Shown: in pieces, positions 1-64,000 of the stretch | Layout of the letters: each line of letters starts with the position of its first letter | Numbering within the stretch: position 1 is the first letter of the stretch | IMG/VR virus record: IMGVR_UViG_3300045922_001038 | Span: 1-64,000 of that record | Length of the DNA: 64,000 nt | Reading direction: 5' to 3' (one strand) | Origin: a virus | The notes under the pieces: generated by a model | Databases searched by the model: none | The model's input: only the letters and a program-made list of their open reading frames with translations | What the model was told of the DNA's origin: nothing | Program-made: the position numbers and the translations under genes

Positions 1-3000
1 CAGTATGTCTTGTACGTAGCGGTCGTTTTTGCCTTTGATCTTTTGCAGCAACTCCATCATCATTTCCCTGAACGCAAACGCACGGCCACGGTCGTACTCT
101 TCTGAAAACTCATCGTAAAAGATGTCGCTCCCGTACAGCAAATGTCCCCTGGAACCGTAACGTTCAACCCACAAGGGCACAAGGTATTTGCGGAATTGCA
201 TCAACAGGCTGCCAAACCAATACCGTTGCGCAAGCACACGTGTTTCATCCCGGTAGTTGCCTTGCATCTTTTGGTTCAACGCAATGGTACGTCGTTCGAT
301 GGCCAATTCAAAATTCGAAATGGCATTTGGGTCCGTCCGGATCGGGTTGCCTTTCAAATCCGTAACCCCTTTTTCTAGCACTAAGTACCCATCTTGCAGT
401 GAGTATGCGTCCCATAGGGTTATCTCTTCCCCTTTGCTGTTTTTTACCGGGGTGGACCTCAACATAGCGTACAACAGAGAGCCTTGCGTCAGGAACTCCC
501 CTACGTTCTCCGCCACAAACAGCAGGTTCTTGTTCAACGCCCCGATGAAGCGGCCGTACTTTTGGTTTTTCAGCATGCCGCCTTGGTTGGGCGATTTTTC
601 CAAGGTGTCTTCCACTATTTTGTACTGTTTCAACAAGGCCCCTAGCTTGGTTTTTGATTTGGGTTTCCACATGCCGTCATTGTTGTACTCTCCGGCAAAC
701 ACGACTTCGGCGGTTGCCCTCAGGCCTCCTGCTAGATAGGCTTTCTTCAGGTAGCGGTTTCCAGTGGCTTCCACCAACCGGGTCAAATGCCCGCCCAACG
801 TATCCGTGGTGGCGGACGTAAAGTTGAAAGCCAGCGTAACGTAGCTCATGTAGTTCTGCAAGGCAGCCGACACTTTCACCGCCACCTTGTCTTGGTTTTT
901 AGCTGACATCTCCCGGTAAAAGTTGATTGCAAACCAGTTGCTGAACTGGCTCATCGCGTTGGACGCATCCCCGGTAGTGTACAAAGGCTGGTTGGTCTTT
1001 TTGTTGACAAACACAACTCCTCTCCGGTTGATGGGCCCTTTCCGGAGCTGCATCTGCTTGAAGTGGTGTATCGTCAACAACGCCTCGGGTTCCAGCGTAA
1101 CTTTCGCTCTGTGTTCGTGCGCAGCCTCGGCGTATTTGTACAACGCGGTAACGAAATCGTCGTCTGTGTTGGGGATTTTTGTGGTGTCGATTTCAATGCC
1201 TGAATTGCCCAAATAGTAGAAAGGGACCATGTTGATCACGTTCCCTAGTTCGTCCACCGACACAGGTATGATCTCTTCCTTGGGGTTCACCAAGTCCCTG
1301 AGCTTTTCCATTATGTCTTTCGACAACAGTTTCTTTACTTGTGTTGGCACCCCCCTAATTGTGGCTATCGCCTTGTCGATGTCTGTTTGGTCTTGGTAAA
1401 TGGCAGGCACGTACCCCAAATTGACCAGCGTCTCGTCCCGTAACGTGTAGTAGGTCAATGACACATGGGTCAATTTCTCTATCTGTTCATATAACTGCTC
1501 CAAAGCGGACCCTGGTGGTATTTGCTGGGCAAATTTTGGGTTCGCTTTGTGCGAGTACTTTTTGTACTCGCTGATTAGTTTTTCCTTTGGTTTAATCTTA
1601 AAACCAAACAATGGATTGTCTTGGATTCCATTAGTTGTGTAAGCTTCCAGCCGGTAAGCTGATTTCCAAGTTGGGTATTTGATATACTGGGGAAGGGATC
1701 TGCGTCGAACTCCATTTTCGTCTTCAAATTGAGTGAAACTATCATAAATCTGTTGTCCAGCACCGGACAATTCTACTGTTTCCCACATGAATTTATTGTA
1801 TGGAGTTATACTATTTAATACAATATCAGCTTTCTTTTCTTTATAGTTTTCAAAAGCTTTGTCAAATTCAATATCACTAGAAAAATCGTCTTTATTAGGT
1901 TTTTCTAATTCTGTTAGTTCTTTAAGACCTTTTAAGTAAGCCTTCTTTCTAGCTAAGTATTCAGTTACCCATTCTATATTGTCGTCTCTTTGTATAAACC
2001 TACCGGTTCGTTTCCCCATTGAATCAGTTTCAAACAACTGCATTATCGAGTGTCCTTCGGCCTTTACTTGCTTTATAATTTCAGTTAGATTTCGGTTAAA
2101 TTCATAAGCTTCATGCCTAGCGCGACCAAGTTCAAAATCAAACCTCTTTATAAACAAAGACAATAATGGAATGTTTGAGTGATGTGCCGCTATAGTAACT
2201 TTTTGAAGCCAGTTTGAATCAAACTGAGGTCCAAAAAATATCTGGTGAAGCTTTTTAAGATCTTCGTTTTTTTGTGATTCAGATTTTGTGGTACCATCTG
2301 GAAGTATGTCTGACAATAAGCCTTTTATCTCTGGATTTCCTGCATACTCAGCCAGTTTTTGCATGGTAAGGTCTTCATATACTATAGCCAGTTTGTTTTT
2401 CAGGTCTTTGATTTTAAGCTTAACGTGGCTGGTCAATTGGTTAAACTTGTCAGCATTTTCTTGTGCTTCTTTTGCTGTAAATAAAGGGGTTCCATCCGCT
2501 CCAATTATGTTGGCAAAATCGTTTGCGGTAAGCACTGGAGATACTAGTTTTTCCCAAATCGCAATCGTATTGTAAGCACTTTGAATAAACGACATTTGAT
2601 CTTCGTAGGTTTTTCCACGGAGATACGTAGGTGTACGTAAAGTACCATTCAACACAAATTGTTGGGGGGCACGCGACAAGTATTGTTCCAAGCGTTCAAT
2701 TTCACCTAAGTCTTGCCATTCATACGCTTTTACCCCATTTACAACTACTTGGCGTTTGTTCTCAACTCCGAGAAGCGATTTAATGTAAGTTACAAAACCA
2801 TCATAATATGGGGTATTTTCCATTGTCCATATTAAGTTCATCAATTTGTCTTTAGTTGCATAGATGTCGCCTCTTACGTTGTATTGCTCCAAACGCACTT
2901 TTAACGCATCTGTGATAGATTTTACCAAATCATTTATTGCGGATGTATTCACCCTATAATCAGGTACCCTTTGATATGTCGATCGTGATTTTTGGGGTAC

Positions 3001-5001
3001 TCGACTTACCAAACCTAGTTCGTTAAGTACTTTTTCAAAACGTTGATTGTCTAACCGTACTGTATTTTTTGGAAAATCAAAGGAATCAAAACGAGCAGTA
3101 CTTTCATTGAATGTACCTTTAATCACCACTAACTCCAATGAATCTACCCTAAACCCATTTGAAGCTAGGATGGCTTGGTAAGTAGCAAGTTGAAGATTGT
3201 ACTTGCTTTTGTCGTGATTTTCAAGATCGGAGTGTACGCCTCGCAAATATCGAGGTCCATTTTTTGGAGGGGTAGAAAATGGGTCTTTTAATTTGTGCGT
3301 CTTTACTTTGAAGTCGAGTATTTTGGCTTCGCTTGTAGTAGGGTTTACAACCAACAAGTCGATGGTACCGGCTACATTTTCTTTGCCTAACGTCTCAGGG
3401 AATACAGTTAATTCATTGACAATTAACGTAAACCCATCTTTTTTAAGCTCTTCAAAGAATTCGTATAGGTATTCATAAGCGTCTTCTACTTGTTGGTCAG
3501 TCATGAAGGCACCGTAACGCTTCACATTGGCCAAGACTTCCTGTTTGTATTTCACCTCCTCAGGGGTAGTCGCAGGCAAATGGGCAAACGTTTGGAACGA
3601 TTTAACCTTGGTGAGTACTCCCTGCTTTGATTCGCCGTTCCCTACCAACTCCGCTATGTAGTGGAATACGGTCCCGGTGTCGCGTTTCGCAGCCCATTGG
3701 TCAAGCGTTACTTCCTTTGGCACGCCCGTAACCAATTCGATTTGTTGCGCAACCGCTTCCGCATCAAACGGGTACAGGTAGCGGTCTTGGTTGAAAGCCG
3801 TGATGCGGGTAAACGTAACGTTGGGATTGCTCTTAAGCCGGTACCTAGATTGCTTGAGGTTGGTGTCGTAGTAACGCTCAATCATTCGCTGCTGCATCTT
3901 GAGGTCGTCGATTTGGTCTTGCACCGACTTTTGGTAGTACACCGACCCAATCGGCAGCCTTTCAAACGGGGTGATGGTACCCGAAACCAACTGGCGCGCC
4001 AATTCCTTGATGGGGTCGCGCGTTACGCCAAAGAGTTCCGCCAAGGCGTCCAGTATGCGGTTGATGAAGATTTTGATCTTTGTGCTGTTCAAAAGCTCTT
4101 CGTGCTCGACTTGGGCTTTTGCCCCCAGCGCGGTTACCAGCACTTCCATCTCAAGGGTGCGCGCATCCGCCTCCGGGTAAGCCATGACTACGCGATCCCA
4201 AAGTTCGGTCCCTTTCAGGCTTTCTATCGCCTTGCGCACTAGGGGGTTGTCATACCCAAGCAACTCAACCAGGATGTGGCCGAATTCGTGGTACAGGGTG
4301 TCTTGCTTCAACCGGGTAGGGTGTATCTTGATTTCCGCTTTGCTGGCGGAGACAAAGCGCACTTCCCCGCTGCCCGTTATCCCCATGTCTTCGGTAACCG
4401 TTACTTTTATCCCCGCCTTTGCGAAGGCTTCCGTCAGGAACTTAGCCTTGCGTTGCTCGGTCGAGTTGTAGTTTATGGGGTAAGTGTCTTTGGTCGTAAA
4501 GGCAGACGGGACTTTGACGTTGATGTTTCCGTCAAACGTAACCTCCTTGATGTCGTTTGGATTGGTTACCAGTGCGTACCTAACACCGCCCACTATCCCG
4601 ACGGTGTTTTGTGGGTTGTCTTTTGTGACCCTCACGAAATACGGCAGGTCCCCCGGTTTTGCGGGCTTTTCCGAAAACAAAAACCTACGTGGGTAATCGG
4701 TTTGGATTTTCTTTGACAGTTCGTTTTGGACGGTAGAGTTGTGTACCCAATACATAGGCAATGGCTCTCCCAACTCATTGCGAACCAAGCTAATGCGTGC
4801 CTTTAAGTAGGAATCTTCGACCCCTTGCGCCCTCAGGTTCACGTCCTCTTCCCAGTTTCCAAACCAAGCCGCAAAGTCAGGCCCCTTGGCTTGTCGAAAC
4901 ACTTTGTATGCGGTTACCCTGTCCTTGAAAACAGTTTCCAGTTCGTCGAACAAAAGCGACGGAGAGTTGTTAGTTTGTGGTACTAGAACGCACGTAGCCA
5001 T
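1..5001 (-). CDS. Giant virion (cargo) protein with zincin and PD-(D/E)XK nuclease-like domains, partial
   Basis: The frame is open from the ATG at 4999-5001 to the left window edge, giving at least 1,667 residues with the C-terminus missing. It begins 3 bp after the stop of the 3,704-aa gene, so the two are co-transcribed. At about residues 236-242 there is a YHEFGHIL zincin motif (HExxH metalloprotease). At about residues 535-610 a GTIDLLVVN strand, an ILDFKVK strand and a NLQLATYQ helix form the D...DxK...QxxxY pattern of RecB/Cas4-type PD-(D/E)XK nucleases. The rest is mostly charged and helical. Crass-like phages carry two or three giant proteins ejected with the DNA, and combined protease and nuclease modules are typical of them. 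Proteolytic maturation of cargo and attack on host DNA are inferences. The start is supported by the tight spacing. The family placement is solid, the activities are not shown. Confidence 0.85.
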   Translation of the reverse strand, partial: MATCVLVPQTNNSPSLLFDELETVFKDRVTAYKVFRQAKGPDFAAWFGNWEEDVNLRAQGVEDSYLKARISLVRNELGEPLPMYWVHNSTVQNELSKKIQTDYPRRFLFSEKPAKPGDLPYFVRVTKDNPQNTVGIVGGVRYALVTNPNDIKEVTFDGNINVKVPSAFTTKDTYPINYNSTEQRKAKFLTEAFAKAGIKVTVTEDMGITGSGEVRFVSASKAEIKIHPTRLKQDTLYHEFGHILVELLGYDNPLVRKAIESLKGTELWDRVVMAYPEADARTLEMEVLVTALGAKAQVEHEELLNSTKIKIFINRILDALAELFGVTRDPIKELARQLVSGTITPFERLPIGSVYYQKSVQDQIDDLKMQQRMIERYYDTNLKQSRYRLKSNPNVTFTRITAFNQDRYLYPFDAEAVAQQIELVTGVPKEVTLDQWAAKRDTGTVFHYIAELVGNGESKQGVLTKVKSFQTFAHLPATTPEEVKYKQEVLANVKRYGAFMTDQQVEDAYEYLYEFFEELKKDGFTLIVNELTVFPETLGKENVAGTIDLLVVNPTTSEAKILDFKVKTHKLKDPFSTPPKNGPRYLRGVHSDLENHDKSKYNLQLATYQAILASNGFRVDSLELVVIKGTFNESTARFDSFDFPKNTVRLDNQRFEKVLNELGLVSRVPQKSRSTYQRVPDYRVNTSAINDLVKSITDALKVRLEQYNVRGDIYATKDKLMNLIWTMENTPYYDGFVTYIKSLLGVENKRQVVVNGVKAYEWQDLGEIERLEQYLSRAPQQFVLNGTLRTPTYLRGKTYEDQMSFIQSAYNTIAIWEKLVSPVLTANDFANIIGADGTPLFTAKEAQENADKFNQLTSHVKLKIKDLKNKLAIVYEDLTMQKLAEYAGNPEIKGLLSDILPDGTTKSESQKNEDLKKLHQIFFGPQFDSNWLQKVTIAAHHSNIPLLSLFIKRFDFELGRARHEAYEFNRNLTEIIKQVKAEGHSIMQLFETDSMGKRTGRFIQRDDNIEWVTEYLARKKAYLKGLKELTELEKPNKDDFSSDIEFDKAFENYKEKKADIVLNSITPYNKFMWETVELSGAGQQIYDSFTQFEDENGVRRRSLPQYIKYPTWKSAYRLEAYTTNGIQDNPLFGFKIKPKEKLISEYKKYSHKANPKFAQQIPPGSALEQLYEQIEKLTHVSLTYYTLRDETLVNLGYVPAIYQDQTDIDKAIATIRGVPTQVKKLLSKDIMEKLRDLVNPKEEIIPVSVDELGNVINMVPFYYLGNSGIEIDTTKIPNTDDDFVTALYKYAEAAHEHRAKVTLEPEALLTIHHFKQMQLRKGPINRRGVVFVNKKTNQPLYTTGDASNAMSQFSNWFAINFYREMSAKNQDKVAVKVSAALQNYMSYVTLAFNFTSATTDTLGGHLTRLVEATGNRYLKKAYLAGGLRATAEVVFAGEYNNDGMWKPKSKTKLGALLKQYKIVEDTLEKSPNQGGMLKNQKYGRFIGALNKNLLFVAENVGEFLTQGSLLYAMLRSTPVKNSKGEEITLWDAYSLQDGYLVLEKGVTDLKGNPIRTDPNAISNFELAIERRTIALNQKMQGNYRDETRVLAQRYWFGSLLMQFRKYLVPLWVERYGSRGHLLYGSDIFYDEFSEEYDRGRAFAFREMMMELLQKIKGKNDRYVQDIL

Positions 5002-5004
5002 AGG

Positions 5005-8000
5005 TTAGATGCAAATATCAGCGTCGTTGCTAGCTGACATAGGTAAGTGGTTGTCGTTTTCTGGGTTGAACAGTTGCATCCATTTGTGCAACAATGTAGA
5101 ATCGTTTTCAAAGGTAATGTTTAGCTGCTTAGTTTCGAAACCAGACGTAAAGTTTTCAGCTTTAGTGATTCCCAGTTGGTTCATAATACCAAGAAGAGAA
5201 CGAACATAGCTTTTACCTCCGTACTTAAAACCGTGGTTTTCAAATTCATACAGAATAGCTTCTTCCAAAAAGTACGCCAAGTTCAAGTCTTTGTTGGCTT
5301 CCGCTTCGTGGTACAACCGGGTTGCCGCGTAATACGCTGCGTCCCGGTCATCCCGACTAGCCCGTGGGTTTCCTTCCACCGTAGGAACTGTTTGGTTCCT
5401 CTCTTCGTTTGCACTCGCTTTATTGCCGAATATAAGGTAGTTAAAGAAGTCATTACCTTGATATTCAGGACGTTGTTTGTAATACCTTAGCTTAGTTACG
5501 AAAGGTAAATTTATCCATTCTTCATGTTCATAATAATCTTTTATGAGAGTTATTAACGCGTCTTCAGGCTCTCGTTTGGCGTAAGTATCAATCGATAGAT
5601 ATTGGAAACTACCTCGTAATACTTGTATCATTTGTTCCTTAAACTTGGAAGGAGCAACTTGGTGTTTAAGAACAAAGAATGGCGAAAGTGCTTTTTCCAT
5701 TGTACTATAAATGTTCAAGATATTTTTTAACATCAAAGCAACAGCAGGAATTTTTTCTTGTGTTTCAATAAGCTTTTTACCTAAGTTGTTTTCTTCATGT
5801 TCTGGTTCTATAATATTGTCAAGCATACGAGTAACTTTATTAGTACTCCTAAAACCATCATAGTCTAATGCATCTAGTTTCATTATTAGTACTAAATTCT
5901 TTTGCCAGTACGTAAACATATCAAAAATATGACCAACAATTACTGCTGCTCGTGTACACTCACGAAGTTCATCTACGCTTAAATCAAAGTAATGTTTGTT
6001 TTCAGCCCTGATCTGTTTTAGAGCTTCCACATTAAATTGCAATCCATTCGGGTGATCGTCTTCTACCTCTTTGTGGGGTGGAATTGTGTTTTTCCAAGTA
6101 AAAGAAGGATCACGTAAATCCCACCGTTCGCCTAACAACTTGCTTCCCATAGAAGAAGTCGCTATTGAACGGTCTGGCTTAAACCTAGACTTAAACTCGT
6201 CTGTAATTAAAGCTGCATAATTATGGAGTGTAATTGGTTTGTCTGAAGTTTCTATTAACAACTTCAACAATTCAGGAAAATTTGGTTTTTCTGAGGTTTT
6301 TAAATCTCGGTCATATTTTTTCCTTTTTTCACTTGCTATATCTTCTTGTTCAGTTTCAGTCAATGCACCAAGATCAATATCCAAAAAATTGCTCTTTTCA
6401 ACCGCCAACATCACTTGCGTGTATTGGTTTACCATAGGAGAGCCTAGCAACGCCAAGGTTTCGTCCAATGTGAAAGCACCTGACGAAATCATGAACATCC
6501 CAAGCGGGACCGTAATTGTGTTCCCTCCCCATATGGTAATCTGGGGGTCTTTGCTCATGTCCAACACCGCCGCCACGAACTCTTTCAAAGAGTCTATGAT
6601 CAACCCTTGGTTTTTGTCGTGTTTTACGTATTTGTTGTCGTAACTCCAGTTTACGCGCGTCCCTTCCCGTGACGTTAAGTTCAGGTTCAACGCCTGTGCT
6701 ATCCCAAACGTAGACAGTATGTTCGCGGCTATGCCGATCAGTTTTTTGCCTTGAGCCCCGTCTTCCAACAATTGAGTGTTCAAGTTGACGGGGTGCGCTT
6801 TTTTGGCGGACTGCGACAGCCCCTTGTTGTACTCCTTCATCTTGTTGAAAGACGAAGTCGAGTGCGTTTCGTCGAAATGGTTGGGCGCCCCGAACAGGGT
6901 GAGGTAAAAATCCAGCAGCTGGTTGTGCCGCTGTTTTTCGGCCAAGCGCCGGCCCTTGTTTGTGTTGGCCAACGACGTAGTGGTCATGGACGAGGGGATC
7001 GCGTACACTTTCCCGTTCTTGTTCACTAGGTTACGGGTGTGCGTGTACAATTTGTCTACGTCAAAGTCCATGCCCGTCTGGGTGATGATTTCGTCCGCCA
7101 CCACTATAGACGGCCCGTAAGCAGGGCCAAGTATCCCCACGGGCTTGACGATGAACGTCGAGTACTTCCCTTCGTTTGGCAGGCGGAACGCTATGTGGAG
7201 CAGGTCGTCCTTGTTGGTGATGTGCTTAAACGCAATTAGCGATTTGTTACGTCGGTACAAGGCGGAACTAAACGCAGGAACCAAAGCCTCGACTATGTAA
7301 ATGTCGTTTCCATCAGCTGTGGTATGGAGTTTTGCCCATCCGAGCTTGGGGGTTTCTTTCTTCGCGGAATACTTGTCCCGGTGGTGGAAAATGGCCACTT
7401 GGCCGTCTTTTGACGCCAACTCCACGTAGTCGTTCTCCGCCATAAGTTTGGCAAACTCCCGCTCCCCTACATTGTACTCCCGGTTACGGGACGACGGCCC
7501 ATCCGCGATGAAATCCGCCCGCGCCTCTATGGCCTTCATCAGCTCCTCTTTATACACCGGGGCCCGGCCTGCCGTGTTTCCGTTTACCGAAACGAACACC
7601 ATGTCGGTGGCTTCGTATTGGCCAACGTTCGCTTTCCCTATCGCTTTCCACGCGTCCAAATACAGTTTGGAGGACTTGACCGACTTGGGGTGGATGATCG
7701 CCTTGTTTGCCTTCGACGATTTCCTTTGGTCTTTGCTTGCGTAAGGGTTCGGGTTGACCTTGGTAAGGTCAATCTCGTTCTTGTTGGACAAGTCCGGACC
7801 GGCAGGCTTCCATTTAGCCAGCCACTCAGGGTCAAGGCTTACGTCCTGCTTGTGCGAAAGCCCGTCGTTGCGGAAGTCCTTTGGGTCGATGTCAAACCCT
7901 ATGGAAGACACTGCCACCGCCGAATACCCCGGGGTACGGAGGTCTATGCCTTTGCGCTGCACCAAAGACGACAGGAACGCCTCGGGACGGTCGCCAAAAG

Positions 8001-11000
8001 CCGGGAAATCAAAGAACGCCCCGCTGTACAACGATTCCTCCACGGACCTGTCGATGGCTTTTTTCCTTAGCTCGCTCTCCAGGTAGTCCATCAACTTGTC
8101 TACGTCGATCCGGTCCCCTTCTTCTGTAAACAGTTCTTTTTTAAGGACTTCCAAGTTGTCTTGGTACATACTAGCCAACAGCATGTGGTAAGCCTCTTGC
8201 AGCTCTTCCCCCTGCATCACGGTAGGTTTCCCGTTGACGTTCACTTTGTAATGCGCTTCCGCGTCCAAGTTCGCAATCGCCACCTTGCGGAGCTGCGCGG
8301 ACAACTTGTTGGTTTCGTTCTCCACTTCGGACGGAACTGTCATCTGCACCCCCCAGTACTTCATTGAGGTGGGGAAAGACCTTATGTTCCGTTGGTCTTC
8401 GGGGAGCAGCTTTCCCTCTTTGTCAAACAGCGTGGAGTAAGTGCCCCACCCAAACTTGGCGGCGGAAGACGGCATGATTATGTCGACGGGCTTGTCCCCG
8501 TCCATCAAGTTGGCCAATTCGTTGCGGGTTTTGAACGAATGCAGCTGCGGCCAGATGATGCTCATCGACAGTTTTGCATTCCGGAGGTACGAGTCCTGCC
8601 TTGACGGGTTGTACTTTTGCTCTACGTAAAACGGTTTGATGGGGGTAAAAAATCCAAGCTTGTTGAGTTGGTACAACTCTTTCGGGGTCAGCTCTTTGCC
8701 GTTGAACAATTTGTACACAGGATTGTTGGGACTGTCCCAAGACCTTTCCCACCTGCCTTGGTTGCGAAGGAACCGTTCCAAAAACCTCGGCGTAACCCAT
8801 ACCTGCGCGTCTGCCGCGTTGATGGTATCCCCCGGCTTGCCGAGCCCCTTTTCGATGGCATCCTTGGACATTTCAAGCTCTATGTCCTGTATCAGGATGG
8901 TGTTAACGGTATCGTGCTCGTTTATGCCTTTTTGCGTAGGGGATACAATCGTTTTCGCACGCTTGTTTTTGTCTATAAGGGATTTGTACTGACTGGTATG
9001 GCCTAGCGTGAGCGTGTCCAAAGTGCGGCGGTACACAAATTGGTGGTACCTAAACTCCAAACGGATCAGCCTGTAAACCAAGCTTTTGGGTATCTGGTTA
9101 TACTCAAACGTTGGAGTGTACAGCCCAAGCCGTTTGAAAAGCTCCTCCATGTCGTTCGTGTCCACGGAAGCCCCAGTCTCGACCAAAAACTCCTTGGCTG
9201 CGTTTTCAAACACTACGTCCCAGTTGACGTCTTCCCGGTAGGTCCCGTTTACAACCTCCAACTGCTGTATAGAAGGCAAATGCTCATAAGTAACAAACTT
9301 CAAATTGTTGCCGGCACGTACTTTGTTGTTGGCAACGTCTATCTTGAAATCGCGATGCTCGATCAGCAAATCGTCATCGCGGTTCATTTTTTGCCTATAA
9401 GCAATGTTTATACGTGCTATGTTGTCTAAAGCAGTTTTGATGTCCCCCGAAAACTCCCCGTAGTTTACGGTTCCCCCGGGCCCGGTTTCAAACAAATCGG
9501 GAATCACCAGCCCAACGTTTTTGGGGCTTCCCACGTGGAGCATTTTGTAAATGCGCAACTGCTGGCTGATCCGGGCTTTCTCGTACTGGAGGTCCTTTAT
9601 GACCTCGTTTTTGAAAAGCTCGACACCGTCTTTCAGTTGGTCCTGCACCTCCTTGAGCAGCAGGTGTTTTTTGGTAGACAGTTCAGCGACGGAAACGATG
9701 CCATTCAGCCGGGGAACGTTAAACACCCAATAAGAAGGGCTGTCCGCATGCGCTTGAGTGGTGATGCGAACGCTGTTGTTTTTACCCCCACGGTAAAACA
9801 AGGTAATTTCGTACTTGTCGTATTCATCCTTGAACAACAGCGAACTGATTTTGCGCCCAGTTGGACGCTTCCCAAAGGAAGGCCCAAGCTGTTTAATCCC
9901 GTCGATCGGGTTTAACGACACTTGGTTTTGCTCAAGCAGTTCATAGTTTACATACCAACTTCCATCGGGGCTGTACTTTACCAGCTGTTCAAAAAACGCG
10001 TCGTGGTAGTAAGGGGACGCTTTGTTGCCCGCACGGACAGCCGCCACGTGCCTCGACGCCAACAAGCGTATGGCTTCCATTTTGCTGTCGTCGATTTTGT
10101 CGAACAACTTGGCAAGGTCGCTAAGGTAGTTTGAAACGGCAGCTGCATAGTACGGCTCCCCGTCCACGTTCTTTTCTTGGTTGCTCTTGAACAAGTTTGC
10201 AAACGGTATGAAAGGCTGTATGGCAGCCGGCAAACGTCCTGTCTGCTTTGTAAGCAACAACTTGATGTACAGCGCTTTGTCCTCACGGATTTGTTCCGGG
10301 GTCATGGTTGCATACGCTTCCCGGTAGGCGGCGTTGCGGCCAGAGTACCCTTTGGCCATGTAGAATTCTGTCGTGGTAAAGCTTAGCGTAGACCCCACAA
10401 ACGTCTTTAAGTATTCAACGGCAGCTTCGCGTTTTTGCTCCTCCGTAATCGAAGGCATTTGGTTTTTACTGAAATGTAAATCCAAAGCCTTCCGAGTGAG
10501 GTTGTGGTAAACAAAATTGCCATTGTCGTCAACGCCTTGGATTTTCAAAGCCAACCCAGTTTCAGTGATAAACTTGGTGATGGCGTCCAGAAGCTTCTCG
10601 TATGGCAACTGGTATATAGCTGCATAGTTCAAGGGCTTGCGGATTCCCAAGATGTAATCTAGACCGAAGCTGTCTAAATTGCTTTGTATGGTGTTGTAAA
10701 TGTATTGGACACTTTCATTTGAAAATTTGCTGCTTCCCGTGTAAATGCGCGAAGGCGATACAAACACTACGATCTTTTTCTGTAGTTGTTTGTCAAAGAA
10801 GTACACAAACTTGTCCCGTAGGATGGAGTTGTCGTCCAAAGTTGCGACCAACTCCAAAAACCCGGGCCGCACCTGCCCCAGCGCCTGCAATTGCCGGCGC
10901 ATGTCATCCCACGTAACCAAACCGATCAACGTAGATTCCAGCGTGGCGTACGCATCCTCGAAATTCAGATAGGAAACGCTGTCTTTGGGGTAGTAGGTGG

Positions 11001-14000
11001 TTGGTACGTATACTGCGTCAGCCGGAGACAGCGAGCTAGTCAGCATCTTTTCAGGGAGCAGCTTGATTAACCGTTTGAGGTCTTTGCTCATCGACCTCGT
11101 CAAGGACAGCTTGTCAAACGCCCCGTCCCAATCTTTTTCCATTTCGTCGTCGTTCACCAAAAAGTCTTCCAGGTTTTCGACGTTAAACCGGGTAAGCACC
11201 TCTTGGAACGAGCGGTCGAACGGGTTCATGTACCCCAAGTTGCGGGCCCTGGTATAAGATCCCAACACAGCCTCCAACTGGGATGCCAAATCAGGGTTTG
11301 ACCCTTTGACCTCTAAGTACTTTTTATACAGCGAATTCCAGACCAACGCCTGCACCACTTGCTCTATGTAGGGACGCGATGGGCCTTGCTCTTCGGTTTC
11401 AGCCTCCAGCTCTTGTTTTACCACCTCTTGCCACACTTCGCTGGCCTCTTCCACTGGCGCGTCTTCCCTTTCATCGTCGTCGGAAGTTTGGCTGTCCACA
11501 ATTTCAGGGGAGGTGAGGTCTGAAAAGGGGGACGCCAAAAACTGCATCGTTTGGCCTATGTTGGATATTTCCAACGCAGGCTTGTTCAAAGCCAGCTGAG
11601 GGTCCTGCACGGACTCCCTGTTTTTCTGGTATTCCAACAGCAGCTTACGCAGTTGGTTGTAAGCCGCCAGCCCGGCATCCGTAACGCTCCCTTCCCGGGC
11701 AGTGTTTATCAGGTGGGTGTAGTATACGATCTGGTCCGAAGTCTCCCGGATGAATTGGGTGTCTTGTTTGGGGGTCAACCCTTCGATTAGCTTGGGGGCG
11801 GACGAACTGGCGTGCTTTGCATAAAACGAGTCCATCCGATCCGTTCGCTTCAAAGAAGGAACCGCGTTAGACAACCCACTAAACAACAATGGAATGGAAT
11901 CATAGTCTGGGTTCAGCACTACGTCCCGTATCCAAGCGATCAGCTTTTCGAAAAACCGCAACAATTGCTTGAACAAGCCTGCGCTTTGGCGCGTGGCTTC
12001 GTACTCCTCGAACAAGTCGGCCAAGTACTCTTCCACCTCTTGGTCCGTCGAATTGACCAAGTTGTATTGCTTGCGGGCTTGGGCAATCAACCGCTTGTAG
12101 GTAGCCTCGGGGAGGCTCATCCGCATGACCACGTGGAACGCTTCGTGGTACGTGGTTTTGTCCGGGGCCCCTTTGTACACTTGGACCGCCCCGTCCTTGA
12201 ACAACCCCCAAGCAGCTTGCCCACCGTACGAAAGCACGTTTTCGACCACCTCAAACGGCACGTTCGGGAACCGGTTGGTCCACCAACGGATTGCCCTTTT
12301 CCGGTTGATGGGCTTCATCGAATGGGTGGGCATCTCTTTCGTGCCTAGGCTGGGCTCGACGACTGGGCTCTGCGCCCCATCCGTTGCAGGCGACTGCACC
12401 TTAATTTCTTCCGTGGTTTGTCGTTGCGCTGCCGTTGGCGGCGGAGTGGGTTGCGCTGAAGTTTCGTAAACGGGCTTGAAGTTGGTGATGTGTATCCCAA
12501 AACTGATGGTATGAGTAACCGGCAATGTGCTGGCTTCCCCCACAAGCCGTTCAAGGGGAAAGTTTTGCGGAAGCTTGATCCCGCCTGTGATCGCTGAATA
12601 GTTCAACTCAGCCAACGCTTCCAAAGTCAGTGGCTTGCCTTGCAGGTCTTCGTATATGACCAATGTCTTCGAACCGTCCGGGGCGACTAGGTATGCGTAA
12701 GCCTCGTTTCTTATGCCGGACTTGGCACGCATCGCCCGAAACGTCGCGGACTTTACACCAAACAACAGGTTGGGGTCGCTTGCGTGCTGTACACGGCCAC
12801 CGGTAGGCTCGATGTCGGAAGTCCCTACCAATGCCTTGTCGTCCGTAACGGGGACCACTTTGTAACCTAAGTCGTCTAAGTCGTAGGCCAAAAGCAGCTG
12901 GCGTATCGTAATGGGCTGGTCTATGGGACCGCCAACCAACGAAACAGGCAACAGTACGTCGCTGTGGGTCAATTTGCGGGTCAGCTTGGCTACGCCGGGC
13001 TTAAAATGCTTTCCGATTTCCGAATGCTGGGGGGTTCCCACTTTGTACACCAAGACCTGTTTCTTGTTCTTGTGGGACCAGCTCACTAGAAAATCACCGT
13101 TTTCGTCTTTGGTGATGGTTACCGTTTTTCCAGGGGTAAGCGTCTGAAGTTTTCGCAGCGTGCTTACGATTTCCTGGGTAAGTTTTGTAACCGCCAACGT
13201 AGGATACACTTGGTTGAAGTTGGTATCGTTGTTGGTGAAATGCCAGGACGGAATCGATATAGGCACAAACGGGACGGTGGTTTCCGTCGACGGCTGTTGT
13301 TGGGTATGCGACTCAGGCGTAGTTGGTGCCACCTGCGGGGGCAATGCAGGCTTGGGATCTTCAACCGGTTGTGTTTGAACAACATCCGTTGGTACAGGTT
13401 CGTTTTCTATGGCCTCTTCGTCAAGGGCCACACTTTCCACCGGGGCTTCTGCCTCAACCGAGGGGTTGCTTTCTGCCTGACCAAGGGTAGATTGGGCTTG
13501 CGCTTCGGCGAATTGGGACGCTTGTGCAGTCTCGTCCAAAGGAGGAACTGCAGATTGTGCTTGTTCTTGTGCTTGGGCCTGTTGTTGTGCTTTTTGCTCC
13601 TTTATTTTTTGATCGACTTCTTTTTTGGTATCGTTAATGAAATCCAAAAAGTTTCGAGGAGTTAAGTTGCGTATGGCGTCGTTTAATGATTCGAGAATGG
13701 TTTTAGTGTGGAACTGAGTGGCAAGAGCGATTACAAAATCGCTTCTGTTTCCTTGCAATATACCGTCCACAAATTGGTCCAACACCCGTTGTTTAGCTTT
13801 GGCTTTTTCCAAAGCCTCCACTTTTGCAGCTAAGTGTTCTTTTACTTGGTCTCTAGGAGGTTTGCTTTCGTATTCATTTAGATCGTTTTCTAATTTTTGT
13901 ATGTTTTGTTTGGCTTCTTTAACGGCTTCTTCAAGCGAAGCTAATTGTTTTGTGAGAGCTTCAACCTGAGCTTTGTAATGTGGGGTTACATATTTGTCTT

Positions 14001-16119
14001 GGAATTTACGGGACAATTCATGTTGCGTATCGTTTGGAGCTTCAAGAGCAGTTAAGTCATCTAACAATAACTGCTGTGCAAAGCTTTTTGCAAATAACTG
14101 AACTTCAGGGCTATCTAAAACCTCGCTTGGTATGCTACTGTCTTGACGTGCTTTTTCAAGCAACTTTTGGTTGCGGTCTAAATACATCTGCATAGCCGAA
14201 CGTTTAGTATGCAGGTTATATTTAGTGCTTATGTAAGCCGTCCGCAATTCAGGGTTTGGAATCCGATTACCCTCAAGCTTGGCTTCTCGCGTTATTTTTT
14301 CAGCGGTGTTTATTTCCCTGGTTAAGTGAGTGCGTAGTTTTTTAAGTTCGTCTTCAATGATAGAAAGCAGTTTTGGTGCAGTTGTGTTTGGGGAAACAGG
14401 GGTGTTTGTGGAAGTGGGAGTGGGAGTATTTAGAAAGGTCGAAATAGTTGGTGAAACCGGCGGTGTCGAAGTACTTGGGGAAACTTGAGTATTCAGTGAA
14501 ACTGGTGTGTTTTCACTAGGCGCGGTACCCGATTGTTGCGCCAGTATCAACCTAGAAACGTTGTCAAAATCAGACGACGCGATAAAACGTTTGATAAATG
14601 GCAGGTTGTTGTTTTCAATCGCCAACCCAGCAATTGCATACGAGTGGGTCGCTTTTAACGTGTCCAACGCCAAATCGCGTTGTTCAGTTGACAGGTTTGG
14701 ATTGTTGACGATGTCATTTACATCTTTCCAGTATTGCTCCGTCAATTCTTGCTGCTTTTTTAGCCGGGTCAAATAACTACGGGTCGCTTCTTCCCTCTGG
14801 TCGGCTTCTTGCTGAAAACGGGCTGGATGTGATACTGCATCCCGTATGGCAGGCGCTCCAAAAGCGATGCCTCCCAACAGCCCGCCGACAAACGATTCAA
14901 CCGACGATTCCCCGCCAAAGTTGTCGAAAAACGAAGCGTCGCTTTTCCCTTTTGTGGCCAGTTGGTAGGCGTGCAACGCCCCTGTCTGCTGGGCGGCGTT
15001 GTTGACCAACTCTTCGATGCCTTCGCTGAATGGGCCCAGCGTTGCCTCGCGTATCGAGGTAAGCCGCATGGATTTCGCCAGTTGCTTGCGCGCGTCTGAC
15101 AAGGAACCTGCAAAAAGGTGGTCGCTTACGTCTTGGCCGGTCCTGAACCGTTTATGGGCAGCGTCCACTACGTCGTCCAGCAACCCGTCCCCCGTACGGC
15201 CAAAACGGCGGACCAAGGTCCCCATCTGGAGTATGTCGAACAACAGGTTCGAATAGTTCAGCTGGTATGCCTTGACAGCCCCTTCGCCTGCGAGGTATTC
15301 TACCAAAGCTTCGTCCGTTACGGGGATACCGTCCGCTATGAGCTCTTGCCCAATGCGTTGGCGAGCTTCAGGGGAGATCAAGGAAGGATTTGCAGTGAGC
15401 TGCTTTTTGATGTCTTGGTACAAATTGGAAGCTTCCATGTAGGCTTCCATATGGCGCATGGCAATGCCGGACGTGGTTTGCTGTCCAACCAGCTGTACAA
15501 CCGGGTTTGTAGCCACCCGCCCAAGCACCTGACCGACTTGCGTAAGCTGCCGCGCACGTGCAATTGCGGTAACGCCAGCCCCAAGCAACCCAATGCCTTT
15601 GGCCACGGCCGTGCCCGGCACCAAAAACCCCAAGCCAGAACCAACGGCAGACGGGGCAATGCGGAACAAGTCGGTGGCTTCGAATTGATAGGGGTCAATG
15701 TCATAAATCGGGTTGGTTTGGCGGTCGATTTCCGCCAAGGACCTGCTGGTACGGCTAAAAATGTCATTCCCCGCAACTACCGGTTCGGAGTCGAACAACG
15801 AATAGACCGGCCCAGCCACGGCGCCTACGCTTCCGTATATCGTTGACGCAAAAGTATTTGCAGTTTTTACCAAACCCCTTCCAAGCGTTTCCAGCAACCC
15901 CTGTGCCTTGTACCTTTCCCTGTAAGCCTGCTCAGGGGACGTAAAAACTGGGTATTCATATCGTTCATTTGGCATCTGGCGGTACGAAACATCCCCCGGA
16001 AGTGTCGTCGACTGCGTCGTGATGTCAAACCAAGCGGGAGGCGTATTGGCTCCTTGACGGGGAGGCTTCAATACATCGATAGGGGAAGGCGGCGTTTGGT
16101 TTTGGTTGATCGGTAGCAT
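5005..16119 (-). CDS. Giant virion RNA polymerase (crAss-like, single-chain two-barrel type) fused to a zincin domain
   Basis: This is one uninterrupted frame of 3,704 residues. At about residues 3017-3021 it has DFDVD inside a TGMDFDVDKLY context, matching the DxDxD metal-binding loop of the crAss-like virion RNA polymerase (phi14:2 gp66 type), a single-chain relative of two-barrel cellular and YonO-like polymerases. In those phages the enzyme is injected and transcribes early genes. The N-terminal 200 residues contain a glycine-rich hydrophobic stretch. At about 530-590 there is a low-complexity Thr/Pro/Ser linker, then coiled coil (about 590-830) and a Gln/Glu/Pro-rich linker (about 860-970). 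A zincin motif HEAFHVV lies near 1323. It sits between two other cargo genes with 3-6 bp gaps, as expected for a co-packaged set. No frameshift occurs in 11.1 kb, which speaks for good sequence accuracy. Confidence 0.88.
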   Translation of the reverse strand: MLPINQNQTPPSPIDVLKPPRQGANTPPAWFDITTQSTTLPGDVSYRQMPNERYEYPVFTSPEQAYRERYKAQGLLETLGRGLVKTANTFASTIYGSVGAVAGPVYSLFDSEPVVAGNDIFSRTSRSLAEIDRQTNPIYDIDPYQFEATDLFRIAPSAVGSGLGFLVPGTAVAKGIGLLGAGVTAIARARQLTQVGQVLGRVATNPVVQLVGQQTTSGIAMRHMEAYMEASNLYQDIKKQLTANPSLISPEARQRIGQELIADGIPVTDEALVEYLAGEGAVKAYQLNYSNLLFDILQMGTLVRRFGRTGDGLLDDVVDAAHKRFRTGQDVSDHLFAGSLSDARKQLAKSMRLTSIREATLGPFSEGIEELVNNAAQQTGALHAYQLATKGKSDASFFDNFGGESSVESFVGGLLGGIAFGAPAIRDAVSHPARFQQEADQREEATRSYLTRLKKQQELTEQYWKDVNDIVNNPNLSTEQRDLALDTLKATHSYAIAGLAIENNNLPFIKRFIASSDFDNVSRLILAQQSGTAPSENTPVSLNTQVSPSTSTPPVSPTISTFLNTPTPTSTNTPVSPNTTAPKLLSIIEDELKKLRTHLTREINTAEKITREAKLEGNRIPNPELRTAYISTKYNLHTKRSAMQMYLDRNQKLLEKARQDSSIPSEVLDSPEVQLFAKSFAQQLLLDDLTALEAPNDTQHELSRKFQDKYVTPHYKAQVEALTKQLASLEEAVKEAKQNIQKLENDLNEYESKPPRDQVKEHLAAKVEALEKAKAKQRVLDQFVDGILQGNRSDFVIALATQFHTKTILESLNDAIRNLTPRNFLDFINDTKKEVDQKIKEQKAQQQAQAQEQAQSAVPPLDETAQASQFAEAQAQSTLGQAESNPSVEAEAPVESVALDEEAIENEPVPTDVVQTQPVEDPKPALPPQVAPTTPESHTQQQPSTETTVPFVPISIPSWHFTNNDTNFNQVYPTLAVTKLTQEIVSTLRKLQTLTPGKTVTITKDENGDFLVSWSHKNKKQVLVYKVGTPQHSEIGKHFKPGVAKLTRKLTHSDVLLPVSLVGGPIDQPITIRQLLLAYDLDDLGYKVVPVTDDKALVGTSDIEPTGGRVQHASDPNLLFGVKSATFRAMRAKSGIRNEAYAYLVAPDGSKTLVIYEDLQGKPLTLEALAELNYSAITGGIKLPQNFPLERLVGEASTLPVTHTISFGIHITNFKPVYETSAQPTPPPTAAQRQTTEEIKVQSPATDGAQSPVVEPSLGTKEMPTHSMKPINRKRAIRWWTNRFPNVPFEVVENVLSYGGQAAWGLFKDGAVQVYKGAPDKTTYHEAFHVVMRMSLPEATYKRLIAQARKQYNLVNSTDQEVEEYLADLFEEYEATRQSAGLFKQLLRFFEKLIAWIRDVVLNPDYDSIPLLFSGLSNAVPSLKRTDRMDSFYAKHASSSAPKLIEGLTPKQDTQFIRETSDQIVYYTHLINTAREGSVTDAGLAAYNQLRKLLLEYQKNRESVQDPQLALNKPALEISNIGQTMQFLASPFSDLTSPEIVDSQTSDDDEREDAPVEEASEVWQEVVKQELEAETEEQGPSRPYIEQVVQALVWNSLYKKYLEVKGSNPDLASQLEAVLGSYTRARNLGYMNPFDRSFQEVLTRFNVENLEDFLVNDDEMEKDWDGAFDKLSLTRSMSKDLKRLIKLLPEKMLTSSLSPADAVYVPTTYYPKDSVSYLNFEDAYATLESTLIGLVTWDDMRRQLQALGQVRPGFLELVATLDDNSILRDKFVYFFDKQLQKKIVVFVSPSRIYTGSSKFSNESVQYIYNTIQSNLDSFGLDYILGIRKPLNYAAIYQLPYEKLLDAITKFITETGLALKIQGVDDNGNFVYHNLTRKALDLHFSKNQMPSITEEQKREAAVEYLKTFVGSTLSFTTTEFYMAKGYSGRNAAYREAYATMTPEQIREDKALYIKLLLTKQTGRLPAAIQPFIPFANLFKSNQEKNVDGEPYYAAAVSNYLSDLAKLFDKIDDSKMEAIRLLASRHVAAVRAGNKASPYYHDAFFEQLVKYSPDGSWYVNYELLEQNQVSLNPIDGIKQLGPSFGKRPTGRKISSLLFKDEYDKYEITLFYRGGKNNSVRITTQAHADSPSYWVFNVPRLNGIVSVAELSTKKHLLLKEVQDQLKDGVELFKNEVIKDLQYEKARISQQLRIYKMLHVGSPKNVGLVIPDLFETGPGGTVNYGEFSGDIKTALDNIARINIAYRQKMNRDDDLLIEHRDFKIDVANNKVRAGNNLKFVTYEHLPSIQQLEVVNGTYREDVNWDVVFENAAKEFLVETGASVDTNDMEELFKRLGLYTPTFEYNQIPKSLVYRLIRLEFRYHQFVYRRTLDTLTLGHTSQYKSLIDKNKRAKTIVSPTQKGINEHDTVNTILIQDIELEMSKDAIEKGLGKPGDTINAADAQVWVTPRFLERFLRNQGRWERSWDSPNNPVYKLFNGKELTPKELYQLNKLGFFTPIKPFYVEQKYNPSRQDSYLRNAKLSMSIIWPQLHSFKTRNELANLMDGDKPVDIIMPSSAAKFGWGTYSTLFDKEGKLLPEDQRNIRSFPTSMKYWGVQMTVPSEVENETNKLSAQLRKVAIANLDAEAHYKVNVNGKPTVMQGEELQEAYHMLLASMYQDNLEVLKKELFTEEGDRIDVDKLMDYLESELRKKAIDRSVEESLYSGAFFDFPAFGDRPEAFLSSLVQRKGIDLRTPGYSAVAVSSIGFDIDPKDFRNDGLSHKQDVSLDPEWLAKWKPAGPDLSNKNEIDLTKVNPNPYASKDQRKSSKANKAIIHPKSVKSSKLYLDAWKAIGKANVGQYEATDMVFVSVNGNTAGRAPVYKEELMKAIEARADFIADGPSSRNREYNVGEREFAKLMAENDYVELASKDGQVAIFHHRDKYSAKKETPKLGWAKLHTTADGNDIYIVEALVPAFSSALYRRNKSLIAFKHITNKDDLLHIAFRLPNEGKYSTFIVKPVGILGPAYGPSIVVADEIITQTGMDFDVDKLYTHTRNLVNKNGKVYAIPSSMTTTSLANTNKGRRLAEKQRHNQLLDFYLTLFGAPNHFDETHSTSSFNKMKEYNKGLSQSAKKAHPVNLNTQLLEDGAQGKKLIGIAANILSTFGIAQALNLNLTSREGTRVNWSYDNKYVKHDKNQGLIIDSLKEFVAAVLDMSKDPQITIWGGNTITVPLGMFMISSGAFTLDETLALLGSPMVNQYTQVMLAVEKSNFLDIDLGALTETEQEDIASEKRKKYDRDLKTSEKPNFPELLKLLIETSDKPITLHNYAALITDEFKSRFKPDRSIATSSMGSKLLGERWDLRDPSFTWKNTIPPHKEVEDDHPNGLQFNVEALKQIRAENKHYFDLSVDELRECTRAAVIVGHIFDMFTYWQKNLVLIMKLDALDYDGFRSTNKVTRMLDNIIEPEHEENNLGKKLIETQEKIPAVALMLKNILNIYSTMEKALSPFFVLKHQVAPSKFKEQMIQVLRGSFQYLSIDTYAKREPEDALITLIKDYYEHEEWINLPFVTKLRYYKQRPEYQGNDFFNYLIFGNKASANEERNQTVPTVEGNPRASRDDRDAAYYAATRLYHEAEANKDLNLAYFLEEAILYEFENHGFKYGGKSYVRSLLGIMNQLGITKAENFTSGFETKQLNITFENDSTLLHKWMQLFNPENDNHLPMSASNDADICI

Positions 16120-16125
16120 GAAGTT

Positions 16126-18180
16126 TTAACGGGGTAAGAACGATTGGTAAAACTCCAGTTCGTTTTGGTACACTACGGGTTGGCCATTTGTAGGGGTTAC
16201 GACTATCCGTTGGCCTTCCGGGGTGGTGGTTGTTTCGATGGTGCCCAGGTTGCCAATCGGCACGCGCATGTGTTTTGCCATTTCCATGGTCAACGCAAAC
16301 TCCTCAGGATCCATTCCAAAAGCCTGCGAGGCTTGCTCGGTCACTACGTACCGCAACGTGTTCATGTACTCTGGGGTAGTGTCTACGTTAGGCAGTATGC
16401 CAATCGCTATCTGCTGGTTGAACTGCGCACGCTGGACAGGATCCAAGACTTGCCCGCGTACCTTGAGCGCCGGGTTGTTGCCGTTTGAAGGCAAGGTTTG
16501 TGTAATGTACGGCCTGCCGCCGTCCAACATCAATTGGTAATCTTGGTAACGTCCAGACTGCTGGTTTCGCTGGTACATTTTGGCAAGGTTCAACTGTGCC
16601 ACTTGGTTTTCCGTCATAGGTTTCCAAGTGTTTGAACTGGCGTCGAAGTACTCCAAGTTGGCATAGTTTTCCGGCGACAGCGTAACCGAGGCTTGTTGCG
16701 CCACAACCCTGTATTGGGGAGAGGATGGGTTTACCGCAAGCGAGTAAGTGGATTGGTTCCGGCGTCCTAAGTCATTGACCATTCCATCCATGTAAGTGGT
16801 GATTGGGCCCAACGCGTCTTTCAACTCGTCTTCTTGATACAGGAGGAGAGCCCCCAATAACGGATTCATGAACGGCATCGTGTTTCTTCCAAGGCGTTCT
16901 GCAAAGCTGCGGTTCCGATGGGCTGACGTACCTCCCCACAATCCAGCTACAACCGCTGGATCGTTTGCCATTTGGTTTGCACGTTCTTCCGAATACCCTA
17001 AAGCCTGTAATGCCTCAGATAACTTGGTTTTGTCCACCGCATTAAAAGCTTGCAAATACCCGGGACTTTGTAGTATGGAAAAGTACAAATTACGTTGCTG
17101 TGGGGTGCCTTCCCGGGTTCCAGTCAAATAGTCGATGAATTTGCTGGCAAACGCGGCGTTTTCACGGGACGAATCCGTTGCCACTATCCCGGCGCGTTGT
17201 TGCTCTTGGCTTCCGCCCCAATGTTCGGGCGCAAACGACACCGTCTGGTCTCTTTCTTGGCGGTTGAACAAACGTTCTTCGGCGGTGCCAACCAGCGAAT
17301 CGTACACGTTTTGGAGCACGTATTTCTGGAGGTCTTCACCCGACAGCCCGGCACGCCTTCCTTGCGTCGTGTAGACTCCCGCTTCTTGCCTGCCTTCCGC
17401 CGTTGTCAGGTAATCCCTCAACGCGGACGACTGCATCATGGACTGTGTGGTAGGCCGGCCCGATGCGTCGCGCGTAATGCCCAGCAGACTGTCGATCACT
17501 TGGCGGTTGCTTTCCACGGAACCGGTGGAATGGTACACACGCCCGTCTTGGGTGATGGTAACGTACCCGTTTTCCGTTCTCGACGCATGGGTATTGTCGA
17601 AAAACCCTTCCCTGCGTTTCCGCCAATCCAACAGCTCTTCCATGCCGCTGAAACTGCGCGCTTCAAGCCGGTTGTCCCAGTTGTCGACGTCGTTTTGCTG
17701 GTTTACCCATTGCATTTCGCTGGCGACATTGGGCAGGTCTTGGTGGAGTAACCCCTTGTTTTGGAGCTCTTGTAGCCGTTTTTGGTATTCCTTGTAGTAT
17801 TCTAACCTGGTTTTCAAAGCTTTGATCCTTGGGTCATGGCCCAACTGGTTTGCCATGTTTTCAATCGCCCCCAAATAACGCCGGTCTGCGTAGCCGCGCT
17901 CGAAAGTCCCCGACAGTTCGTCCACCCTCCCTTGCAGCTCTTGCACGATTTGTTCCTGCACTTGCCGGTCGCGGGCCCAAGGGGCAACGTCGATGGCACG
18001 CACAAGGCCTGCCATCTTTTCCGTCTTTGCCCGGTTTTCGTCCGCGCGCTTTTGCACGGCTTCCGCCACCGCCCCGATCTGGTCCACTGGGACCCCTACG
18101 TACGGGACGGGCACAAACTGTTGTACGTAAGGGGACAGCCTTACGGGTTGGGCAGGGACTTCGTACCGGTTTATGGCCAT
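16126..18180 (-). CDS. Cargo (ejection) protein, 684 aa
   Basis: The protein is 684 residues, helical, and rich in Gln, Arg and Glu, with no transmembrane segment that I can see. It lies directly upstream of the giant RNA polymerase gene (6 bp gap) and its start overlaps the previous gene by 10 bp. In crAss-like phages the genes between the tail nozzle and the giant RNAP encode proteins packed in the capsid and tail barrel and ejected with the DNA. The position supports that role here. The N-terminal half is strongly helical with many Gln-Glu repeats, and the C-terminal third looks beta-rich (TITTYMDG to VVYQNELEFYQ). No enzymatic motif is recognised. The function is assigned from gene order rather than from a domain. 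Confidence 0.7.
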   Translation of the reverse strand: MAINRYEVPAQPVRLSPYVQQFVPVPYVGVPVDQIGAVAEAVQKRADENRAKTEKMAGLVRAIDVAPWARDRQVQEQIVQELQGRVDELSGTFERGYADRRYLGAIENMANQLGHDPRIKALKTRLEYYKEYQKRLQELQNKGLLHQDLPNVASEMQWVNQQNDVDNWDNRLEARSFSGMEELLDWRKRREGFFDNTHASRTENGYVTITQDGRVYHSTGSVESNRQVIDSLLGITRDASGRPTTQSMMQSSALRDYLTTAEGRQEAGVYTTQGRRAGLSGEDLQKYVLQNVYDSLVGTAEERLFNRQERDQTVSFAPEHWGGSQEQQRAGIVATDSSRENAAFASKFIDYLTGTREGTPQQRNLYFSILQSPGYLQAFNAVDKTKLSEALQALGYSEERANQMANDPAVVAGLWGGTSAHRNRSFAERLGRNTMPFMNPLLGALLLYQEDELKDALGPITTYMDGMVNDLGRRNQSTYSLAVNPSSPQYRVVAQQASVTLSPENYANLEYFDASSNTWKPMTENQVAQLNLAKMYQRNQQSGRYQDYQLMLDGGRPYITQTLPSNGNNPALKVRGQVLDPVQRAQFNQQIAIGILPNVDTTPEYMNTLRYVVTEQASQAFGMDPEEFALTMEMAKHMRVPIGNLGTIETTTTPEGQRIVVTPTNGQPVVYQNELEFYQSFLPR

Positions 18181-19961
18181 AGCGAATTGGTCGTGTTTAA
18201 TCCAAGCGAACTGCTCAAGGCTGGGCGGGTGTACCCGTTTTGCCTAAGGTGGTCCCGCATCGACTTTACGGCTTGCGCGAGCTGCGGGTTCATCCCAAAA
18301 ATCTGGTCGATGCGGTCGTCCGTAAGGTAAGCCACGTAATCAGGGTTGTCCTCCAGCCTTGCTATCGCGGCGGAGGCGTCCCGTTGCGCAAGCATCTCGT
18401 ATTGGCGGTCTTGGGCCCGTTCCATGGCAAAGTTCCGCTGCTGCATCTGCATGTTGCGGTACAAGTCGGCCCCGGTTTGCCCAATCCCGGTCATGGCTTG
18501 GGTTTGGAATTGGGTAACGGCAGCCTTGCTCCGTGCGTTCAAGTCTTCCACCCGCCTCATTTCTTGGTCCCGTTGCTGGGCGAACTGGTTCCGCAGCTGC
18601 AAATTGGCCGCGTCAATCCCCAAAGCTTCGTTTGCGGCTTGCGAGTTGATCTGGTTCTGCATCCCCGCGCTGCGAGCGGCGATTATGGCTTGGTTTGCAG
18701 CCATCACGGACGGGTTTCCCCCGGCCACTTGCGCCATTGCCAGACGCTGTTGTTCCAGCACCTGCCTGCGTTGCGGGTTGTAGCGGTCCACGAACATCTG
18801 CTCTTCCGGGCGCGTTACAATAGGCTGCACGACTTCCGGGCGTTCAAGGAACCCGCGCAACGAATTGTACACGTTTGGCAACTGCGTCAACCCTTGCGCA
18901 ACGGCGCCAAACGGGGTAACCGTTGGAGTTGCTTGTGGTTGGGTTTGCAATTGGACTTGTGGTTGAGGCACCGCCGGCGCTGGTTGCAAAACAGGGTTTG
19001 CCGTCGCGTAAGGCACGTTACCGTATTGCCCGTACTCTGTTGCGGCTGGGACGCTCCCCATCGTGTTGGACGGCTGGTACGCCGGGACCGGCGGGACGAA
19101 CTGGGGCATCCACGACGGGTCTCCAGTGTAAGGGGTTAAACCTGGGAAGGGGTTTGTGTAGTAAGGGGTGTCGTCTTGGTACAAAAACGGGATTGGCCCT
19201 CCGTCTTGGTACGCCTCAAACCCAGAAGTGCCTTTCTTGTACTTGGGGATGTCTATGCGCTTCCCTTTTTTGGCTTGCTCAACAGGTTGGTATGCAGGGG
19301 GTTCCATGTTGGGGTTGTTTTCTGCTATCGCGTCCAGTACTTGTTTGGTCGCAACGCGGTCCCGCGGCAATTCCAAGCGCAGCCGTTCCAGCTTGGCTTG
19401 GTCTCGTTGTTCCCACGCGCGCAGGAATTCTTCGCGCTTGGCTGCCGGAGCGATGAACTGCCCTGACTTAGCCGTAATAACCTTTCCCCCCTTCGTATGT
19501 GGCTTCGCATTTTTGAAGTCTTGGATTAGGTAGATGTTTCCAGTTTCCGGGTCTTTCCCAAACAAAAGCTCCCCTTTTTCGACTTCTATGGGCTTTGCCA
19601 TTGCCAACGGGGTTTCCAAATGCTGGGTTCCGTCTTGGTAAAGGGTAGGGGAAATCTGGCTAGGCTCCCGGCCCAAATTCATACGCTCGACTTCTGCCCT
19701 TCGCATGTTTTCCTGCATGGCTTGTTGCCGGGCGGCATTGATCGAATTAGCTTTCAATTGGGTGCCGATTGCCCCTACCAACAGTCCAGCCCCGCCTCCT
19801 ATCGCCGCCCCCACAGGGCCGCCAAAAGTCATCCCCAAAGACGCGCCTTGCCCGGCAAGGCCCAAAGTAGACCCAAGCTGTTCTGCGGCGGCGTACTCGG
19901 GCGGAACTACCACGCGCTGCAACCCCATGGCCGCTTTTTGCACACATCGTTTTTTCTTCAT
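18171..19961 (-). CDS. Cargo protein with glycine-zipper segment, 596 aa
   Basis: Residues about 30-70 form a glycine-zipper-like hydrophobic stretch (LGMTFGGPVGAAIGGGAGL and following), which suggests membrane insertion. Next come a region resembling a PKxxxGGKVI/AKxGQFI hinge module (about 140-190), a Pro/Tyr/Gln-rich linker (about 270-370) with PQ and QP repeats, and a helical C-terminus rich in Gln and Ala (QQRLAMAQVAGG onward). This mix of a membrane-active N-terminus, flexible linker and Gln-rich helices is typical of podovirus ejection proteins, and the gene sits between the tail nozzle and the other cargo genes. I infer that it helps make a channel for DNA passage across the envelope. 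The start at 19961 is 2 bp after the nozzle gene's stop. An internal Met at residue 12 is an alternative start. Confidence 0.7.
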   Translation of the reverse strand: MKKKRCVQKAAMGLQRVVVPPEYAAAEQLGSTLGLAGQGASLGMTFGGPVGAAIGGGAGLLVGAIGTQLKANSINAARQQAMQENMRRAEVERMNLGREPSQISPTLYQDGTQHLETPLAMAKPIEVEKGELLFGKDPETGNIYLIQDFKNAKPHTKGGKVITAKSGQFIAPAAKREEFLRAWEQRDQAKLERLRLELPRDRVATKQVLDAIAENNPNMEPPAYQPVEQAKKGKRIDIPKYKKGTSGFEAYQDGGPIPFLYQDDTPYYTNPFPGLTPYTGDPSWMPQFVPPVPAYQPSNTMGSVPAATEYGQYGNVPYATANPVLQPAPAVPQPQVQLQTQPQATPTVTPFGAVAQGLTQLPNVYNSLRGFLERPEVVQPIVTRPEEQMFVDRYNPQRRQVLEQQRLAMAQVAGGNPSVMAANQAIIAARSAGMQNQINSQAANEALGIDAANLQLRNQFAQQRDQEMRRVEDLNARSKAAVTQFQTQAMTGIGQTGADLYRNMQMQQRNFAMERAQDRQYEMLAQRDASAAIARLEDNPDYVAYLTDDRIDQIFGMNPQLAQAVKSMRDHLRQNGYTRPALSSSLGLNTTNSLWP

Positions 19962-19963
19962 GG

Positions 19964-22900
19964 CTACCTGTGGTTAGGGCGGAAAAACGTCTTTATGTAC
20001 CGTAAATCAAACCGCACGCGACTGTTTACGTTGTTGTCCCAAATATACTTGATCTTTAGAAACTTGCCCTTTAGTTTTTGAAAATAAGACAAGGCAGGCG
20101 GAGGTATTGACCCTATCGGTTGGTATAAGTTTGACGTAGACTCCAATGGCTGCATTTTGTCCACCACCATGTCGCGCGGAATTGCCAGCCTCCATTCGCG
20201 GTTTACGTACCTTACATTGTCCACGTTGTAGTTGGTGGAGGTTGGGTAGGACAGGTTGAAAGCTACCTCGCCTGAGTTTTGGAACTCGTTGTGGTACCTG
20301 GCCGCCGCGAAAAACAAGTTGTACAACTTCAAGGAAGTGTCAATGTCGGTAACTTCCATGTTCACCGTTTGGTTTGTGAACGTCTTGGTTACGTCCGGCA
20401 ATTCCCGCACCCCAAACTCAATCGAACTTGGAAACGAATCCAGCCACGGTGGGACTTGTATGGGGAAGTTTCCAAAATCGCCTACCCCGTGTTCGAAAAA
20501 CACGAACTCCAAGGTAGACCCGTATTTCTCCACCACTTGGTTCCCTATGTGGAATGGGTGCGCCAGCCGGTAGGAATGGAACGAACGCCAGATCTTGCCT
20601 AGGAAAGAGTACGAAAGGGTATGGTATTTGGTGGAGTCGTCCGCTTGGTAATTGATCCCCAACAGCACCCTTCGGTGGCGTTGGTCGTAAACGGCCACTA
20701 TGCCCGTCGCAAACAGGTTGGCCGGGTTGTTGTTGAAGTTGGGGTTGTACAACGGATGGCCTGCCGAGTAAGGGTTTTGCTGCAACTGTAGGTTGGACAA
20801 AAACCATTTGCTCATCCTGCCTTCGTACGATATTTCCTCCAAGGTGTCGGTCAGCAAGAACACCTTGGCATTCTGCGCATCGACGAAGAAATGCCCAAAA
20901 GGGGTAGTTACGGACCCCCATTTGTGCTGGCAGCCGGCATACCCGCCGTCAAGGGAAAACAGTTCTTGGCTTGGCTTGGCGAACACCTTTCCAGTCCCTA
21001 GGTAAACTTCCCCCAACGTGGAAGCGATAGCCCCCATCGAATTGAAAAACGTCCGCCACAAAGACGCAGACGTATGCAAGTACAACTCGCCGTTCCAGAC
21101 AAATTGGTTGGTGATCTCCCCGGAATGTTTTGGAAGGTCGTGGTAGTCGTTCGGCAGGAATATGCGGTACCTGTCCTGCTGCTCTCCTTCTTCTGAAAAC
21201 TGCGAGTAGATTGTCCGAGTGGGGAACCTGTTTACAAACAACGGGTTTAGCCCAAACGAGAACGTTGGCTTGGTGTTGCTTAGGAGTGAGTATTGTTCAT
21301 TGTACCCTTTCGCTTGCCCCGCCACCGAATCGTACCCCCAAACGCTGTCCGGGTCGCTCAAGGAATAAGGGGTACCCGTTGGGTTTGGCCAGTATGGAGG
21401 CCCGTAGTTCCCGTTTTGATCCAGTTCCCGGTGCCGGTATTCTGCATTCGTAGCGCATTCGACAAAAAACGACGTTACTGTGCGCAGGTGGTGGTTAGCA
21501 TTTATGCCTTGGTAAGTAACGCCTGCCCCAACCCTCCGAAAAGCGGCCGAATTTCGGTACGAAAACTGACAAACGAAAGTGTCCCCGTTAAACGCAAAAA
21601 AGTACGGTTGACTGCCAAAGTAGATTTTGTCGCCGACAAATGTTATTTGATTCAGATTAAAATAAAGCGAGTCTATAATCGAGTACTCTTTATTGTCCAA
21701 AGTTCCGTATTGAGCCGTCAAATGAACCCGCAAATTGGACAAGTATCTACTATGGACACTTTTTGTAAAACTAGAGTTGGAAATGGTAAGATCATACCTG
21801 TCCCTGCCCGAAACAGAATTCAAAACAAATGGATAATGGTATATGTTGTTGGCGCTGTTGGAAGTCGAATTGGTGTCGTTGATAAGGGTCTCGGAGAACC
21901 CCACCACGTCGTTAGCGGCAGCGTCGTGCAGCTCAAGCAGCAAGTAGTCTTCTGTCCCCCTGTTCCACACTTTGGTGCCCTGGACGGCAACCGGAGTAGG
22001 AAATGACGAGTCATCTATGTCTAAGTCGGTTGAGAACAATGGGTTGGTTTTAACAGGGGATAAAACAGCTGACGATGGGCTGTACGCTTGCTTCCATAAC
22101 CGTTTTATGGACCTGCGCTGTGAAAGCGTCGCGTTGTAGTACGGTTCGTACACAATATCAACACCTCCCCAAGCTTCCAAATACCAAGAATGGTTGACGA
22201 ATTGTTTAGTGTCCGTCGACGCAATGACACGCGGGTAGTCTTCATTGAGCCGGAGTTCCGGAGTAATATAATTGGGGGACACTTCCCTGTTTGCCAAAAT
22301 CGTGTCGGGCGACCAAAACCCACAATACCGGCTGCTTACGTACCGCGTGTTTTGATCTTTTGTGGAATCGTGGAAGTCCCTTGAAAAAACGAAATGGTAC
22401 ATGAAAGCATCCGCCCCTGGGTGCTGCACATCCGTGTCTCCGTTCAATGGGTTGAGGTGCAATATGTTGTACCGGGAAACATCGTTGGATTCCAACCACA
22501 TCGCCTTGTTGTGAAACCCTTGCGCCAGTATAGTCCGGTTGTTTATCGTGTTGCGTTCCTCACGGCAGAAATATATGCCTTGTATGTTCGATTTAAGCGT
22601 TTCCCTAATAAAGGTGTCGGTTATATAACTAAAATCGATGTTGTCGAATTTTAGCCCCAATACCCGGACCGAACATTGCGGAGGACTTACAGGGAGATAG
22701 GCAAAATGGGGCTCCTGTTTCAGGGTAGGCATGAAATGGTGGCAAATCGGGAACGGATCACTGGCGCTTATCCCCAATGCCGCGTTCACGGCAGGCGTAC
22801 GCCAAGATGGTGCGTTATACAACTGGGTGGTTTGCAACGATTTGTAAACCCCCACCCGCTTTGACGAAGTGTCCGCCTTAAGATGCTGCTCCCCGGAAGT

Positions 22901-24283
22901 GGCCATCATGGCCAGCCAATCCGAATAGTCCGAATCACTTAGATGCCGGAACGCAGGTATATGGAAAGCTTCCGACAACGACCCGTCCTTGAAAATAACC
23001 CCAAACCCCAGCGAATAGGATTCACCTCGTTGGTACCCTTTGTTTTTGTAGCAATTGTAAGTGGACTTGTACCCCGGCTTGCTGGATGGGTTTTGCTGAA
23101 ATACGTCGTAATCAATATTTTTGATGGTGTATGAAACCACTATCTCGTTCGCTACTTTTTGCAGCTCTGCGTAGTATTGGGTTTTTTCAAGGTTTGATAG
23201 CAGCAGCCGGTTGTCTTTTTGTATTATGTGCGCCGCTTTCGAGTAGGATATAGGACGTTGTACAATGTCTTCCAATAACAACTCTTGTGAATTGTCAGGA
23301 AAATTCCCATCAAACAGAACCTCAATAGAACTTTGGGTTATCTTGAACCTATTAAACGTGCGGGCCTTAAAACTAAGATCAGAACCTTCCCGGTAAATAA
23401 CCGCCACTTCAACGTAGTCATAAATAGGGTCTAAGTTGGATACTGTTAGTTTGATGCTTTTTACCCCGACTGCATTAATGTACCCAATCCCATCGTACGC
23501 TATCCAATTGCTTGCCTCGGATTCGTCCACGACAGGAATTTGATTGCAAGGCAGCCCAAACGTAGTGGGCAACAGGTCTTTTGAAAGGTACCGGGCAATG
23601 AACTGGTACGACCCCGGCTTTACATTCCCGCCGTCCACCACCTCGACGAACTCGCATACAGGGAGTTCCATGTCCGCAAACAAAGCAGTTTGCCTAGCGA
23701 TGTCTATGTAGTCCGTTACTTGGTCTAGGTCGACGTACCGGGGGCGGTTTAAGTTGTCGGTGAAATACGCGATCCGGTGCAGGTTGGCAATTTGCCGGCC
23801 AGTGGCGTCAACTTGGTAGTGCCGGCTGAAGTTTAACTTGGACGTTCCTGCGTTGTTCACCGTGAACCCGGTTTTGTATGTAGGTTCTGTACCGGTGAAA
23901 GTTAGGCCGTCATTTACCTTGGTGTGATACTGCTTCGAGGCGTAGTCCCAAATCCCAATCTCGGACCGAAACGGGGCAATGGCCTGCACCAAGAACAACA
24001 CTTGCCACCGGTAGTAGTTGCCGTCTGGGCCTACCCCGGTAAGCGGGCAGGAACCAATCACCTGCCAACCGGCGTCGCCCGCATGGGACTCAGTTCGGTC
24101 CGCCTCGTAGGCCAATTCAAACCCACGCTCGTTGGACAGCATGGCCGCGCTGCCGTTGTCGGAATTGTCGACGACATTCCAAGCTTCGATGTACTCGCCG
24201 TCTTGCAGGTTGAGCACATCGGCGTCTTTGTTCATACCTTTCAGGAAGGTATTGACTGCCTGAAGCTTGGTCTGGTTTTCCAT
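19964..24283 (-). CDS. Tail nozzle/hub protein (T7 gp12 / P22 gp10-like), 1,439 aa
   Basis: The N-terminus (FLKGMNKDADVLNLQDGEY, then EAWNV) is the signature opening of the crAss-like tail tubular protein, related to T7 gp12 and P22 gp10. The body is almost entirely beta-rich with many Tyr, Asn and aromatic residues (IYHYPFVLNS, GIYFCREERNTINNRT, VVAVYDQRHRRVLLG), fitting a propeller-like nozzle. It would form the distal tail tube through which DNA and cargo leave. It is immediately preceded by the tail stabilisation gene (1 bp gap) and followed by the cargo genes, the order seen across crAss-like phages. At 1,439 aa it is at the long end for this family, so extra inserted domains, perhaps for receptor or fibre docking, are likely. 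Confidence 0.85.
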   Translation of the reverse strand: MENQTKLQAVNTFLKGMNKDADVLNLQDGEYIEAWNVVDNSDNGSAAMLSNERGFELAYEADRTESHAGDAGWQVIGSCPLTGVGPDGNYYRWQVLFLVQAIAPFRSEIGIWDYASKQYHTKVNDGLTFTGTEPTYKTGFTVNNAGTSKLNFSRHYQVDATGRQIANLHRIAYFTDNLNRPRYVDLDQVTDYIDIARQTALFADMELPVCEFVEVVDGGNVKPGSYQFIARYLSKDLLPTTFGLPCNQIPVVDESEASNWIAYDGIGYINAVGVKSIKLTVSNLDPIYDYVEVAVIYREGSDLSFKARTFNRFKITQSSIEVLFDGNFPDNSQELLLEDIVQRPISYSKAAHIIQKDNRLLLSNLEKTQYYAELQKVANEIVVSYTIKNIDYDVFQQNPSSKPGYKSTYNCYKNKGYQRGESYSLGFGVIFKDGSLSEAFHIPAFRHLSDSDYSDWLAMMATSGEQHLKADTSSKRVGVYKSLQTTQLYNAPSWRTPAVNAALGISASDPFPICHHFMPTLKQEPHFAYLPVSPPQCSVRVLGLKFDNIDFSYITDTFIRETLKSNIQGIYFCREERNTINNRTILAQGFHNKAMWLESNDVSRYNILHLNPLNGDTDVQHPGADAFMYHFVFSRDFHDSTKDQNTRYVSSRYCGFWSPDTILANREVSPNYITPELRLNEDYPRVIASTDTKQFVNHSWYLEAWGGVDIVYEPYYNATLSQRRSIKRLWKQAYSPSSAVLSPVKTNPLFSTDLDIDDSSFPTPVAVQGTKVWNRGTEDYLLLELHDAAANDVVGFSETLINDTNSTSNSANNIYHYPFVLNSVSGRDRYDLTISNSSFTKSVHSRYLSNLRVHLTAQYGTLDNKEYSIIDSLYFNLNQITFVGDKIYFGSQPYFFAFNGDTFVCQFSYRNSAAFRRVGAGVTYQGINANHHLRTVTSFFVECATNAEYRHRELDQNGNYGPPYWPNPTGTPYSLSDPDSVWGYDSVAGQAKGYNEQYSLLSNTKPTFSFGLNPLFVNRFPTRTIYSQFSEEGEQQDRYRIFLPNDYHDLPKHSGEITNQFVWNGELYLHTSASLWRTFFNSMGAIASTLGEVYLGTGKVFAKPSQELFSLDGGYAGCQHKWGSVTTPFGHFFVDAQNAKVFLLTDTLEEISYEGRMSKWFLSNLQLQQNPYSAGHPLYNPNFNNNPANLFATGIVAVYDQRHRRVLLGINYQADDSTKYHTLSYSFLGKIWRSFHSYRLAHPFHIGNQVVEKYGSTLEFVFFEHGVGDFGNFPIQVPPWLDSFPSSIEFGVRELPDVTKTFTNQTVNMEVTDIDTSLKLYNLFFAAARYHNEFQNSGEVAFNLSYPTSTNYNVDNVRYVNREWRLAIPRDMVVDKMQPLESTSNLYQPIGSIPPPALSYFQKLKGKFLKIKYIWDNNVNSRVRFDLRYIKTFFRPNHR

Positions 24284-24284
24284 A

Positions 24285-24971
24285 TCACAGGCTCAAGTTT
24301 TCGTGGTACACGGAATTGGCAAACCCGATGGTGTATTCGTGTATACGGGGTATCAGTCGTAGCCAGCTGGTCTTAAGCTGCTCCATGTCGTTTATGGACT
24401 GTGGCATCCGGTAATGCGTTTTCGCTTTGTGGCAGTACTCCTTCCATTGATCCCGTGCGTACAGGTAATTGAACGTAGGGTCCGAATGAGTGTACCCTCC
24501 CATGATCATTTTTGCCAGCACATACCAAAAAAGTGCCTCACGCACATATGGGTTGTCAGGGATCAATGGAAACCCTTCCGAATCAATAGGAAACGCCAAA
24601 TACTCAAGCGTCAATTCCCCATCCCTATAACTGGTGTTTATATAAGGGAAATCGATCGAAAACGAGTAAGGCACTTTTCCTGGCGGGTAAAACGAGTCGT
24701 TTTGCTTCGCAAAGACGTCTTGCTGCAATACCTGCCCATCGGAATAGTAATCGCAAGGAAGCAAAGCGCGGTGGTTTTCAACCGGCAACGTAATTTGTTT
24801 TTTGCACAAGGTGGCATGGATATGGATAAACTCCATCCCCTCACCGATCCATTCGACGAAATCGTGCCAACGGTCTGAGTTGTCGTCGCGCAAGTTCAAA
24901 TCCCTAAACACTTTAGAGATTATTTGTTTGCTGCTTACATAATTTTCGCTACTGATTCGCATACACTTCAA
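24285..24971 (-). CDS. Tail stabilisation / tail tubular protein A-like (T7 gp11 / P22 gp4-like)
   Basis: This is a 228-residue protein placed immediately before the nozzle gene, the usual place of the crAss-like tail stabilisation protein (related to T7 gp11 tubular protein A). A helical N-terminal part (IISKVFRDLNL, WHDFVEWIGEGMEFI) leads into a beta-rich middle with TLPVENHRALLPCDYY and a predicted exposed loop, then a helical C-terminus (VREALFWYVLAKMIMGGYTHS). This helix-strand-helix layout matches ring adaptors that sit between connector and nozzle. The ATG lies 6 bp from the preceding stop. The role is from synteny plus general fold features, without a residue-level signature. Confidence 0.7.
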   Translation of the reverse strand: MKCMRISSENYVSSKQIISKVFRDLNLRDDNSDRWHDFVEWIGEGMEFIHIHATLCKKQITLPVENHRALLPCDYYSDGQVLQQDVFAKQNDSFYPPGKVPYSFSIDFPYINTSYRDGELTLEYLAFPIDSEGFPLIPDNPYVREALFWYVLAKMIMGGYTHSDPTFNYLYARDQWKEYCHKAKTHYRMPQSINDMEQLKTSWLRLIPRIHEYTIGFANSVYHENLSL

Positions 24972-24976
24972 GTTGG

Positions 24977-25486
24977 TTAATCAACGTTGGACTGTATATT
25001 TCGTTTTCCGTGGTACCCATTTCGGAACAATTTTTTCTCCAAAATAGCATTGGACAAAATAGATTTTTTCCGTCTTTGTATACGAAATACATAGTAGCTA
25101 CAAAATTTGTGTTGTGTTTTTACCCACTTGAATTTATAGTACTTGTAATTACTGTGCTCGTTAAAGTGATAACATACTTGACGATTCGTAATGGTTTTTT
25201 TCCAATCCACACGCAAAGTTTTTGCAGAAGCGACTGAGTTTTCTTCGATTACGATCTTACCCAGCGATCCCATGTTGATAGGAATACCGCGAAAGATTAA
25301 ATCATCCAGCACCAACTCCATCATAAAACGGAGTATTTTACCATATGTTGAATGATGCATCTTCTTTGTTTCGTTCTCAGGCAACAACTTTTCAAATTGT
25401 TTATAATGCCGGAACAAATCGATCAGCCTTACTGACGTGCTATGGTCTTGTCCTGGGACCACTTCTTGTATCGTTCGCTTCGTCAT
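24977..25486 (-). CDS. IHF_54-like crAss-phage protein (HU/IHF-type fold predicted)
   Basis: This is a basic protein of 169 residues. The middle part, with ELVLDDLIFRGIPINMGSLG and then KIVIEEN, resembles the HU/IHF core in which a helix is followed by a G-hydrophobic-LG turn and beta arms. CYHFNEHSNYKYYKFKW and the Lys/Arg-rich C-terminus are typical of the conserved IHF-like protein found among crAss-like tail genes. Such proteins could bend or condense DNA or act in the virion, and the role is not established. It overlaps the upstream connector gene by 47 bp. The AT-rich sequence here differs from the more GC-balanced neighbours. The assignment rests on remembered family resemblance and needs a profile search. 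Confidence 0.5.
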   Translation of the reverse strand: MTKRTIQEVVPGQDHSTSVRLIDLFRHYKQFEKLLPENETKKMHHSTYGKILRFMMELVLDDLIFRGIPINMGSLGKIVIEENSVASAKTLRVDWKKTITNRQVCYHFNEHSNYKYYKFKWVKTQHKFCSYYVFRIQRRKKSILSNAILEKKLFRNGYHGKRNIQSNVD

Positions 25487-26108
25487 TGTGCGTGGACGTA
25501 GTTTGAGCCAAATCAGCCACCACCAATTGAATCAACAAGTCAACCAAGTAATTAGGCAATGGGTATTTGGATGTCATTTCATCGTAACAAACACCGTTGC
25601 AACTATTGATTGCGCTTAATTCGACTGGGTTTTCAAACACAGCTGCGATGCGAATATACTCAATCGTCTTGTTGTTCGTGATGTACAACCGGTTGTTAAG
25701 GTAGTACACTTTGGGAAGCTTCGCGGTAAAGCGGCCATAGGCATCCCACACGGACCGGTTGGCGGAAACCAACTGGAAATTTTGGCTACGGTCGATAGGG
25801 CCTATAAAAGCAAACAGGTTGTTGTACACGCTTGGAAGCAAGTACTTCGTTTTCAGTATCAAGCAATCGCTTTGGATGTCGCAGCATTCCGACTTGTCCG
25901 CCAAGACGGTTTCATAGCACTTGATCTCCTGCAAAAATTCGGGGTGAACGGCATCCCGGTTCTTTTGCAAATACTCCTTGATCAAACGGGCCCGTTTGTT
26001 GTGTACCAAAAAATCGACCTCCCGGTTTGACAGCAGCTCGTCGTCAGAAGTCAAACCCCCACGGAGCCTGTCTAAAATGGCATATCGTATTTCGGGCAAG
26101 GTGGCCAT
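25440..26108 (-). CDS. Connector/ring protein, 222 aa
   Basis: I place the start at 26108 (MATLPEIRYAILD), where ATG and the previous stop overlap as TAATG. The protein opens with a helical segment (RYAILDRLRGGLTSDDELL), continues with EVDFLVHNKRARLIKEYL, and then becomes beta-rich (KYLLPSVYNNLFAFIGPI, RLYITNNKTIEYIRIAAVFE). This helix-then-strand layout, and its place between capsid and tail genes, fit one of the stacked ring proteins of crAss-like neck regions. No enzyme motif is seen. It overlaps the IHF-like gene downstream by 47 bp. The role is inferred from context. Confidence 0.65.
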   Translation of the reverse strand: MATLPEIRYAILDRLRGGLTSDDELLSNREVDFLVHNKRARLIKEYLQKNRDAVHPEFLQEIKCYETVLADKSECCDIQSDCLILKTKYLLPSVYNNLFAFIGPIDRSQNFQLVSANRSVWDAYGRFTAKLPKVYYLNNRLYITNNKTIEYIRIAAVFENPVELSAINSCNGVCYDEMTSKYPLPNYLVDLLIQLVVADLAQTTSTHNDEANDTRSGPRTRP

Positions 26109-26893
26109 TACACAAGCATTTTGCCTAAGTACGTAAAATGGGCCCTTAGGTTGATGTTGGCGTTGTTGTTTACAATCAACCACACCTCGCCATCGTCCGT
26201 GATGGCATACGCACCGTAATTCACCACATCGGGCCCACTGTCAGCATCGGACAGCTGGCTTCTGATCGTCGCCGACGATACAGTGGGCGAGCCCATGGAA
26301 TACAGCGAATGCGGGCAGAATTCAGCCCCTAACTTACCCAACAGGATACGGGTCCCCCTTGGGTGTGATTGACTTAAAAATCCGCCTTTGACCACTACGT
26401 AAACGGTCGCCCCAAGACGATGCGCCTCTATAAGGGGTGCGCTGCCTCCGACCGTTACAGCAGGGCTTAGGCTGGGGTTTAGACCCGCAAGTGTCGTGTT
26501 CGTGATCAATATCGTTTCGCTCGCAGAATACAACGAGACAATGTACTTCTTGCGGCTTCCGTCCATCATAGGGACTACATACACGGACGGCAGGCCCGTA
26601 TCGCCCTCCACTACGGGAAGCTGCTTGGGGGTAGTCGACAACGGGTACGTTACCCCGTCTAACACGACTGAATCGTTTTCCGTATCAACGTCGTTTGGCG
26701 TGCTTTGGGCTACAATTCCGGCAGACGTTGTCGTAGACGCGTCTTCAAGTATGTTGACGCACGAAGCCAACAAGTTTTTGAACGTATTGGAAGACGGGTC
26801 GTGGTTAGGCCCAAACCGAACCGAGTTATTGCGGGGGCTCTTTTGGGCGGTTTCTTGGAAAAACCAGCTGCGAATTCGTTTGGCTACTGTCAT
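26108..26893 (-). CDS. Virion protein, beta-rich, 261 aa (unknown role)
   Basis: The chosen start at 26893 (MTVAKRIRSWFFQE) is 2 bp after the preceding stop. A longer form starting 30 bp upstream would overlap that gene. The N-terminal 60 residues are basic and polar, and the rest is rich in Thr, Val, Ser and Gly (VVLDGVTYPLST, YIVSLYSASETILITNTT), suggesting beta-sandwich domains such as a capsid decoration or fibre protein. The C-terminal NANINLRAHFTYLGK looks like a final beta-strand pair. The stop overlaps the next start as TAATG, so it is translationally coupled to the connector gene. I do not recognise the family. Confidence 0.6.
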   Translation of the reverse strand: MTVAKRIRSWFFQETAQKSPRNNSVRFGPNHDPSSNTFKNLLASCVNILEDASTTTSAGIVAQSTPNDVDTENDSVVLDGVTYPLSTTPKQLPVVEGDTGLPSVYVVPMMDGSRKKYIVSLYSASETILITNTTLAGLNPSLSPAVTVGGSAPLIEAHRLGATVYVVVKGGFLSQSHPRGTRILLGKLGAEFCPHSLYSMGSPTVSSATIRSQLSDADSGPDVVNYGAYAITDDGEVWLIVNNNANINLRAHFTYLGKMLV

Positions 26894-26895
26894 AA

Positions 26896-27462
26896 TCACA
26901 AATGGATTGTAAAAGGGTTGCATTGAACCGTGTCTTCCAAAATAGTCATATGGTCTATCCCTAAATTGGAAGACGAAACAAAATTTGAAACGAAATCATC
27001 CAAGTTTAACTTGAATTTACAAGCCAAAGTTGTTTTTACACAATCGTACTTATACTTTGCGTGTAAAATTGCATCACAATCAGAATTGACCCGCAACAAT
27101 CGTAAGTATTCAACTAACGCAAGTAAGTACATTATTTTGTAAAACGTTTTGTATGATTTCTCTGTTTCACCTCTAATGGCTTCTTCTTTGTACGCAGCAA
27201 AAAGAGTAGCGAACAACGAATCCAGTGTAACGTACAAAAATGGATTTGGCCGTGTGTCCAACCCCTTGACTTCTTCGCATTTGAACGGTATGAACAAGCC
27301 CAAAATGCTTGGGTCGCGCGGGGAGCACCTAAGCTCCATGAAATCCGGTATGGTTTTGACCGTCGGATCAGATAGGCTAGGTACAAAGTCTTTCGGGGTA
27401 TCGATTTCAACATCCACAATCACCTCCAGTCTTGATAGATGAAACGTCAGATTGGCATCCAC
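26896..27462 (-). CDS. Hypothetical virion-block protein, 188 aa
   Basis: This is a 188-residue protein whose start (MDANLTFHLSRLEV) lies inside the 3' end of the preceding fibre-like gene (56-bp overlap). The N-terminal half is beta-rich with an acidic patch. The C-terminal half is helical (FATLFAAYKEEAIRG, KIMYLLALVEYLRLLRVN) with three cysteines. The mixed fold and its location between a fibre-like gene and the ring proteins suggest a small structural or assembly protein. No family is recognised. Confidence 0.6.
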   Translation of the reverse strand: MDANLTFHLSRLEVIVDVEIDTPKDFVPSLSDPTVKTIPDFMELRCSPRDPSILGLFIPFKCEEVKGLDTRPNPFLYVTLDSLFATLFAAYKEEAIRGETEKSYKTFYKIMYLLALVEYLRLLRVNSDCDAILHAKYKYDCVKTTLACKFKLNLDDFVSNFVSSSNLGIDHMTILEDTVQCNPFTIHL

Positions 27463-28972
27463 AATCCCCCATGATTTTGCACAACTTCTCTAGTTTGTTT
27501 AGCAAAACCTCAACGTCAAACAATGACGTCAGTTTGGATTTGTACAAAGCGCCTTCAATGTACACTTCGTTTTGGTGTTGCAAGTTTATAATCGAGAACA
27601 ATAACTGGTATTGTGCCATAAACTTGTTCAACATCCACATGTCTTTTTCCGCACAATGATCGCAACAAGGTTCGTTTTCACTACATAAAATTTTGAGTAG
27701 TACATTTAAGTAACATTCCCGTAGATTGCACCAATTGTACCACACAAATGTTTTTGTAGTTTCATTTTGTCCTTCTGAAGTACTTATCTGAAACACGTAA
27801 ATACCGTCTTTGGGCATTGTAATGTCCAGAGTAGATTGCGGAAGTACAGACAAAAATGAAGTGGAGCTTCCTAAAATAAACGCAGAAGAAGTTGGAATTG
27901 GGTAATCAGGTATGGTTTGTCCATAGTAATTTTTTGCCACTTGATACAATCGTATCCAGTAAGTCTGAGTAGACGAACAGTTTTCAAACTGGTATGTATT
28001 ACAGGTGATTTGCGTTACATTGTAATTGTTGCATATTTCAATGTCTTTAGTGTAGGTTTTTTCACAACAGCAAGTTCCAACTTGGTAAGAAATTGTGTAG
28101 GTTCCTTTGCTGTCTAAAGTAAAGACAAGTGATTCTGCTTCGGTAAATACCAAAGGCTTGCTTGCAGTAGACAAAGTATACGTTTCCGTAGCCAGCACGT
28201 TCGTGGTATCCCCAGATTCGTACACTGACATTGTAAGAGACAATTCATCGCATAGCTGGGTTTCAACCCCTTCGACTGTGTAGCTATAGTCTGGGAATTC
28301 TACTATGGAATATGCAGTGATACTCTCGCCTAAAATATAACAATCACAGTCGCCTGAAGAGCATGAATTTGTTTGCTCGTCAAAGAATTGAGCTTGTATT
28401 TTGAACAACCTTTGTACAATCTCAAACTCAATTTCGGCAGTTGCTACCGTAGTACCTGAACATCCACAATTACTTCCGTATTGTTTTTTGTAAGCAATAG
28501 CTTTTACAAGTTCCCCTTGTACTTGATCATACGTAAACTCACTGTTGCATTTATTGAACACTGCAAACAAATTGTTTTTTGCTTGTAGTACTTCTACCCC
28601 ATTGACTAACCAATCAATTTCGTTAGGTGTGTCAGAAGATGTCCAATAAAAATACAGTTCGTTAGAGCATGGTTTTTGGTACCCGTAAATAGAACCAAAA
28701 ATATCATTCGAATCATGCACCGCATAAGTTATTAGCTTGATAGGTATCACAAGATCGTACCCAAACACAGTAAACGTAGCCTCGTAAGGCACGTTCAAGC
28801 CACTGTCGGATATGATTTGCACGCTTACAACCCCAGTGTCCCCTAACGCAACAGGCACGGTGTACCCATTCGTCCCGTACGCCAACGGGACATTGTTGAA
28901 CATTACCACCGAATTGGCGGTCCACGCAACGGGTGCGCTCGTTTCGTCGGTTACAATGAAATCTAGGTACAT
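27407..28972 (-). CDS. Cysteine-rich head-fibre-like structural protein, 521 aa
   Basis: I place the start at 28972 (MYLDFIVTDETSAP). The protein is a string of apparent Ig-like beta-sandwich modules, with repeated strands such as TVPVALGDTGVVSVQII, TLSTASKPLVFTEAES and KGTYTISYQVG. It is unusually rich in cysteine, with clusters SSGDCDC, GTCCCEKTY, CCDHCAEKD and a C-terminal GDCGCQSD...GGDCGC pair. A helical segment precedes the tail (DMWMLNKFMAQYQLLFSII). Multi-domain Ig-like proteins in this position are usually capsid-surface or fibre proteins binding host glycans. The cysteine clusters point to metal or disulfide cross-links, which is an inference. The DNA here is AT-rich compared with the flanking genes, hinting at a different history. 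Confidence 0.65.
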   Translation of the reverse strand: MYLDFIVTDETSAPVAWTANSVVMFNNVPLAYGTNGYTVPVALGDTGVVSVQIISDSGLNVPYEATFTVFGYDLVIPIKLITYAVHDSNDIFGSIYGYQKPCSNELYFYWTSSDTPNEIDWLVNGVEVLQAKNNLFAVFNKCNSEFTYDQVQGELVKAIAYKKQYGSNCGCSGTTVATAEIEFEIVQRLFKIQAQFFDEQTNSCSSGDCDCYILGESITAYSIVEFPDYSYTVEGVETQLCDELSLTMSVYESGDTTNVLATETYTLSTASKPLVFTEAESLVFTLDSKGTYTISYQVGTCCCEKTYTKDIEICNNYNVTQITCNTYQFENCSSTQTYWIRLYQVAKNYYGQTIPDYPIPTSSAFILGSSTSFLSVLPQSTLDITMPKDGIYVFQISTSEGQNETTKTFVWYNWCNLRECYLNVLLKILCSENEPCCDHCAEKDMWMLNKFMAQYQLLFSIINLQHQNEVYIEGALYKSKLTSLFDVEVLLNKLEKLCKIMGDCGCQSDVSSIKTGGDCGC

Positions 28973-28984
28973 GGCACGTAAAGA

Positions 28985-29020
28985 TAAAAAGAAAGGGGCT
29001 GGCCATACGACGCAACCCCT
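28985..29020 (-). terminator. Possible Rho-independent terminator or attenuator
   Basis: On the minus strand, the gap after the 311-aa gene contains a short GC stem (AGGGG at 29020-29016 with CCCCT at 28998-28994) followed by the T-rich run TTTCTTTTTAT. It sits just ahead of the cysteine-rich fibre gene and may reduce read-through into it. The stem is only about 5 bp. Confidence 0.4.
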
Positions 29021-29039
29021 GACCAAAACTCAAACGACA

Positions 29040-29975
29040 TTAAGCTACAAGCGATTGCAACAAAGTCCTGAAAGCCGCTTTTGACGCAGCGTCAGACTTG
29101 AAGTACACTTTTTGGGTAATTGGGCGGCGAGACCTGCGGTGGCCGAAAGACTCGTTCTCGCTCAGGTGCTCGATGGTAAAGCAATCGTACGTGCTGGAAT
29201 CCACAACCGCAGTCTGCAAAGAGCTTTGGTTTTGGTTGAATACGTTGTGCTCCCGGTACTCGGTTTTGTTGACGCCTCCGGAGTGCAGGTATTCCTCCTC
29301 CTTCACCATGGCGGCAGTCCCAGCCCCACGCACCCATGCGACGGTTTGGGTGTTGACGGGGTCCACCCAGTTTTCACCGGCGAACACCACGTTGAAAATG
29401 TCCTCTTGGCTGCGGGCTGTCAGCGTAAGCACGTCGCCCGACACAGTAGAGTTTACAAACCGGTTGGCGTCGTTGTTGATCAGCGTGTTGAACTGGGCCG
29501 CCAAATAGTTCTGCGGGTTTGTAGTGCCCACAGGAATCGAAACGGTGTAGATGCGTGGCATCAACTTGTGCATAAACGGCACATTTTCGGCGCTTCCCTC
29601 CACAATCGTTTTCAGTATGTAGGTAAGTCCTGCAGTAATGCCGGAACCGCCGCTGGTCATTTCTGCCGTACGCACTTGGGACACAGGGGCTTGGTAAGCG
29701 CAATGACGGTAGTACACTACGTTGCCTTGGCCGTCCGAGTTGTCCCGGGCAATTACGGGCCCGAGGCGGATCGGCTTGTTGAACCCGTCAGCAGCCAACG
29801 AAGGGCTGTAAACGGCAAACTGTATCCGCTTGCTGCTGGTGGTGGCCAATTGGCGGGTGTCGGCATCGATTATGGTAATCTCGCCGGACGTAATGGTGGC
29901 TGAGTTGAGGTCCCCTGAAATCGCGTCGTAGGATTCGGCTACGAACAGGTGGACTGGGTTGGTGTACTGGCTCAT
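29040..29975 (-). CDS. Structural protein (tail/neck or capsid auxiliary), 311 aa
   Basis: The 311-residue protein starts VHLFVAESYDAISGDLNSA, and nearly the whole length is beta-rich with a conserved-looking central domain (VGTTNPQNYLAAQFNTLINND, then GDVLTLTARSQEDIFNVVFAG). The C-terminus carries RRPITQKVYFKSDAASKAAF and a helix. It resembles tail-tube or capsid auxiliary proteins rather than an enzyme. It lies between a P22 gp4-like connector gene (3 bp gap) and the fibre-like gene, so a head-surface or neck role is most likely. I cannot assign a named family. Confidence 0.6.
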   Translation of the reverse strand: MSQYTNPVHLFVAESYDAISGDLNSATITSGEITIIDADTRQLATTSSKRIQFAVYSPSLAADGFNKPIRLGPVIARDNSDGQGNVVYYRHCAYQAPVSQVRTAEMTSGGSGITAGLTYILKTIVEGSAENVPFMHKLMPRIYTVSIPVGTTNPQNYLAAQFNTLINNDANRFVNSTVSGDVLTLTARSQEDIFNVVFAGENWVDPVNTQTVAWVRGAGTAAMVKEEEYLHSGGVNKTEYREHNVFNQNQSSLQTAVVDSSTYDCFTIEHLSENESFGHRRSRRPITQKVYFKSDAASKAAFRTLLQSLVA

Positions 29976-29978
29976 GGG

Positions 29979-30665
29979 TTATTCGTGGTTGGTTATTTCG
30001 TTGATTTGTGTTTGGTAGCGACTCAAGTGCTCGATGGATTCCAAAGCCTTCCGAACGCTCAAATTCACTATTTCGGTGTGGGTGTGGGCTGGTAAATCAC
30101 AGTTGACGCTGGGCGAAATGCTGACTGTGTTTGGGCGACGCAAGTACGTTATCCGGTACAGTTGCGACGTGTAACGCGTAGTGGACAATTTTTCCCCGAA
30201 AAACAACGTAAACCCATCTGCCGTAATGATCTTGTTTGGAGTCAACGGAGTGGACCGGTTGAATGGGTTCATTTCCACCTCTTGAAGGTCGTCTACTTGG
30301 CGCGTTTTAATGTGCCCGGTAAACTCCTTTTGGCAAACCGCGTCGAACAAACGGTATTGGTCCGCCAAATAAAACCAATACGGGAACGCAGGGGCGTCCA
30401 ACAGGCTCACCGGCAAAACGTACCCCCCAAGGTTGTTGTTGTAGTACGGAGCAATCGCTACGTAACTGCCTACAATTACCAAAGACCGCAGGTCATCGAT
30501 TCGTTTTTGGGTTTGTTCAAATTCTCTGTACCGGGTTTTAACGAACTCTTCGATCCCTAGGTTTAGGTAATGCACGATTTCGTCCGGCGTAAACTCGTCC
30601 AGCGTAAGCGAATCGGTTTTATCCAACAGCAGCTTGAACTGGCGAACCATTTCCAACGTAGTCAT
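29979..30665 (-). CDS. Head-tail connector / ring protein (P22 gp4-like)
   Basis: The 228-residue protein begins with helices (EMVRQFKLLLDKTDSLTLDE) and the pattern IVHYLNLGIEEFVKTRY, characteristic of crAss-like first ring proteins, in which an N-terminal helical bundle docks under the portal. A beta-rich middle with YVLPVSLLDAP and IITADGFTLFFGE follows, and then a helical C-terminus (EIVNLSVRKALESIEHL). Its ATG overlaps the previous gene's stop (TAATG), indicating translational coupling. Synteny after the capsid gene supports a connector role. Confidence 0.7.
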   Translation of the reverse strand: MTTLEMVRQFKLLLDKTDSLTLDEFTPDEIVHYLNLGIEEFVKTRYREFEQTQKRIDDLRSLVIVGSYVAIAPYYNNNLGGYVLPVSLLDAPAFPYWFYLADQYRLFDAVCQKEFTGHIKTRQVDDLQEVEMNPFNRSTPLTPNKIITADGFTLFFGEKLSTTRYTSQLYRITYLRRPNTVSISPSVNCDLPAHTHTEIVNLSVRKALESIEHLSRYQTQINEITNHE

Positions 30666-31558
30666 TACCCAACCTCTTTTAAGATTGCCGCTTTTACGTT
30701 GACAAAACCGGGCTGGTCAAGGGTGTTCATTGCTTCTTCCAACGTCCGCCCTAGGTTGGTGCGCTCGTGGTAGTACCCGTCGGAGCCCTTTTTGATCAAG
30801 CCACGGCTGTACGCCTTGAACACCAAGATCCGTTGCGCACGGTTTGGGTCCTGCATGTAGTTTATGAACCGTTGCGTGTTTCCCGGCCCGCTGAACACTT
30901 CCTCAGAAAGCATCGCCACCACTTCCGTGTCGTTCATGTTGATGGGGACGATGCCGTAAAGGTAGAGCAGCTCCCGTTTGTCGTACACCGACATGCTGGA
31001 AAGCAGAATGGCCGCTTCTTGCATGGCAGTGTATTTCTTGACTTGGTTTTTTGCCGTTTCCTGTGGGTCCAAAATGACAAACTTGGCACCGGGCTTGTTG
31101 GAACGGTCCTGCTCCCCGTCGGCTACCATCTTGTTGGTCCGCAACACTTGGTAAGTCAGGTAGTCCAAAGGGTCCGACATGTCCAGTTTGCGCACCGAAT
31201 GGGTCAACAGGATGCGGAACTCCGACATGAAGTCGCGGTACGACTTGCCCGTTACCCGTTGGAACGCCGGGTTTTTGTCGTATTCGTCTTCCGTGATGCC
31301 CGCTTTCCAGCGTATCACACCGTGTTGGCTGCGCTCGCTGTCTATAGTGGCGGACAGGAACACGATCGCGTTCGACGAAAACGCCTTTTTGTCAAGCGGG
31401 TCCGGGGAAGTGATGGGCGTGATGTACTTGTACACCGGCAGCTCGTCCGTTGGCGCTTTGGTTGCGGCCGGCTCGACAGTTGTTTTCACTTCGTCCACTT
31501 GTGTCAACGTTGCAAAAGGATCCACAATTGACGTAGAGTCTTGTTTGCGAGTACGCAT
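30665..31558 (-). CDS. Head-region protein, 297 aa (unknown)
   Basis: This is a 297-residue soluble protein between the capsid gene and the first ring protein. The N-terminal 60 residues are a flexible polar region, followed by helical segments (KSYRDFMSEFRILLTH, LDYLTYQVLRTNKMV, AAILLSSMSVYDKREL) and a C-terminal Arg/Lys-rich helical region with SDGYYHERTNLGRTLEEAM. A similar mid-sized protein is found in this slot in crAss-like genomes, and I recognise no catalytic motif. It may be a minor head or packaging-stage protein. Its stop overlaps the next ATG. Confidence 0.6.
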   Translation of the reverse strand: MRTRKQDSTSIVDPFATLTQVDEVKTTVEPAATKAPTDELPVYKYITPITSPDPLDKKAFSSNAIVFLSATIDSERSQHGVIRWKAGITEDEYDKNPAFQRVTGKSYRDFMSEFRILLTHSVRKLDMSDPLDYLTYQVLRTNKMVADGEQDRSNKPGAKFVILDPQETAKNQVKKYTAMQEAAILLSSMSVYDKRELLYLYGIVPINMNDTEVVAMLSEEVFSGPGNTQRFINYMQDPNRAQRILVFKAYSRGLIKKGSDGYYHERTNLGRTLEEAMNTLDQPGFVNVKAAILKEVG

Positions 31559-31584
31559 AATAGGCTGTGTTTGAGGTTTTGGTA

Positions 31585-31609
31585 CAAATAAGGGGGTATT
31601 GCTACCCCC
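31585..31609 (-). terminator. Terminator after the major capsid gene
   Basis: On the minus strand, 7 bp after the capsid stop, a perfect 7-bp stem (GGGGGTA with TACCCCC) closes a GCAA tetraloop and is followed by TTATTTG. A strong hairpin directly after the capsid gene is expected where its transcript must be more abundant than the downstream genes. Confidence 0.75.
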
Positions 31610-31615
31610 GTGTGG

Positions 31616-33076
31616 TTACGAGAAGCTTTTGACCAGTTGCCCGCAAGCGTACGGGTTTTTGACCATGATGCCTTCCTGCTTGAGCCAGTGTTGGGTGTAC
31701 CCGTCCACGCCAGAGCTGCGCATCGGGGTAACCGTTTGGCCGGGAGGCGCGTGAGAACCGGCTTCAAACCAGTAGCGCAGCGAGCGGTCTTCCCCATTGC
31801 CGGCCTTGTGCACAATCTGGATGTTGGGTTCCCCGTTGTAGTCGCTCATGTCCATGAACACCAGACGGAAACTCTCTTTTGGAAGGCCTGTGGCAGGGTC
31901 GCGGTCAGTAAACAGCTTGGGGTTGTCCATCATGGGGTCGTGGACCACCGTTACGGTCGTCCCAAACAGCCCTTCGTAAGTGATCCACTGGTTGGGCGCG
32001 TACATCAGCGATTTCCCGTTCCGCATCACGTAGTACTTGCCCAAGTCGGTGGTGTTGGGGTTGGACTTGACGGCGTCCTTGATCGCGTTTTGGACCTCGC
32101 GGTACCCACCGGCCCCCGTACGCAACACGAACCGGGTGCCCGAGCTGGCGTTGGCCTGCATTTGCAAGTGCATCAGGTACTCTTGCAGGTAGCCTTCCGT
32201 CATGTTCGTGTAGGTGCCTTGGTTGCTGTTTGCGATTTGGGCCAAGAAGCCTGCCCCTGCCTTGATGGGGCGGCCGTTTTTGCCGAAGATGGTGAAGTCG
32301 CCGCTTGGCGTTTCGGTCTTCTCCCCGTACTGCAACCAGTACTCAGCCCCTTGCAAGAGCTCCTGGAGCGCAAGCCATTCCTCGAAAGCGCACCAATACG
32401 TCATTTTCTGGCCATCGATGGTAAAGTCGATCGCGGCCACCTCGGTGAGCGCGTCGCCCGTAACCGTGATGGTCTTGCGCATCGTGGTCATGATGTTCTC
32501 GAAATAGATGGGGCTGGGAGACGAAGTGCCCGACCCTTGGTCCGAAAACTCTTCGTAAATGCCCGTCCCGATCTTGGCCACCTGCTTGCCGACGGCAACC
32601 GCAGCGGGGTCCACGAACGAATCGGGGCTCGCGTTCACCAGCTGGAGCGTGTACGTCCAAGTCCCGTCGACCATGAAAGGCTCCTCCATGACGCGGGCGT
32701 GGGAACCGTCCCCGTAGCGGATCACGTCGCCGGGGGAAAAGTAGCGGTCCTCAAACCGGTGCGTCCAAGTGGAGTTCAGGATTCCCACGTTGGTGGCGGG
32801 AGTCGGGGTGTCCACGATGTTGACCGCTTTTTGCAGTTCCGGCATCATAGCCCATTGGAACTTGCCGTTGGGGGCGCTTATCGTAGTTACCCGGCCAAGC
32901 CCTTCCGTAAGGAAACGGAACATGTACTTCTTTCCCAAGAACTGTGAAACTACGCCCAGCATGTAGGGCTTAGTCATCAACGCGTTCGTTAGGCTGTTCG
33001 TATCGGTGAACCCGGCTTTTTCGTTCCATCGAACCCGCCGGATTTGTAGGTTGTTGACTTTCGTTGATGCTGACAT
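31616..33076 (-). CDS. Major capsid protein (HK97-fold, crAss-like)
   Basis: At 486 residues it has the usual crAss-like capsid length. It lies after the scaffold gene and before the connector genes, and is flanked by its own upstream hairpin cluster and downstream terminator, as expected for the most expressed virion gene. The N-terminus (VNNLQIRRVRWNEKAGFTD) and segments such as GKKYMFRFLTEGLGRVTTI, FENIMTTMRKTITVTGDAL and KFVLRTGAGGYREVQNAI are consistent with an HK97-type A-domain and spine helix. The acidic C-terminal part includes SFRLVFMDMSDYNGEPN. No cleavage site is evident, so processing cannot be judged. The assignment is by order, length and composition. Confidence 0.85.
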   Translation of the reverse strand: MSASTKVNNLQIRRVRWNEKAGFTDTNSLTNALMTKPYMLGVVSQFLGKKYMFRFLTEGLGRVTTISAPNGKFQWAMMPELQKAVNIVDTPTPATNVGILNSTWTHRFEDRYFSPGDVIRYGDGSHARVMEEPFMVDGTWTYTLQLVNASPDSFVDPAAVAVGKQVAKIGTGIYEEFSDQGSGTSSPSPIYFENIMTTMRKTITVTGDALTEVAAIDFTIDGQKMTYWCAFEEWLALQELLQGAEYWLQYGEKTETPSGDFTIFGKNGRPIKAGAGFLAQIANSNQGTYTNMTEGYLQEYLMHLQMQANASSGTRFVLRTGAGGYREVQNAIKDAVKSNPNTTDLGKYYVMRNGKSLMYAPNQWITYEGLFGTTVTVVHDPMMDNPKLFTDRDPATGLPKESFRLVFMDMSDYNGEPNIQIVHKAGNGEDRSLRYWFEAGSHAPPGQTVTPMRSSGVDGYTQHWLKQEGIMVKNPYACGQLVKSFS

Positions 33077-33135
33077 TGCTTGCCTTTGGATTGTTAATCG
33101 ATGCCAAAGTTATATGCGTAGGTTGGCTTACAGCT

Positions 33136-33191
33136 GGTTATGGAGTTTTATTGTGCATAACCATTTTATAGCATAACCAAAATAGGTTATG
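33136..33191 (-). promoter_or_regulatory. Inverted-repeat cluster upstream of the capsid gene (GGTTATG/CATAACC)
   Basis: Four copies of a 7-mer lie in 56 bp: GGTTATG at 33136 and 33185, CATAACC at 33156 and 33172. They form two adjacent hairpins with loops of 13 and 6 nt in an otherwise AT-rich gap. The first hairpin includes the end of the scaffold gene. The position, between scaffold and capsid genes, suggests transcript processing, a terminator/promoter pair or a binding site for a late regulator. Confidence 0.5.
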
Positions 33192-34239
33192 AAAAGAACT
33201 CCTCCATAAGAAGCTCGGCTTTGGTGGGCGCCTTGGCGACCGGGGCGGAACTGGCGCGCGTGGAGGCGTCGCTTGGCTTTCCCAGCTTTTCGATCAGTTT
33301 CCGCACCGCCGGGGTCTGCTCCTTGGACTCCACTTTCGTTTTGTCGATGCCTTTCATTTCCAAAAAGGCCACCTTCAAAACCAAGTCGGGGTCTTGCTTG
33401 TACTTCGCCCCGCGCGGGGTGAGGCCCGTCTTCGGGTCCACTTTGTACAGGTAGTCGAACAGCTCGGACTTCAGCTTGGGGGTCAACTGGTACCCCGCTA
33501 TTTCGGCCATGGACTCAATCGCCTTCTTTACGCCTTCCCGCTGTTGTTCGAACTGGCGCTGCTGTTCTTCCTGCTTCTTCTTTTGCTCCTGCACGATGGC
33601 TTCTTTCTTCGATTTTTCCAGCGCCTTCAGGTCTTCGAGCGCGTCCAAGGCAAAGTCCTCCAACTCTTCCGCTTCCTTGGCCACTTTCACCAACTTCTCG
33701 ATTTTCTCGCGCTTGAAGTTTTTGCTTTCCAGCAACGCACGGTAAACGCGCTCTTGCATCGCCGCGTCCTTTTGGAGCGTTTCAGGCGAGATGGCTTCGT
33801 ACGACTCGGGTGCCGCGTAATACTGTGCGTAGAAATCGCGCGGCGTACCCCCAGCCTTGACGAAATCGTTGAGCGCCTGGACTTCAGGCGACGCAAAGGC
33901 GCGGCTTTCCGCACTGTTTTCAATCACGTTGTCGATAAACGCGAGAAAAGACTCCTCGTCGTTGAAATCCACTTCGCTTTTCAGCGCGTTGATGTCGTCG
34001 TCGGACCACCCCCACTTTTTCCCAAGCGCCTTGGCAAAGTAGAAATAGTTAAGGTCTTCGTCTTCGTTGCCGGCTTCCTCCGTGACTGTGTCAGTTTGGA
34101 CCTTTTGTTCTTGCTCTTGTTCCTCCACGTCGCGTTCGTCCACGATGTCCGGGTCTTCAGCGGTAGCCTCGGGCACGTCCAGTTGTTGGGGATCGTCCGA
34201 CATGAACTCTTCAAACGGGTCTTTCACTGTAGTTGACAT
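33187..34239 (-). CDS. Capsid scaffold-like protein
   Basis: The 350-residue protein is very acidic at the N-terminus (ATAEDPDIVDERDVEEQEQE) and strongly helical throughout. A long coiled coil at about residues 170-240 is dominated by Glu, Lys and Gln (KEAEELEDFALDALEDL, EQKKKQEEQQRQFEQQ). The C-terminus is a short Ala/Pro linker followed by an acidic amphipathic end (KAELLMEEFFS). It lies between portal and capsid genes, where scaffolds are encoded in tailed phages. Composition and place together make a scaffold role likely. A fused protease is not seen. Confidence 0.8.
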   Translation of the reverse strand: MSTTVKDPFEEFMSDDPQQLDVPEATAEDPDIVDERDVEEQEQEQKVQTDTVTEEAGNEDEDLNYFYFAKALGKKWGWSDDDINALKSEVDFNDEESFLAFIDNVIENSAESRAFASPEVQALNDFVKAGGTPRDFYAQYYAAPESYEAISPETLQKDAAMQERVYRALLESKNFKREKIEKLVKVAKEAEELEDFALDALEDLKALEKSKKEAIVQEQKKKQEEQQRQFEQQREGVKKAIESMAEIAGYQLTPKLKSELFDYLYKVDPKTGLTPRGAKYKQDPDLVLKVAFLEMKGIDKTKVESKEQTPAVRKLIEKLGKPSDASTRASSAPVAKAPTKAELLMEEFFS

Positions 34240-34249
34240 ACTGTTTGGG

Positions 34250-36667
34250 TTAGGGTTTGAGTTTTAGTTCTTTGTTTTTCAGTTCCGCTTCGGTTTCAAG
34301 TTTTTCACGCTCCAGTTGGCGGTCTTTTTCGCGTTGTTCCATTTCCTCGCGGAGCTTGACTTCCTTGAACTGCTGTTCGGCCGCCACGTACTCCTTGCTG
34401 TTGCGCAAGTCGTCCTTGATTTTGGCATTGGCGGCTATCTCCGCGACCTTCAGCTTGGTCTCGTTGTCCTCGCGGTTCATCTGCATTTTGGCTTCCAACT
34501 CCATCTGCCTTGCCTGCAACTCTTGTTGCAGCTGACTTGCCTGCTCGGACGCCTGCTCCTGCATCATCGCCTTGCGCGCCTCTTTCGCCAATTCCAAAAT
34601 GACCTTCTTGTGGTTGACCGAATCGGCTTCCAACACCGCCACTACGTCGGACAGTTGCAGCTGGTCGTTTTGCAATGCCGCCAAAGCGTTGGCTTCCAAG
34701 AACTGGCTGATTTTCTCGTACTTGGCGTGGTTGCTCAGGTGGAGGTCAAACTCCGCCAGCGAATATACCTGCCCTTCAATGTCGAAAAGCCGCTGCACGT
34801 CGTCGTCCAAGAAGTAGTACCCTTTTTTCCCGTCTTTCCAGCATATGGTGGATATGTCCAATAGCTGCTTCAGCGCGCGGATGCGGGCAAGCGAGTGGAG
34901 GTAAAATATGTGCTCGGTTACGTAGGCGGATTGCTGGATGGCGCTGGATACCCCGCCTGCCGTTTCGTACTGCGATATGGAGCCCTTTGACTGCCTGCTG
35001 ATGCCGCTCGATTCCTCGGCCATCAGTTGAAGTTTGTCCAGTATCGCTATGTAGGACGCGATCGAGTTAGCCAGTGAAAGGTCCAGCGTCTGGAAGTTGG
35101 ACCACCGTGGGGTAGTGCCGGCTTGGCTTCCTCTCCCTTCCTCCATGGAATTGACGAACGCGATGCCCATCGTTTCCAGGTAGTACATGAACCGGTTGAT
35201 GTTGAACCCTTCCGAAAAAGGGATTTGGGCTATGTCAAACAAACCAACCTGCCCTTTGGCCTTCGCGATCGTAAGCTCCAAGCGGTACATTATGATGTTG
35301 TACAGCATTTGGTACGGCTTCAGCCGCTCCATCAACGGGTACTGGACCTTCACCCCGCAATACCCCAACTTGACCTCCATCGGGTTGGACAAAGACCGGT
35401 ACTGGTTGGGCTTCACTTGGTAATGGATCACGCGGTCGTCGTTCACTTGGACGGCTTCCCACACCTCTTGGACCCAATACCACACGAGCGTTTCCCCTTT
35501 GGGCGAAGTGTGGACTTCCCTCATGGCGTTGTTTACGTACTCGGTCGACTTTTTCCACCCTTTGGTCGGAAAGTATTCGTCCACTATGGATTCCACGTAG
35601 TCCTCTTCCCCCTCTTCGTGGCGTGTCAGATGGCCCACCTTCCGCAGCGTCTTCCACTCGTAGTTCACCACTTTCACCGCCGTGTTGGACGTTACGACAG
35701 GTTCAGGGACGGAAAACCGTTTCCCTTTGCACTGCTCCAAGTAGTCGATGTCTTCCTCCACCAGGTATTCCCCGTATTCGTCGTACACTTGGTTGACCGA
35801 AATGTAGCGGGTCTCGCACGCCCAAGAAGCGTCTTCGATAAAATGCGTCTCTGCGGAGCAATCGTACTCCAGATACCGGGAATCCACCACGCGCAAGTAC
35901 GGTTCCCCGTAGCGCTTCCCTACGTAGTAACAGTCCAAGTACGAGCACAACAGGTTGTCAAGCCCTTTCAAAAACTTGAACCTGAGGTTGTTCTGTTCCC
36001 ACAAATAGCGAAGGGCAATGTCCCCGTACTTTTCCAGCTTGTCCTTGTACGATACGTTTACGTCCCGCTCGATTTCCTGCGCGCTTTGGACCGGCACTTT
36101 GGAGGCCATTTCGACCGCCTGCGGGTTGACCAAAGGGGCGACCTCCGGGTTCCTGCTTAGCGCCAGCACCAAGTCCCGTTCGATTTGTTCCCGTATCCGT
36201 TCGTTCTTTTCGTCCAGCTTTTTTGATATGGTCTCCATGTTGGTGGACACCACCCGCACGTCCAACGGGCGCTTGATCTCCTCCCCCCGTATGCGCTCGA
36301 TCGACGTGGACAAAATGTCATAGTGGTGCAGCTTGGCAGGGGATTTTGGCTTCCCGGCCGTGGGCAACCGCTGCTCGTCGCCCATGTACGAATTGAACTT
36401 GTCGATGTAGTCGACCATCGACGTGTTGAACCGCCCTTGCAGCAGCTCGTAGTTGTCCAAGATGTGGGTTGACGCGGAAGGGTTCTGCTGCTGGAAATGG
36501 GTGTACTGCTGCCGAAACCCCATTATCGTGTTTCGTACCCATTCCGCCACTGAACCGTACAGCTCTATTTTTTCCGCCTCCGTGAGCTTTTGAGGGGGAA
36601 TAAACCCTTCGTTGGCTTCCTTCCGGGACTCTAGCTGGGCGACAAACGAATTAAGGGGGGAGCTCAT
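34250..36667 (-). CDS. Portal protein (crAss-like)
   Basis: The 805-residue protein is placed between TerL (9 bp gap) and the scaffold gene, the expected position. Typical portal features are a helical stem and wing region (LVKQ-type helices in RYLWEQNNLRFKFLKGL), a beta-rich wing (RVVDSRYLEYDCSAETHF, VKVVNYEWKTLRKVGHL), and a crown-like middle (MLYNIIMYRLELTIAKAKG). A very long C-terminal coiled coil (about 690-805) is rich in Glu, Lys and Gln (LQQELQARQMELEAKMQ, REEMEQREKDRQLER). The coiled-coil C-terminus is common in crAss-like portals and would line the capsid interior. It forms the dodecameric DNA channel at the vertex. Confidence 0.88.
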   Translation of the reverse strand: MSSPLNSFVAQLESRKEANEGFIPPQKLTEAEKIELYGSVAEWVRNTIMGFRQQYTHFQQQNPSASTHILDNYELLQGRFNTSMVDYIDKFNSYMGDEQRLPTAGKPKSPAKLHHYDILSTSIERIRGEEIKRPLDVRVVSTNMETISKKLDEKNERIREQIERDLVLALSRNPEVAPLVNPQAVEMASKVPVQSAQEIERDVNVSYKDKLEKYGDIALRYLWEQNNLRFKFLKGLDNLLCSYLDCYYVGKRYGEPYLRVVDSRYLEYDCSAETHFIEDASWACETRYISVNQVYDEYGEYLVEEDIDYLEQCKGKRFSVPEPVVTSNTAVKVVNYEWKTLRKVGHLTRHEEGEEDYVESIVDEYFPTKGWKKSTEYVNNAMREVHTSPKGETLVWYWVQEVWEAVQVNDDRVIHYQVKPNQYRSLSNPMEVKLGYCGVKVQYPLMERLKPYQMLYNIIMYRLELTIAKAKGQVGLFDIAQIPFSEGFNINRFMYYLETMGIAFVNSMEEGRGSQAGTTPRWSNFQTLDLSLANSIASYIAILDKLQLMAEESSGISRQSKGSISQYETAGGVSSAIQQSAYVTEHIFYLHSLARIRALKQLLDISTICWKDGKKGYYFLDDDVQRLFDIEGQVYSLAEFDLHLSNHAKYEKISQFLEANALAALQNDQLQLSDVVAVLEADSVNHKKVILELAKEARKAMMQEQASEQASQLQQELQARQMELEAKMQMNREDNETKLKVAEIAANAKIKDDLRNSKEYVAAEQQFKEVKLREEMEQREKDRQLEREKLETEAELKNKELKLKP

Positions 36668-36676
36668 AAAGCAAGG

Positions 36677-38671
36677 TTACGAAAAATGGCTATGGAAAAC
36701 GCTCCAACTGCTGCTAAACTCTTCCGCTCTGCGGTCTTTCACGACTATCTTGTGGTCTTCCTGTAATTGGATCATCACCATCATGAACGCCATCACACGG
36801 TCCGAGTTGACTACCCCATCGTACCGTATAAGTTCGGCGATCAAGTTTTTGTCCTGCAACGTATGGAGTCGCAATTCGTTCGATTCCCCAACCACTTCGG
36901 TCAACCAGTCGTTTATCCAAGTTTCACCAGCACGTTTTATCTCTTTCGTCATGTGGACGCCTTTCCCACGGTTCACCTGACTCTGCGAAATTATGGATTT
37001 GATGGTGTTTTTTGGTTCATCTTTAAGTAAATAGAGTTTGTTACGCTTATAGTAATGGTTTTTCATGTCCTTAAACATGTTTTCGTGCAGGCACTTTGCA
37101 TTGTAGTATTCCTGCAACAGTATGCAGGTGTCGTAAAAAGCCTCGCTCCGGTCTGGCCTCCCCACGTAAGAAGCCACTATGATGTCGGACGTCTGGGACG
37201 CATCGATAAACCGCTTGTAAATGTAGATGGCCCCCAGCGAATCACCCGACGAAGTGTCCTGCGAATACGGGTCGCACCCGGCAATGTACAAATTGTCTGG
37301 CACCTTCGAGTTCCCCCCGAAGTACGGGTGTTCGTAAATTACCACGCACCCCTCCTTTTCCGTGGGCTTGTACGGGTAAGCCGCCTCGACCGCCTTGTCG
37401 TCCGGGTTCCAGATGACGGTGGACCCGTTGTGCGACAAATACCCCCGTTGACCCAGCTTTGCGGCCTGTCCGTGGGCTTGCAGGTAGGACAGGTGCGCGT
37501 TCAGTAGCCCGGCTGGGAAACAGGCTCCGGACGTGCGCAGGAAGGCCTCCCTCGGGCACAGCGGGTACTGCGTGAGGTTGTTCTCGTACACCTTCTGGTT
37601 GTTGGAACTCCGCGCCTGCCTGCGGCCTTCCAGTATCACTTTCTTGGCCGCCTCGATGTCGGAGTTCCCGTCCTCGTCTATGTAGGGGTACTTGAACATG
37701 TAGTCGGGGACAAAAAACCCGCACGCGTTGTGCTCCTGCCCTTCGTCCCACACGTTCTTGAACGCCCTGAATCCGTACGCGTGGGGGGAGTAAAACATTT
37801 TTTCAAAATCGACCGTGCCTTTGTCCATGTCCCCGCCGGTACCCCATATCAACGGGGTGCCGATCCGGACGGACCCTTCCCGCAAGGCAGGGTCGATTTT
37901 CCCGTACGCGTCCAACAGGCCGGGCCACTTCCCGGCCTCCTCGAACGACCACAAATCCGCCGTCTTGCCGATCCCTTTGTCCGGGTTGTCTTGGAAAGAC
38001 AACGTAATGATCTGAGAACGAAACCCTTTTTTTATCTGTTTCCCATTGGATATGTCGATGAACCCCGACTCGATGTGGTCTTTCCTGTCCACCAGCCTTC
38101 GCTTCGACCAGGCGGTGTGCTGGTCGACAAAAGTCAGCATGTCCAGCACCATCCGCATCGTAAAGTTCGCGTACTCGGAATCGTACGCCGAGATGATGCA
38201 GATGGATTCCCGCTGGAACGAATACCGCCGGGCCTTCAAGGCGGCCGCCTTGAACGAAAAGCCCTTGCGGCGGGCCTTCCCCACGATCATCCCTTCGCCG
38301 GCCAGCTCGGCCAGCTCGAACTGGGTGAAGAAATGGTAGTCAATGTCCAAAAAGCGCGGGAACTGCAAGCTTTTCTTCAGCTTCTTGTTCGGCGAAACGT
38401 CCCCGAGGGCCCGTATCGGGCAATAGTTCAGGTAAAAGTAGTGGTCCCCCGTGATACGTACCCCGTTCACCGTGTACCCTTCCTGCACCCTCCGCTCCTC
38501 CTCGTCCCAAAACTCGTCGTACGACAACGTCCCTTCGGGGGCGTCCGTGTACGCGCCGGTTTCGTTGAAAACGGCAGCCGCAGGGCTGAACAAGTGGGTG
38601 TCCTTGAACCGGTAGTTTTCGTACCGGAGTTCGACAACCGGCTTTTCCCGGGACGATATCACTTCATCCAT
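36677..38671 (-). CDS. terL: Terminase large subunit
   Basis: The 664-residue protein has an N-terminal ATPase and a C-terminal nuclease. The Walker A-like element is GKARRKGFSFK (about residues 127-137). The Walker B with catalytic acid is LWSFEEAG (about 236-243). The nuclease domain starts with IAGCDPYSQD (about 460), a first acidic metal-binding Asp, and has further acidic residues near YVGRPDRSEAFYDTC. It drives genome packaging into proheads and cuts concatemers. Its ATG follows the stop of the 170-aa gene by 3 bp. Among crAss-like phages this is the standard marker gene and confirms the order of the minus-strand virion block. Confidence 0.92.
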   Translation of the reverse strand: MDEVISSREKPVVELRYENYRFKDTHLFSPAAAVFNETGAYTDAPEGTLSYDEFWDEEERRVQEGYTVNGVRITGDHYFYLNYCPIRALGDVSPNKKLKKSLQFPRFLDIDYHFFTQFELAELAGEGMIVGKARRKGFSFKAAALKARRYSFQRESICIISAYDSEYANFTMRMVLDMLTFVDQHTAWSKRRLVDRKDHIESGFIDISNGKQIKKGFRSQIITLSFQDNPDKGIGKTADLWSFEEAGKWPGLLDAYGKIDPALREGSVRIGTPLIWGTGGDMDKGTVDFEKMFYSPHAYGFRAFKNVWDEGQEHNACGFFVPDYMFKYPYIDEDGNSDIEAAKKVILEGRRQARSSNNQKVYENNLTQYPLCPREAFLRTSGACFPAGLLNAHLSYLQAHGQAAKLGQRGYLSHNGSTVIWNPDDKAVEAAYPYKPTEKEGCVVIYEHPYFGGNSKVPDNLYIAGCDPYSQDTSSGDSLGAIYIYKRFIDASQTSDIIVASYVGRPDRSEAFYDTCILLQEYYNAKCLHENMFKDMKNHYYKRNKLYLLKDEPKNTIKSIISQSQVNRGKGVHMTKEIKRAGETWINDWLTEVVGESNELRLHTLQDKNLIAELIRYDGVVNSDRVMAFMMVMIQLQEDHKIVVKDRRAEEFSSSWSVFHSHFS

Positions 38672-38674
38672 GGC

Positions 38675-39187
38675 CTACTGTTCCCGTTTGCTGATGCTGC
38701 CCCCGCCCCGGTGGGTGGACTGGGCGACTTTTTCCTTCCTGACCTGCTCCTCCAGCGTGTTCAACGACACGATGATGTCCTTGACCTCCTTCAGGCTTTT
38801 CGACACCTTTCCCACGTTGTCGTCGGTTATCTCCACCTCTTGGAAATACTTGCCCAATTTGTGCGCTGCGAGGCGGGACGACTCAAGCAGGCGTATGGAT
38901 TCGGACGTGGACAGCTCCTTGTACAAGCCGACGCACTTCTTGACGTAATCCGGGATGTCCTGCCCCTCGTTTTTCAACAGCTCCGACCGTATTTTGGCGT
39001 CCCTTTCCTCTTCCGGGAACACGGAATACGGGCTTTCGAAGTCGGCCATGAAATAAATGTACTTGGCCCACAGCTGCTGGGCGGACTTGTCGCCCGACGA
39101 CTGCACGAGCCGTTCAAAAGACGGCAAAGTAGACGCTTGGCTGGTAAACGAAGCCTCACCCTTTGCGTTGATCTGTATCAGTTTCAT
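38675..39187 (-). CDS. Hypothetical protein next to TerL (possible terminase small subunit partner)
   Basis: This is a 170-residue helical protein with a charged C-terminus (LEEQVRKEKVAQSTHRGGG). Segments such as AAHKLGKYFQEVEITDDN and SKSLKEVKDIIVSLNTLEE look like a helical bundle with a coiled-coil end. Genes directly upstream of TerL often encode the small terminase subunit, but no helix-turn-helix is evident, so I leave the function open. It overlaps the 114-aa gene by 32 bp and precedes TerL by 3 bp, so all are one operon. Confidence 0.6.
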   Translation of the reverse strand: MKLIQINAKGEASFTSQASTLPSFERLVQSSGDKSAQQLWAKYIYFMADFESPYSVFPEEERDAKIRSELLKNEGQDIPDYVKKCVGLYKELSTSESIRLLESSRLAAHKLGKYFQEVEITDDNVGKVSKSLKEVKDIIVSLNTLEEQVRKEKVAQSTHRGGGSISKREQ

Positions 39188-39500
39188 TCGCGTTTTGCTG
39201 CTTTTTTGCGTTGTACTCGATATCCTTCAGCTTCCGCCATTTTCTCCTGTACTCTTGGCTTTCAAATCTGCCAAAGCTAGGTATGGGAACGCGTGGGAAA
39301 AACTTCTCTTCCGGCTTTACCGTCCTCGATATACCGTCCCACAAAGACATGTACAGCACAAACAACTGGTCTTTCGAGTATTCCGGAAACTTTTCGTGCG
39401 TCCGGTCCACCAACCGCTTCCTGCGCTCGGGAGCCATGCGGCTTTTGAACAGCTCGATCATGTACCGTTTGTCAGACTCGTCTTTCTTTGGCTTGAACAT
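39156..39500 (-). CDS. Small basic hypothetical protein, 114 aa
   Basis: This is a Lys/Arg-rich protein of 114 residues with a helical N-terminus (KRYMIELFKSRMAPERRKRL) and a C-terminal basic tail (EYRRKWRKLKDIEYNAKKQ). It overlaps both neighbours (29 bp upstream, 32 bp downstream), consistent with coupled translation. It may bind nucleic acid. No family is recognised. Confidence 0.55.
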   Translation of the reverse strand: MFKPKKDESDKRYMIELFKSRMAPERRKRLVDRTHEKFPEYSKDQLFVLYMSLWDGISRTVKPEEKFFPRVPIPSFGRFESQEYRRKWRKLKDIEYNAKKQQNANETDTDQRKG

Positions 39501-39879
39501 TTGGGTTGTAGGTTAAAGTGAACTTCACTTCAATCGTAAAAGGGTCGTTTGACGTAAAGTTGAGGTTGGCAAAAAACGACGCCAACGTAAGTTTCCCTGT
39601 TTCCGTGTACTTTAACGCGCCCTTGGAGCGAAGCGTTTTCACGTAGTTGTTGAAATTGAACTCCGAAATCCCCAGCTGTTGCCGTATGTGGGCCTTTACT
39701 GTGGAGTCAATGACGTGCACTCCCGCCCATTTGAACTTGAGCAACCACCGCATGATCATCTTTTCACGCGGGGAAAACCGGAAGTACCCAGAAAATATCT
39801 TAAACAGGTTATCGATAACCCCTTCTTCCACAATGTACTGTGCAGAGTAGTTCACTGGATAATGCTGCATGTTGGTCAT
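39472..39879 (-). CDS. Winged-helix-like DNA-binding protein, 135 aa
   Basis: This is the first gene of the minus-strand virion operon. Residues about 35-110 show the spacing of a winged helix: helix FSPREKMIMRWLLKF, helix DSTVKAHIRQQLGI, recognition-like helix SEFNFNNYVKTLRSKGAL, then two strands KYTETGKLTLAS. It could be the small terminase subunit or a regulator of the late operon. Position at the start of the block, next to the divergent control region, fits either role. The start is the ATG at 39877-39879. Confidence 0.6.
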   Translation of the reverse strand: MTNMQHYPVNYSAQYIVEEGVIDNLFKIFSGYFRFSPREKMIMRWLLKFKWAGVHVIDSTVKAHIRQQLGISEFNFNNYVKTLRSKGALKYTETGKLTLASFFANLNFTSNDPFTIEVKFTLTYNPNVQAKERRV

Positions 39880-40097
39880 TTTAGCGTAAATATCAATAGA
39901 TTTTGTGTTATACCGTACTATTTGTAGTTATGACTTGGGTAAAATTTATCGGACTGGAAAATTTGGGGATTAAAAATTGCGCGTGTGAATGAACTGGTAC
40001 CCCCTATACCGTAGTCCCCCCTATACCCGCCGATTTCACCCACCCCCCCGTACCCAAACCCTCACGCCTTGTTTTCCAAAGTGGGCGTAGCCATCAT
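39880..40097. promoter_or_regulatory. Divergent control region between virion and accessory blocks
   Basis: The 218-bp gap separates the minus-strand late operon from the plus-strand cassette island. The left half is AT-rich, suited to promoters, and the right half is C-rich. Two copies of CCTATACC lie at 40003-40010 and 40020-40027, and similar elements recur in the island, so this may be a phage promoter element. At the right end, CACGCC (40063) pairs with GGCGTG (40114), and a 10-bp stem (40076-40085 with 40101-40110) lies inside that pairing. No gene is seen. Confidence 0.5.
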
Positions 40098-40141
40098 TTC
40101 CCCACTTTGGACTGGCGTGCGAACAAATGCACGCACAAGAT
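40098..40141 (+). promoter_or_regulatory. Cassette leader L0
   Basis: The leader has TTCC at 40098, then CCACTT, nine bases ending TGGC, GTG, and a small stem (GCGTGC with GCACGC) before the ATG at 40142. The TTCC-to-ATG distance is 44 nt, the same as in the other cassette leaders, and this is why I choose 40142 rather than the upstream ATG at 40127. Confidence 0.65.
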
Positions 40142-40549
40142 ATGAAACAGGATAATAAACGCGGGTTGAGCCGAAAGGCTCAACGCCGTGAACTTCGGCG
40201 AGCTCTAAGGCTCGCCGAAGCAGCGCTCTTGGCCGAAGAAGAGGCCAGGAGCGCGAAATCACAATATGTCTGGGGCTTCTCCCAGGCAGAAATGCAGCTC
40301 CGAGAGGAGCTGCTCTGGAACCCGGAATACCTGGGTTCCGATGACTTCTGGTCGCTCGTAGAAGCGGCCACTGAAAGCCTCCTCCAACAGTCGGTGGAGG
40401 CTGAGGAGTCGGCCTACGAGGCCGAAGCTGAACTGAAAGCCCAACTGGCGCACATGCGCCAGTTGGGGACGAAATTGATGTACGATGCTCGCTCTGTAGA
40501 CTTCGACTACAGGGCAAAGAAGTTCCGCATCACAAGTTCGTACTTGTGA
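40142..40549 (+). CDS. Hairpin-coded island protein 1, 135 aa (unknown)
   Basis: The protein is charged and helical (RKAQRRELRRALRLAEAAL, VEAEESAYEAEAELKAQ) with an aromatic patch (YVWGFSQAEM, DDFWSLVEAATESLL). The chosen ATG sits 44 nt after the leader TTCC, and the upstream ATG at 40127 lies inside the leader stem. The stop codon is inside the last 13-bp hairpin. Almost the whole coding sequence folds into consecutive hairpins, and those arms constrain the codons, so repeated residue patterns (AE, RR, LA) may partly be by-products of structure. It could instead be a structured RNA with an incidental reading frame. The open frame of 135 codons, the leader and the terminator favour a translated gene. 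No family is recognised. Confidence 0.6.
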   Translation: MKQDNKRGLSRKAQRRELRRALRLAEAALLAEEEARSAKSQYVWGFSQAEMQLREELLWNPEYLGSDDFWSLVEAATESLLQQSVEAEESAYEAEAELKAQLAHMRQLGTKLMYDARSVDFDYRAKKFRITSSYL

Positions 40550-40558
40550 TGCGGGGGG

Positions 40559-40602
40559 GGGAGTGGTACGGTTCACAACGTACCACTCCCTGTTTTTTCT
40601 TT
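40559..40602 (+). terminator. Strong Rho-independent terminator
   Basis: A perfect 12-bp stem (40559-40570 with 40579-40590), an 8-nt loop and TGTTTTTTCTTT close the first cassette. The G run at 40553-40561 links it directly to the preceding 13-bp hairpin. Confidence 0.9.
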
Positions 40603-40907
40603 CTCGGTCCTATACAGATCAGTTGGGCCCCGGACTTGGTGCCTTACTATATCGGTTTCTCGGGCGGTCCTATATCCGCGTTATGCCTTGCTCCTTCCTT
40701 ATAGTTGACGGGCAAACGCGTTGCGAAGCGTGGCGTGCGCCTGGGCAATTAACGCAGTGGGGGCACGGCCAGGCCGTTTTGGGGACTCGTGGGAATGGCC
40801 GGGTATATAGGTTACTTAGGCCCTTTTTCCACCCGACGAAGGTTGCTTGCCCCGATGCGAGGAGCGCTCCTCTACCTCCCCCTCGGGGGCGTTCGCGAAA
40901 AGGTGCG
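40603..40907. other. Non-coding GC-rich stretch
   Basis: I see no credible gene here. CGGTCCTATA occurs twice, at 40605 and 40665, exactly 60 bp apart. A 14-bp perfect palindrome (GAGGAGCGCTCCTC) lies at 40859-40872. The N-terminal helix-turn-helix part of the IS30 transposase that follows is expected here but is not recognisable. Confidence 0.5.
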
Positions 40908-41479
40908 ATGCGAAAAGCGCTGATCGATTGCCTTCGGCAACAACGCCCGAAGCGGAGGAAGAGAGGCGGGCCCCCTGACAAACGCCCGGGCATCGTGACG
41001 ATACACGAAAGGCCGTCGGAAGTGGCCGTCCCTGGGCATTGGGAGGGTGATTTGATCGTGGGTAAAGACCACCAGGGCGCAGTGATCACCCTCGTTGAGC
41101 GCGCCAGCCGCTTCCTTCTGATGACGCCTATACCTGACCGCCACTTTCGACGCCGCGCTTAGAAAGCTCGTCAGGCGGCTCCCGAAAGAAATGGCGAAGT
41201 CAATCACCTACGACAGGGGAAAGGAAATGTCTAACCACCAGTCGTTTACCATCGATACCAAGATTGCCGTCTACTTCTGCGACCCCGTGGCAGCGGGGCA
41301 CAAACGAGAACACCAACGGCCTCATTCGTGACTTCTTCCCAAAGGGTACAGATTTTAGGCAGGTTAGCTATCGGAAACTGGCACGTGTGCAGTCACTTTT
41401 AAACGACCGCCCACGCGAGACTCTTGGCTTCGAAACCCCCCGGAACACGTTTTCCAGCTTCATTAAAAAACCTTCTTAA
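40908..41479 (+). pseudogene. Decayed IS30-family transposase
   Basis: Three frames together reconstruct the DDE catalytic domain of an IS30 transposase. Frame 1 (to 41162) has IHERPSEVAVPGHWEGDLIV then GKDHQGAVITLVERASRFLL. Frame 2 (about 41133-41330) continues FDAALRKLVRRLPKEMAKSI, TYDRGKEM and YFCDP. Frame 3 (to 41479) has WQRGTNENTNGLIRDFFPKG and the C-terminal DRPRETLGFETP. The catalytic D, D and E motifs are all traceable, but a first frameshift occurs near 41140 and a second near 41285, where about 8 nt seem to be missing before WQRGTNENTN. The N-terminal DNA-binding part is absent and I see no terminal inverted repeats. The element cannot be active, and it separates the first cassette from the next. 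Confidence 0.85.
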
Positions 41480-41545
41480 AATTATTCCGTTTTTGCGTTA
41501 ACAACTTGAAACCACCAAACGTAAGCACCCGGCCTTTTTCTTCGT

Positions 41546-41587
41546 TTCCTCCCTCCGAACCGACGGGTAAATAAACGCCCGAAGAAC
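41546..41587 (+). promoter_or_regulatory. Cassette leader L1
   Basis: TTCC at 41546, CTC, nine bases, GGG, then a GGG...CCC stem-loop. TTCC to ATG (41588) is 42 nt. An outer stem TTCTTCG/CGAAGAA encloses the whole leader. Confidence 0.7.
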
Positions 41588-41869
41588 ATGACGTTACGAA
41601 AGACAGAGCAAAACACCATGGCCTACGTGAGGGCCATTTCGTATGCTCGTTACGAAGCGTACTTGCTTCACCGCGAGCTGGAGAGGGAAACCGACGAAGT
41701 TTCCCAAATTCTCTTGCGCATAAAGCGCAACGAGATGCTGGCCGCGGCCAAGGAGCTGGACGCGCAGTTCAAGGCGCGGCTGGAAGAGCTCCGCGCACGC
41801 GGCAAACGGTGGGCCCAGCTCGCCGACCAACTACAGCGGGAATACCACCGCTGGAACGCAACGAACTGA
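41588..41869 (+). CDS. Island protein 2, 93 aa, helical coiled-coil-like
   Basis: This is a helical, charged protein (YEAYLLHRELERETDEVSQI, KRNEMLAAAKELDAQF, RLEELRARGKRWAQLADQL) that looks like a long amphipathic coiled coil. The start is set by leader L1. The coding sequence is dense in short hairpins: 41618-41623/41632-41637, 41638-41643/41651-41656, 41685-41691/41699-41705, 41714-41719/41725-41730 and 41791-41795/41798-41802. No family is recognised. A regulatory or adaptor protein is possible. Confidence 0.65.
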   Translation: MTLRKTEQNTMAYVRAISYARYEAYLLHRELERETDEVSQILLRIKRNEMLAAAKELDAQFKARLEELRARGKRWAQLADQLQREYHRWNATN

Positions 41870-41875
41870 GTGTAG

Positions 41876-41920
41876 TTCCCAACTCCGAACCGGCGAGTAC
41901 TAAACCGCTCGCACCATATC
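41876..41920 (+). promoter_or_regulatory. Cassette leader L2
   Basis: TTCC at 41876, CTC, nine bases, GAG, then a GCGAG/CTCGC stem with a TACTAAACCG loop. TTCC to ATG (41921) is 45 nt. It begins 6 nt after the preceding stop codon. Confidence 0.7.
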
Positions 41921-42118
41921 ATGCTGTCAAAGCGTGACGACTTAATCCTCACTGTAACGCTGGCCATTGGGCTGGCGTTCATCATAGGGCTGTGGACATA
42001 CCTCCACGCCGAACGGGTGGCCATTGCCCCGAAATGGGGCACCGTGGCCAAAATGCAACAAGGGCCGGGCAAGGAGAAGGGCTTGCCGGCCAGTCTTCAG
42101 GACAAAGCCCCGCAATAG
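41921..42118 (+). CDS. Island protein 3, single-pass membrane protein, 65 aa
   Basis: This is a 65-residue protein with a short basic N-terminus, one transmembrane helix (LILTVTLAIGLAFIIGLWTY) and a polar C-terminal tail of about 35 residues. The topology is most likely N-in with the tail outside, if typical. The stop codon (TAG 42116-42118) lies in the loop and right arm of the terminator hairpin, as in the first island gene. A 10-bp stem with two G-U pairs and an ATTG loop covers part of the membrane segment (start near 41956). A role in superinfection exclusion or lysis timing is possible but not shown. Confidence 0.65.
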   Translation: MLSKRDDLILTVTLAIGLAFIIGLWTYLHAERVAIAPKWGTVAKMQQGPGKEKGLPASLQDKAPQ

Positions 42119-42133
42119 CGGGGCTTTCCCTTT
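42104..42133 (+). terminator. Hairpin terminator overlapping the stop codon
   Basis: A perfect 10-bp stem AAAGCCCCGC/GCGGGGCTTT with an AATA loop (42104-42113, 42118-42127), followed by CCCTTTCC. The T run is weak. Confidence 0.7.
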
Positions 42134-42215
42134 CCGCGCTTAGTCGTTTCAAACTTGGCGCGATCTTGGGGCCCCGTGGCGAAAGCCTTCGTATACTGGT
42201 TACGGAGGACCTTAG

Positions 42216-42260
42216 TTCCCCACTCGGTTTTGGCGGGTACTTTCAAGCCCGCACACAGCC
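42216..42260 (+). promoter_or_regulatory. Cassette leader L3
   Basis: TTCC at 42216, CTC, nine bases, GGG, and a GCGGG/CCCGC stem with a TACTTTCAAG loop. TTCC to ATG (42261) is 45 nt. GTATACTGGTTA lies just upstream at 42191, a possible promoter element. Confidence 0.75.
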
Positions 42261-42455
42261 ATGGACTTCCATGAGCTACTCCACCGGGTCTGGTGGGAGG
42301 CCGCCAACCAAGCCATCGAGTGCCTACCCGAGCACCAGAAGGCTTGGAACGAGGCGGAGAACCAGCTGAGGAAGCTGGCGCTCGCCACCAAAGGCCTCCC
42401 CATCGCCCCACCACCCGACCACTCGGTCGTCCTGACGGACGACGACGACGAGTGA
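42261..42455 (+). CDS. Island protein 4, 64 aa (unknown)
   Basis: This is a short protein with an aromatic-rich N-terminus (MDFHELLHRVWWEAANQAI), a helix (AWNEAENQLRKLALATK) and an acidic tail (VLTDDDDE). The start is set by leader L3. CCAAGCC and GGCTTGG arms and a perfect CCAGCT/AGCTGG hairpin (42362-42367/42373-42378) lie within it. The acidic end and size suit a small regulator or inhibitor. No family is recognised. Confidence 0.6.
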   Translation: MDFHELLHRVWWEAANQAIECLPEHQKAWNEAENQLRKLALATKGLPIAPPPDHSVVLTDDDDE

Positions 42456-42490
42456 GCGGCACCCGCCCGGGAGCGCAGCGATGCGTCCTC

Positions 42491-42520
42491 GGGCCGGGTA
42501 ATTTCCCCCCGGCCCCTTAT
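42491..42520 (+). terminator. Hairpin after island gene 4
   Basis: An 8-bp stem GGGCCGGG/CCCGGCCC (42491-42498, 42508-42515) with a TAATTTCCC-type loop, followed by CTTAT. TTATACCGGTT overlaps the end. Confidence 0.6.
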
Positions 42521-42555
42521 ACCGGTTCCACCCAAAAGGCCCCTTCCCCCGTTGT

Positions 42556-42599
42556 TTCCTCTCTCCGTGCCGGTGGGCGCAAACAAGCCCGCAAACTAT
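42556..42599 (+). promoter_or_regulatory. Cassette leader L4
   Basis: TTCC at 42556, CTC, nine bases, GGG, then GGGC/GCCC around GCAAACAA. TTCC to ATG (42600) is 44 nt. TTGTTT and AAACAA arms also pair across the leader. Confidence 0.7.
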
Positions 42600-42890
42600 A
42601 TGAGGACGCTGATACTGGCCGTGGAGAACGGCCAAAGCGAGTGGGACCACATAACTCGGTACGACGGTGTCGTACGCGAATGCAGCATGCGCGCCGTCTT
42701 CTCGCAGATCTACCGCGCAAACGCCTACGAAGGCGTGCCCGGCAACCTCGTGGTGGTATTCCACACGAACAACGCACGGGAGGACGCGCACGCCGTGGAG
42801 ATGTTCATCTCCGCCGCCAACATCCCCAACGTGTGGGTGGGCCACGTAGACCGTTGTGGAGCCTCCGTACCGACAGATTGGAGGGAGTAA
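42600..42890 (+). CDS. Island protein 5, 96 aa (unknown)
   Basis: The start at 42600 (MRTLILAVENGQSEWDHITR) follows leader L4 by the standard spacing. A frame from 42552 would begin inside the leader and is less likely. Alternating strands and helices (ILAVENG, LVVVFHTNNARED, VEMFISAANIPNVWVGHV) suggest a small alpha/beta fold. Perfect hairpins in the coding sequence are 42616-42622/42628-42634, 42659-42665/42669-42675, 42721-42726/42731-42736 and 42797-42802/42807-42812. No family is recognised. Confidence 0.6.
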   Translation: MRTLILAVENGQSEWDHITRYDGVVRECSMRAVFSQIYRANAYEGVPGNLVVVFHTNNAREDAHAVEMFISAANIPNVWVGHVDRCGASVPTDWRE

Positions 42891-42908
42891 AACGCGCTTC
42901 TTATGTGC

Positions 42909-42940
42909 AACCATTAACCATTAACCATTAACCATTAACC
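42909..42940 (+). repeat. Tandem 7-bp repeat (CCATTAA), about 4 copies
   Basis: Four head-to-tail copies lie between island gene 5 and the LTPHPI gene, 7 bp before its ATG. They replace the usual leader, so this gene seems to have a different upstream control. They could be slippage-prone spacer or a binding site. Confidence 0.8.
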
Positions 42941-42946
42941 AAGCTC

Positions 42947-43270
42947 ATGAACATTGTAAACCTCACGCCGCACCCCATCAACATCGTGGGGGCCGACGGC
43001 ACCGTGGTGCGCACGATCCCAAGCTCGGGAACCGCACGGTGCTCCACCCACCGCGTGCAGGTGGGGGACGTGGACGGCATCCCCGTGAACAGCGCCGTGT
43101 TCGGCAACGTGAGCGGGCTGCCGGACCCGGCAGACGGGACCGTGTACGTCGTGTCCGCAATCGTGGCGCAGGCGGTCCCCAACCGGGCGGACGTGCTCGT
43201 CCCCGACGACACCGTGCGAGACGGCGCGGGCCAGATCGTCGGGTGCAGGGCCTTCGCGCGGATCAACTGA
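42947..43270 (+). CDS. Conserved phage protein, LTPHPI family, 107 aa
   Basis: The N-terminus NIVNLTPHPINIVGADGTVV and the features IPSSGTARCST, GLPDPADGTVYVVSAIVAQA and the end RDGAGQIVGCRAFAR define a conserved family of small proteins spread among phages and bacteria of different phyla. They are usually annotated hypothetical. The alternating strand pattern suggests a beta-barrel-like fold. It lacks the cassette leader, having a CCATTAA repeat instead. The wide phage distribution suggests horizontal transfer. Confidence 0.75.
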   Translation: MNIVNLTPHPINIVGADGTVVRTIPSSGTARCSTHRVQVGDVDGIPVNSAVFGNVSGLPDPADGTVYVVSAIVAQAVPNRADVLVPDDTVRDGAGQIVGCRAFARIN

Positions 43271-43275
43271 CCACA

Positions 43276-43308
43276 GCCGGGACGGGTATTTCCTCACTCC
43301 GTCCCGGC
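43276..43308 (+). terminator. 10-bp hairpin after the LTPHPI gene, enclosing leader L5
   Basis: A perfect stem GCCGGGACGG/CCGTCCCGGC (43276-43285, 43299-43308) with a 13-nt loop that contains the TTCC of the next leader. It may terminate or, when opened, expose the next gene. Confidence 0.6.
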
Positions 43309-43327
43309 ACAATAACGCCATGAAACT
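43290..43327 (+). promoter_or_regulatory. Cassette leader L5 (divergent copy)
   Basis: TTCC at 43290, CTC, then CGTCCCGGC without the GRG and second stem. TTCC to ATG (43328) is 38 nt. An ATG at 43320 opens a 3-codon frame (ATG AAA CTA TGA) that ends inside the real start, a possible translational-coupling or attenuation device. Confidence 0.5.
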
Positions 43328-43627
43328 ATGATCTACAAACTCGACCTTGCAGACCCCGAGTACGCGGGGCAGGAGAACGACTGGGGCATCCCCGCCCGCT
43401 ACCTCGACGGCGTGCGCCCCGAAGACCCGTGGGAGGTGACCGCCCGCGCGATCTACCGCAACGCCGCCCCCGAGCCCGCCGGGTTCGCCGCAGCCGTCGC
43501 GATGCTGTACGTCTCGTACGCGTCGCGCACGTCCGGAAACCCGGAAGACGCGCCCTCCATGCGCGAAATCCTCGCGGTCGTGGAAGAGGAGGCCTACCAC
43601 GCCATCATCGGCGACGAGCCCTACTGA
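43328..43627 (+). CDS. Island protein 6, 99 aa (unknown)
   Basis: This is an acidic, helical protein (EDPWEVTARAIYRNAAPEPA, GFAAAVAMLYVSYASRTSG, SMREILAVVEEEAYHAII). The start at 43328 follows leader L5. Many short hairpins are present (for example GTACG/CGTAC at about 43508). No family is recognised. Co-occurrence with the other leader-bearing genes suggests it belongs to the same functional group. Confidence 0.6.
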   Translation: MIYKLDLADPEYAGQENDWGIPARYLDGVRPEDPWEVTARAIYRNAAPEPAGFAAAVAMLYVSYASRTSGNPEDAPSMREILAVVEEEAYHAIIGDEPY

Positions 43628-43632
43628 ACGAA

Positions 43633-43657
43633 GCCCCGGGGACTCATCCCTCGGGGC
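43633..43657 (+). terminator. GC hairpin after island gene 6
   Basis: A 9-bp stem with one bulged T (43633-43641, 43648-43657), loop ACTCAT, followed by GTTGCTTG. No strong T run. Confidence 0.55.
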
Positions 43658-44104
43658 GTTGCTTGTGGATAACTTGAAAATAGACGCGAGAGACGCCGAG
43701 ATTGATGTGGATAACTTTTTAAACCCTTGACGTTGAAGACGTTACAGAGACGGTATGTGAAAATGTAGTTACACCACCTCTGAAAAAGGTGTTTTTGGAA
43801 ACTTGATAATCATCAAATAACCCCAAAATCGCGTTTTTTTCAGTCAAAAAGTTAGGTAATATCACTTTTTCTCGCTGAAAACCAATGGGTTGCAACTTTC
43901 GATGTAACTTTTTCGGCCCAAAAACGTAGAACTCTCTAGAGAGTTTTGAACTCCATCGAGGACGTCCTAAGAGGTTGATCAGAGACGTTCAACCTAGAAG
44001 AAGAGAAGATGAGATGACGAGTTGAGGGGGTGCCCCCTACCCTTTCTTCTCTTACTCCCCACGACCCCGCCGACGCACCTCCCCCCGGTTTCCGCCCGCC
44101 TTAG
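43658..44104. other. Candidate replication origin region
   Basis: There is no convincing gene in 447 bp. Two perfect DnaA boxes (TGTGGATAA) lie at 43664 and 43706, 42 bp (four helical turns) apart. An AT-rich stretch follows with nested inverted repeats (TTTTTTCAG with CTGAAAA; AAAAAGT with ACTTTTT) around 43835-43885, and a 16-bp perfect palindrome (AACTCTCTAGAGAGTT) at 43930-43945. The sequence is AT-rich in contrast to the GC-rich island on both sides. DnaA-box pairs beside an AT-rich, palindromic region fit a bacterial-type origin recognised by host DnaA. The origin function is inferred. Confidence 0.5.
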
Positions 44105-44174
44105 TTCCCTCCTTTGGGCCGGCCTAATGTTGGGCCATTACCCTTTTCAACAACTCAGACGACTCAGACGACTT
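44105..44174 (+). promoter_or_regulatory. Cassette leader L6 (long variant)
   Basis: TTCC at 44105 and CTCCTTTGGGCCGGC align closely with leader L0. The ATG (44175) is 70 nt away rather than 44 nt, and the extra length includes a tandem CTCAGACGA duplication at 44155-44172. An in-frame ATG at 44127 also exists. Confidence 0.5.
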
Positions 44175-44687
44175 ATGGAGACCAAGATCATTGTACCCGG
44201 AGACCAACTGCTGCGCGTAACCCGCAAGAACGCGGACGGCAGCCAAATGACGAACGCGCTGGGCAAGCCGCAGTACGTGTACATCGCACGGCTGCAAAGC
44301 GGCGAGGGCGTGATCATAAGCCAAGGCCACTTGACCAACGCGCTGCGGAACGTGATTGGGGCCGAGAAGGTGCGGCAGCTTGCGGCGTTCGGGATGAACC
44401 CGGCGGACGTGGCGATGACCATCGCGCGGGCCAGCGGGCTGGCGCTCGTGTACACCTCCCACAAGGCCGGCGACCCCATCGTGGGCGTGGAGGGCCGGGT
44501 GTACAGCAAGGACACCCTTGCGAGCACCATCGCCACCGCGTTCAACCTGACGCCCGTGCAGGTGTTGCAGATGCTTTTCAGCATACTGCCAACCGACGGG
44601 GCGGTGCACGCGCCAGCCGCGACGCCCCAGCACGACGTGGAGGCCGACGTGGAGGCCAGCGCGCTGCCGATGGTTGACGGAATGTAG
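44175..44687 (+). CDS. Island protein 7, 170 aa (unknown)
   Basis: The start METKIIVPGDQLLRVTRKNA (44175) follows the leader and gives a coherent protein. A longer frame from 44022 would have a low-quality N-terminus. The protein has basic and Ala-rich helical segments (LTNALRNVIGAEKVRQLAAF, GMNPADVAMTIARASGLAL) and an acidic, Ala-rich tail. No family is recognised. The gene is followed by a 10-bp hairpin at 44695-44721. Confidence 0.6.
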   Translation: METKIIVPGDQLLRVTRKNADGSQMTNALGKPQYVYIARLQSGEGVIISQGHLTNALRNVIGAEKVRQLAAFGMNPADVAMTIARASGLALVYTSHKAGDPIVGVEGRVYSKDTLASTIATAFNLTPVQVLQMLFSILPTDGAVHAPAATPQHDVEADVEASALPMVDGM

Positions 44688-44694
44688 ACAGGAC

Positions 44695-44721
44695 GCGCCC
44701 GAGGGAACCCCCCTTGGGCGC
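44695..44721 (+). terminator. 10-bp hairpin (one G-U pair)
   Basis: GCGCCCGAGG (44695-44704) pairs with CCTTGGGCGC (44712-44721), loop GAACCCC. No T run follows, so termination is uncertain. It closes the island. Confidence 0.6.
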
Positions 44722-45053
44722 ACCCTTGAATCGGTGCCTCCGGCGGGCGACGTTCCACGTCCGTTCCACGTCCGTTCCACTACGTTCCACTCCGCCCCAC
44801 TCCGCTCCACTCGAAACCGGGAACGTGGCCCCGCTATACTGGTTATCCGCCGCAAGTGTCTGTGTACCAGACTGTGTTTGATTGAATGGTACCCGTTCGT
44901 CGATTGAATGGTACCCGTTCGATTGTGTCCATTTTGTGTCCATTTTGTGTCCATGTCCTTGTGTGTCAGTGTGTTGACAGGTGTTTGTTCAATGAACGCT
45001 TGAACCACTGACATTGGACTAAACAACCACTAACATTTAACTAAACAAGTGCT
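44722..45053. repeat. Non-coding repeat-rich region with iteron-like blocks
   Basis: 44751-44812: degenerate tandem 10-11-bp units (CGTTCCACGTC type). 44880-44899 and 44902-44921: perfect 20-bp direct repeat GATTGAATGGTACCCGTTCG with a 22-bp period. 44922-44954: three copies of about 11 bp (TTTTGTGTCCA type). 44834: CTATACTGGTTAT, like the element at 42191. Just before the next gene, CACTGACATTGGACTAAACAA and a diverged copy are adjacent. No gene is seen. Iteron-type organisation suggests regulation or replication control. Confidence 0.6.
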
Positions 45054-45668
45054 ATGAAACCTTTGAAAACCAGCGAATTAAACGAGTTCGCAAAAAGCCT
45101 GGGGTGGCGGTCAACCAGCGACCACCCCGAACAGACGCTGCCGGCGGGACATTACTTTGTAAGCCGGTCGAAAACAAACCCAGAAACGGACGCGCTTCCC
45201 GCCACATGTTACTGGGACGGTACTAACTGGCGGGACATCAGCGGGTTACCGATGGAACACTGCAGATATGCGTTGTCTTATTATCCATGGTTTCGTTATA
45301 TGTTTGCGTTGCCTATAATCGGGCGGTCGGTTTTGTGTAAAAGACAACCACAATTCCCAAACAACCTCAAAATCGCCCTCCCCGAAGTTGGCCGGATATA
45401 CACCATAAGGGACTTCCTGTACTTCCCAAAACTGGGAAGGTACACGATCACCCTGTCCCAGATACGCAACAAGCCCGTCGAAATGTCGGCAATGGTCCAC
45501 GAGGCTTACGGGCTTCCGGAAGGGATGGACGAATGGCCGGAACAAGTAGAACAACAGTTCAACTACAGCAATTTCGTGGCGGTGGACGAAGACACATTTT
45601 CGCCATTGCCCTCGTTCGCCGTAAGGCAAATGGAAAACTCAATCAAACTGATGCTATACCAGGCATGA
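45054..45668 (+). CDS. Hypothetical protein, 204 aa
   Basis: This is a soluble protein with a mix of helices and strands (TSELNEFAKSLGWRSTSDHP, GRIYTIRDFLYFPKLGRYTI). A conserved-looking RYTITLSQIRNKP motif and a C-terminal FAVRQMENSIKLML helix can be seen. It starts the accessory block after the repeat region and overlaps the next gene by an ATGA (45665-45668). No family is recognised. Confidence 0.6.
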   Translation: MKPLKTSELNEFAKSLGWRSTSDHPEQTLPAGHYFVSRSKTNPETDALPATCYWDGTNWRDISGLPMEHCRYALSYYPWFRYMFALPIIGRSVLCKRQPQFPNNLKIALPEVGRIYTIRDFLYFPKLGRYTITLSQIRNKPVEMSAMVHEAYGLPEGMDEWPEQVEQQFNYSNFVAVDEDTFSPLPSFAVRQMENSIKLMLYQA

Positions 45669-45883
45669 AAACCTACACGACCCAATCGTACTACGGTAAA
45701 TGCGTGGTACAGCTGTCTAGACTGGACGACGCCACCTACGAAGTGGCGTCGTTTGAATACCCGGAAGGGGACAAGTACGAAGTCGTTCCTTTCAAGGGCG
45801 ACTTGGAGGCTGCCTTGCAATACGTAAACAGCCTGGTGGATTTTTTGAACGGACTTTACGACCAAGAAAACAAAGCACAATGA
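45665..45883 (+). CDS. Small hypothetical protein, 72 aa
   Basis: The start at 45665 overlaps the preceding stop as ATGA, indicating translational coupling. The protein has an N-terminal strand region (MKTYTTQSYYGKCVVQLSRL) and a helical C-terminus (AALQYVNSLVDFLNGLYDQE). A longer frame from 45533 overlaps the upstream gene and is unlikely. Confidence 0.6.
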   Translation: MKTYTTQSYYGKCVVQLSRLDDATYEVASFEYPEGDKYEVVPFKGDLEAALQYVNSLVDFLNGLYDQENKAQ

Positions 45884-46032
45884 CCAAAGAACAAACCATA
45901 CTGTTGCTCGACGCATGCAAGGAGGGGGTAATGGAGTACCAAAATCGGAAAGGGAGCTACCAGTCCACGGAAAGGCTGTCGAGTGCGCCCCCGGAACTCG
46001 CGATCCCCACCTGTTGCCAGCCGACGTGGTAA
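45880..46032 (+). CDS. Very small hypothetical protein, 50 aa, possibly a solenoid-family remnant
   Basis: ATGA overlap with the preceding gene (45880-45883). The start MTKEQTILLLDACKEGV resembles the N-termini of the two solenoid proteins that follow (MTKEKNLIALS, MTKQEILRLAE), but the frame ends after 50 codons. It may be a truncated or decayed family member. The evidence is limited. Confidence 0.4.
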   Translation: MTKEQTILLLDACKEGVMEYQNRKGSYQSTERLSSAPPELAIPTCCQPTW

Positions 46033-46077
46033 CGAAATGCAGGCAACTGAACCTTACCCTTAACATATTGGTTTCCA

Positions 46078-46644
46078 ATGACAAAAGAGAAAAACCTAAT
46101 TGCACTTTCCTCGGCGGGTGCAACGAAAGAGCAACTTGAAGCCTACCGGCGGTGGAAAGGGACTTTCAACCAGTTCCTCCGCGAATACCCAAGTTTCGCT
46201 TTGTGGGCGAAGCGGCGGATACCTGGCTTGTTTTCCGACAAGCTGATGATCGAACTGGCCTACGACAACCCAAGGCACGCGTTCCAGCACGTGATGCCAA
46301 TGTTGCCAGAAAAAGTGCGCGTGGAGTTGGCCCGGAAGGACGTACGAAACGCGATCCAGATGGTGCCTGAATGGCTGCCGGTGGAAGTGCGGGTCGAATT
46401 GGCCCTGCTGGAGCCGGTAACCGCGTTGAGGTGCATGGAGAAACTTTTGCCTACGGGCGTGCTGAAGAGGCTTGCGTTCGAGAACGTGCAGGTGGCCTTG
46501 TCCCACGCTTGGTCGATCCCAAAGGAGTGGTTGGCGGAACTTGCCGAAATCGAGCCTTACATGGCTTGGTCGTACGCGTCCGACTACCTCCCGGAAGATG
46601 TGTACGAAAAGCTGAAGGCGCGTTACCCGCTCAAAGAAGGCTGA
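46078..46644 (+). CDS. Alpha-solenoid repeat protein A, 188 aa
   Basis: An N-terminal helical module (EAYRRWKGTFNQFLREYPSF, ALWAKRRIPGLFS) is followed by about five tandem 24-residue units, each starting LP and following the pattern LPxxVrxeLAxxxPxxAlxyxxxx, for example LPEKVRVELARKDVRNAIQM and LPVEVRVELALLEPVTALRC. Each unit likely forms two short helices, and the stack would make an alpha-solenoid, a typical protein-binding scaffold. It shares both module and repeat with the larger gene at 46922 and with a decayed copy between them. No matching named family is known to me. Function unknown. Confidence 0.7.
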   Translation: MTKEKNLIALSSAGATKEQLEAYRRWKGTFNQFLREYPSFALWAKRRIPGLFSDKLMIELAYDNPRHAFQHVMPMLPEKVRVELARKDVRNAIQMVPEWLPVEVRVELALLEPVTALRCMEKLLPTGVLKRLAFENVQVALSHAWSIPKEWLAELAEIEPYMAWSYASDYLPEDVYEKLKARYPLKEG

Positions 46645-46921
46645 AGCTTCGAGGCAACCGAACTGGCAAAAGCGTACGCAACCTGGAAGAAAAGCTACAC
46701 CTCCTTTGCCAAACGGTACCCCAAGTACGCGATGATGGTGCACGGCGTCGCTGCTGGGCAAAAAGAAAGCCCGCGCCGTTCGTACACGCGGCAAAACGGC
46801 TGGTTGGTGGAATGCGCAAGAGGCCCACCTTCCGGCGCACGTCCGCGAAGAGACCAGGCAACTGACCGCAAAAACCACTCCCGAAGATTGTTCACCTGAA
46901 ACTGTTTCACCCAATTGACTT
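46640..46921 (+). pseudogene. Decayed third copy of the solenoid family
   Basis: The reading AKAYATWKKSYTSFAKRYPK then YAMMVHGVAAG (about 46670-46760) matches the N-terminal modules of the two intact copies. After a frame change the sequence GWWNAQEAHLPAHVREET (about 46800-46860) matches a repeat unit. No continuous frame exists, so one or more indels have broken the gene, and it ends about 20 bp before the next ATG. Confidence 0.65.
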
Positions 46922-47818
46922 ATGACAAAACAAGAAATACTACGTTTGGCTGAATCCAACATGGCATGCAAATGCGGGTTGGAAGCGTTAGAGGAATGGG
47001 AAGGCGACTACGTTTCGTTTGCTTTCGCTTACCCCAGTTACGCGTTCTGGATGCACCGGCACGCACCGGAACTGCTTGGGCCAAGTCAGTTCCGGCGGCT
47101 GGCGATTGAAAACCTGGGCACCGCGCTGGACAAACTTGGCGACGTGATGCCTAGGAAGCTGTTGCTGGAACTGGCCGAGCTTGCCCCCATCGCGGCGGTG
47201 GAACGGGTGGGCTACCGGCTTCCAAGGAAAGTCTTGGCCGGAATCGTAAGGCAGCACACGAAAGAAACGTTGAGGTGCGCAGTGCACCTGTTGCCCGTGG
47301 AGCTGCTCGCGGAATTTGCCCTGAAATGCCCCGAGGAGGCGATGTGGTGCGCAGACCAACTGCCGAAAAGCGTCTTGTTGGAAACCGCACGGAAACACGG
47401 GAAATGGGCGGTGCAATACGCAGCGCACTTGTTACCGGAAAACCTGCTGGACCAATTGGCGGAAAAGTACCCAGTTACCGCCGTCAAGTACGCAACGCAC
47501 GTGCTGAAGGAACGCGTACTAAGCGAACTGGCACTGAAATATCCGGTAGTCACGATCAAGTACGCGATTGAGTGGCTTCCAAGCGCGGTACGGAACGTGA
47601 TCATACGGGCCAAGCCCATAACCGCGCTGAAGTACGCGCCTTCTTGGGTGCCGGAAACACTGTTCCGGGAGCTTTCGAGGAGGTACCCACGCACGGTGAT
47701 AGCTTGGTCGTTGTACCGGGCGGAAAAAAGCGAGTTGCCACGGCTAATCAAAGGCCATGAAAAACTCGTTTTGAAACGAGCACAAGCCATCTACCAACTT
47801 TTGACACCAACCAACTGA
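46922..47818 (+). CDS. Alpha-solenoid repeat protein B, 298 aa
   Basis: The same N-terminal module (EALEEWEGDYVSFAFAYPSY, AFWMHRHAPELLG) is followed by about eight tandem repeats of 23-24 residues, for example LPENLLDQLAEKYPVTAVKY, LKERVLSELALKYPVVTIKY and VPETLFRELSRRYPRTVIAW. The consensus is LPxxLLxxLAxKYPxtAvkYAxxx. Conserved Leu-Pro turns, an Ala-rich core and a Tyr-Ala pair per unit point to stacked two-helix repeats, a solenoid for binding a protein partner. The number of repeats differs between copies (about five versus eight), as expected for repeat gain and loss. It is the best-preserved member of the family. Confidence 0.75.
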   Translation: MTKQEILRLAESNMACKCGLEALEEWEGDYVSFAFAYPSYAFWMHRHAPELLGPSQFRRLAIENLGTALDKLGDVMPRKLLLELAELAPIAAVERVGYRLPRKVLAGIVRQHTKETLRCAVHLLPVELLAEFALKCPEEAMWCADQLPKSVLLETARKHGKWAVQYAAHLLPENLLDQLAEKYPVTAVKYATHVLKERVLSELALKYPVVTIKYAIEWLPSAVRNVIIRAKPITALKYAPSWVPETLFRELSRRYPRTVIAWSLYRAEKSELPRLIKGHEKLVLKRAQAIYQLLTPTN

Positions 47819-47826
47819 AAACCCAT

Positions 47827-48255
47827 ATGGACAAAGTCAACTTCTTCCGTTACAATCACTTGCGGGTAGACTTATACACGCCTGAATTGGCAAGGGCAAA
47901 CCCGTCGTACGTGTTTTTCTTTGGGGACAACACGTACCGGAAAGGCCTCGGCGGACAGGCGTGCATCCGCATGGAATCAAACGCAATCGGGATCATCACC
48001 AAGGTGGCACCGTCCGACACGCCGGCATCGTACTTCTACGACGAGCACGAACCGTTGTACAAGTGGCTGCTTGAAGCGGAGCACGGACGGATAAGCCGCT
48101 TGCTGGACTCAATGCCGCACGTCGACACGCTGGTGTTTCCAAGCGCCGGTCTAGGCACCGGCCTTGCGGACATGCCGAGACGTTCTCCCAAATGCTACGC
48201 GGCATTGCAGGACTTTTTATGGCAAAAGTTCGGGATTGCGAACGTGGCCAAGTAA
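47827..48255 (+). CDS. Conserved phage protein with FGDN...GGQA motif, 142 aa
   Basis: The pattern VFFFGDNTYRKGLGGQACIR, then SNAIGIITKVAPSDTPASYF and FPSAGLGTGLADMPRRSPKC, defines a small conserved family seen in many phage genomes (DUF7831-type). The GDN-x-GGQA element followed by a conserved GLGTGLA resembles a nucleotide- or ADP-ribose-binding macro-type loop, an inference from the pattern. Its exact reaction is unknown to me. It is followed by a strong terminator. Confidence 0.7.
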   Translation: MDKVNFFRYNHLRVDLYTPELARANPSYVFFFGDNTYRKGLGGQACIRMESNAIGIITKVAPSDTPASYFYDEHEPLYKWLLEAEHGRISRLLDSMPHVDTLVFPSAGLGTGLADMPRRSPKCYAALQDFLWQKFGIANVAK

Positions 48256-48277
48256 CCCATTTACTGCTTTGTACAAC

Positions 48278-48309
48278 AAAGGCGTAACAACGAAAGTTGT
48301 TGCGCCTTT
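48278..48309 (+). terminator. Rho-independent terminator with GAAA loop
   Basis: A 14-bp stem (48278-48291 with 48296-48309, one G-U) closes a GAAA tetraloop, followed by TTTTAACC. It separates the solenoid/FGDN operon from the pentapeptide operon. Confidence 0.9.
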
Positions 48310-48323
48310 TAACCCACTTACTT

Positions 48324-48842
48324 ATGACACAACACAAGTTACGCCAAATCATCAAGCTCCACGCGCACTGGTTCCAAACGAACTGCAAAGACGGGAAACG
48401 CGCGGTTTTGAAAGACGTAGAACTGAACCAACTTCAGTTCACGTATTCCATGCTCACCCAGTCGGTGTTCCAGCGCATGCGGTTTTTGAAGTGCGATTTT
48501 AACTGGGGGTACCTAGACCGAAGCGTTCTAGAAAGCAATGTGTTTGAAGGCTGTACGTTTAGGTTCTTAAATGCAAAGTCGTGCGAGATCAATAAAACGT
48601 CATTTGTGAACTGTACGTTCTTTCAAACTGAGTTTGCAAACTCACATTTGACGGAAGCTCAGTTTGTCAATTGTAAATTGGTTGATTGCGGATTTGAGAA
48701 TTGCTTTGTACAAGGGTCGCTTATAGTGGATTCTTGTTTGTGGCGGTGTGATTTTTCACATTCAATCTTCAATTCGAACACCCTAAAAAACAACGACTTT
48801 TTCCAATCAAACCATGGACACGACCAAACTACGGCCGATTGA
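48324..48842 (+). CDS. Pentapeptide-repeat-like protein 1, 172 aa
   Basis: The start at 48324 (MTQHKLRQIIKLHAHWFQTN) is chosen over an upstream ATG at 48297 that lies in the terminator stem. After the opening helical module with H-x-x-W, the protein has repeated units rich in C, F, N and D (VFEGCTFRFLNAKSC, NCTFFQTEFANSHL, NCKLVDCGFENCF), a diverged A(D/N)LXX pentapeptide helix. Such right-handed beta-helices mimic DNA, and Qnr/MfpA-type members bind gyrase. Whether this one does so is not known. Confidence 0.65.
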   Translation: MTQHKLRQIIKLHAHWFQTNCKDGKRAVLKDVELNQLQFTYSMLTQSVFQRMRFLKCDFNWGYLDRSVLESNVFEGCTFRFLNAKSCEINKTSFVNCTFFQTEFANSHLTEAQFVNCKLVDCGFENCFVQGSLIVDSCLWRCDFSHSIFNSNTLKNNDFFQSNHGHDQTTAD

Positions 48843-49284
48843 CCCTTTGTACTTCGAGTTCTTGGTAAAACAAGGGGTCTCTTGGTTTTACACTTCAGGG
48901 CGTATGGGAAACGGCATTTGCTTGAATGCCATGGATCTACGAAAAATGCCCTTTGCCTCCAAACAACTGTGCAAAGCACAGATCGTCAACTGCTGTATGG
49001 ATTATGTCAACGCAAACAAGGCAGATTTCTACAATGCAGTGTTCAAAAACGTGTCGTGTTTTGCAATGCAAGCCCAAAATGCCTTGTTCGACAGGGCTAG
49101 TTTCAACTCAGTGGACTTTACGGATGCTTCTTTGCCTGAAGCTGCTTTCCGTGGTGCTCATTTCATTAACGTGAAATTCAATAGAGCTGATTTGCGAAAC
49201 GCAGACTTTCGTTACGCAAAACTAGAAAACGTCGATTTTTCTGACGCAGACCTGACAGGAGCAACGTTTGAATTTACCACTTAA
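48814..49284 (+). CDS. Pentapeptide-repeat protein 2, 156 aa
   Basis: The C-terminal half shows clear repeats (FTDASLPEAAFRGAHFI, FNRADLRNADFRYAKLE, DFSDADLTGATFE). The N-terminal half is more diverged with several cysteines. Its start overlaps the previous gene by 29 bp, so translation is coupled. The beta-helix fold is well supported, the target is unknown. Confidence 0.75.
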   Translation: MDTTKLRPIDPLYFEFLVKQGVSWFYTSGRMGNGICLNAMDLRKMPFASKQLCKAQIVNCCMDYVNANKADFYNAVFKNVSCFAMQAQNALFDRASFNSVDFTDASLPEAAFRGAHFINVKFNRADLRNADFRYAKLENVDFSDADLTGATFEFTT

Positions 49285-49305
49285 TTAACCCAAACAAACC
49301 AAGAA

Positions 49306-49848
49306 GTGGAAATTTGGACAAATCCAACTGCGGAAGAAATTAAAATTCCTCGAATGCTCGTAACAGACAAATCGGGCGATGAAAAAAGCATAGTGTTGCA
49401 ATTTGACGAGATAAACTCTAGTCAAATTAGTGCTTTGCTTTCCGACTTCGCACGTTCCAAGTATGCAGATTTGTATACAAGGAATGAAGATTGGTACGAA
49501 AAACAGCCGCTTACACATAAACGGCAATCATTTTTTGTACTAAAACTACTTACATTTTACCCGTACCGCATGGAAACTCCTGAGTTTGTAACAGACGAAA
49601 ACTTAAACATCTTCTTTGAAAAGTTCAGAAAAGATGTTGAAAACGCTGGTGAGGATACTTTTCTTGTTTTTAGCAACTTTGTACGTCAAGTTCAAAATCT
49701 GATACAAAAATCAATTGACTTGACACAAGATACAGAAAACGAGAAAAACGTTGAAATGCTTTGGTTAAGGGAAGCATGCAAAATACTAAGCGTAGAGCGG
49801 AAACTTTTCAGTTTAGTACGGAGCTGTTTTATTACAACCTTACGGTAA
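49306..49848 (+). CDS. Hypothetical protein, 180 aa, GTG start
   Basis: The protein starts with GTG at 49306, 21 bp after the previous stop. It is acidic and helical (EINSSQISALLSDFARSKYA, ILNIFFEKFRKDVEN-like segments) and AT-rich compared with the pentapeptide genes. It overlaps a small downstream frame (49776-49931) by 73 bp. No family is recognised. Confidence 0.5.
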   Translation: MEIWTNPTAEEIKIPRMLVTDKSGDEKSIVLQFDEINSSQISALLSDFARSKYADLYTRNEDWYEKQPLTHKRQSFFVLKLLTFYPYRMETPEFVTDENLNIFFEKFRKDVENAGEDTFLVFSNFVRQVQNLIQKSIDLTQDTENEKNVEMLWLREACKILSVERKLFSLVRSCFITTLR

Positions 49849-49931
49849 AAGGCAACTTTTACAATAAGGTAAAACAAGCTATCGACGTAATAGAGCCGTA
49901 TAAAAACCTTTCGGCTTTGAACAAACAGTAA
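49776..49931 (+). CDS. Small overlapping frame, 51 aa
   Basis: ATG at 49776, read in a different frame from the overlapping gene. It gives MQNTKRRAETFQFSTELFYY and continues to a stop at 49931, close to the terminator at 49941. It could be a real small gene or the natural C-terminus of the upstream gene after a frameshift. The terminator placement right after it supports translation of this frame. Confidence 0.4.
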   Translation: MQNTKRRAETFQFSTELFYYNLTVKGNFYNKVKQAIDVIEPYKNLSALNKQ

Positions 49932-49940
49932 CGAAGGTGT

Positions 49941-49974
49941 AAAAAGGAAGTTTAGGAAACTGAACTTCCTTTTT
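49941..49974 (+). terminator. Perfect 12-bp bidirectional terminator
   Basis: AAAAAGGAAGTT (49941-49952) pairs with AACTTCCTTTTT (49963-49974). A/T runs on both sides make it symmetric. It ends the first pentapeptide operon. Confidence 0.9.
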
Positions 49975-50050
49975 GATTGTCTCCTGTATCAAAAGGGAAT
50001 TTTAATTTTTTCAAACCAACAAAACCACTTTTACCCCTCTTTTTACCACA

Positions 50051-50896
50051 ATGGAACACTCCAATCGGACAATGTTTGATGGGATGCGCTTTGCAAACTA
50101 CGACTTTACAGGCATGAACCTAGAAGCTTCCAGCTTCCGTGGGGCTGTGCTAGACAACTGCAATTTCCGTTACGTTGACCTGAAAGGCGCGAACTTTTCC
50201 AATTCGGTAATCGAGAACTGCGATTTCTCGTTTGCCTATATGGAAGAGGCGAATTTGGAATTCAGCCGGCTGCTAAACAGCCAGTTTTACGGAACCAACT
50301 TCAAGTCTGCGCTCTTTACGGGAGCCCATGGAAAGACTTCGCGGTTCAAGGACGCGCAATTCCGCAATGCAACGAACGTAAGCGACGGCATTTGGTACCA
50401 GTACCATTTGACCACCGGCCAAACCACCCCGGAAGTGGTCGAATCGATACTGGAACGACACGCAAAATGGATAGCCACCGGCGGAAAACACGGACGGAAA
50501 GCCGACTTCCACAAGATGCACTTGGGGAAAACCGACTTTTCCGGGCTGAACTTGGATTTTGCCGACTTTTCCCACGCAAAACTGGGGCTGGCAAACTTTG
50601 AAAACTGCTCGCTCGAGAAGGCGGAGTTTATAAACGCGACCTTGATCGGTACCAACTTCAAGGGCGCGCACCTCAAGGAAACTTCGTTTTTGAATGCAGT
50701 GGCAGGAAACGCGAACTTCAGGAAGGCTACGTTGAAAGGCGCCAGGTTTTTGTTTGCAGTGCTTGACCTATGCGATTTCACCGATGCGGACTTGACGGAA
50801 GCGTTGTTTTTGGAAAGCAGCCTGGTAGGGTCATGCCTGACCAGGGCAAAGACCGATGGAAGCAAGTTTTCGTCCATAATTGGGATCACCGTCTAA
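50051..50896 (+). CDS. Composite pentapeptide-repeat protein 3, 281 aa
   Basis: Two pentapeptide blocks (about residues 20-110 and 160-270) are separated by a linker with VVESILERHAKWIATGGKHG, the same H-x-x-W element that opens the neighbouring family members, so this protein looks like a fusion of two copies. Repeats such as FSNSVIENCDFSFAYMEEAN, LSGLNLDFADFSH-type units and FTDADLTEALF are clear. A double beta-helix would give a longer DNA-mimic rod. The start at 50051 is an ATG after a 119-bp gap with the terminator. Confidence 0.75.
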   Translation: MEHSNRTMFDGMRFANYDFTGMNLEASSFRGAVLDNCNFRYVDLKGANFSNSVIENCDFSFAYMEEANLEFSRLLNSQFYGTNFKSALFTGAHGKTSRFKDAQFRNATNVSDGIWYQYHLTTGQTTPEVVESILERHAKWIATGGKHGRKADFHKMHLGKTDFSGLNLDFADFSHAKLGLANFENCSLEKAEFINATLIGTNFKGAHLKETSFLNAVAGNANFRKATLKGARFLFAVLDLCDFTDADLTEALFLESSLVGSCLTRAKTDGSKFSSIIGITV

Positions 50897-50911
50897 TTGC
50901 GCATTGAACCT

Positions 50912-51430
50912 ATGCTAACAGTCGACCAAATAGACCAGATGTGCAACGACCACTTGGTTTGGTTGTTGAGCAAGAAAGCCAAGGGCACCCGGGCCGATTT
51001 TACAGGCGCGTCGCTTGTAAACTTCAACTTCAGCGGGTTGAATCTGTCCGAGGCCGTGTTCGACTACGCTAACCTAGAGGGAGCGTCGTTTGAGCACGCC
51101 CTTTTGAAAAACGCAACGTTCGTGGCTTGCAAACTCAAGAAAGCCGAATTCATGGGCGCCGACCTGAAGGGGGCGAACATGTCGTATTCGGACGTACGGG
51201 ATGCCGATTTCACGGACGCCAACTTGTACAAAGCCAAGCTTGCCTGTTGCCAAATGGCGCGGGCAAGCTTTGTGCGGACGCAGCTGTCGTACGCAACCTT
51301 TGCAAACTCGGCTTTGCTGCGCACGAAGTTTGAGGGCTCGGTGTTCTACCGCACCCAATTGACCGGGATGACCGACGCGGGCTTGCCGATAACGCCTGAC
51401 CAAGTCAAAGAACTGGCCGTGTACGTTTAA
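50912..51430 (+). CDS. Pentapeptide-repeat protein 4, 172 aa
   Basis: The start at 50912 (MLTVDQIDQMCNDHLVWLLS) follows the previous stop by 15 bp. The frame can be extended 15 bp upstream to a TTG. It opens with the shared H-x-x-W-L element and KGTRADFTGASL, then about 20 five-residue units (FSGLNLSEAVFDYANLEGAS, DFTDANLYKAKLACCQMARA). The layout equals the canonical phage pentapeptide protein. Confidence 0.78.
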   Translation: MLTVDQIDQMCNDHLVWLLSKKAKGTRADFTGASLVNFNFSGLNLSEAVFDYANLEGASFEHALLKNATFVACKLKKAEFMGADLKGANMSYSDVRDADFTDANLYKAKLACCQMARASFVRTQLSYATFANSALLRTKFEGSVFYRTQLTGMTDAGLPITPDQVKELAVYV

Positions 51431-51441
51431 CTTTTCCAACC

Positions 51442-52218
51442 ATGACCCAAACCGAATTAAACCAAGTACTTGAAAACCACCGCCTTTGGCTTGAATCAAA
51501 TGGCCAATCCGGGATACGCGCCGATTTTAGGCGCGTAACGCTGCACAACGTTACCATGCACCAGCCCGTGCTCACCGGAGCGTGGGTAGAGGGGTTGAGC
51601 GTGTACAACAGCGTGCTGGACCGGGCAAGCTTCGAAGGCGTGGAGTTGGCCAACGTGAAATTGCACGACGTGGAGATGTACCAAACGTCGTTCAAGGGTG
51701 CAAAGCTCGAACGAATGGTAGTGGCGGATTCATACTTTGCGGACTCGGATTTCACCGACGCGCAAATTGATTGCCTCGTGATGTACAACTGCAACCTCGA
51801 AAACGCGTTGTTGTACAAAACCGTTTGCGCGAACAGCAAGCTGGAGGAGGTTAACCTGTCCCAGTCTTCGTTGATGCACATTGAATTCGACCACGTGGCA
51901 TTCCACTACGTCCAATTCGACGGTTCGAACTGGCTTAAGGCGCAAATGTCCAGCTCCAAGTTGTATGCGTGCTCGTTTGCGGAAAGCAGGTTCCACCATT
52001 CAAATTTTGTGGACACTTGGGCCACGAAGACCACGTTGAAAAACGCCTCCGTTTCAGGCGGCAAATGGTCGAAGTGCGTGCTGTGGAAATGCGGTTTCAA
52101 TGAGGCCAGCTTCCAGCAGACTGTGTTTGACCAGGTGGAAATGCGCGATTGCGATTTCACAAACGCAAGCGTGATGCACACCGTGTGGGAAACAAGTCAT
52201 CTGGAAAACAGCCTGTAA
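51442..52218 (+). CDS. Pentapeptide-repeat protein 5, 258 aa
   Basis: This is the longest single-block member. It opens with LNQVLENHRLWLESNGQSGI and RADF (the shared element) followed by more than 40 diverged five-residue units (LDRASFEGVELANVKLHDVE, CNLENALLYKTVCANSKLEE, DCDFTNASVMHTVWETSHLE). The core Leu/Phe positions alternate as in beta-helix proteins. Its 3' end overlaps the convergent membrane-protein gene by 22 bp. Confidence 0.72.
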   Translation: MTQTELNQVLENHRLWLESNGQSGIRADFRRVTLHNVTMHQPVLTGAWVEGLSVYNSVLDRASFEGVELANVKLHDVEMYQTSFKGAKLERMVVADSYFADSDFTDAQIDCLVMYNCNLENALLYKTVCANSKLEEVNLSQSSLMHIEFDHVAFHYVQFDGSNWLKAQMSSSKLYACSFAESRFHHSNFVDTWATKTTLKNASVSGGKWSKCVLWKCGFNEASFQQTVFDQVEMRDCDFTNASVMHTVWETSHLENSL

Positions 52219-52745
52219 CCGATTTGGGCTTGGTGATGGCGGGACGTGGGGAAATATGAGTAGCCAAAGGTTACCCTGCCCACGCTCCCGCCCATGCCAG
52301 CCCCGAAAGAACCGGGCGTCTGGAAAACCGCGCTGGCGTGGAACGTTAGTTTTGGGTCTTTTACTACCTGCACCGTTTCCCGTCTTATAATGGTTTGCGT
52401 AGGCAAGTTCAGACGGTAAGAAAGGTCGGACGATAACAAAATACCCCTAACTTGGACATTCCCTTGAATGGAAAGCGTGTCGTTGTGGCGGTGCAACGCG
52501 TACTCGCGTACGCTGTCCGCTATCTCGACTAGCCGCTCAATGGTATATTCGACCGTGTCGCGGTAAGCCCTGACCAAAGCGTACGGTTTCAAGATCGTGT
52601 CGCGGACTTCGACCCGGGATACCACGGTATCGGTGGTGTGCGTGGTCAAGTAACGAACCCCTTGCTTGGGGTTCACCACAAAAAATGCCCCCACTACAAC
52701 CCCAAAAACAAAGATGATCAAGCTTTTTACAAACGCGTTAGCCAT
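52197..52745 (-). CDS. Single-pass envelope protein, 182 aa (spanin-like position)
   Basis: The start at 52745 (MANAFVKSLIIFVFGVVVGA) gives an N-terminal transmembrane or signal-anchor helix and a polar, strand-rich exterior (VVSRVEVRDTILK, TQTIIRRETVQVVKD) with a C-terminal Gly/aromatic region (FGAGMGGSVGRVTFGYSYF, PTSRHHQAQIGYRLF) resembling an outer-membrane beta hairpin. It could link the two membranes like a spanin. It lies beside amidase and holin-like genes, and its 5' end overlaps the divergent glucosaminidase-like gene by 32 bp. Confidence 0.55.
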   Translation of the reverse strand: MANAFVKSLIIFVFGVVVGAFFVVNPKQGVRYLTTHTTDTVVSRVEVRDTILKPYALVRAYRDTVEYTIERLVEIADSVREYALHRHNDTLSIQGNVQVRGILLSSDLSYRLNLPTQTIIRRETVQVVKDPKLTFHASAVFQTPGSFGAGMGGSVGRVTFGYSYFPTSRHHQAQIGYRLFSR

Positions 52746-53196
52746 TTTCGTGTTGTTTTGCTGTTTGTCGAATTGGTGTGCCGAAGAGTCCAAGCCAACC
52801 GCCCACAAATTGGACGGGGTAAAAAGGCAACACGCCGCACGCTCCGTTATGGACTTGCCTTACGTTTTGTTCGACCATGGGCTTTCCACCCAATACGGCT
52901 GGTGCGCGGTGTTTGAGACTGGCTGGAGGCGGTTGCCAAGCTACCCGCACAACTGGTTTGGCTTGTCTGACGCCAACGGGGTCCCATTCCACTACCGCTC
53001 AATCGAACACTGCATCGAAAACCTGAAGGCGATTGGGGTTGACTCCGTTTCAACTGTGTCCGAATTGTTCAGGTGGATGCAGTCGAAAAATTGGAACCCA
53101 TACCCCGGGTATTACAAGTGGTGCTCCCAAGTGGTGCAGGACAACCCTTACGATTTTGCGGCGGTCGTACAAAACGCAGACAAATACGCACAATGA
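52714..53196 (+). CDS. Glucosaminidase-like peptidoglycan hydrolase, 160 aa
   Basis: A hydrophobic N-terminus (MIKLFTNALAIFVLFCCLSN, then WCAEE) suggests a signal or lipoprotein anchor. The domain has AVFETGWRRLPSYPHNWFGL, similar to the ETG...NNLFG core of FlgJ/Bax-type N-acetylglucosaminidases, with the Glu as probable general acid. A second start at 52849 would remove the signal and lie just before the domain. The gene is divergent from and overlaps the membrane-protein gene. It probably acts with the amidase on the cell wall at lysis or entry. Alternatively it is an accessory wall-remodelling enzyme. Confidence 0.6.
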   Translation: MIKLFTNALAIFVLFCCLSNWCAEESKPTAHKLDGVKRQHAARSVMDLPYVLFDHGLSTQYGWCAVFETGWRRLPSYPHNWFGLSDANGVPFHYRSIEHCIENLKAIGVDSVSTVSELFRWMQSKNWNPYPGYYKWCSQVVQDNPYDFAAVVQNADKYAQ

Positions 53197-53209
53197 GCCT
53201 GACTTGGGC

Positions 53210-53467
53210 TTATTGTTTCAACTTTGACTTGACGTATTTGACTACCAACGAGTAAAACCCAGTGGAAACCAAAACATTGGTCAACAGCGGTTCCAGCCCA
53301 ACGCCAAATGCGGTATACCACAACACGCCTAGGATTGCGCCTGTACATATGGCCACGACGCGGGACTGCACGTGATTTTCGCGCACCACGGTAAGGGCCA
53401 GCACAAGCTCGGTGCAGCTGATGTGGGCAAAAATGAAGCTTAGGTTGAGGAAATCGAGCATGTTCAT
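53210..53467 (-). CDS. Holin-like membrane protein, 85 aa
   Basis: The start at 53467 (MNMLDFLNLSFIFAHISCTE) is set by a 4-bp overlap with the amidase stop. Three hydrophobic stretches (LNLSFIFAHI, VVAICTGAILGVLWYTAFGV, NVLVSTGFYSLVV) and a short basic tail (KYVKSKLKQ) match class I-like holins. Its adjacency to the amidase supports a holin role. It is 13 bp from the convergent glucosaminidase-like gene. Confidence 0.65.
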   Translation of the reverse strand: MNMLDFLNLSFIFAHISCTELVLALTVVRENHVQSRVVAICTGAILGVLWYTAFGVGLEPLLTNVLVSTGFYSLVVKYVKSKLKQ

Positions 53468-54054
53468 TTGAGTAGCGATTCCGCGATTAAGTAAGCGACT
53501 TGGTCTTTTTTGGCGCGGTAGGCCTTGAGGTTGTGCGCGTTCAGGAAACACACCTCCAGCAGGATCATGCTGGGCAACGTGCGGTCTAGTATACCCAAGG
53601 ACCGGTGCTGGGACTCGTTGGGGTACTTGTAGTCTCGCGTGGGGACAGAACGCCGGATCGGGATGCCCAGTATGCTGGCGATTTGCACCGCCATCCAAGT
53701 AGCGCGCGTCTTGTTCGTTTCGTTGGTGTACGGGTTCACGAACACCTCGACCCCGGATGCGGTAGGATGGTTGAAGTTGAAGTGGATGTCGACTCCAACG
53801 GCGTCCTTGGCCTTAGGGAGCGCGTTCACTTGCGCTATGGTTTGCGCGAGCTTGTCGCTGTCCCGGTCCGTTACGATGGTCAATTCGAGCGTGTTGAAGC
53901 GTTGCATGGATTGCTTCATCTGTTGCAAGTGCAGGACGACTGTATCGCGGAGGTCCTTGGTGAGGTCTGCCTCTTTGGTGCCGTCGTAGGCGATTGCCCC
54001 CGGGTCGCCGGCTTGGTCGTGCCCGGCCAAAACGATCACTGTCTTACTTTGCAT
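53464..54054 (-). CDS. N-acetylmuramoyl-L-alanine amidase (Amidase_3 type endolysin)
   Basis: The start at 54054 (MQSKTVIVLAGHDQAGDPGA) gives a 196-residue Amidase_3-like domain. The first zinc ligand is in LAGHD near residue 11, the Glu in GTKEADLTKDL, the second His in VDIHFNFN near residue 95, and the catalytic Glu in ILLEVCFLN near 163. It cleaves the lactyl-amide link between MurNAc and the stem peptide at lysis. No signal peptide is visible, so export depends on the adjacent holin-like protein. An upstream Met at 54084 would overlap the previous gene more. Confidence 0.82.
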   Translation of the reverse strand: MQSKTVIVLAGHDQAGDPGAIAYDGTKEADLTKDLRDTVVLHLQQMKQSMQRFNTLELTIVTDRDSDKLAQTIAQVNALPKAKDAVGVDIHFNFNHPTASGVEVFVNPYTNETNKTRATWMAVQIASILGIPIRRSVPTRDYKYPNESQHRSLGILDRTLPSMILLEVCFLNAHNLKAYRAKKDQVAYLIAESLLK

Positions 54055-54340
54055 TGCTGACTTCGATTTTAGTGCGGAGTTCAATTAACAAGTCCCGTAT
54101 CTGCCTCATGTCGGAGTCCAGTTCGGCGCCGCGGTTTTTTGAGTCGGCTATGTGTTGCATCATTAACGTCTCCAGTTTCGACAGCCCTTCCTCTTGGGCG
54201 GCGTATCGGTCGTGGTTACGTTTTTCGCTGTGCTCTTGCCGGGCCTCTAACCGTACAAAGCGAGCGATTGCATAGGCAATCGCGCCTAAAAGTGCTACAG
54301 TTTGGCTTAACAGCCAGAGTACTACGCCTTCAGTGATCAT
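54044..54340 (-). CDS. Small membrane/coiled-coil protein, 98 aa
   Basis: The start at 54340 overlaps the 310-aa gene's stop (ATGA). One N-terminal transmembrane helix (VVLWLLSQTVALLGAIAYAI) is followed by a long charged coiled coil (EARQEHSEKRNHDRYAAQEE, LLIELRTKIEV). It sits with lysis genes and overlaps the amidase start by 11 bp. It could be an inner-membrane spanin or lysis regulator. Confidence 0.6.
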   Translation of the reverse strand: MITEGVVLWLLSQTVALLGAIAYAIARFVRLEARQEHSEKRNHDRYAAQEEGLSKLETLMMQHIADSKNRGAELDSDMRQIRDLLIELRTKIEVSNAK

Positions 54341-55269
54341 ACGTTTTGGATCAAGCGCACTAGACAAGGTTGGCCGTAGTTCAAATAGCCGACGGCGTGG
54401 ACGGCGTCAACCACGCTTCCATCCGACGAGGTAAAACACAGTTCCCTCCCGTCCATGTACAGCACGCCATGCCGGTAGTTGCCAGAAATCGGGTAAGGGT
54501 ACATAAACTGCGCCTGCACCGCCCAAGGGTGGTCAAGCCAGATAGTGCCAGTAGTGTTGTCAAACCCGTGCAAGACCCCCAGTATGGGAGGCTGCTTAAT
54601 GGCTTCCGTAATTCCGTAAACGTCCACTGCAAACTGGGCTTCCACGATGGTACCGTCGGGTACCGGAAGCGCATGCTTCACGTACCCGGCCAAGCCCGGT
54701 CCGCCTTGTGGCACCGAGTGGATGATCGTGAGCAGCAGCCCGTCTTTGATCAAGGTTAAGTAATCCCCGGCAACTGCGTCCAAATGGGCCATTACCTCCA
54801 AAACCACGTCCTCGGTGTTTCCAGTGGGTGGATAATCCACGGCAGTGAGCGACACGGTCCCTACTTCCGGGACAAACACCTCGACGCTGGATGGGGTGGC
54901 CTGCAACGGGTCTTGCACTTCCGAGATCCACCAGCTGTCCCCTCCATAGTCTAAGTCAAGTACACCAAAATCAAACGAGATTTGGTGTTGCACCGGGTTG
55001 GCCAGTATGTCATAGTACGCAGGCTTAATCTCCCCGGCGGCTTCATCCCAAACCACGGGCTTCCCGACGTGGTAGTCTTCCCACGCGTAGTAGTTGGATG
55101 CAAAGCTAACCTTTGACGTGTCCGATACCAAGACCGAAGGTTTGAAGTCGGCTTCGTTCGCGGTTACAAAAGCTTCGTAATCGCTTTCGTCATTAAACGA
55201 GGCGATCAAAATGCCTGAATCATCGTACACTTCGTACGACCCAGCGTCGTTGATTACTGTGTGGTACAT
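54337..55269 (-). CDS. Tail/adhesion protein, 310 aa, beta-rich
   Basis: The start at 55269 (MYHTVINDAGSYEVYDDSGI) overlaps the preceding stop by one base. It is an almost fully beta-rich protein (VSLTAVDYPPTGNTEDVVLE, YLTLIKDGLLLTIIHSVPQG, TGTIWLDHPWAVQAQFM). It may be a fibre or baseplate-associated receptor-binding component. It has no recognised family, and its location beside the 235-aa fibre-like gene supports the role. Confidence 0.55.
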   Translation of the reverse strand: MYHTVINDAGSYEVYDDSGILIASFNDESDYEAFVTANEADFKPSVLVSDTSKVSFASNYYAWEDYHVGKPVVWDEAAGEIKPAYYDILANPVQHQISFDFGVLDLDYGGDSWWISEVQDPLQATPSSVEVFVPEVGTVSLTAVDYPPTGNTEDVVLEVMAHLDAVAGDYLTLIKDGLLLTIIHSVPQGGPGLAGYVKHALPVPDGTIVEAQFAVDVYGITEAIKQPPILGVLHGFDNTTGTIWLDHPWAVQAQFMYPYPISGNYRHGVLYMDGRELCFTSSDGSVVDAVHAVGYLNYGQPCLVRLIQNV

Positions 55270-55976
55270 TAGGCAAAAGTCAAAAAAGCGGATACTAAGT
55301 TTGTGTACGGCCCATACGCGAGTGTGCTTGGCAAGCTGGCAAACGGCGAAGTTACCGGGGAAGAAATTTGGTTGGCGTAAACTGTGCAAAACCCAGTTGG
55401 CTCCAGCACTGTGTGGTGGTGGCCGCTGTCAAATCTCTTAATCGCAAGCCCAACTGACAGTGCATTGCAGTTAAGGGCCAGATAGTACAGCTTCCCTTGT
55501 TCAAACGGCACGTTTGCGGTGGTAACTACAAGCCCAGGCGTATTTGCGGCAACCACGTTCCCTACATGCAGCGCGTTCATTGGGCGAAGATTTACTGGGT
55601 CGGCGTCAAACCACCCAATGCGGATTTGAACGGGAACTACGTTGGTGCGCAAGACGCCAATGTTGACTATAGTCGTGTGGTTTGGGTTGCCGGTAGACAC
55701 GTAGTACGGAAAATACATAACTCGGTTTGGTTGGGGGTACGCCGCGTTTCCATAGCCCCCTGTAGAGTGGCAAACCAAAGGTATCCCGGTAAGCAGCACG
55801 GGTTTGAACGTAGCGGAAGCACGCTGTTGGTTTGCCAAAGTTTCTGTTTCGGTGGACCCGCCCAATGGCACGACGGCTTGGTTTGGCAACTGCAAATACG
55901 GCTTGCCATTGCGCTGGAAGTAAAAACCACCGTTGATAGGGGTTTTGGCTTGTGGAAGTGTGGTTGGCTGGCTCAT
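55269..55976 (-). CDS. Fibre/adhesion-like protein, 235 aa
   Basis: The N-terminus carries YFQRNGKPYLQLPNQAVVPL, similar to short repeats that anchor or trimerise phage fibres. The rest is beta-rich (PYYVSTGNPNHTTIVNIGVL, NAPGLVVTTANVPFEQGKL-like stretches). It resembles host-recognition appendages of Bacteroidetes phages, but no named family is recognised. It is divergent from the DNA polymerase gene, with a 58-bp gap that must hold both promoters. Confidence 0.55.
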   Translation of the reverse strand: MSQPTTLPQAKTPINGGFYFQRNGKPYLQLPNQAVVPLGGSTETETLANQQRASATFKPVLLTGIPLVCHSTGGYGNAAYPQPNRVMYFPYYVSTGNPNHTTIVNIGVLRTNVVPVQIRIGWFDADPVNLRPMNALHVGNVVAANTPGLVVTTANVPFEQGKLYYLALNCNALSVGLAIKRFDSGHHHTVLEPTGFCTVYANQISSPVTSPFASLPSTLAYGPYTNLVSAFLTFA

Positions 55977-56034
55977 GGCTTAGATTGATTGCTCCTTTTC
56001 CTTTCTTTGCCTTGGCTTACTTAATGACTGACCC

Positions 56035-57948
56035 ATGCAACAAGTCTTCTTTGTTACGAACGAACTCAGCTACAAAGGTATCATACTTGACTCCGAGCTT
56101 GAATTAACTGGGATTGAAAAACTTGACGAAGTATTATACCGCTGTAGCAACGAACGGATACCCTGCACGCTTGACATTGAGACCAACGCATCGCTTGACC
56201 CATACCGGGGAAAGATCGTGTTGGTGCAGCTCAAGCCGCACGGCCAAGACACTTACGTATTGGTGGACTTAAACACGGTTGACAAAGACCTAGTGGCAAA
56301 CGTGTTCAAAAAATACCCCAACGTAACCTATTTTGGGACTTACTTGACGTTTGAATACAAATGGTTTTCAAAGCAGTTGGGTGTAAAACTGGAGCACTTG
56401 GTCGACATCATGCTAATCGAACAGCTGTTGTACAACAACTCCAAAGTATCGTTCCGGCCTGAATTCTTTACGCTCAAGTCCATGGCCATGCGTAGGCTGA
56501 AAGTTGAAATGGACAAGACGGAACAGACCCAGTTCAGCGACGTCGGTTTGCACACTGCAAGCCAATTGCAGTACGCCATCGACGACGTAAAATACGTGGA
56601 GCACATTTACCAGAAGCAACTCCCTGACATAAAACGGTTCCGGCAAGAAAACATAGTATGGCTGGAAAACAACGCGCTCAAGGCTTACGGAGACATGGAA
56701 CTAACAGGGCTGCCGTTGGACCAGTCCATGTGGCTAAAACTGTACGAGGCCAACGTAGTGAAGCGCGACCAAGCCTTGGAAAAGCTCAACGAGTACTTCA
56801 AACGTAAACTGGAAGCGCACCCAGAGCTAACCAAATGGATTGAAAATGACGAAGTTACCATAAATTGGATGTCTACCAAACAGGTAATTGAGTTGTTTGG
56901 TATCGTAGAGCCGTCGATACCGATCAACGAATTCTACGACGTGAAAAAGAACGAACTGCGAAACAGCGTGAGCTCCGCCCACCTAACCCAGTTTAGCGGC
57001 AACTCGGAACTCATACCGCTGCTGCTTACGTACAGGGAATTGTGCAAGGCGTGCAATACGTACGGCGTGGACTTTCTGAAGTACGTGCACCCCGTTACGC
57101 AACGCATCCACTGCACGTTCAACCAGCTGCGCGCAAAGACAGGAAGGGTAAGTTCAAGCAAGCCCAACCAACAAAACATCCCAAGCGACGCGGAATACCG
57201 CAACTGCTTCCGGGCCAAGGAAGGGTGGAAAATCATATCCGTCGACTATTCGCAGGCGGAGCAGCGCATCGCGGCGGACAAAAGCGGAGACCGCCACATG
57301 CTCCAAGGGTTTGCGAATGGCGAAGACCCGTACTGCACGGCGGCCACGTTGATGTTCAACACGACTGTAACAAAAGAAATACGGAAAGACCTCAGGAAGA
57401 TCGCGAAAGCCATCGTTTTGGGGTACAATTTTGGGATTGGGGCTGCCAATTTGGCCAAGCAAGTGGGCTGCACCACAAACGAGGCGCAAGAATACTTGAC
57501 CAAGTTCCGAAAGGCGATGCCCCAATTGGTCGCCTACCTAAAGCACCGTAACGAGTTTGCAAAGCTCAACCGGTGCACGTTTACCGACGACAAGTTCAAC
57601 CGCCTGTGCTGGCTTTCCCCAAACGAGGAAGTTAGCAATGGCGAGCTTGGGAAGATTGGCCGCAATGGGCAAAACCATAGCTGCCAAGGCTCAAACGCAA
57701 ACTTGACAAAGCTCGCCACCGTCAAGGTAAGGGAGTTTTTGTTGGAGTTTAATGCGCAGTTCGAACAGCCTGAAGCTTACTTGATCAACCAGATCCACGA
57801 CGAGCTGCTGCTGGAGGTGAAAGACGAGCACGTTACGCACATCGCGGAAAAAACCCGGTCCCTGATGGTTGAAGCGGGAAAGGACATCTGCGACAAAGTG
57901 GTGATGGACGCGTCATACGTAATTGGACAACACTGGATTAAAGACTGA
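56035..57948 (+). CDS. polA-like: Family A DNA polymerase with 3'-5' exonuclease
   Basis: The 637-residue protein has an N-terminal proofreading exonuclease (CTLDIETNA, motif I, near residue 46; YAIDDVKYVEHIY, motif III, near 184) and a polymerase domain with motif A SVDYSQAEQRIA (about 402), motif B RKIAKAIVLGYNFGIG (about 454) and motif C QIHDELLLE (about 586). The metal-binding Asp residues of motifs A and C are intact. Similar polymerases head the replication modules of many crAss-like phages, others of which use family B instead. It starts the rightward replication operon, and the downstream helicase starts 1 bp after its stop. Confidence 0.93.
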   Translation: MQQVFFVTNELSYKGIILDSELELTGIEKLDEVLYRCSNERIPCTLDIETNASLDPYRGKIVLVQLKPHGQDTYVLVDLNTVDKDLVANVFKKYPNVTYFGTYLTFEYKWFSKQLGVKLEHLVDIMLIEQLLYNNSKVSFRPEFFTLKSMAMRRLKVEMDKTEQTQFSDVGLHTASQLQYAIDDVKYVEHIYQKQLPDIKRFRQENIVWLENNALKAYGDMELTGLPLDQSMWLKLYEANVVKRDQALEKLNEYFKRKLEAHPELTKWIENDEVTINWMSTKQVIELFGIVEPSIPINEFYDVKKNELRNSVSSAHLTQFSGNSELIPLLLTYRELCKACNTYGVDFLKYVHPVTQRIHCTFNQLRAKTGRVSSSKPNQQNIPSDAEYRNCFRAKEGWKIISVDYSQAEQRIAADKSGDRHMLQGFANGEDPYCTAATLMFNTTVTKEIRKDLRKIAKAIVLGYNFGIGAANLAKQVGCTTNEAQEYLTKFRKAMPQLVAYLKHRNEFAKLNRCTFTDDKFNRLCWLSPNEEVSNGELGKIGRNGQNHSCQGSNANLTKLATVKVREFLLEFNAQFEQPEAYLINQIHDELLLEVKDEHVTHIAEKTRSLMVEAGKDICDKVVMDASYVIGQHWIKD

Positions 57949-57949
57949 A

Positions 57950-59194
57950 ATGAACCAAAACAAGACGAAAGTACAAAGGCAGTTGCTTAAGTCGTGGGCA
58001 GACCACGGCTTCAAAGGCTACATAGAAGCGGTTACCGGCATTGGGAAAACCCGGATCGGGGTGATAGCCGCCGGGGAATTCATCCGCAGGGACCCAAACG
58101 AAACTTCGTTGGTGGTAACTCCTACCATTCCGTTGCGAGACGACGAATGGCACAAGGAGTTTGTCAAATGGGGTTACGAAGACGTGGTGGACAAAGTCGA
58201 GTTCCAATGCATCCAAGGGGTGTACAAACAAACCGGGCGGCATTGGGACACTTTGGTGGTGGACGAGGCGGACACTTGCTTGGGAGACAAGTATTCGGAG
58301 TTTTTCAAAAACAACACGTTTAACCGGATACTGTGTTTGTCGGCATGCTACGACAAAAAGGATGTGGCCAACCTGCAGTCGTTGGGCATACCTTTAGTCG
58401 GAAAAATAGACTATGAAGAGGCTTTGAAGTACAATCTCATCACGCCTTTCAAAATCTACAACGTCCGGCTGCAACTAAACCCAGAGCAAAATCTGGCGTA
58501 CTACGAACTCGACAAGAAAATCAACTTGTTGGTTTCTGACCTATGCATCTTGCTCAATGCGAAGGCGTCGACCGTTTTCACCGAGATTGACAAATTCAAG
58601 ACGGCTTACGAAAGGAACTGCATTGCGCGTACCGAGCAAGCGGTGTCTGTGTACAACAAGGTGGCCGCATTGTTCACGTTGTACAACAACCGGAAATCGT
58701 TTTTGAGCCACGGCAACCACCGAATATCGGACACCTTGCTGATATGCCTTCGGATACCGGAAAAAGTATTGGTGTTTTGCGGATCTATCGCAATGGCTTC
58801 CAAGCTTGCTTCCAGGCTTTCGAAAGTTCGGAAGACGTTTTTGTACCATTCAAAAATGCCTGAAGAAGTCAGGAGGCGGTCGTTGGAACAGTTCAAAGAA
58901 TCCAGCGACGGCATCTTGGTAAGCATAAACGCCCTCAATAGGGGGATAAACGTACCCGACTGCAACTTTGGGGTCATCTGTTCAGCGTCTAGTTCGGAAC
59001 ACGACTTCATACAAAGGCTCGGCCGCGAGGTGAGGCTGTCGACAGACCCCAACAAAGTGGCCATTCTTATCCAGCCTTTCTATGCTGGGACGCAAGAGGA
59101 GAAGTGGCTGCGCAAACGCATAGGCTCTTTGGAAACCACGGACATAACCAAAGACGACTTATTCAAGTTGTTAGCTGCTTACAAAACAAATTAA
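57950..59194 (+). CDS. SF2 DNA helicase (UvsW/DEAD-like)
   Basis: The start at 57950 is just after the polymerase stop (TGAAATG). The motifs are in order: Walker A EAVTGIGKTRIG (about residues 27-38), Walker B VVDEAD (about 103), motif III LSACY, motif V INALNRGINVP (about 326) and motif VI QRLGREVR (about 355). The family includes T4 UvsW-type helicases that rework forks and recombination intermediates. The place between polymerase and dUTPase supports a role in replication or repair. Confidence 0.85.
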   Translation: MNQNKTKVQRQLLKSWADHGFKGYIEAVTGIGKTRIGVIAAGEFIRRDPNETSLVVTPTIPLRDDEWHKEFVKWGYEDVVDKVEFQCIQGVYKQTGRHWDTLVVDEADTCLGDKYSEFFKNNTFNRILCLSACYDKKDVANLQSLGIPLVGKIDYEEALKYNLITPFKIYNVRLQLNPEQNLAYYELDKKINLLVSDLCILLNAKASTVFTEIDKFKTAYERNCIARTEQAVSVYNKVAALFTLYNNRKSFLSHGNHRISDTLLICLRIPEKVLVFCGSIAMASKLASRLSKVRKTFLYHSKMPEEVRRRSLEQFKESSDGILVSINALNRGINVPDCNFGVICSASSSEHDFIQRLGREVRLSTDPNKVAILIQPFYAGTQEEKWLRKRIGSLETTDITKDDLFKLLAAYKTN

Positions 59195-59198
59195 CGTA

Positions 59199-59230
59199 AG
59201 GTAAGGTACTTGTAATCAAGTACCTTACCT
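59199..59230 (+). terminator. Perfect 14-bp hairpin after the helicase gene
   Basis: AGGTAAGGTACTTG (59199-59212) pairs with CAAGTACCTTACCT (59217-59230), loop TAAT. No T run follows (GTCAACTTCC), so it may be a processing or stability element rather than a terminator. Confidence 0.7.
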
Positions 59231-59247
59231 GTCAACTTCCTTTCAAC

Positions 59248-59412
59248 ATGAAACACGACATCATCATCCCGTCTTTGAACGAAAAACAACCAAACAAAGA
59301 ACAAATAGACCGAGCGAAATACACGTATCTTCGCGAAAATGACGTGTTTATTTACGCAAAGGACAAACACGGCTTTGTCTACCCTTTCAAAAAAACACAC
59401 TACACATGGTAA
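59248..59412 (+). CDS. Small hypothetical protein, 54 aa
   Basis: This is a short charged protein (MKHDIIIPSLNEKQPNKEQI, YAKDKHGFVYPFKKTHYTW) that ends overlapping the dUTPase start by 7 bp, so it is translationally coupled to it. Too small for a family call. Confidence 0.55.
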   Translation: MKHDIIIPSLNEKQPNKEQIDRAKYTYLRENDVFIYAKDKHGFVYPFKKTHYTW

Positions 59413-59861
59413 TCAATCTAGTCCTGAAAGACAACGCTAAAATCCCAACGGCAAGCTCGGCAAACGCGGCGGGGTTTGACTTGGTGGCCACTAGTCGGAG
59501 GTTTGAGTTTGCAAACCCGCTAAGCAACAACCGGGTTTTGCGCTACGTGGAATACGGCACAAATGTGTTTGCACAAATACCCAAAACCCACTTTGGGATG
59601 TTGTGCGCAAGGTCGTCCATAAGCAATTACGACCTAATGCTGTGCAACGGGGTTGGGATCATCGACTCCGACTATAGGGGCGAAATCAAGCTCCGGTTTC
59701 GCGTGCTCCAGCATTTGGGGGAAACCCCGTCCGTGTACGAAGTCGGGGACAGGGTTGGCCAACTGTTGATTTTGCCTATGTCCTTTGTGCAATTCAACGT
59801 CGTAAGTTCGTTGGACCAAACCGAACGCAACGAAAAGGGCTTTGGAAGCACTGGCACCTAG
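59406..59861 (+). CDS. dut: dUTPase
   Basis: The 151-residue trimeric dUTPase has all five motifs: 1 SANAAGFDLVA (about 18-28), 2 ARSSIS (about 68), 3 GVGIIDSDYRGEI (about 81-93), 4 VGDRVGQL (about 117) and 5 RNEKGFGSTGT (the C-terminal arm). It hydrolyses dUTP to dUMP and PPi, keeping uracil out of the new phage DNA and supplying dUMP for thymidylate synthesis. It belongs to the replication operon. Confidence 0.93.
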   Translation: MVINLVLKDNAKIPTASSANAAGFDLVATSRRFEFANPLSNNRVLRYVEYGTNVFAQIPKTHFGMLCARSSISNYDLMLCNGVGIIDSDYRGEIKLRFRVLQHLGETPSVYEVGDRVGQLLILPMSFVQFNVVSSLDQTERNEKGFGSTGT

Positions 59862-59940
59862 GCTCTGATTGAACTTCCTGCGCCTTCCTTCCTCTGGGTT
59901 GGCGCAGTTTTGCCCTATTTACATCTTAACCATCCCAGCA

Positions 59941-60240
59941 ATGGATGCAGCACACAAGCAAACCGAGGGAAAGCCTCGGATGGATTTGATCGCCCCGGAG
60001 TTTGTGGAGGCGTTGCCTGACCCAGGGAGCGGCCAAATACGACAAATCCTTGGACGACATCAATTACCGGAAACGACACCAATGGCGGAATCTGTACTCT
60101 GCCGCATCTAAACACGTGGCACCAAGCGGTTTTGGCTGCAGGAATGGCCGACCTTGAGACAAACACGTCCCATTTGGTGAACGCAGCCGCAAACTTGATG
60201 ATGCTGTACATACAAGAACTCAACCACCCAATCATACCCA
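59941..60240 (+). pseudogene. Interrupted dATP/dGTP diphosphohydrolase-like (DUF5664) gene
   Basis: The start at 59941 reads KQTEGKPRMDLIAPEFVEAL, the DUF5664 opening (KPRMDLIPPE type). The conserved continuation YDKSLDDINYRKRHQWRNLY is in a second frame, and VLAAGMADLETNTSHLVNAA then ANLMMLYIQELN is in a third. Two shifts, near 60030 and 60118, break the gene, and the last frame runs on beyond the next start codon. DUF5664-type proteins are linked to nucleotide metabolism in phages. The neighbouring 11-kb gene is intact, so real decay is more likely than sequencing error, but the reads should be checked. Confidence 0.65.
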
Positions 60241-60777
60241 ATGACAACGACAATAAACCTGCAATACCTGCGGAACATCCAATTCCCAGTGATGGCCTAC
60301 ATTATTGCGGAACACTATAGGACGGACAACCTCGCGTTGCTGAGGACCAGCAAAGGCGTCAGCATGGCCGAGGAAGAAGTGGAAACCCAGACCAAATGGC
60401 TGGTTGACAATGGGTACTTGAAAGACGGAGCCGTTACCCAACTGTACTTGGACATGTTCTTGTCCGACAGCGAACTGCTGTTTGAGGAGTTTTGGCAGGC
60501 GTTTCCGGTCCACAGCCCTAACGGAAGGGTGTTGAGGACCGACAAACGGAAAAGCTACGAACTCTACAAAAAAGCGGTGAAAGGGAGGCGGTTCGTTGCG
60601 AATGAGATCATGGCCGGGCTTAAGGAACAATTGCGCCAAACGCCTGCGCAAGACCTCAAGTTTTTCAAGTCGACGCCCGTGTGGCTAAGGTCCCAAACGT
60701 GGAAAGATTACCTGCAAGAAGCTTACGTACAAGCAAACAACCCAGCACAACCACAGCATGGAGACATCTTTGGATAA
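60241..60777 (+). CDS. Replisome-organiser-like protein, 178 aa
   Basis: The protein begins MTTTINLQYLRNIQFPVMAY and has a helical N-terminal part (EEEVETQTKWLVDNGYLKDG) resembling a small winged-helix-like fold, then a basic helical C-terminal region (FWQAFPVHSPNGRVLRTDKR, LKEQLRQTPAQDLKFFK). It directly precedes and overlaps the DnaB-like helicase gene by 20 bp, the place of a helicase loader or replication initiator in many phages. The role is inferred from order. Confidence 0.55.
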   Translation: MTTTINLQYLRNIQFPVMAYIIAEHYRTDNLALLRTSKGVSMAEEEVETQTKWLVDNGYLKDGAVTQLYLDMFLSDSELLFEEFWQAFPVHSPNGRVLRTDKRKSYELYKKAVKGRRFVANEIMAGLKEQLRQTPAQDLKFFKSTPVWLRSQTWKDYLQEAYVQANNPAQPQHGDIFG

Positions 60778-61831
60778 CACAGCTTCGTTTACGCAGCGCA
60801 TACTGTCCCAAAACCACATATCCAAGCTTAGCTTGGAAGCGCTGAAGACCATTGACCAAAGGCGCAAAGGGCTTGTGCATGGGCTAAAAAGCTCTTGGCC
60901 AGCGTGGAACTTGTTCATGGGCGGGTGCTTTTCATTCGGTACATTTTACGTCATCGGGGGCAGGCCGGGAACGGGCAAATCAAACCGGGCCTTGCAGTTG
61001 CTCGACGATTTTTGCTCCCTCACCAGCAACTTGGAGTGGAAAAACAAAGTCGTGGTCTTGTTTTGGTCTGCGGAAATGGCGGCGGAGCAAAACGTGTTGC
61101 GGCTGTTTTCGAAGTACACCAAGCATAGCCTGTACAAGCTCCAATCCACCAAGGATAAGCTGACAGACGCTGAATACGACCAAGTAAAGCGGATGGCGGA
61201 CAGGTTTGCCAACTACCCTTTCTACATAGTCGACACCCCCATTTCAGGGAACAAAATGTACCAAGTGAACGACCAGCTAGTACGGGGCAACCCTGATCTC
61301 CGGGTTGTAAACTTGGTGGACCATAGCCGATTGATACCCGGGACAGACGAAAAAACGGAGGAGGAACGGATTAGCAACTTGTGCGTCATGATGAACACCT
61401 CCACAAAAGTGCACAAGTCCTCTTGGATACTGCTGTCCCAGCTGAACCGGAACATAGAGTCGGTCGAACGGAGGAGGGAATCGTCCTACCCATGGCCAAT
61501 GGCATATGGGAGCGATTTCTTCGGATCTGACGCAGTGCAGCAAAACGCACACGTAGCTTCCATACTGTTGGATCCGTACGAGTTTTGCAAACGCCCAACC
61601 GTGTCAAAAAACGACACAGAAATCGCGTTAAAAAAGCTGGTGCAAAACGGAAACAAAGTTTTTGAGCATAGGTTGCTGATTGACTACATTGTAAAGAACC
61701 GTAACGGGGCAATGGGGGAAATCTACAACGAAGTATGCTGGGCAACCAACACAATCAAAGAACTAGGAACCCAATTAAATACAGGCTTACCCAATGAGTT
61801 TACCAAAACCACCGACACACCACCTAACTAA
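60758..61831 (+). CDS. dnaB-like: DnaB-type replicative helicase (RecA core)
   Basis: The 357-residue protein has Walker A GGRPGTGKSNRALQ (about residues 66-79), a Walker B region near VVNLVDHSRLI (about 178-188) and a helicase-type KSSWILLSQLNR (about 217-228) motif. The N-terminal primase-interacting domain is very short, so it resembles the shortened DnaB core of small phage replisomes. It unwinds DNA ahead of the polymerase. The next gene overlaps its 3' end by 38 bp. Confidence 0.85.
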   Translation: METSLDNTASFTQRILSQNHISKLSLEALKTIDQRRKGLVHGLKSSWPAWNLFMGGCFSFGTFYVIGGRPGTGKSNRALQLLDDFCSLTSNLEWKNKVVVLFWSAEMAAEQNVLRLFSKYTKHSLYKLQSTKDKLTDAEYDQVKRMADRFANYPFYIVDTPISGNKMYQVNDQLVRGNPDLRVVNLVDHSRLIPGTDEKTEEERISNLCVMMNTSTKVHKSSWILLSQLNRNIESVERRRESSYPWPMAYGSDFFGSDAVQQNAHVASILLDPYEFCKRPTVSKNDTEIALKKLVQNGNKVFEHRLLIDYIVKNRNGAMGEIYNEVCWATNTIKELGTQLNTGLPNEFTKTTDTPPN

Positions 61832-62447
61832 TCTGGAGTATTTTGCACAACTGGTGGAAAAACTCCAAATGAAAAAAGCAATTCCAGCACATTACAAAGA
61901 ACCTGAACAAGTGTACATGGCACTTATGAAAGGCGATGAGCTTGGATTTGCGGGCCCTGCGACATCAATAGAAGCGTTTATCCCTATAAATGGGAACCTT
62001 ACACTGCGAGAACCAGTGGCAAATGCTTTGTTGTTGAAGCACAACATTTACATAAACGTGATTAAAGACTGTCAAGCGGAATATAAAACCGATAAAGACG
62101 GAGCGTCAAAAATTCACGATTTTGTAACCACTTTGGAAATGGTTCGTCCTACAATTATCAACAATCAAATCCACGAACGAAAGCAAACCGCTACTTTTAC
62201 ACTTCGTGACGCTCAAACAGCAGGTTTATCTGAACGTGATGTGTGGAAAAAGTGGCCAAAACAAATGCTGTATTGGCGATGTTTTGGTTTATTGGCTGAT
62301 CGAATGGCATCCGACATTTTACTTGGCTTGAAAACCACTCAACAACTCCACCATTTGGACGATAAACTTGAAATCACGTTCAACAACAACACTCCAGAGT
62401 ACACATACCAAACAAACTCCGATTTTGAATTGGAAGACACAAACTAG
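61794..62447 (+). CDS. RecT-like single-strand annealing protein
   Basis: The 217-residue protein shows the RecT-type pattern of an N-terminal helical part with MALMKGDELGFAGPATSIEA, a strand core (IPINGNLTLREPVANALLLK), then TFTLRDAQTAGLSERDVWKK and MLYWRCFGLLADRMASDIL, the conserved W-K-x-x-P-x-x-M-L-x-x-R region of RecT/RedB-like annealing proteins. It would pair complementary single strands during recombination or gap repair. The assignment is by remembered motif, and a profile search would confirm it. Confidence 0.6.
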   Translation: MSLPKPPTHHLTNLEYFAQLVEKLQMKKAIPAHYKEPEQVYMALMKGDELGFAGPATSIEAFIPINGNLTLREPVANALLLKHNIYINVIKDCQAEYKTDKDGASKIHDFVTTLEMVRPTIINNQIHERKQTATFTLRDAQTAGLSERDVWKKWPKQMLYWRCFGLLADRMASDILLGLKTTQQLHHLDDKLEITFNNNTPEYTYQTNSDFELEDTN

Positions 62448-62478
62448 TTTGGTATTTTATTAACCCTTTCCAAACAAA

Positions 62479-62940
62479 ATGATCATCATCCCAGAAAAAC
62501 CCAAACAACCCCGGAAACGCAACACCAGTTTCGTTACGGCTGAAACCCCTTTGGTACGCGTGAATTTCAAGCGTGGCCGGCTTACGTTCAACCCAGCTGC
62601 CTACCGGTTCCTGCAAGAGCAGGAAGGCAAGCCGGAAGAGTTGCGCAACGGGGAAATTGTGAACGGAGTGCGTTGCCGGTTGGCTTTCCCAAGCGCGCTA
62701 ACAGTAAATTCACCCTTAATGTGGGTTACGTTTTCCCCTGAACGGAACGTGCGCATCCAAGAAAGGGGTGAAACTGCCTCCTTGAACCTTTCGTTTGCGC
62801 TCAAGGTTTTCACCACCCATTTTCCTCAATTCGAAAACACCTCTGTAATCCTTGAACTTAGCAAAACCCAAACGCAGCTGCAAGACTCTGTGTACGGGTA
62901 TGGGCTAAACAAACCATTAACCATTGACCAAAACAACTGA
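62479..62940 (+). CDS. Hypothetical replication-block protein, 153 aa
   Basis: A basic Pro-rich N-terminus (IIIPEKPKQPRKRNTSFVTA) is followed by a beta-rich middle (SPLMWVTFSPERNVRIQERG, LNLSFALKVFTTHF). It sits between the RecT-like and SSB-like genes (2 bp gap after it), so a role in the same recombination or replication complex is likely. Family not recognised. Confidence 0.55.
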   Translation: MIIIPEKPKQPRKRNTSFVTAETPLVRVNFKRGRLTFNPAAYRFLQEQEGKPEELRNGEIVNGVRCRLAFPSALTVNSPLMWVTFSPERNVRIQERGETASLNLSFALKVFTTHFPQFENTSVILELSKTQTQLQDSVYGYGLNKPLTIDQNN

Positions 62941-62942
62941 CC

Positions 62943-63440
62943 ATGTTTGACGTAGAAAGCGTAGAAATTTCGCGGCCCTACCTAGCCGCAGGCAAACACC
63001 TAGTAACTGTCGACAGTTACTCAACAGGTACCACCAGTACAGGGAACACATACATTGACGTCATCTACCATTCGGAAGATTACGCCCAATTGCGCCACCG
63101 GTACATTTTCTCGGAACGAAGCGCGCCTGTCCAGCTCGGGTTAATGCTGCGGCAAGTCGTGGCAGCCCGTGGGTGCAGCTTGGCGGAAGCCAAGGAACTT
63201 CTCAGCAAGGCTTCCAGCGCAGAAGAACTGGGGGACCGTTTCCTCGATGCCATGAAAAGCCAAAAGCTGGGGGTCGTCGTTTACAACAAGGCGGTAAACG
63301 GCCGGGTGTTTGGAAACCTGGACGAAACGCAGTTCTCCAACGAGAAAAACTTCGGCACTTTGGAGTACGACCCACGAAACAACCAAGTTGCACCGCAGGC
63401 TGTCGTTAAACCGTTGGGCATGTTTGACCAGCTAGGATGA
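62943..63440 (+). CDS. SSB-like protein, 165 aa
   Basis: The N-terminal region (RPYLAAGKHLVTVDSYSTGT and TYIDVIYHSEDYAQLRHRY) resembles phage single-strand-binding proteins of the DUF669 type, with strands forming an OB-like barrel. It is followed by a helical segment (ARGCSLAEAKELLSKASSAE) and an acidic C-terminal tail ending in GMFDQLG, the typical position of a replisome-contact peptide. The ATGA overlap with the primase gene couples their translation. Role inferred from fold features and context. Confidence 0.6.
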   Translation: MFDVESVEISRPYLAAGKHLVTVDSYSTGTTSTGNTYIDVIYHSEDYAQLRHRYIFSERSAPVQLGLMLRQVVAARGCSLAEAKELLSKASSAEELGDRFLDAMKSQKLGVVVYNKAVNGRVFGNLDETQFSNEKNFGTLEYDPRNNQVAPQAVVKPLGMFDQLG

Positions 63441-64000
63441 TCTGGACTGGGAGTGTAGACGAATATGCAACCGTACTTGCACATACAGTCGAATTCCCAA
63501 CAGTAGATTACTTACTAGCGCGGGTTGACGAACGCGACATTTTCCATAGTTATTTGGGTATATACCCAAGTGTTGAGGGTAAAGTGGTGTATTGTTCGCC
63601 TCTGCGGGTAGACCGGCATCCTACGTGCTGGTTTGTTCGTGGGGCGAACAATCGCCTTTATTTCCAAGACTTTGGCGCAAACTACGACAACAAGTCCCGG
63701 TTAGATTGCTTTGACGTAGCGCAGTACGTTACCAAAAAACCGTTCTGGGAAACGCTGTTGGACATAGCCAGCAGACACAAGCCTTGGGAAGCCCAAAACC
63801 CCATCAATTTACGCCAAGGTACTTTACCAAAACCGACGATCTACGAAGTCAAGTATCAACCGGCCCCATGGAGCCAGCGCGATATTTGGTATTGGGGGTT
63901 GTTTGGGATTTCGGTAAGCACTTTGGCGTATTTTAATGTAGAGCCTGCCAAGATGGTTTGGGTAAAGCACCCAGCCGCAAAAGAGTTCCAGGCACGCTTT
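63437..64000 (+). CDS. DnaG-like DNA primase, partial (right window edge)
   Basis: It starts at 63437 with MIWTGSVDEYATVLAHTVEF, overlapping the SSB-like stop by ATGA. A zinc-binding-like element appears in VVYCSPLRVDRHPTCWFVRG, followed by NRLYFQDFGANYDNKSRLDC, the usual layout of DnaG N-terminal domains in phages. Only the first 188 residues are in the window, so the TOPRIM catalytic part is not visible. The identity rests on the N-terminal pattern and synteny. Confidence 0.7.
   Translation, partial: MIWTGSVDEYATVLAHTVEFPTVDYLLARVDERDIFHSYLGIYPSVEGKVVYCSPLRVDRHPTCWFVRGANNRLYFQDFGANYDNKSRLDCFDVAQYVTKKPFWETLLDIASRHKPWEAQNPINLRQGTLPKPTIYEVKYQPAPWSQRDIWYWGLFGISVSTLAYFNVEPAKMVWVKHPAAKEFQARF

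Follow-up and report, generated by a model that had tools for sequence, protein, structure and literature searches.

A gene-length array of short hairpins in a coding gene divergent from the terminase operon of a crAss-like phage

Structured coding sequences and structured phage RNAs have been described in several systems. In RNA viruses, genome-scale ordered RNA structure (GORS) is characterized by poorly conserved pairings and more variable unpaired sites, with a folding-energy excess of roughly 8-11%, and shielding from recognition was proposed as its role (PMC7642675, PMC3950689). Template switching, also termed quasipalindrome correction, can create and maintain stems (PMC8794818; see also PMC8604942), and in yeast such events were observed only when transcription was high (PMC3820800). 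The cabRNA of staphylococcal phages, a structured RNA of about 400 nt that originates from terminase genes, binds and activates the CBASS cyclase (PMC10686824). In phage T4, the autogenous control of gp32 uses one pseudoknot and a less structured operator in the leader (PMC535899). The locus described here, found in a 64,000-nucleotide stretch of viral DNA (the window), resembles cabRNA as a structured phage RNA of about 400 nt near terminase genes, but it is a separate gene with generic hairpins, whereas cabRNA derives from terS/terL and has a specific active hairpin. It resembles T4 gp32 in that a phage mRNA's own secondary structure matters for its fate, but in this case it is the coding region that folds, and no relation between the window protein and single-strand-binding proteins (SSB) was detected. 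The first-pass annotation knew of no phage element of this form, and likewise none was found in the open-access literature.

The record is a 71.6-kb viral contig carrying crAss-like terminase, portal and major head genes, which matched PHROG families at 1.8e-135, 7e-97 and 1e-72, respectively. Its TerL is about 36% identical to those of Crassvirales records, and its terminase, portal and major head protein place it in the Crassvirales. The array gene is the first gene divergent from the terminase operon (Table 1). Just upstream of it lie C-tract repeats of CCCCCTATACC, a motif with five matches at up to one mismatch in the window versus 1.4 expected, three of the five falling within 40000-40054; the repeats are a possible promoter or operator. 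A sigma-70-type promoter gave no match, and the window contains no tRNA, tmRNA or Rfam RNA, with no Rfam match at or above the gathering score. Several neighboring features were also recorded. A second small helical-protein gene at 41588-41869 (+), for which the homolog search was empty, folds beyond its synonymous shuffles (z -5.8), more weakly than the array gene. Putative remnants of an IS30-type transposase, split into several frames, lie at 40700-41480 (+) in both the window and the L002 contig described below. On the minus strand, 5005-16119 encodes a 3704-aa protein without a PHROG match, which by its size and place is possibly a virion RNA polymerase.

Upon folding with RNAfold, 40063-40602 reached -294.6 kcal/mol versus -188.7±7.3 in 100 dinucleotide shuffles (z -14.4), none of which was as good; this energy excess of about 56% is the strongest folding signal among 798 windows across the 64 kb, and the claim that hairpins are far denser here than by chance was thus borne out. 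Folded as DNA, the same segment gave a z of -12.1. A strict Watson-Crick-seeded search identified 11 hairpins with arms of 7-13 bp, or about 15 when local minimum-free-energy (MFE) helices were included, and the seeded stems held only two interior mismatches, one G-T and one T-T. The arms vary in sequence, length and loop and have no motif in common; as the first-pass annotation had noted, they are not copies of one another. Nevertheless, the first-pass annotation needed amending in several respects. Almost every base lies in a hairpin only if loops are counted, because about 58% of the coding bases are paired (local MFE); the 135-codon frame is open over 40142-40549, with its likely ATG at 40142, whereas 40063-40141 is a noncoding leader; and the proposed rod-like structure is instead a row of local hairpins. 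The placement of the stop codon inside a 13-bp hairpin, with a 12-bp T-tailed terminator afterwards, was correct. A specially open start window was also considered and rejected: the start is open, but no more so than in ordinary genes.

When protein and codon usage were held fixed, synonymous-codon shuffles of the gene gave -146.3±6.1 versus -221.3 kcal/mol observed (z -12.4), and free synonymous choice with matched third-position GC gave a z of -8.8. Neither the dinucleotide shuffles, the control that the first-pass annotation had proposed, nor the synonymous ones reached the observed energy. Since synonymous shuffles lose the folding, the hairpins are not explained by the amino-acid sequence, and the anticipated folding constraint apart from the protein was upheld. 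Hairpin density was then scanned over 868 ORFs (760 kb, the record plus related phages). On average, perfect stems took up a fraction of 0.029 of an ORF's bases (99th percentile 0.139), versus 0.33 in the window gene and 0.44 in its L002 counterpart. The density runs from leader to terminator and drops in the flanking genes, and in both the 64-kb and the ORF scans the array is essentially restricted to one gene. An artefact of base composition, of helix-rich codons (Leu CTC/Glu GAG, Ala GCC/Gly GGC) or of assembly is extremely improbable: the Ala, Glu, Leu and Arg codons of the window protein are capable of pairing, but the effect was removed by synonymous and codon-order shuffles, the array also occurs in L002, a separate metagenome contig, and arrays are present in the AT-rich loci L018 and L050, which encode a different protein.

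Table 1. Coordinates of the array, its surroundings and related loci (window positions unless a locus is named)
Feature	Position	Strand	Evidence or remark
C-tract repeats CCCCCTATACC, two exact and one with a mismatch	40000..40054	+	motif count
Leader hairpin, 11 bp perfect, 15-nt loop	40075..40111	+	
Leader hairpin GCGTGC/GCACGC, 8-nt loop	40115..40134	+	holds alternative ATG 40127
Coding gene, 135 aa, likely ATG 40142	40142..40549	+	open frame, synonymous shuffle, L002 homolog
Hypervariable coding part, folding kept	40145..40437	+	76% DNA identity to L002
Hairpin 1, GTTGAGCC-GAAA-GGCTCAAC	40165..40184	+	outward extension CGCGG/CCG
Hairpin 2, 11 bp	40193..40220	+	
Hairpin 3, 12 pairs including one T-G	40223..40254	+	
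Hairpin 4, about 7-8 bp around CTGGG/CCCAG	40268..40289	+	
Hairpin 5, GCAGCTCC-GAGA-GGAGCTGC	40294..40313	+	
Hairpin 6, GGAACCC/GGGTTCC	40317..40339	+	
Hairpin 7, core GGTCGCT/AGCGGCC, one T-G	40347..40373	+	
Hairpin 8, 9 pairs, one T-T mismatch	40376..40402	+	
Hairpin 9, TCGGCCT-ACG-AGGCCGA	40409..40425	+	
Near-constant 3' coding part	40438..40549	+	105/112 identical to L002
Hairpin 10, 12-13 bp perfect	40440..40467	+	L002 divergence stops at left edge
Hairpin 11, GCTCTGTAG/CTACAGGGC	40491..40515	+	
Hairpin 12, 13 bp perfect	40525..40554	+	contains stop TGA 40547-40549
Terminator, 12-bp perfect hairpin then T run	40559..40590	+	
L018 array gene	L018 185-514	-	synonymous-shuffle z -6.7
L050 array gene	L050 2160-2471	-	synonymous-shuffle z -7.6 to -9.2
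About 2-kb gap	L042 10883-13029		
About 2-kb gap	L044 8707-10626		
About 2-kb gap	L045 18220-20381		
About 2-kb gap	L041 32137-34617		
About 2-kb gap	L038 41535-43559		

L002, a 7.2-kb viral contig, carries the counterpart of the array gene in a nearly identical phage. The flanks are 99.4% (2466/2480) and 98.7% (739/749) identical, whereas only 224 of the first 296 nt of the gene are (76%); the divergence begins directly after the ATG and stops at the edge of the hairpin at 40440-40467. Both indels, of 3 and 6 nt, preserve the frame, and a dN of 0.17 with a dS of 0.45 gave a dN/dS of about 0.38. The L002 gene folds as strongly as the window gene, at -225 kcal/mol over aligned codons (synonymous-shuffle z -10.6), versus -142±9.7 expected from equally many random substitutions and -191±7.3 kcal/mol from permuting synonymous codons at the changed sites. 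Of the 85 window pairs, 74 are still paired in L002 (64.1±1.9 expected), and six pairs are compensatory (1.8±1.1 expected, p 0.001), although these statistics are only suggestive and are no phylogenetic test, because pairs were treated as independent and two sequences were compared. The compensation that the first-pass annotation had proposed to look for in homologs was thus found. Substitution rates are 0.18 in stems and 0.33 in loops. The collections searched contained only these two alleles of the window gene. Hairpin 3 has 14 pairs in L002, with two pairs altered on both sides; hairpins 6-8 are rearranged, and hairpin 6 is replaced by an unrelated 8-bp hairpin, CGCGTCCC-GGGT-GGGACGCG. In hairpin 11, three clustered changes give a perfect 12-bp complement, CTCGCTCTGTAG/CTACAGAGCGAG: within the near-constant 3' part, three of four clustered differences right of its loop complete the arm complementarity of L002, a change that fits what template switching would produce.

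This last change bears directly on the main rival explanation, mutational drive, which we consider unlikely. On this view, template switching struck repeatedly at a fast-diverging locus with strong transcription and left the arrays behind as a by-product; every event turned one arm into the exact complement of the other, and the folding would need no function. Beyond the exact right-arm complement of hairpin 11, the near-perfect Watson-Crick, strand-symmetric arms, the different hairpin positions between homologs and the ability of template switching to create and maintain stems (PMC8794818) speak for it. As in such events, perfect inverted-repeat arms may have been made or repaired here, coding sequence included. 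However, the published cases concern individual hairpins (PMC8794818, PMC8604942, PMC3820800), whereas a gene-length array was kept here through about 24% divergence. A single templated copying step from window sequence does not yield hairpin 6 of L002, and arrays are missing from some same-slot homologs. Substitutions are half as frequent at stem sites as at loop sites, suggesting constraint, and the array is limited, among hundreds of ORFs, to one gene with its leader and terminator; this constraint and the confinement to one transcript argue against mutational drive.

Two further observations were made around the L002 array. L002 has about 120 nt of extra sequence upstream of it (L002 about 4790-4930 versus window 40063-40075), which closes with a hairpin, GGGGGGTACG...CGTACCACCCC, similar to the terminator of the array itself; this segment may have been lost from the window between CACGCCT and CACCCCT. 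A third contig of nearly the same phage, L005, stops just before the array (its position 1 corresponds to window position about 39979), as if assembly broke at the variable region.

Sequence composition was next considered for signatures of RNA or DNA. Of the sense-strand pairs, 7.6% are G-U in the window gene and 5.1, 3.9 and 5.4% in the other three array genes, versus 14-19% in four control genes. Folding of the antisense strand is nearly as strong as that of the sense strand, and stronger in L018 and L050. With so few G-U pairs and such similar folding of the two strands, the sequence bears no RNA-specific signature. The wobble pairs that had been taken as such a signature are in fact rarer than in ordinary genes, and the GNRA-like loops offered alongside them are two of about 15, with no recurring loop motif. 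Low G-U content and strand symmetry fit recent or continuing template-switch arm repair or a DNA-level role as well as they fit selection on RNA. A DNA-level role, in which the hairpins work in single-stranded or cruciform DNA, is nonetheless improbable. N4-type virion RNA polymerase uses DNA hairpin sites, and such sites, single-strand-binding protein sites or substrates for gene-diversifying recombination would be examples. In addition to the strand symmetry, the rare wobble and the folding as DNA (z -12.1), this reading draws on the bounds of the L002 divergence at the ATG and a hairpin edge. Furthermore, single-strand DNA-binding proteins were the best, though weak, Foldseek matches of the L018-family protein model (E about 0.02, TM about 0.3). 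In VIA-align, however, SSB chains scored Z 2.1-2.5, below sliding clamps at 3.4; arms and loops have no common motif and vary in length; and the limits of the array are a leader and a terminator, which suits RNA.

The array was found to recur in the same slot of other phages. A terminase-gene search gave 32 loci, among them L018, whose terminase is 37% identical to that of the window; the L018 operon then led to L050, in which the operon was recognized through homologs of L018 genes, the L050 terminase lying outside the locus examined. In the window, L018 and L050 alike, the array gene is the first gene divergent from the operon leading to terminase. L018 and L050 are AT-rich and code for a protein unlike that of the window, yet still show arrays. 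Their own proteins are homologous, at 30% identity, without a PHROG or PDB sequence match, and their hairpins do not clearly co-map (0.46-0.50 paired versus 0.27-0.47 in slid controls). A stem fraction of at least 0.2 was reached by 3 of 15 slot genes versus about 3 of 853 other ORFs (Fisher p 8e-5), the three array slot genes being not fully independent cases because L018 and L050 are homologous. L008, L030 and L014 have homologs that retain the protein but lack an array (z -0.8 to -1.7), indicating that the array is dispensable in the L018/L050 family. No comparable array was found in the slot genes of seven annotated crAss-like or related genomes; mild folding excess was seen in cr1_1 gp40 (z -4.6) and FpV4 gp75 (z -3.1). 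The array genes are built alike: a leader hairpin precedes a fairly open start, the array comes next, and the final coding hairpin includes the stop codon, which in L050 sits in the loop. In the window and L018, a clear terminator hairpin lies behind it. Homologs of the L018/L050 family also have part of the leader in common: a conserved segment resembling GTGTGGCAGGTCAAAAAAACACCCCCGACTnATGAnCACAC occurs at about 515-575 in L018, at about 2472-2540 in L050 and upstream of the L030 slot gene, and with potential GTGTG/CACAC and AGGTC/GACCT pairs it is a possible structured leader. Upstream of the L050 array gene, CCCCCCATA is present twice, which is not beyond chance.

The wider slot region had features of its own. 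On the genome side beginning with the slot gene, Rfam hatchet and hammerhead ribozymes and RAGATH RNAs occur in three Crassvirales genomes (L042 20290-25130, L041 23548-26032 and L038 31229-31305). Five annotated Crassvirales genomes have, in a similar place, a gap of about 2 kb in which no gene is annotated, and cr4_1 gp94 (L042 13030-13452, -), which adjoins one such gap, exceeds synonymous-shuffle folding (z -7.5).

It is well supported that the window gene codes for a protein. The 135-aa product, MKQDNKRGLSRK...ITSSYL, is rich in Ala, Glu, Leu and Arg. Pfam and PHROG gave no family for it, the best matches (E 0.04 and 0.08) falling short of the cut-offs. It had no homologs beyond L002 in viral contigs, GTDB genomes, phage or plasmid records, and showed no detectable relation to the L018 family by hhalign. 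Its AlphaFold model, two long helices and a beta hairpin at low confidence (pLDDT 68), gave nothing better than E 0.4 in Foldseek. Between the two readings left by the first-pass annotation, a structured mRNA with a real frame is favored over an RNA with an incidental one, given the in-frame indels, a dN/dS of about 0.38 and the retention of the protein in array-less homologs of L018/L050. Extreme folding, and the precedent of cabRNA for structured phage RNA near terminase genes that matters to defence (PMC10686824), could also point to an RNA as the main product, serving as a structured decoy, as a sponge or in packaging, while the small protein would be secondary or incidental. Given the same evidence on frame and protein, together with the lack of a conserved fold, a repeated ligand loop motif or an Rfam match, we regard this as quite improbable.

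Relatives keep or rebuild hairpins at the same slot with different letters, indicating that folding itself is acted on besides the protein; that pairing density is maintained or regenerated independently of the encoded protein is well supported. On comparison of the sequences, it is the density of pairing that is kept, not one particular fold. As in GORS, consecutive stem-loops run throughout the coding sequence with an energy excess over shuffles (z -14.4), pairs are poorly conserved (L018 versus L050, and hairpins 6-8 of L002) and paired sites are less variable (0.18 versus 0.33). Unlike GORS, which spans whole genomes of positive-strand RNA viruses, the array occupies one gene of a DNA phage, its excess is about 56% rather than 8-11%, and its stems are almost perfectly Watson-Crick. 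The window array therefore works like GORS yet is no member of that class, being neither genome-wide nor from an RNA virus.

Our preferred explanation, held tentatively and at somewhat less than an even chance, is, by analogy with GORS, that gene-scale ordered RNA structure shields the mRNA, its arms being partly made or repaired by template switching. The transcript would be kept as an almost unbroken series of short local hairpins running from leader to terminator and, as the gene diverges, arms would be replaced, shifted or rebuilt while the frame stays open. Few accessible single-stranded stretches would remain outside the ribosome-loading window, which would confer resistance to single-strand-specific endonucleases; an mRNA shielded in this way would also resist RNA-guided nucleases and host-defence RNA sensors and decay slowly. 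Template switching between arms would supply and repair the perfect stems. Against shielding, G-U pairs of 4-8% and near-equal antisense folding are unlike the prediction for selection on RNA alone, and arrays are absent in the L008, L030 and L014 homologs. A further proposal, that some crAss-like phages armour the mRNA of one fast-evolving gene with generic hairpins throughout its coding sequence, as a protein-independent counter-defence that is gained and lost between relatives and whose arms undergo templated repair, is rather doubtful.

Pervasive RNA structure in coding regions is already known from RNA viruses, and no description from a DNA phage was found in the open-access literature. 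If the folding is selected, a DNA phage would use a property of persistent RNA viruses, several times stronger and confined to one gene, whose locus is found again in distant phages, and the folding of coding sequence as a protection of phage mRNA from RNA-targeting defences would become directly testable. If the array is instead mutational, it would record template switching in a virus over the length of a gene, and would show that a functional protein gene can take up palindromes and stay intact.
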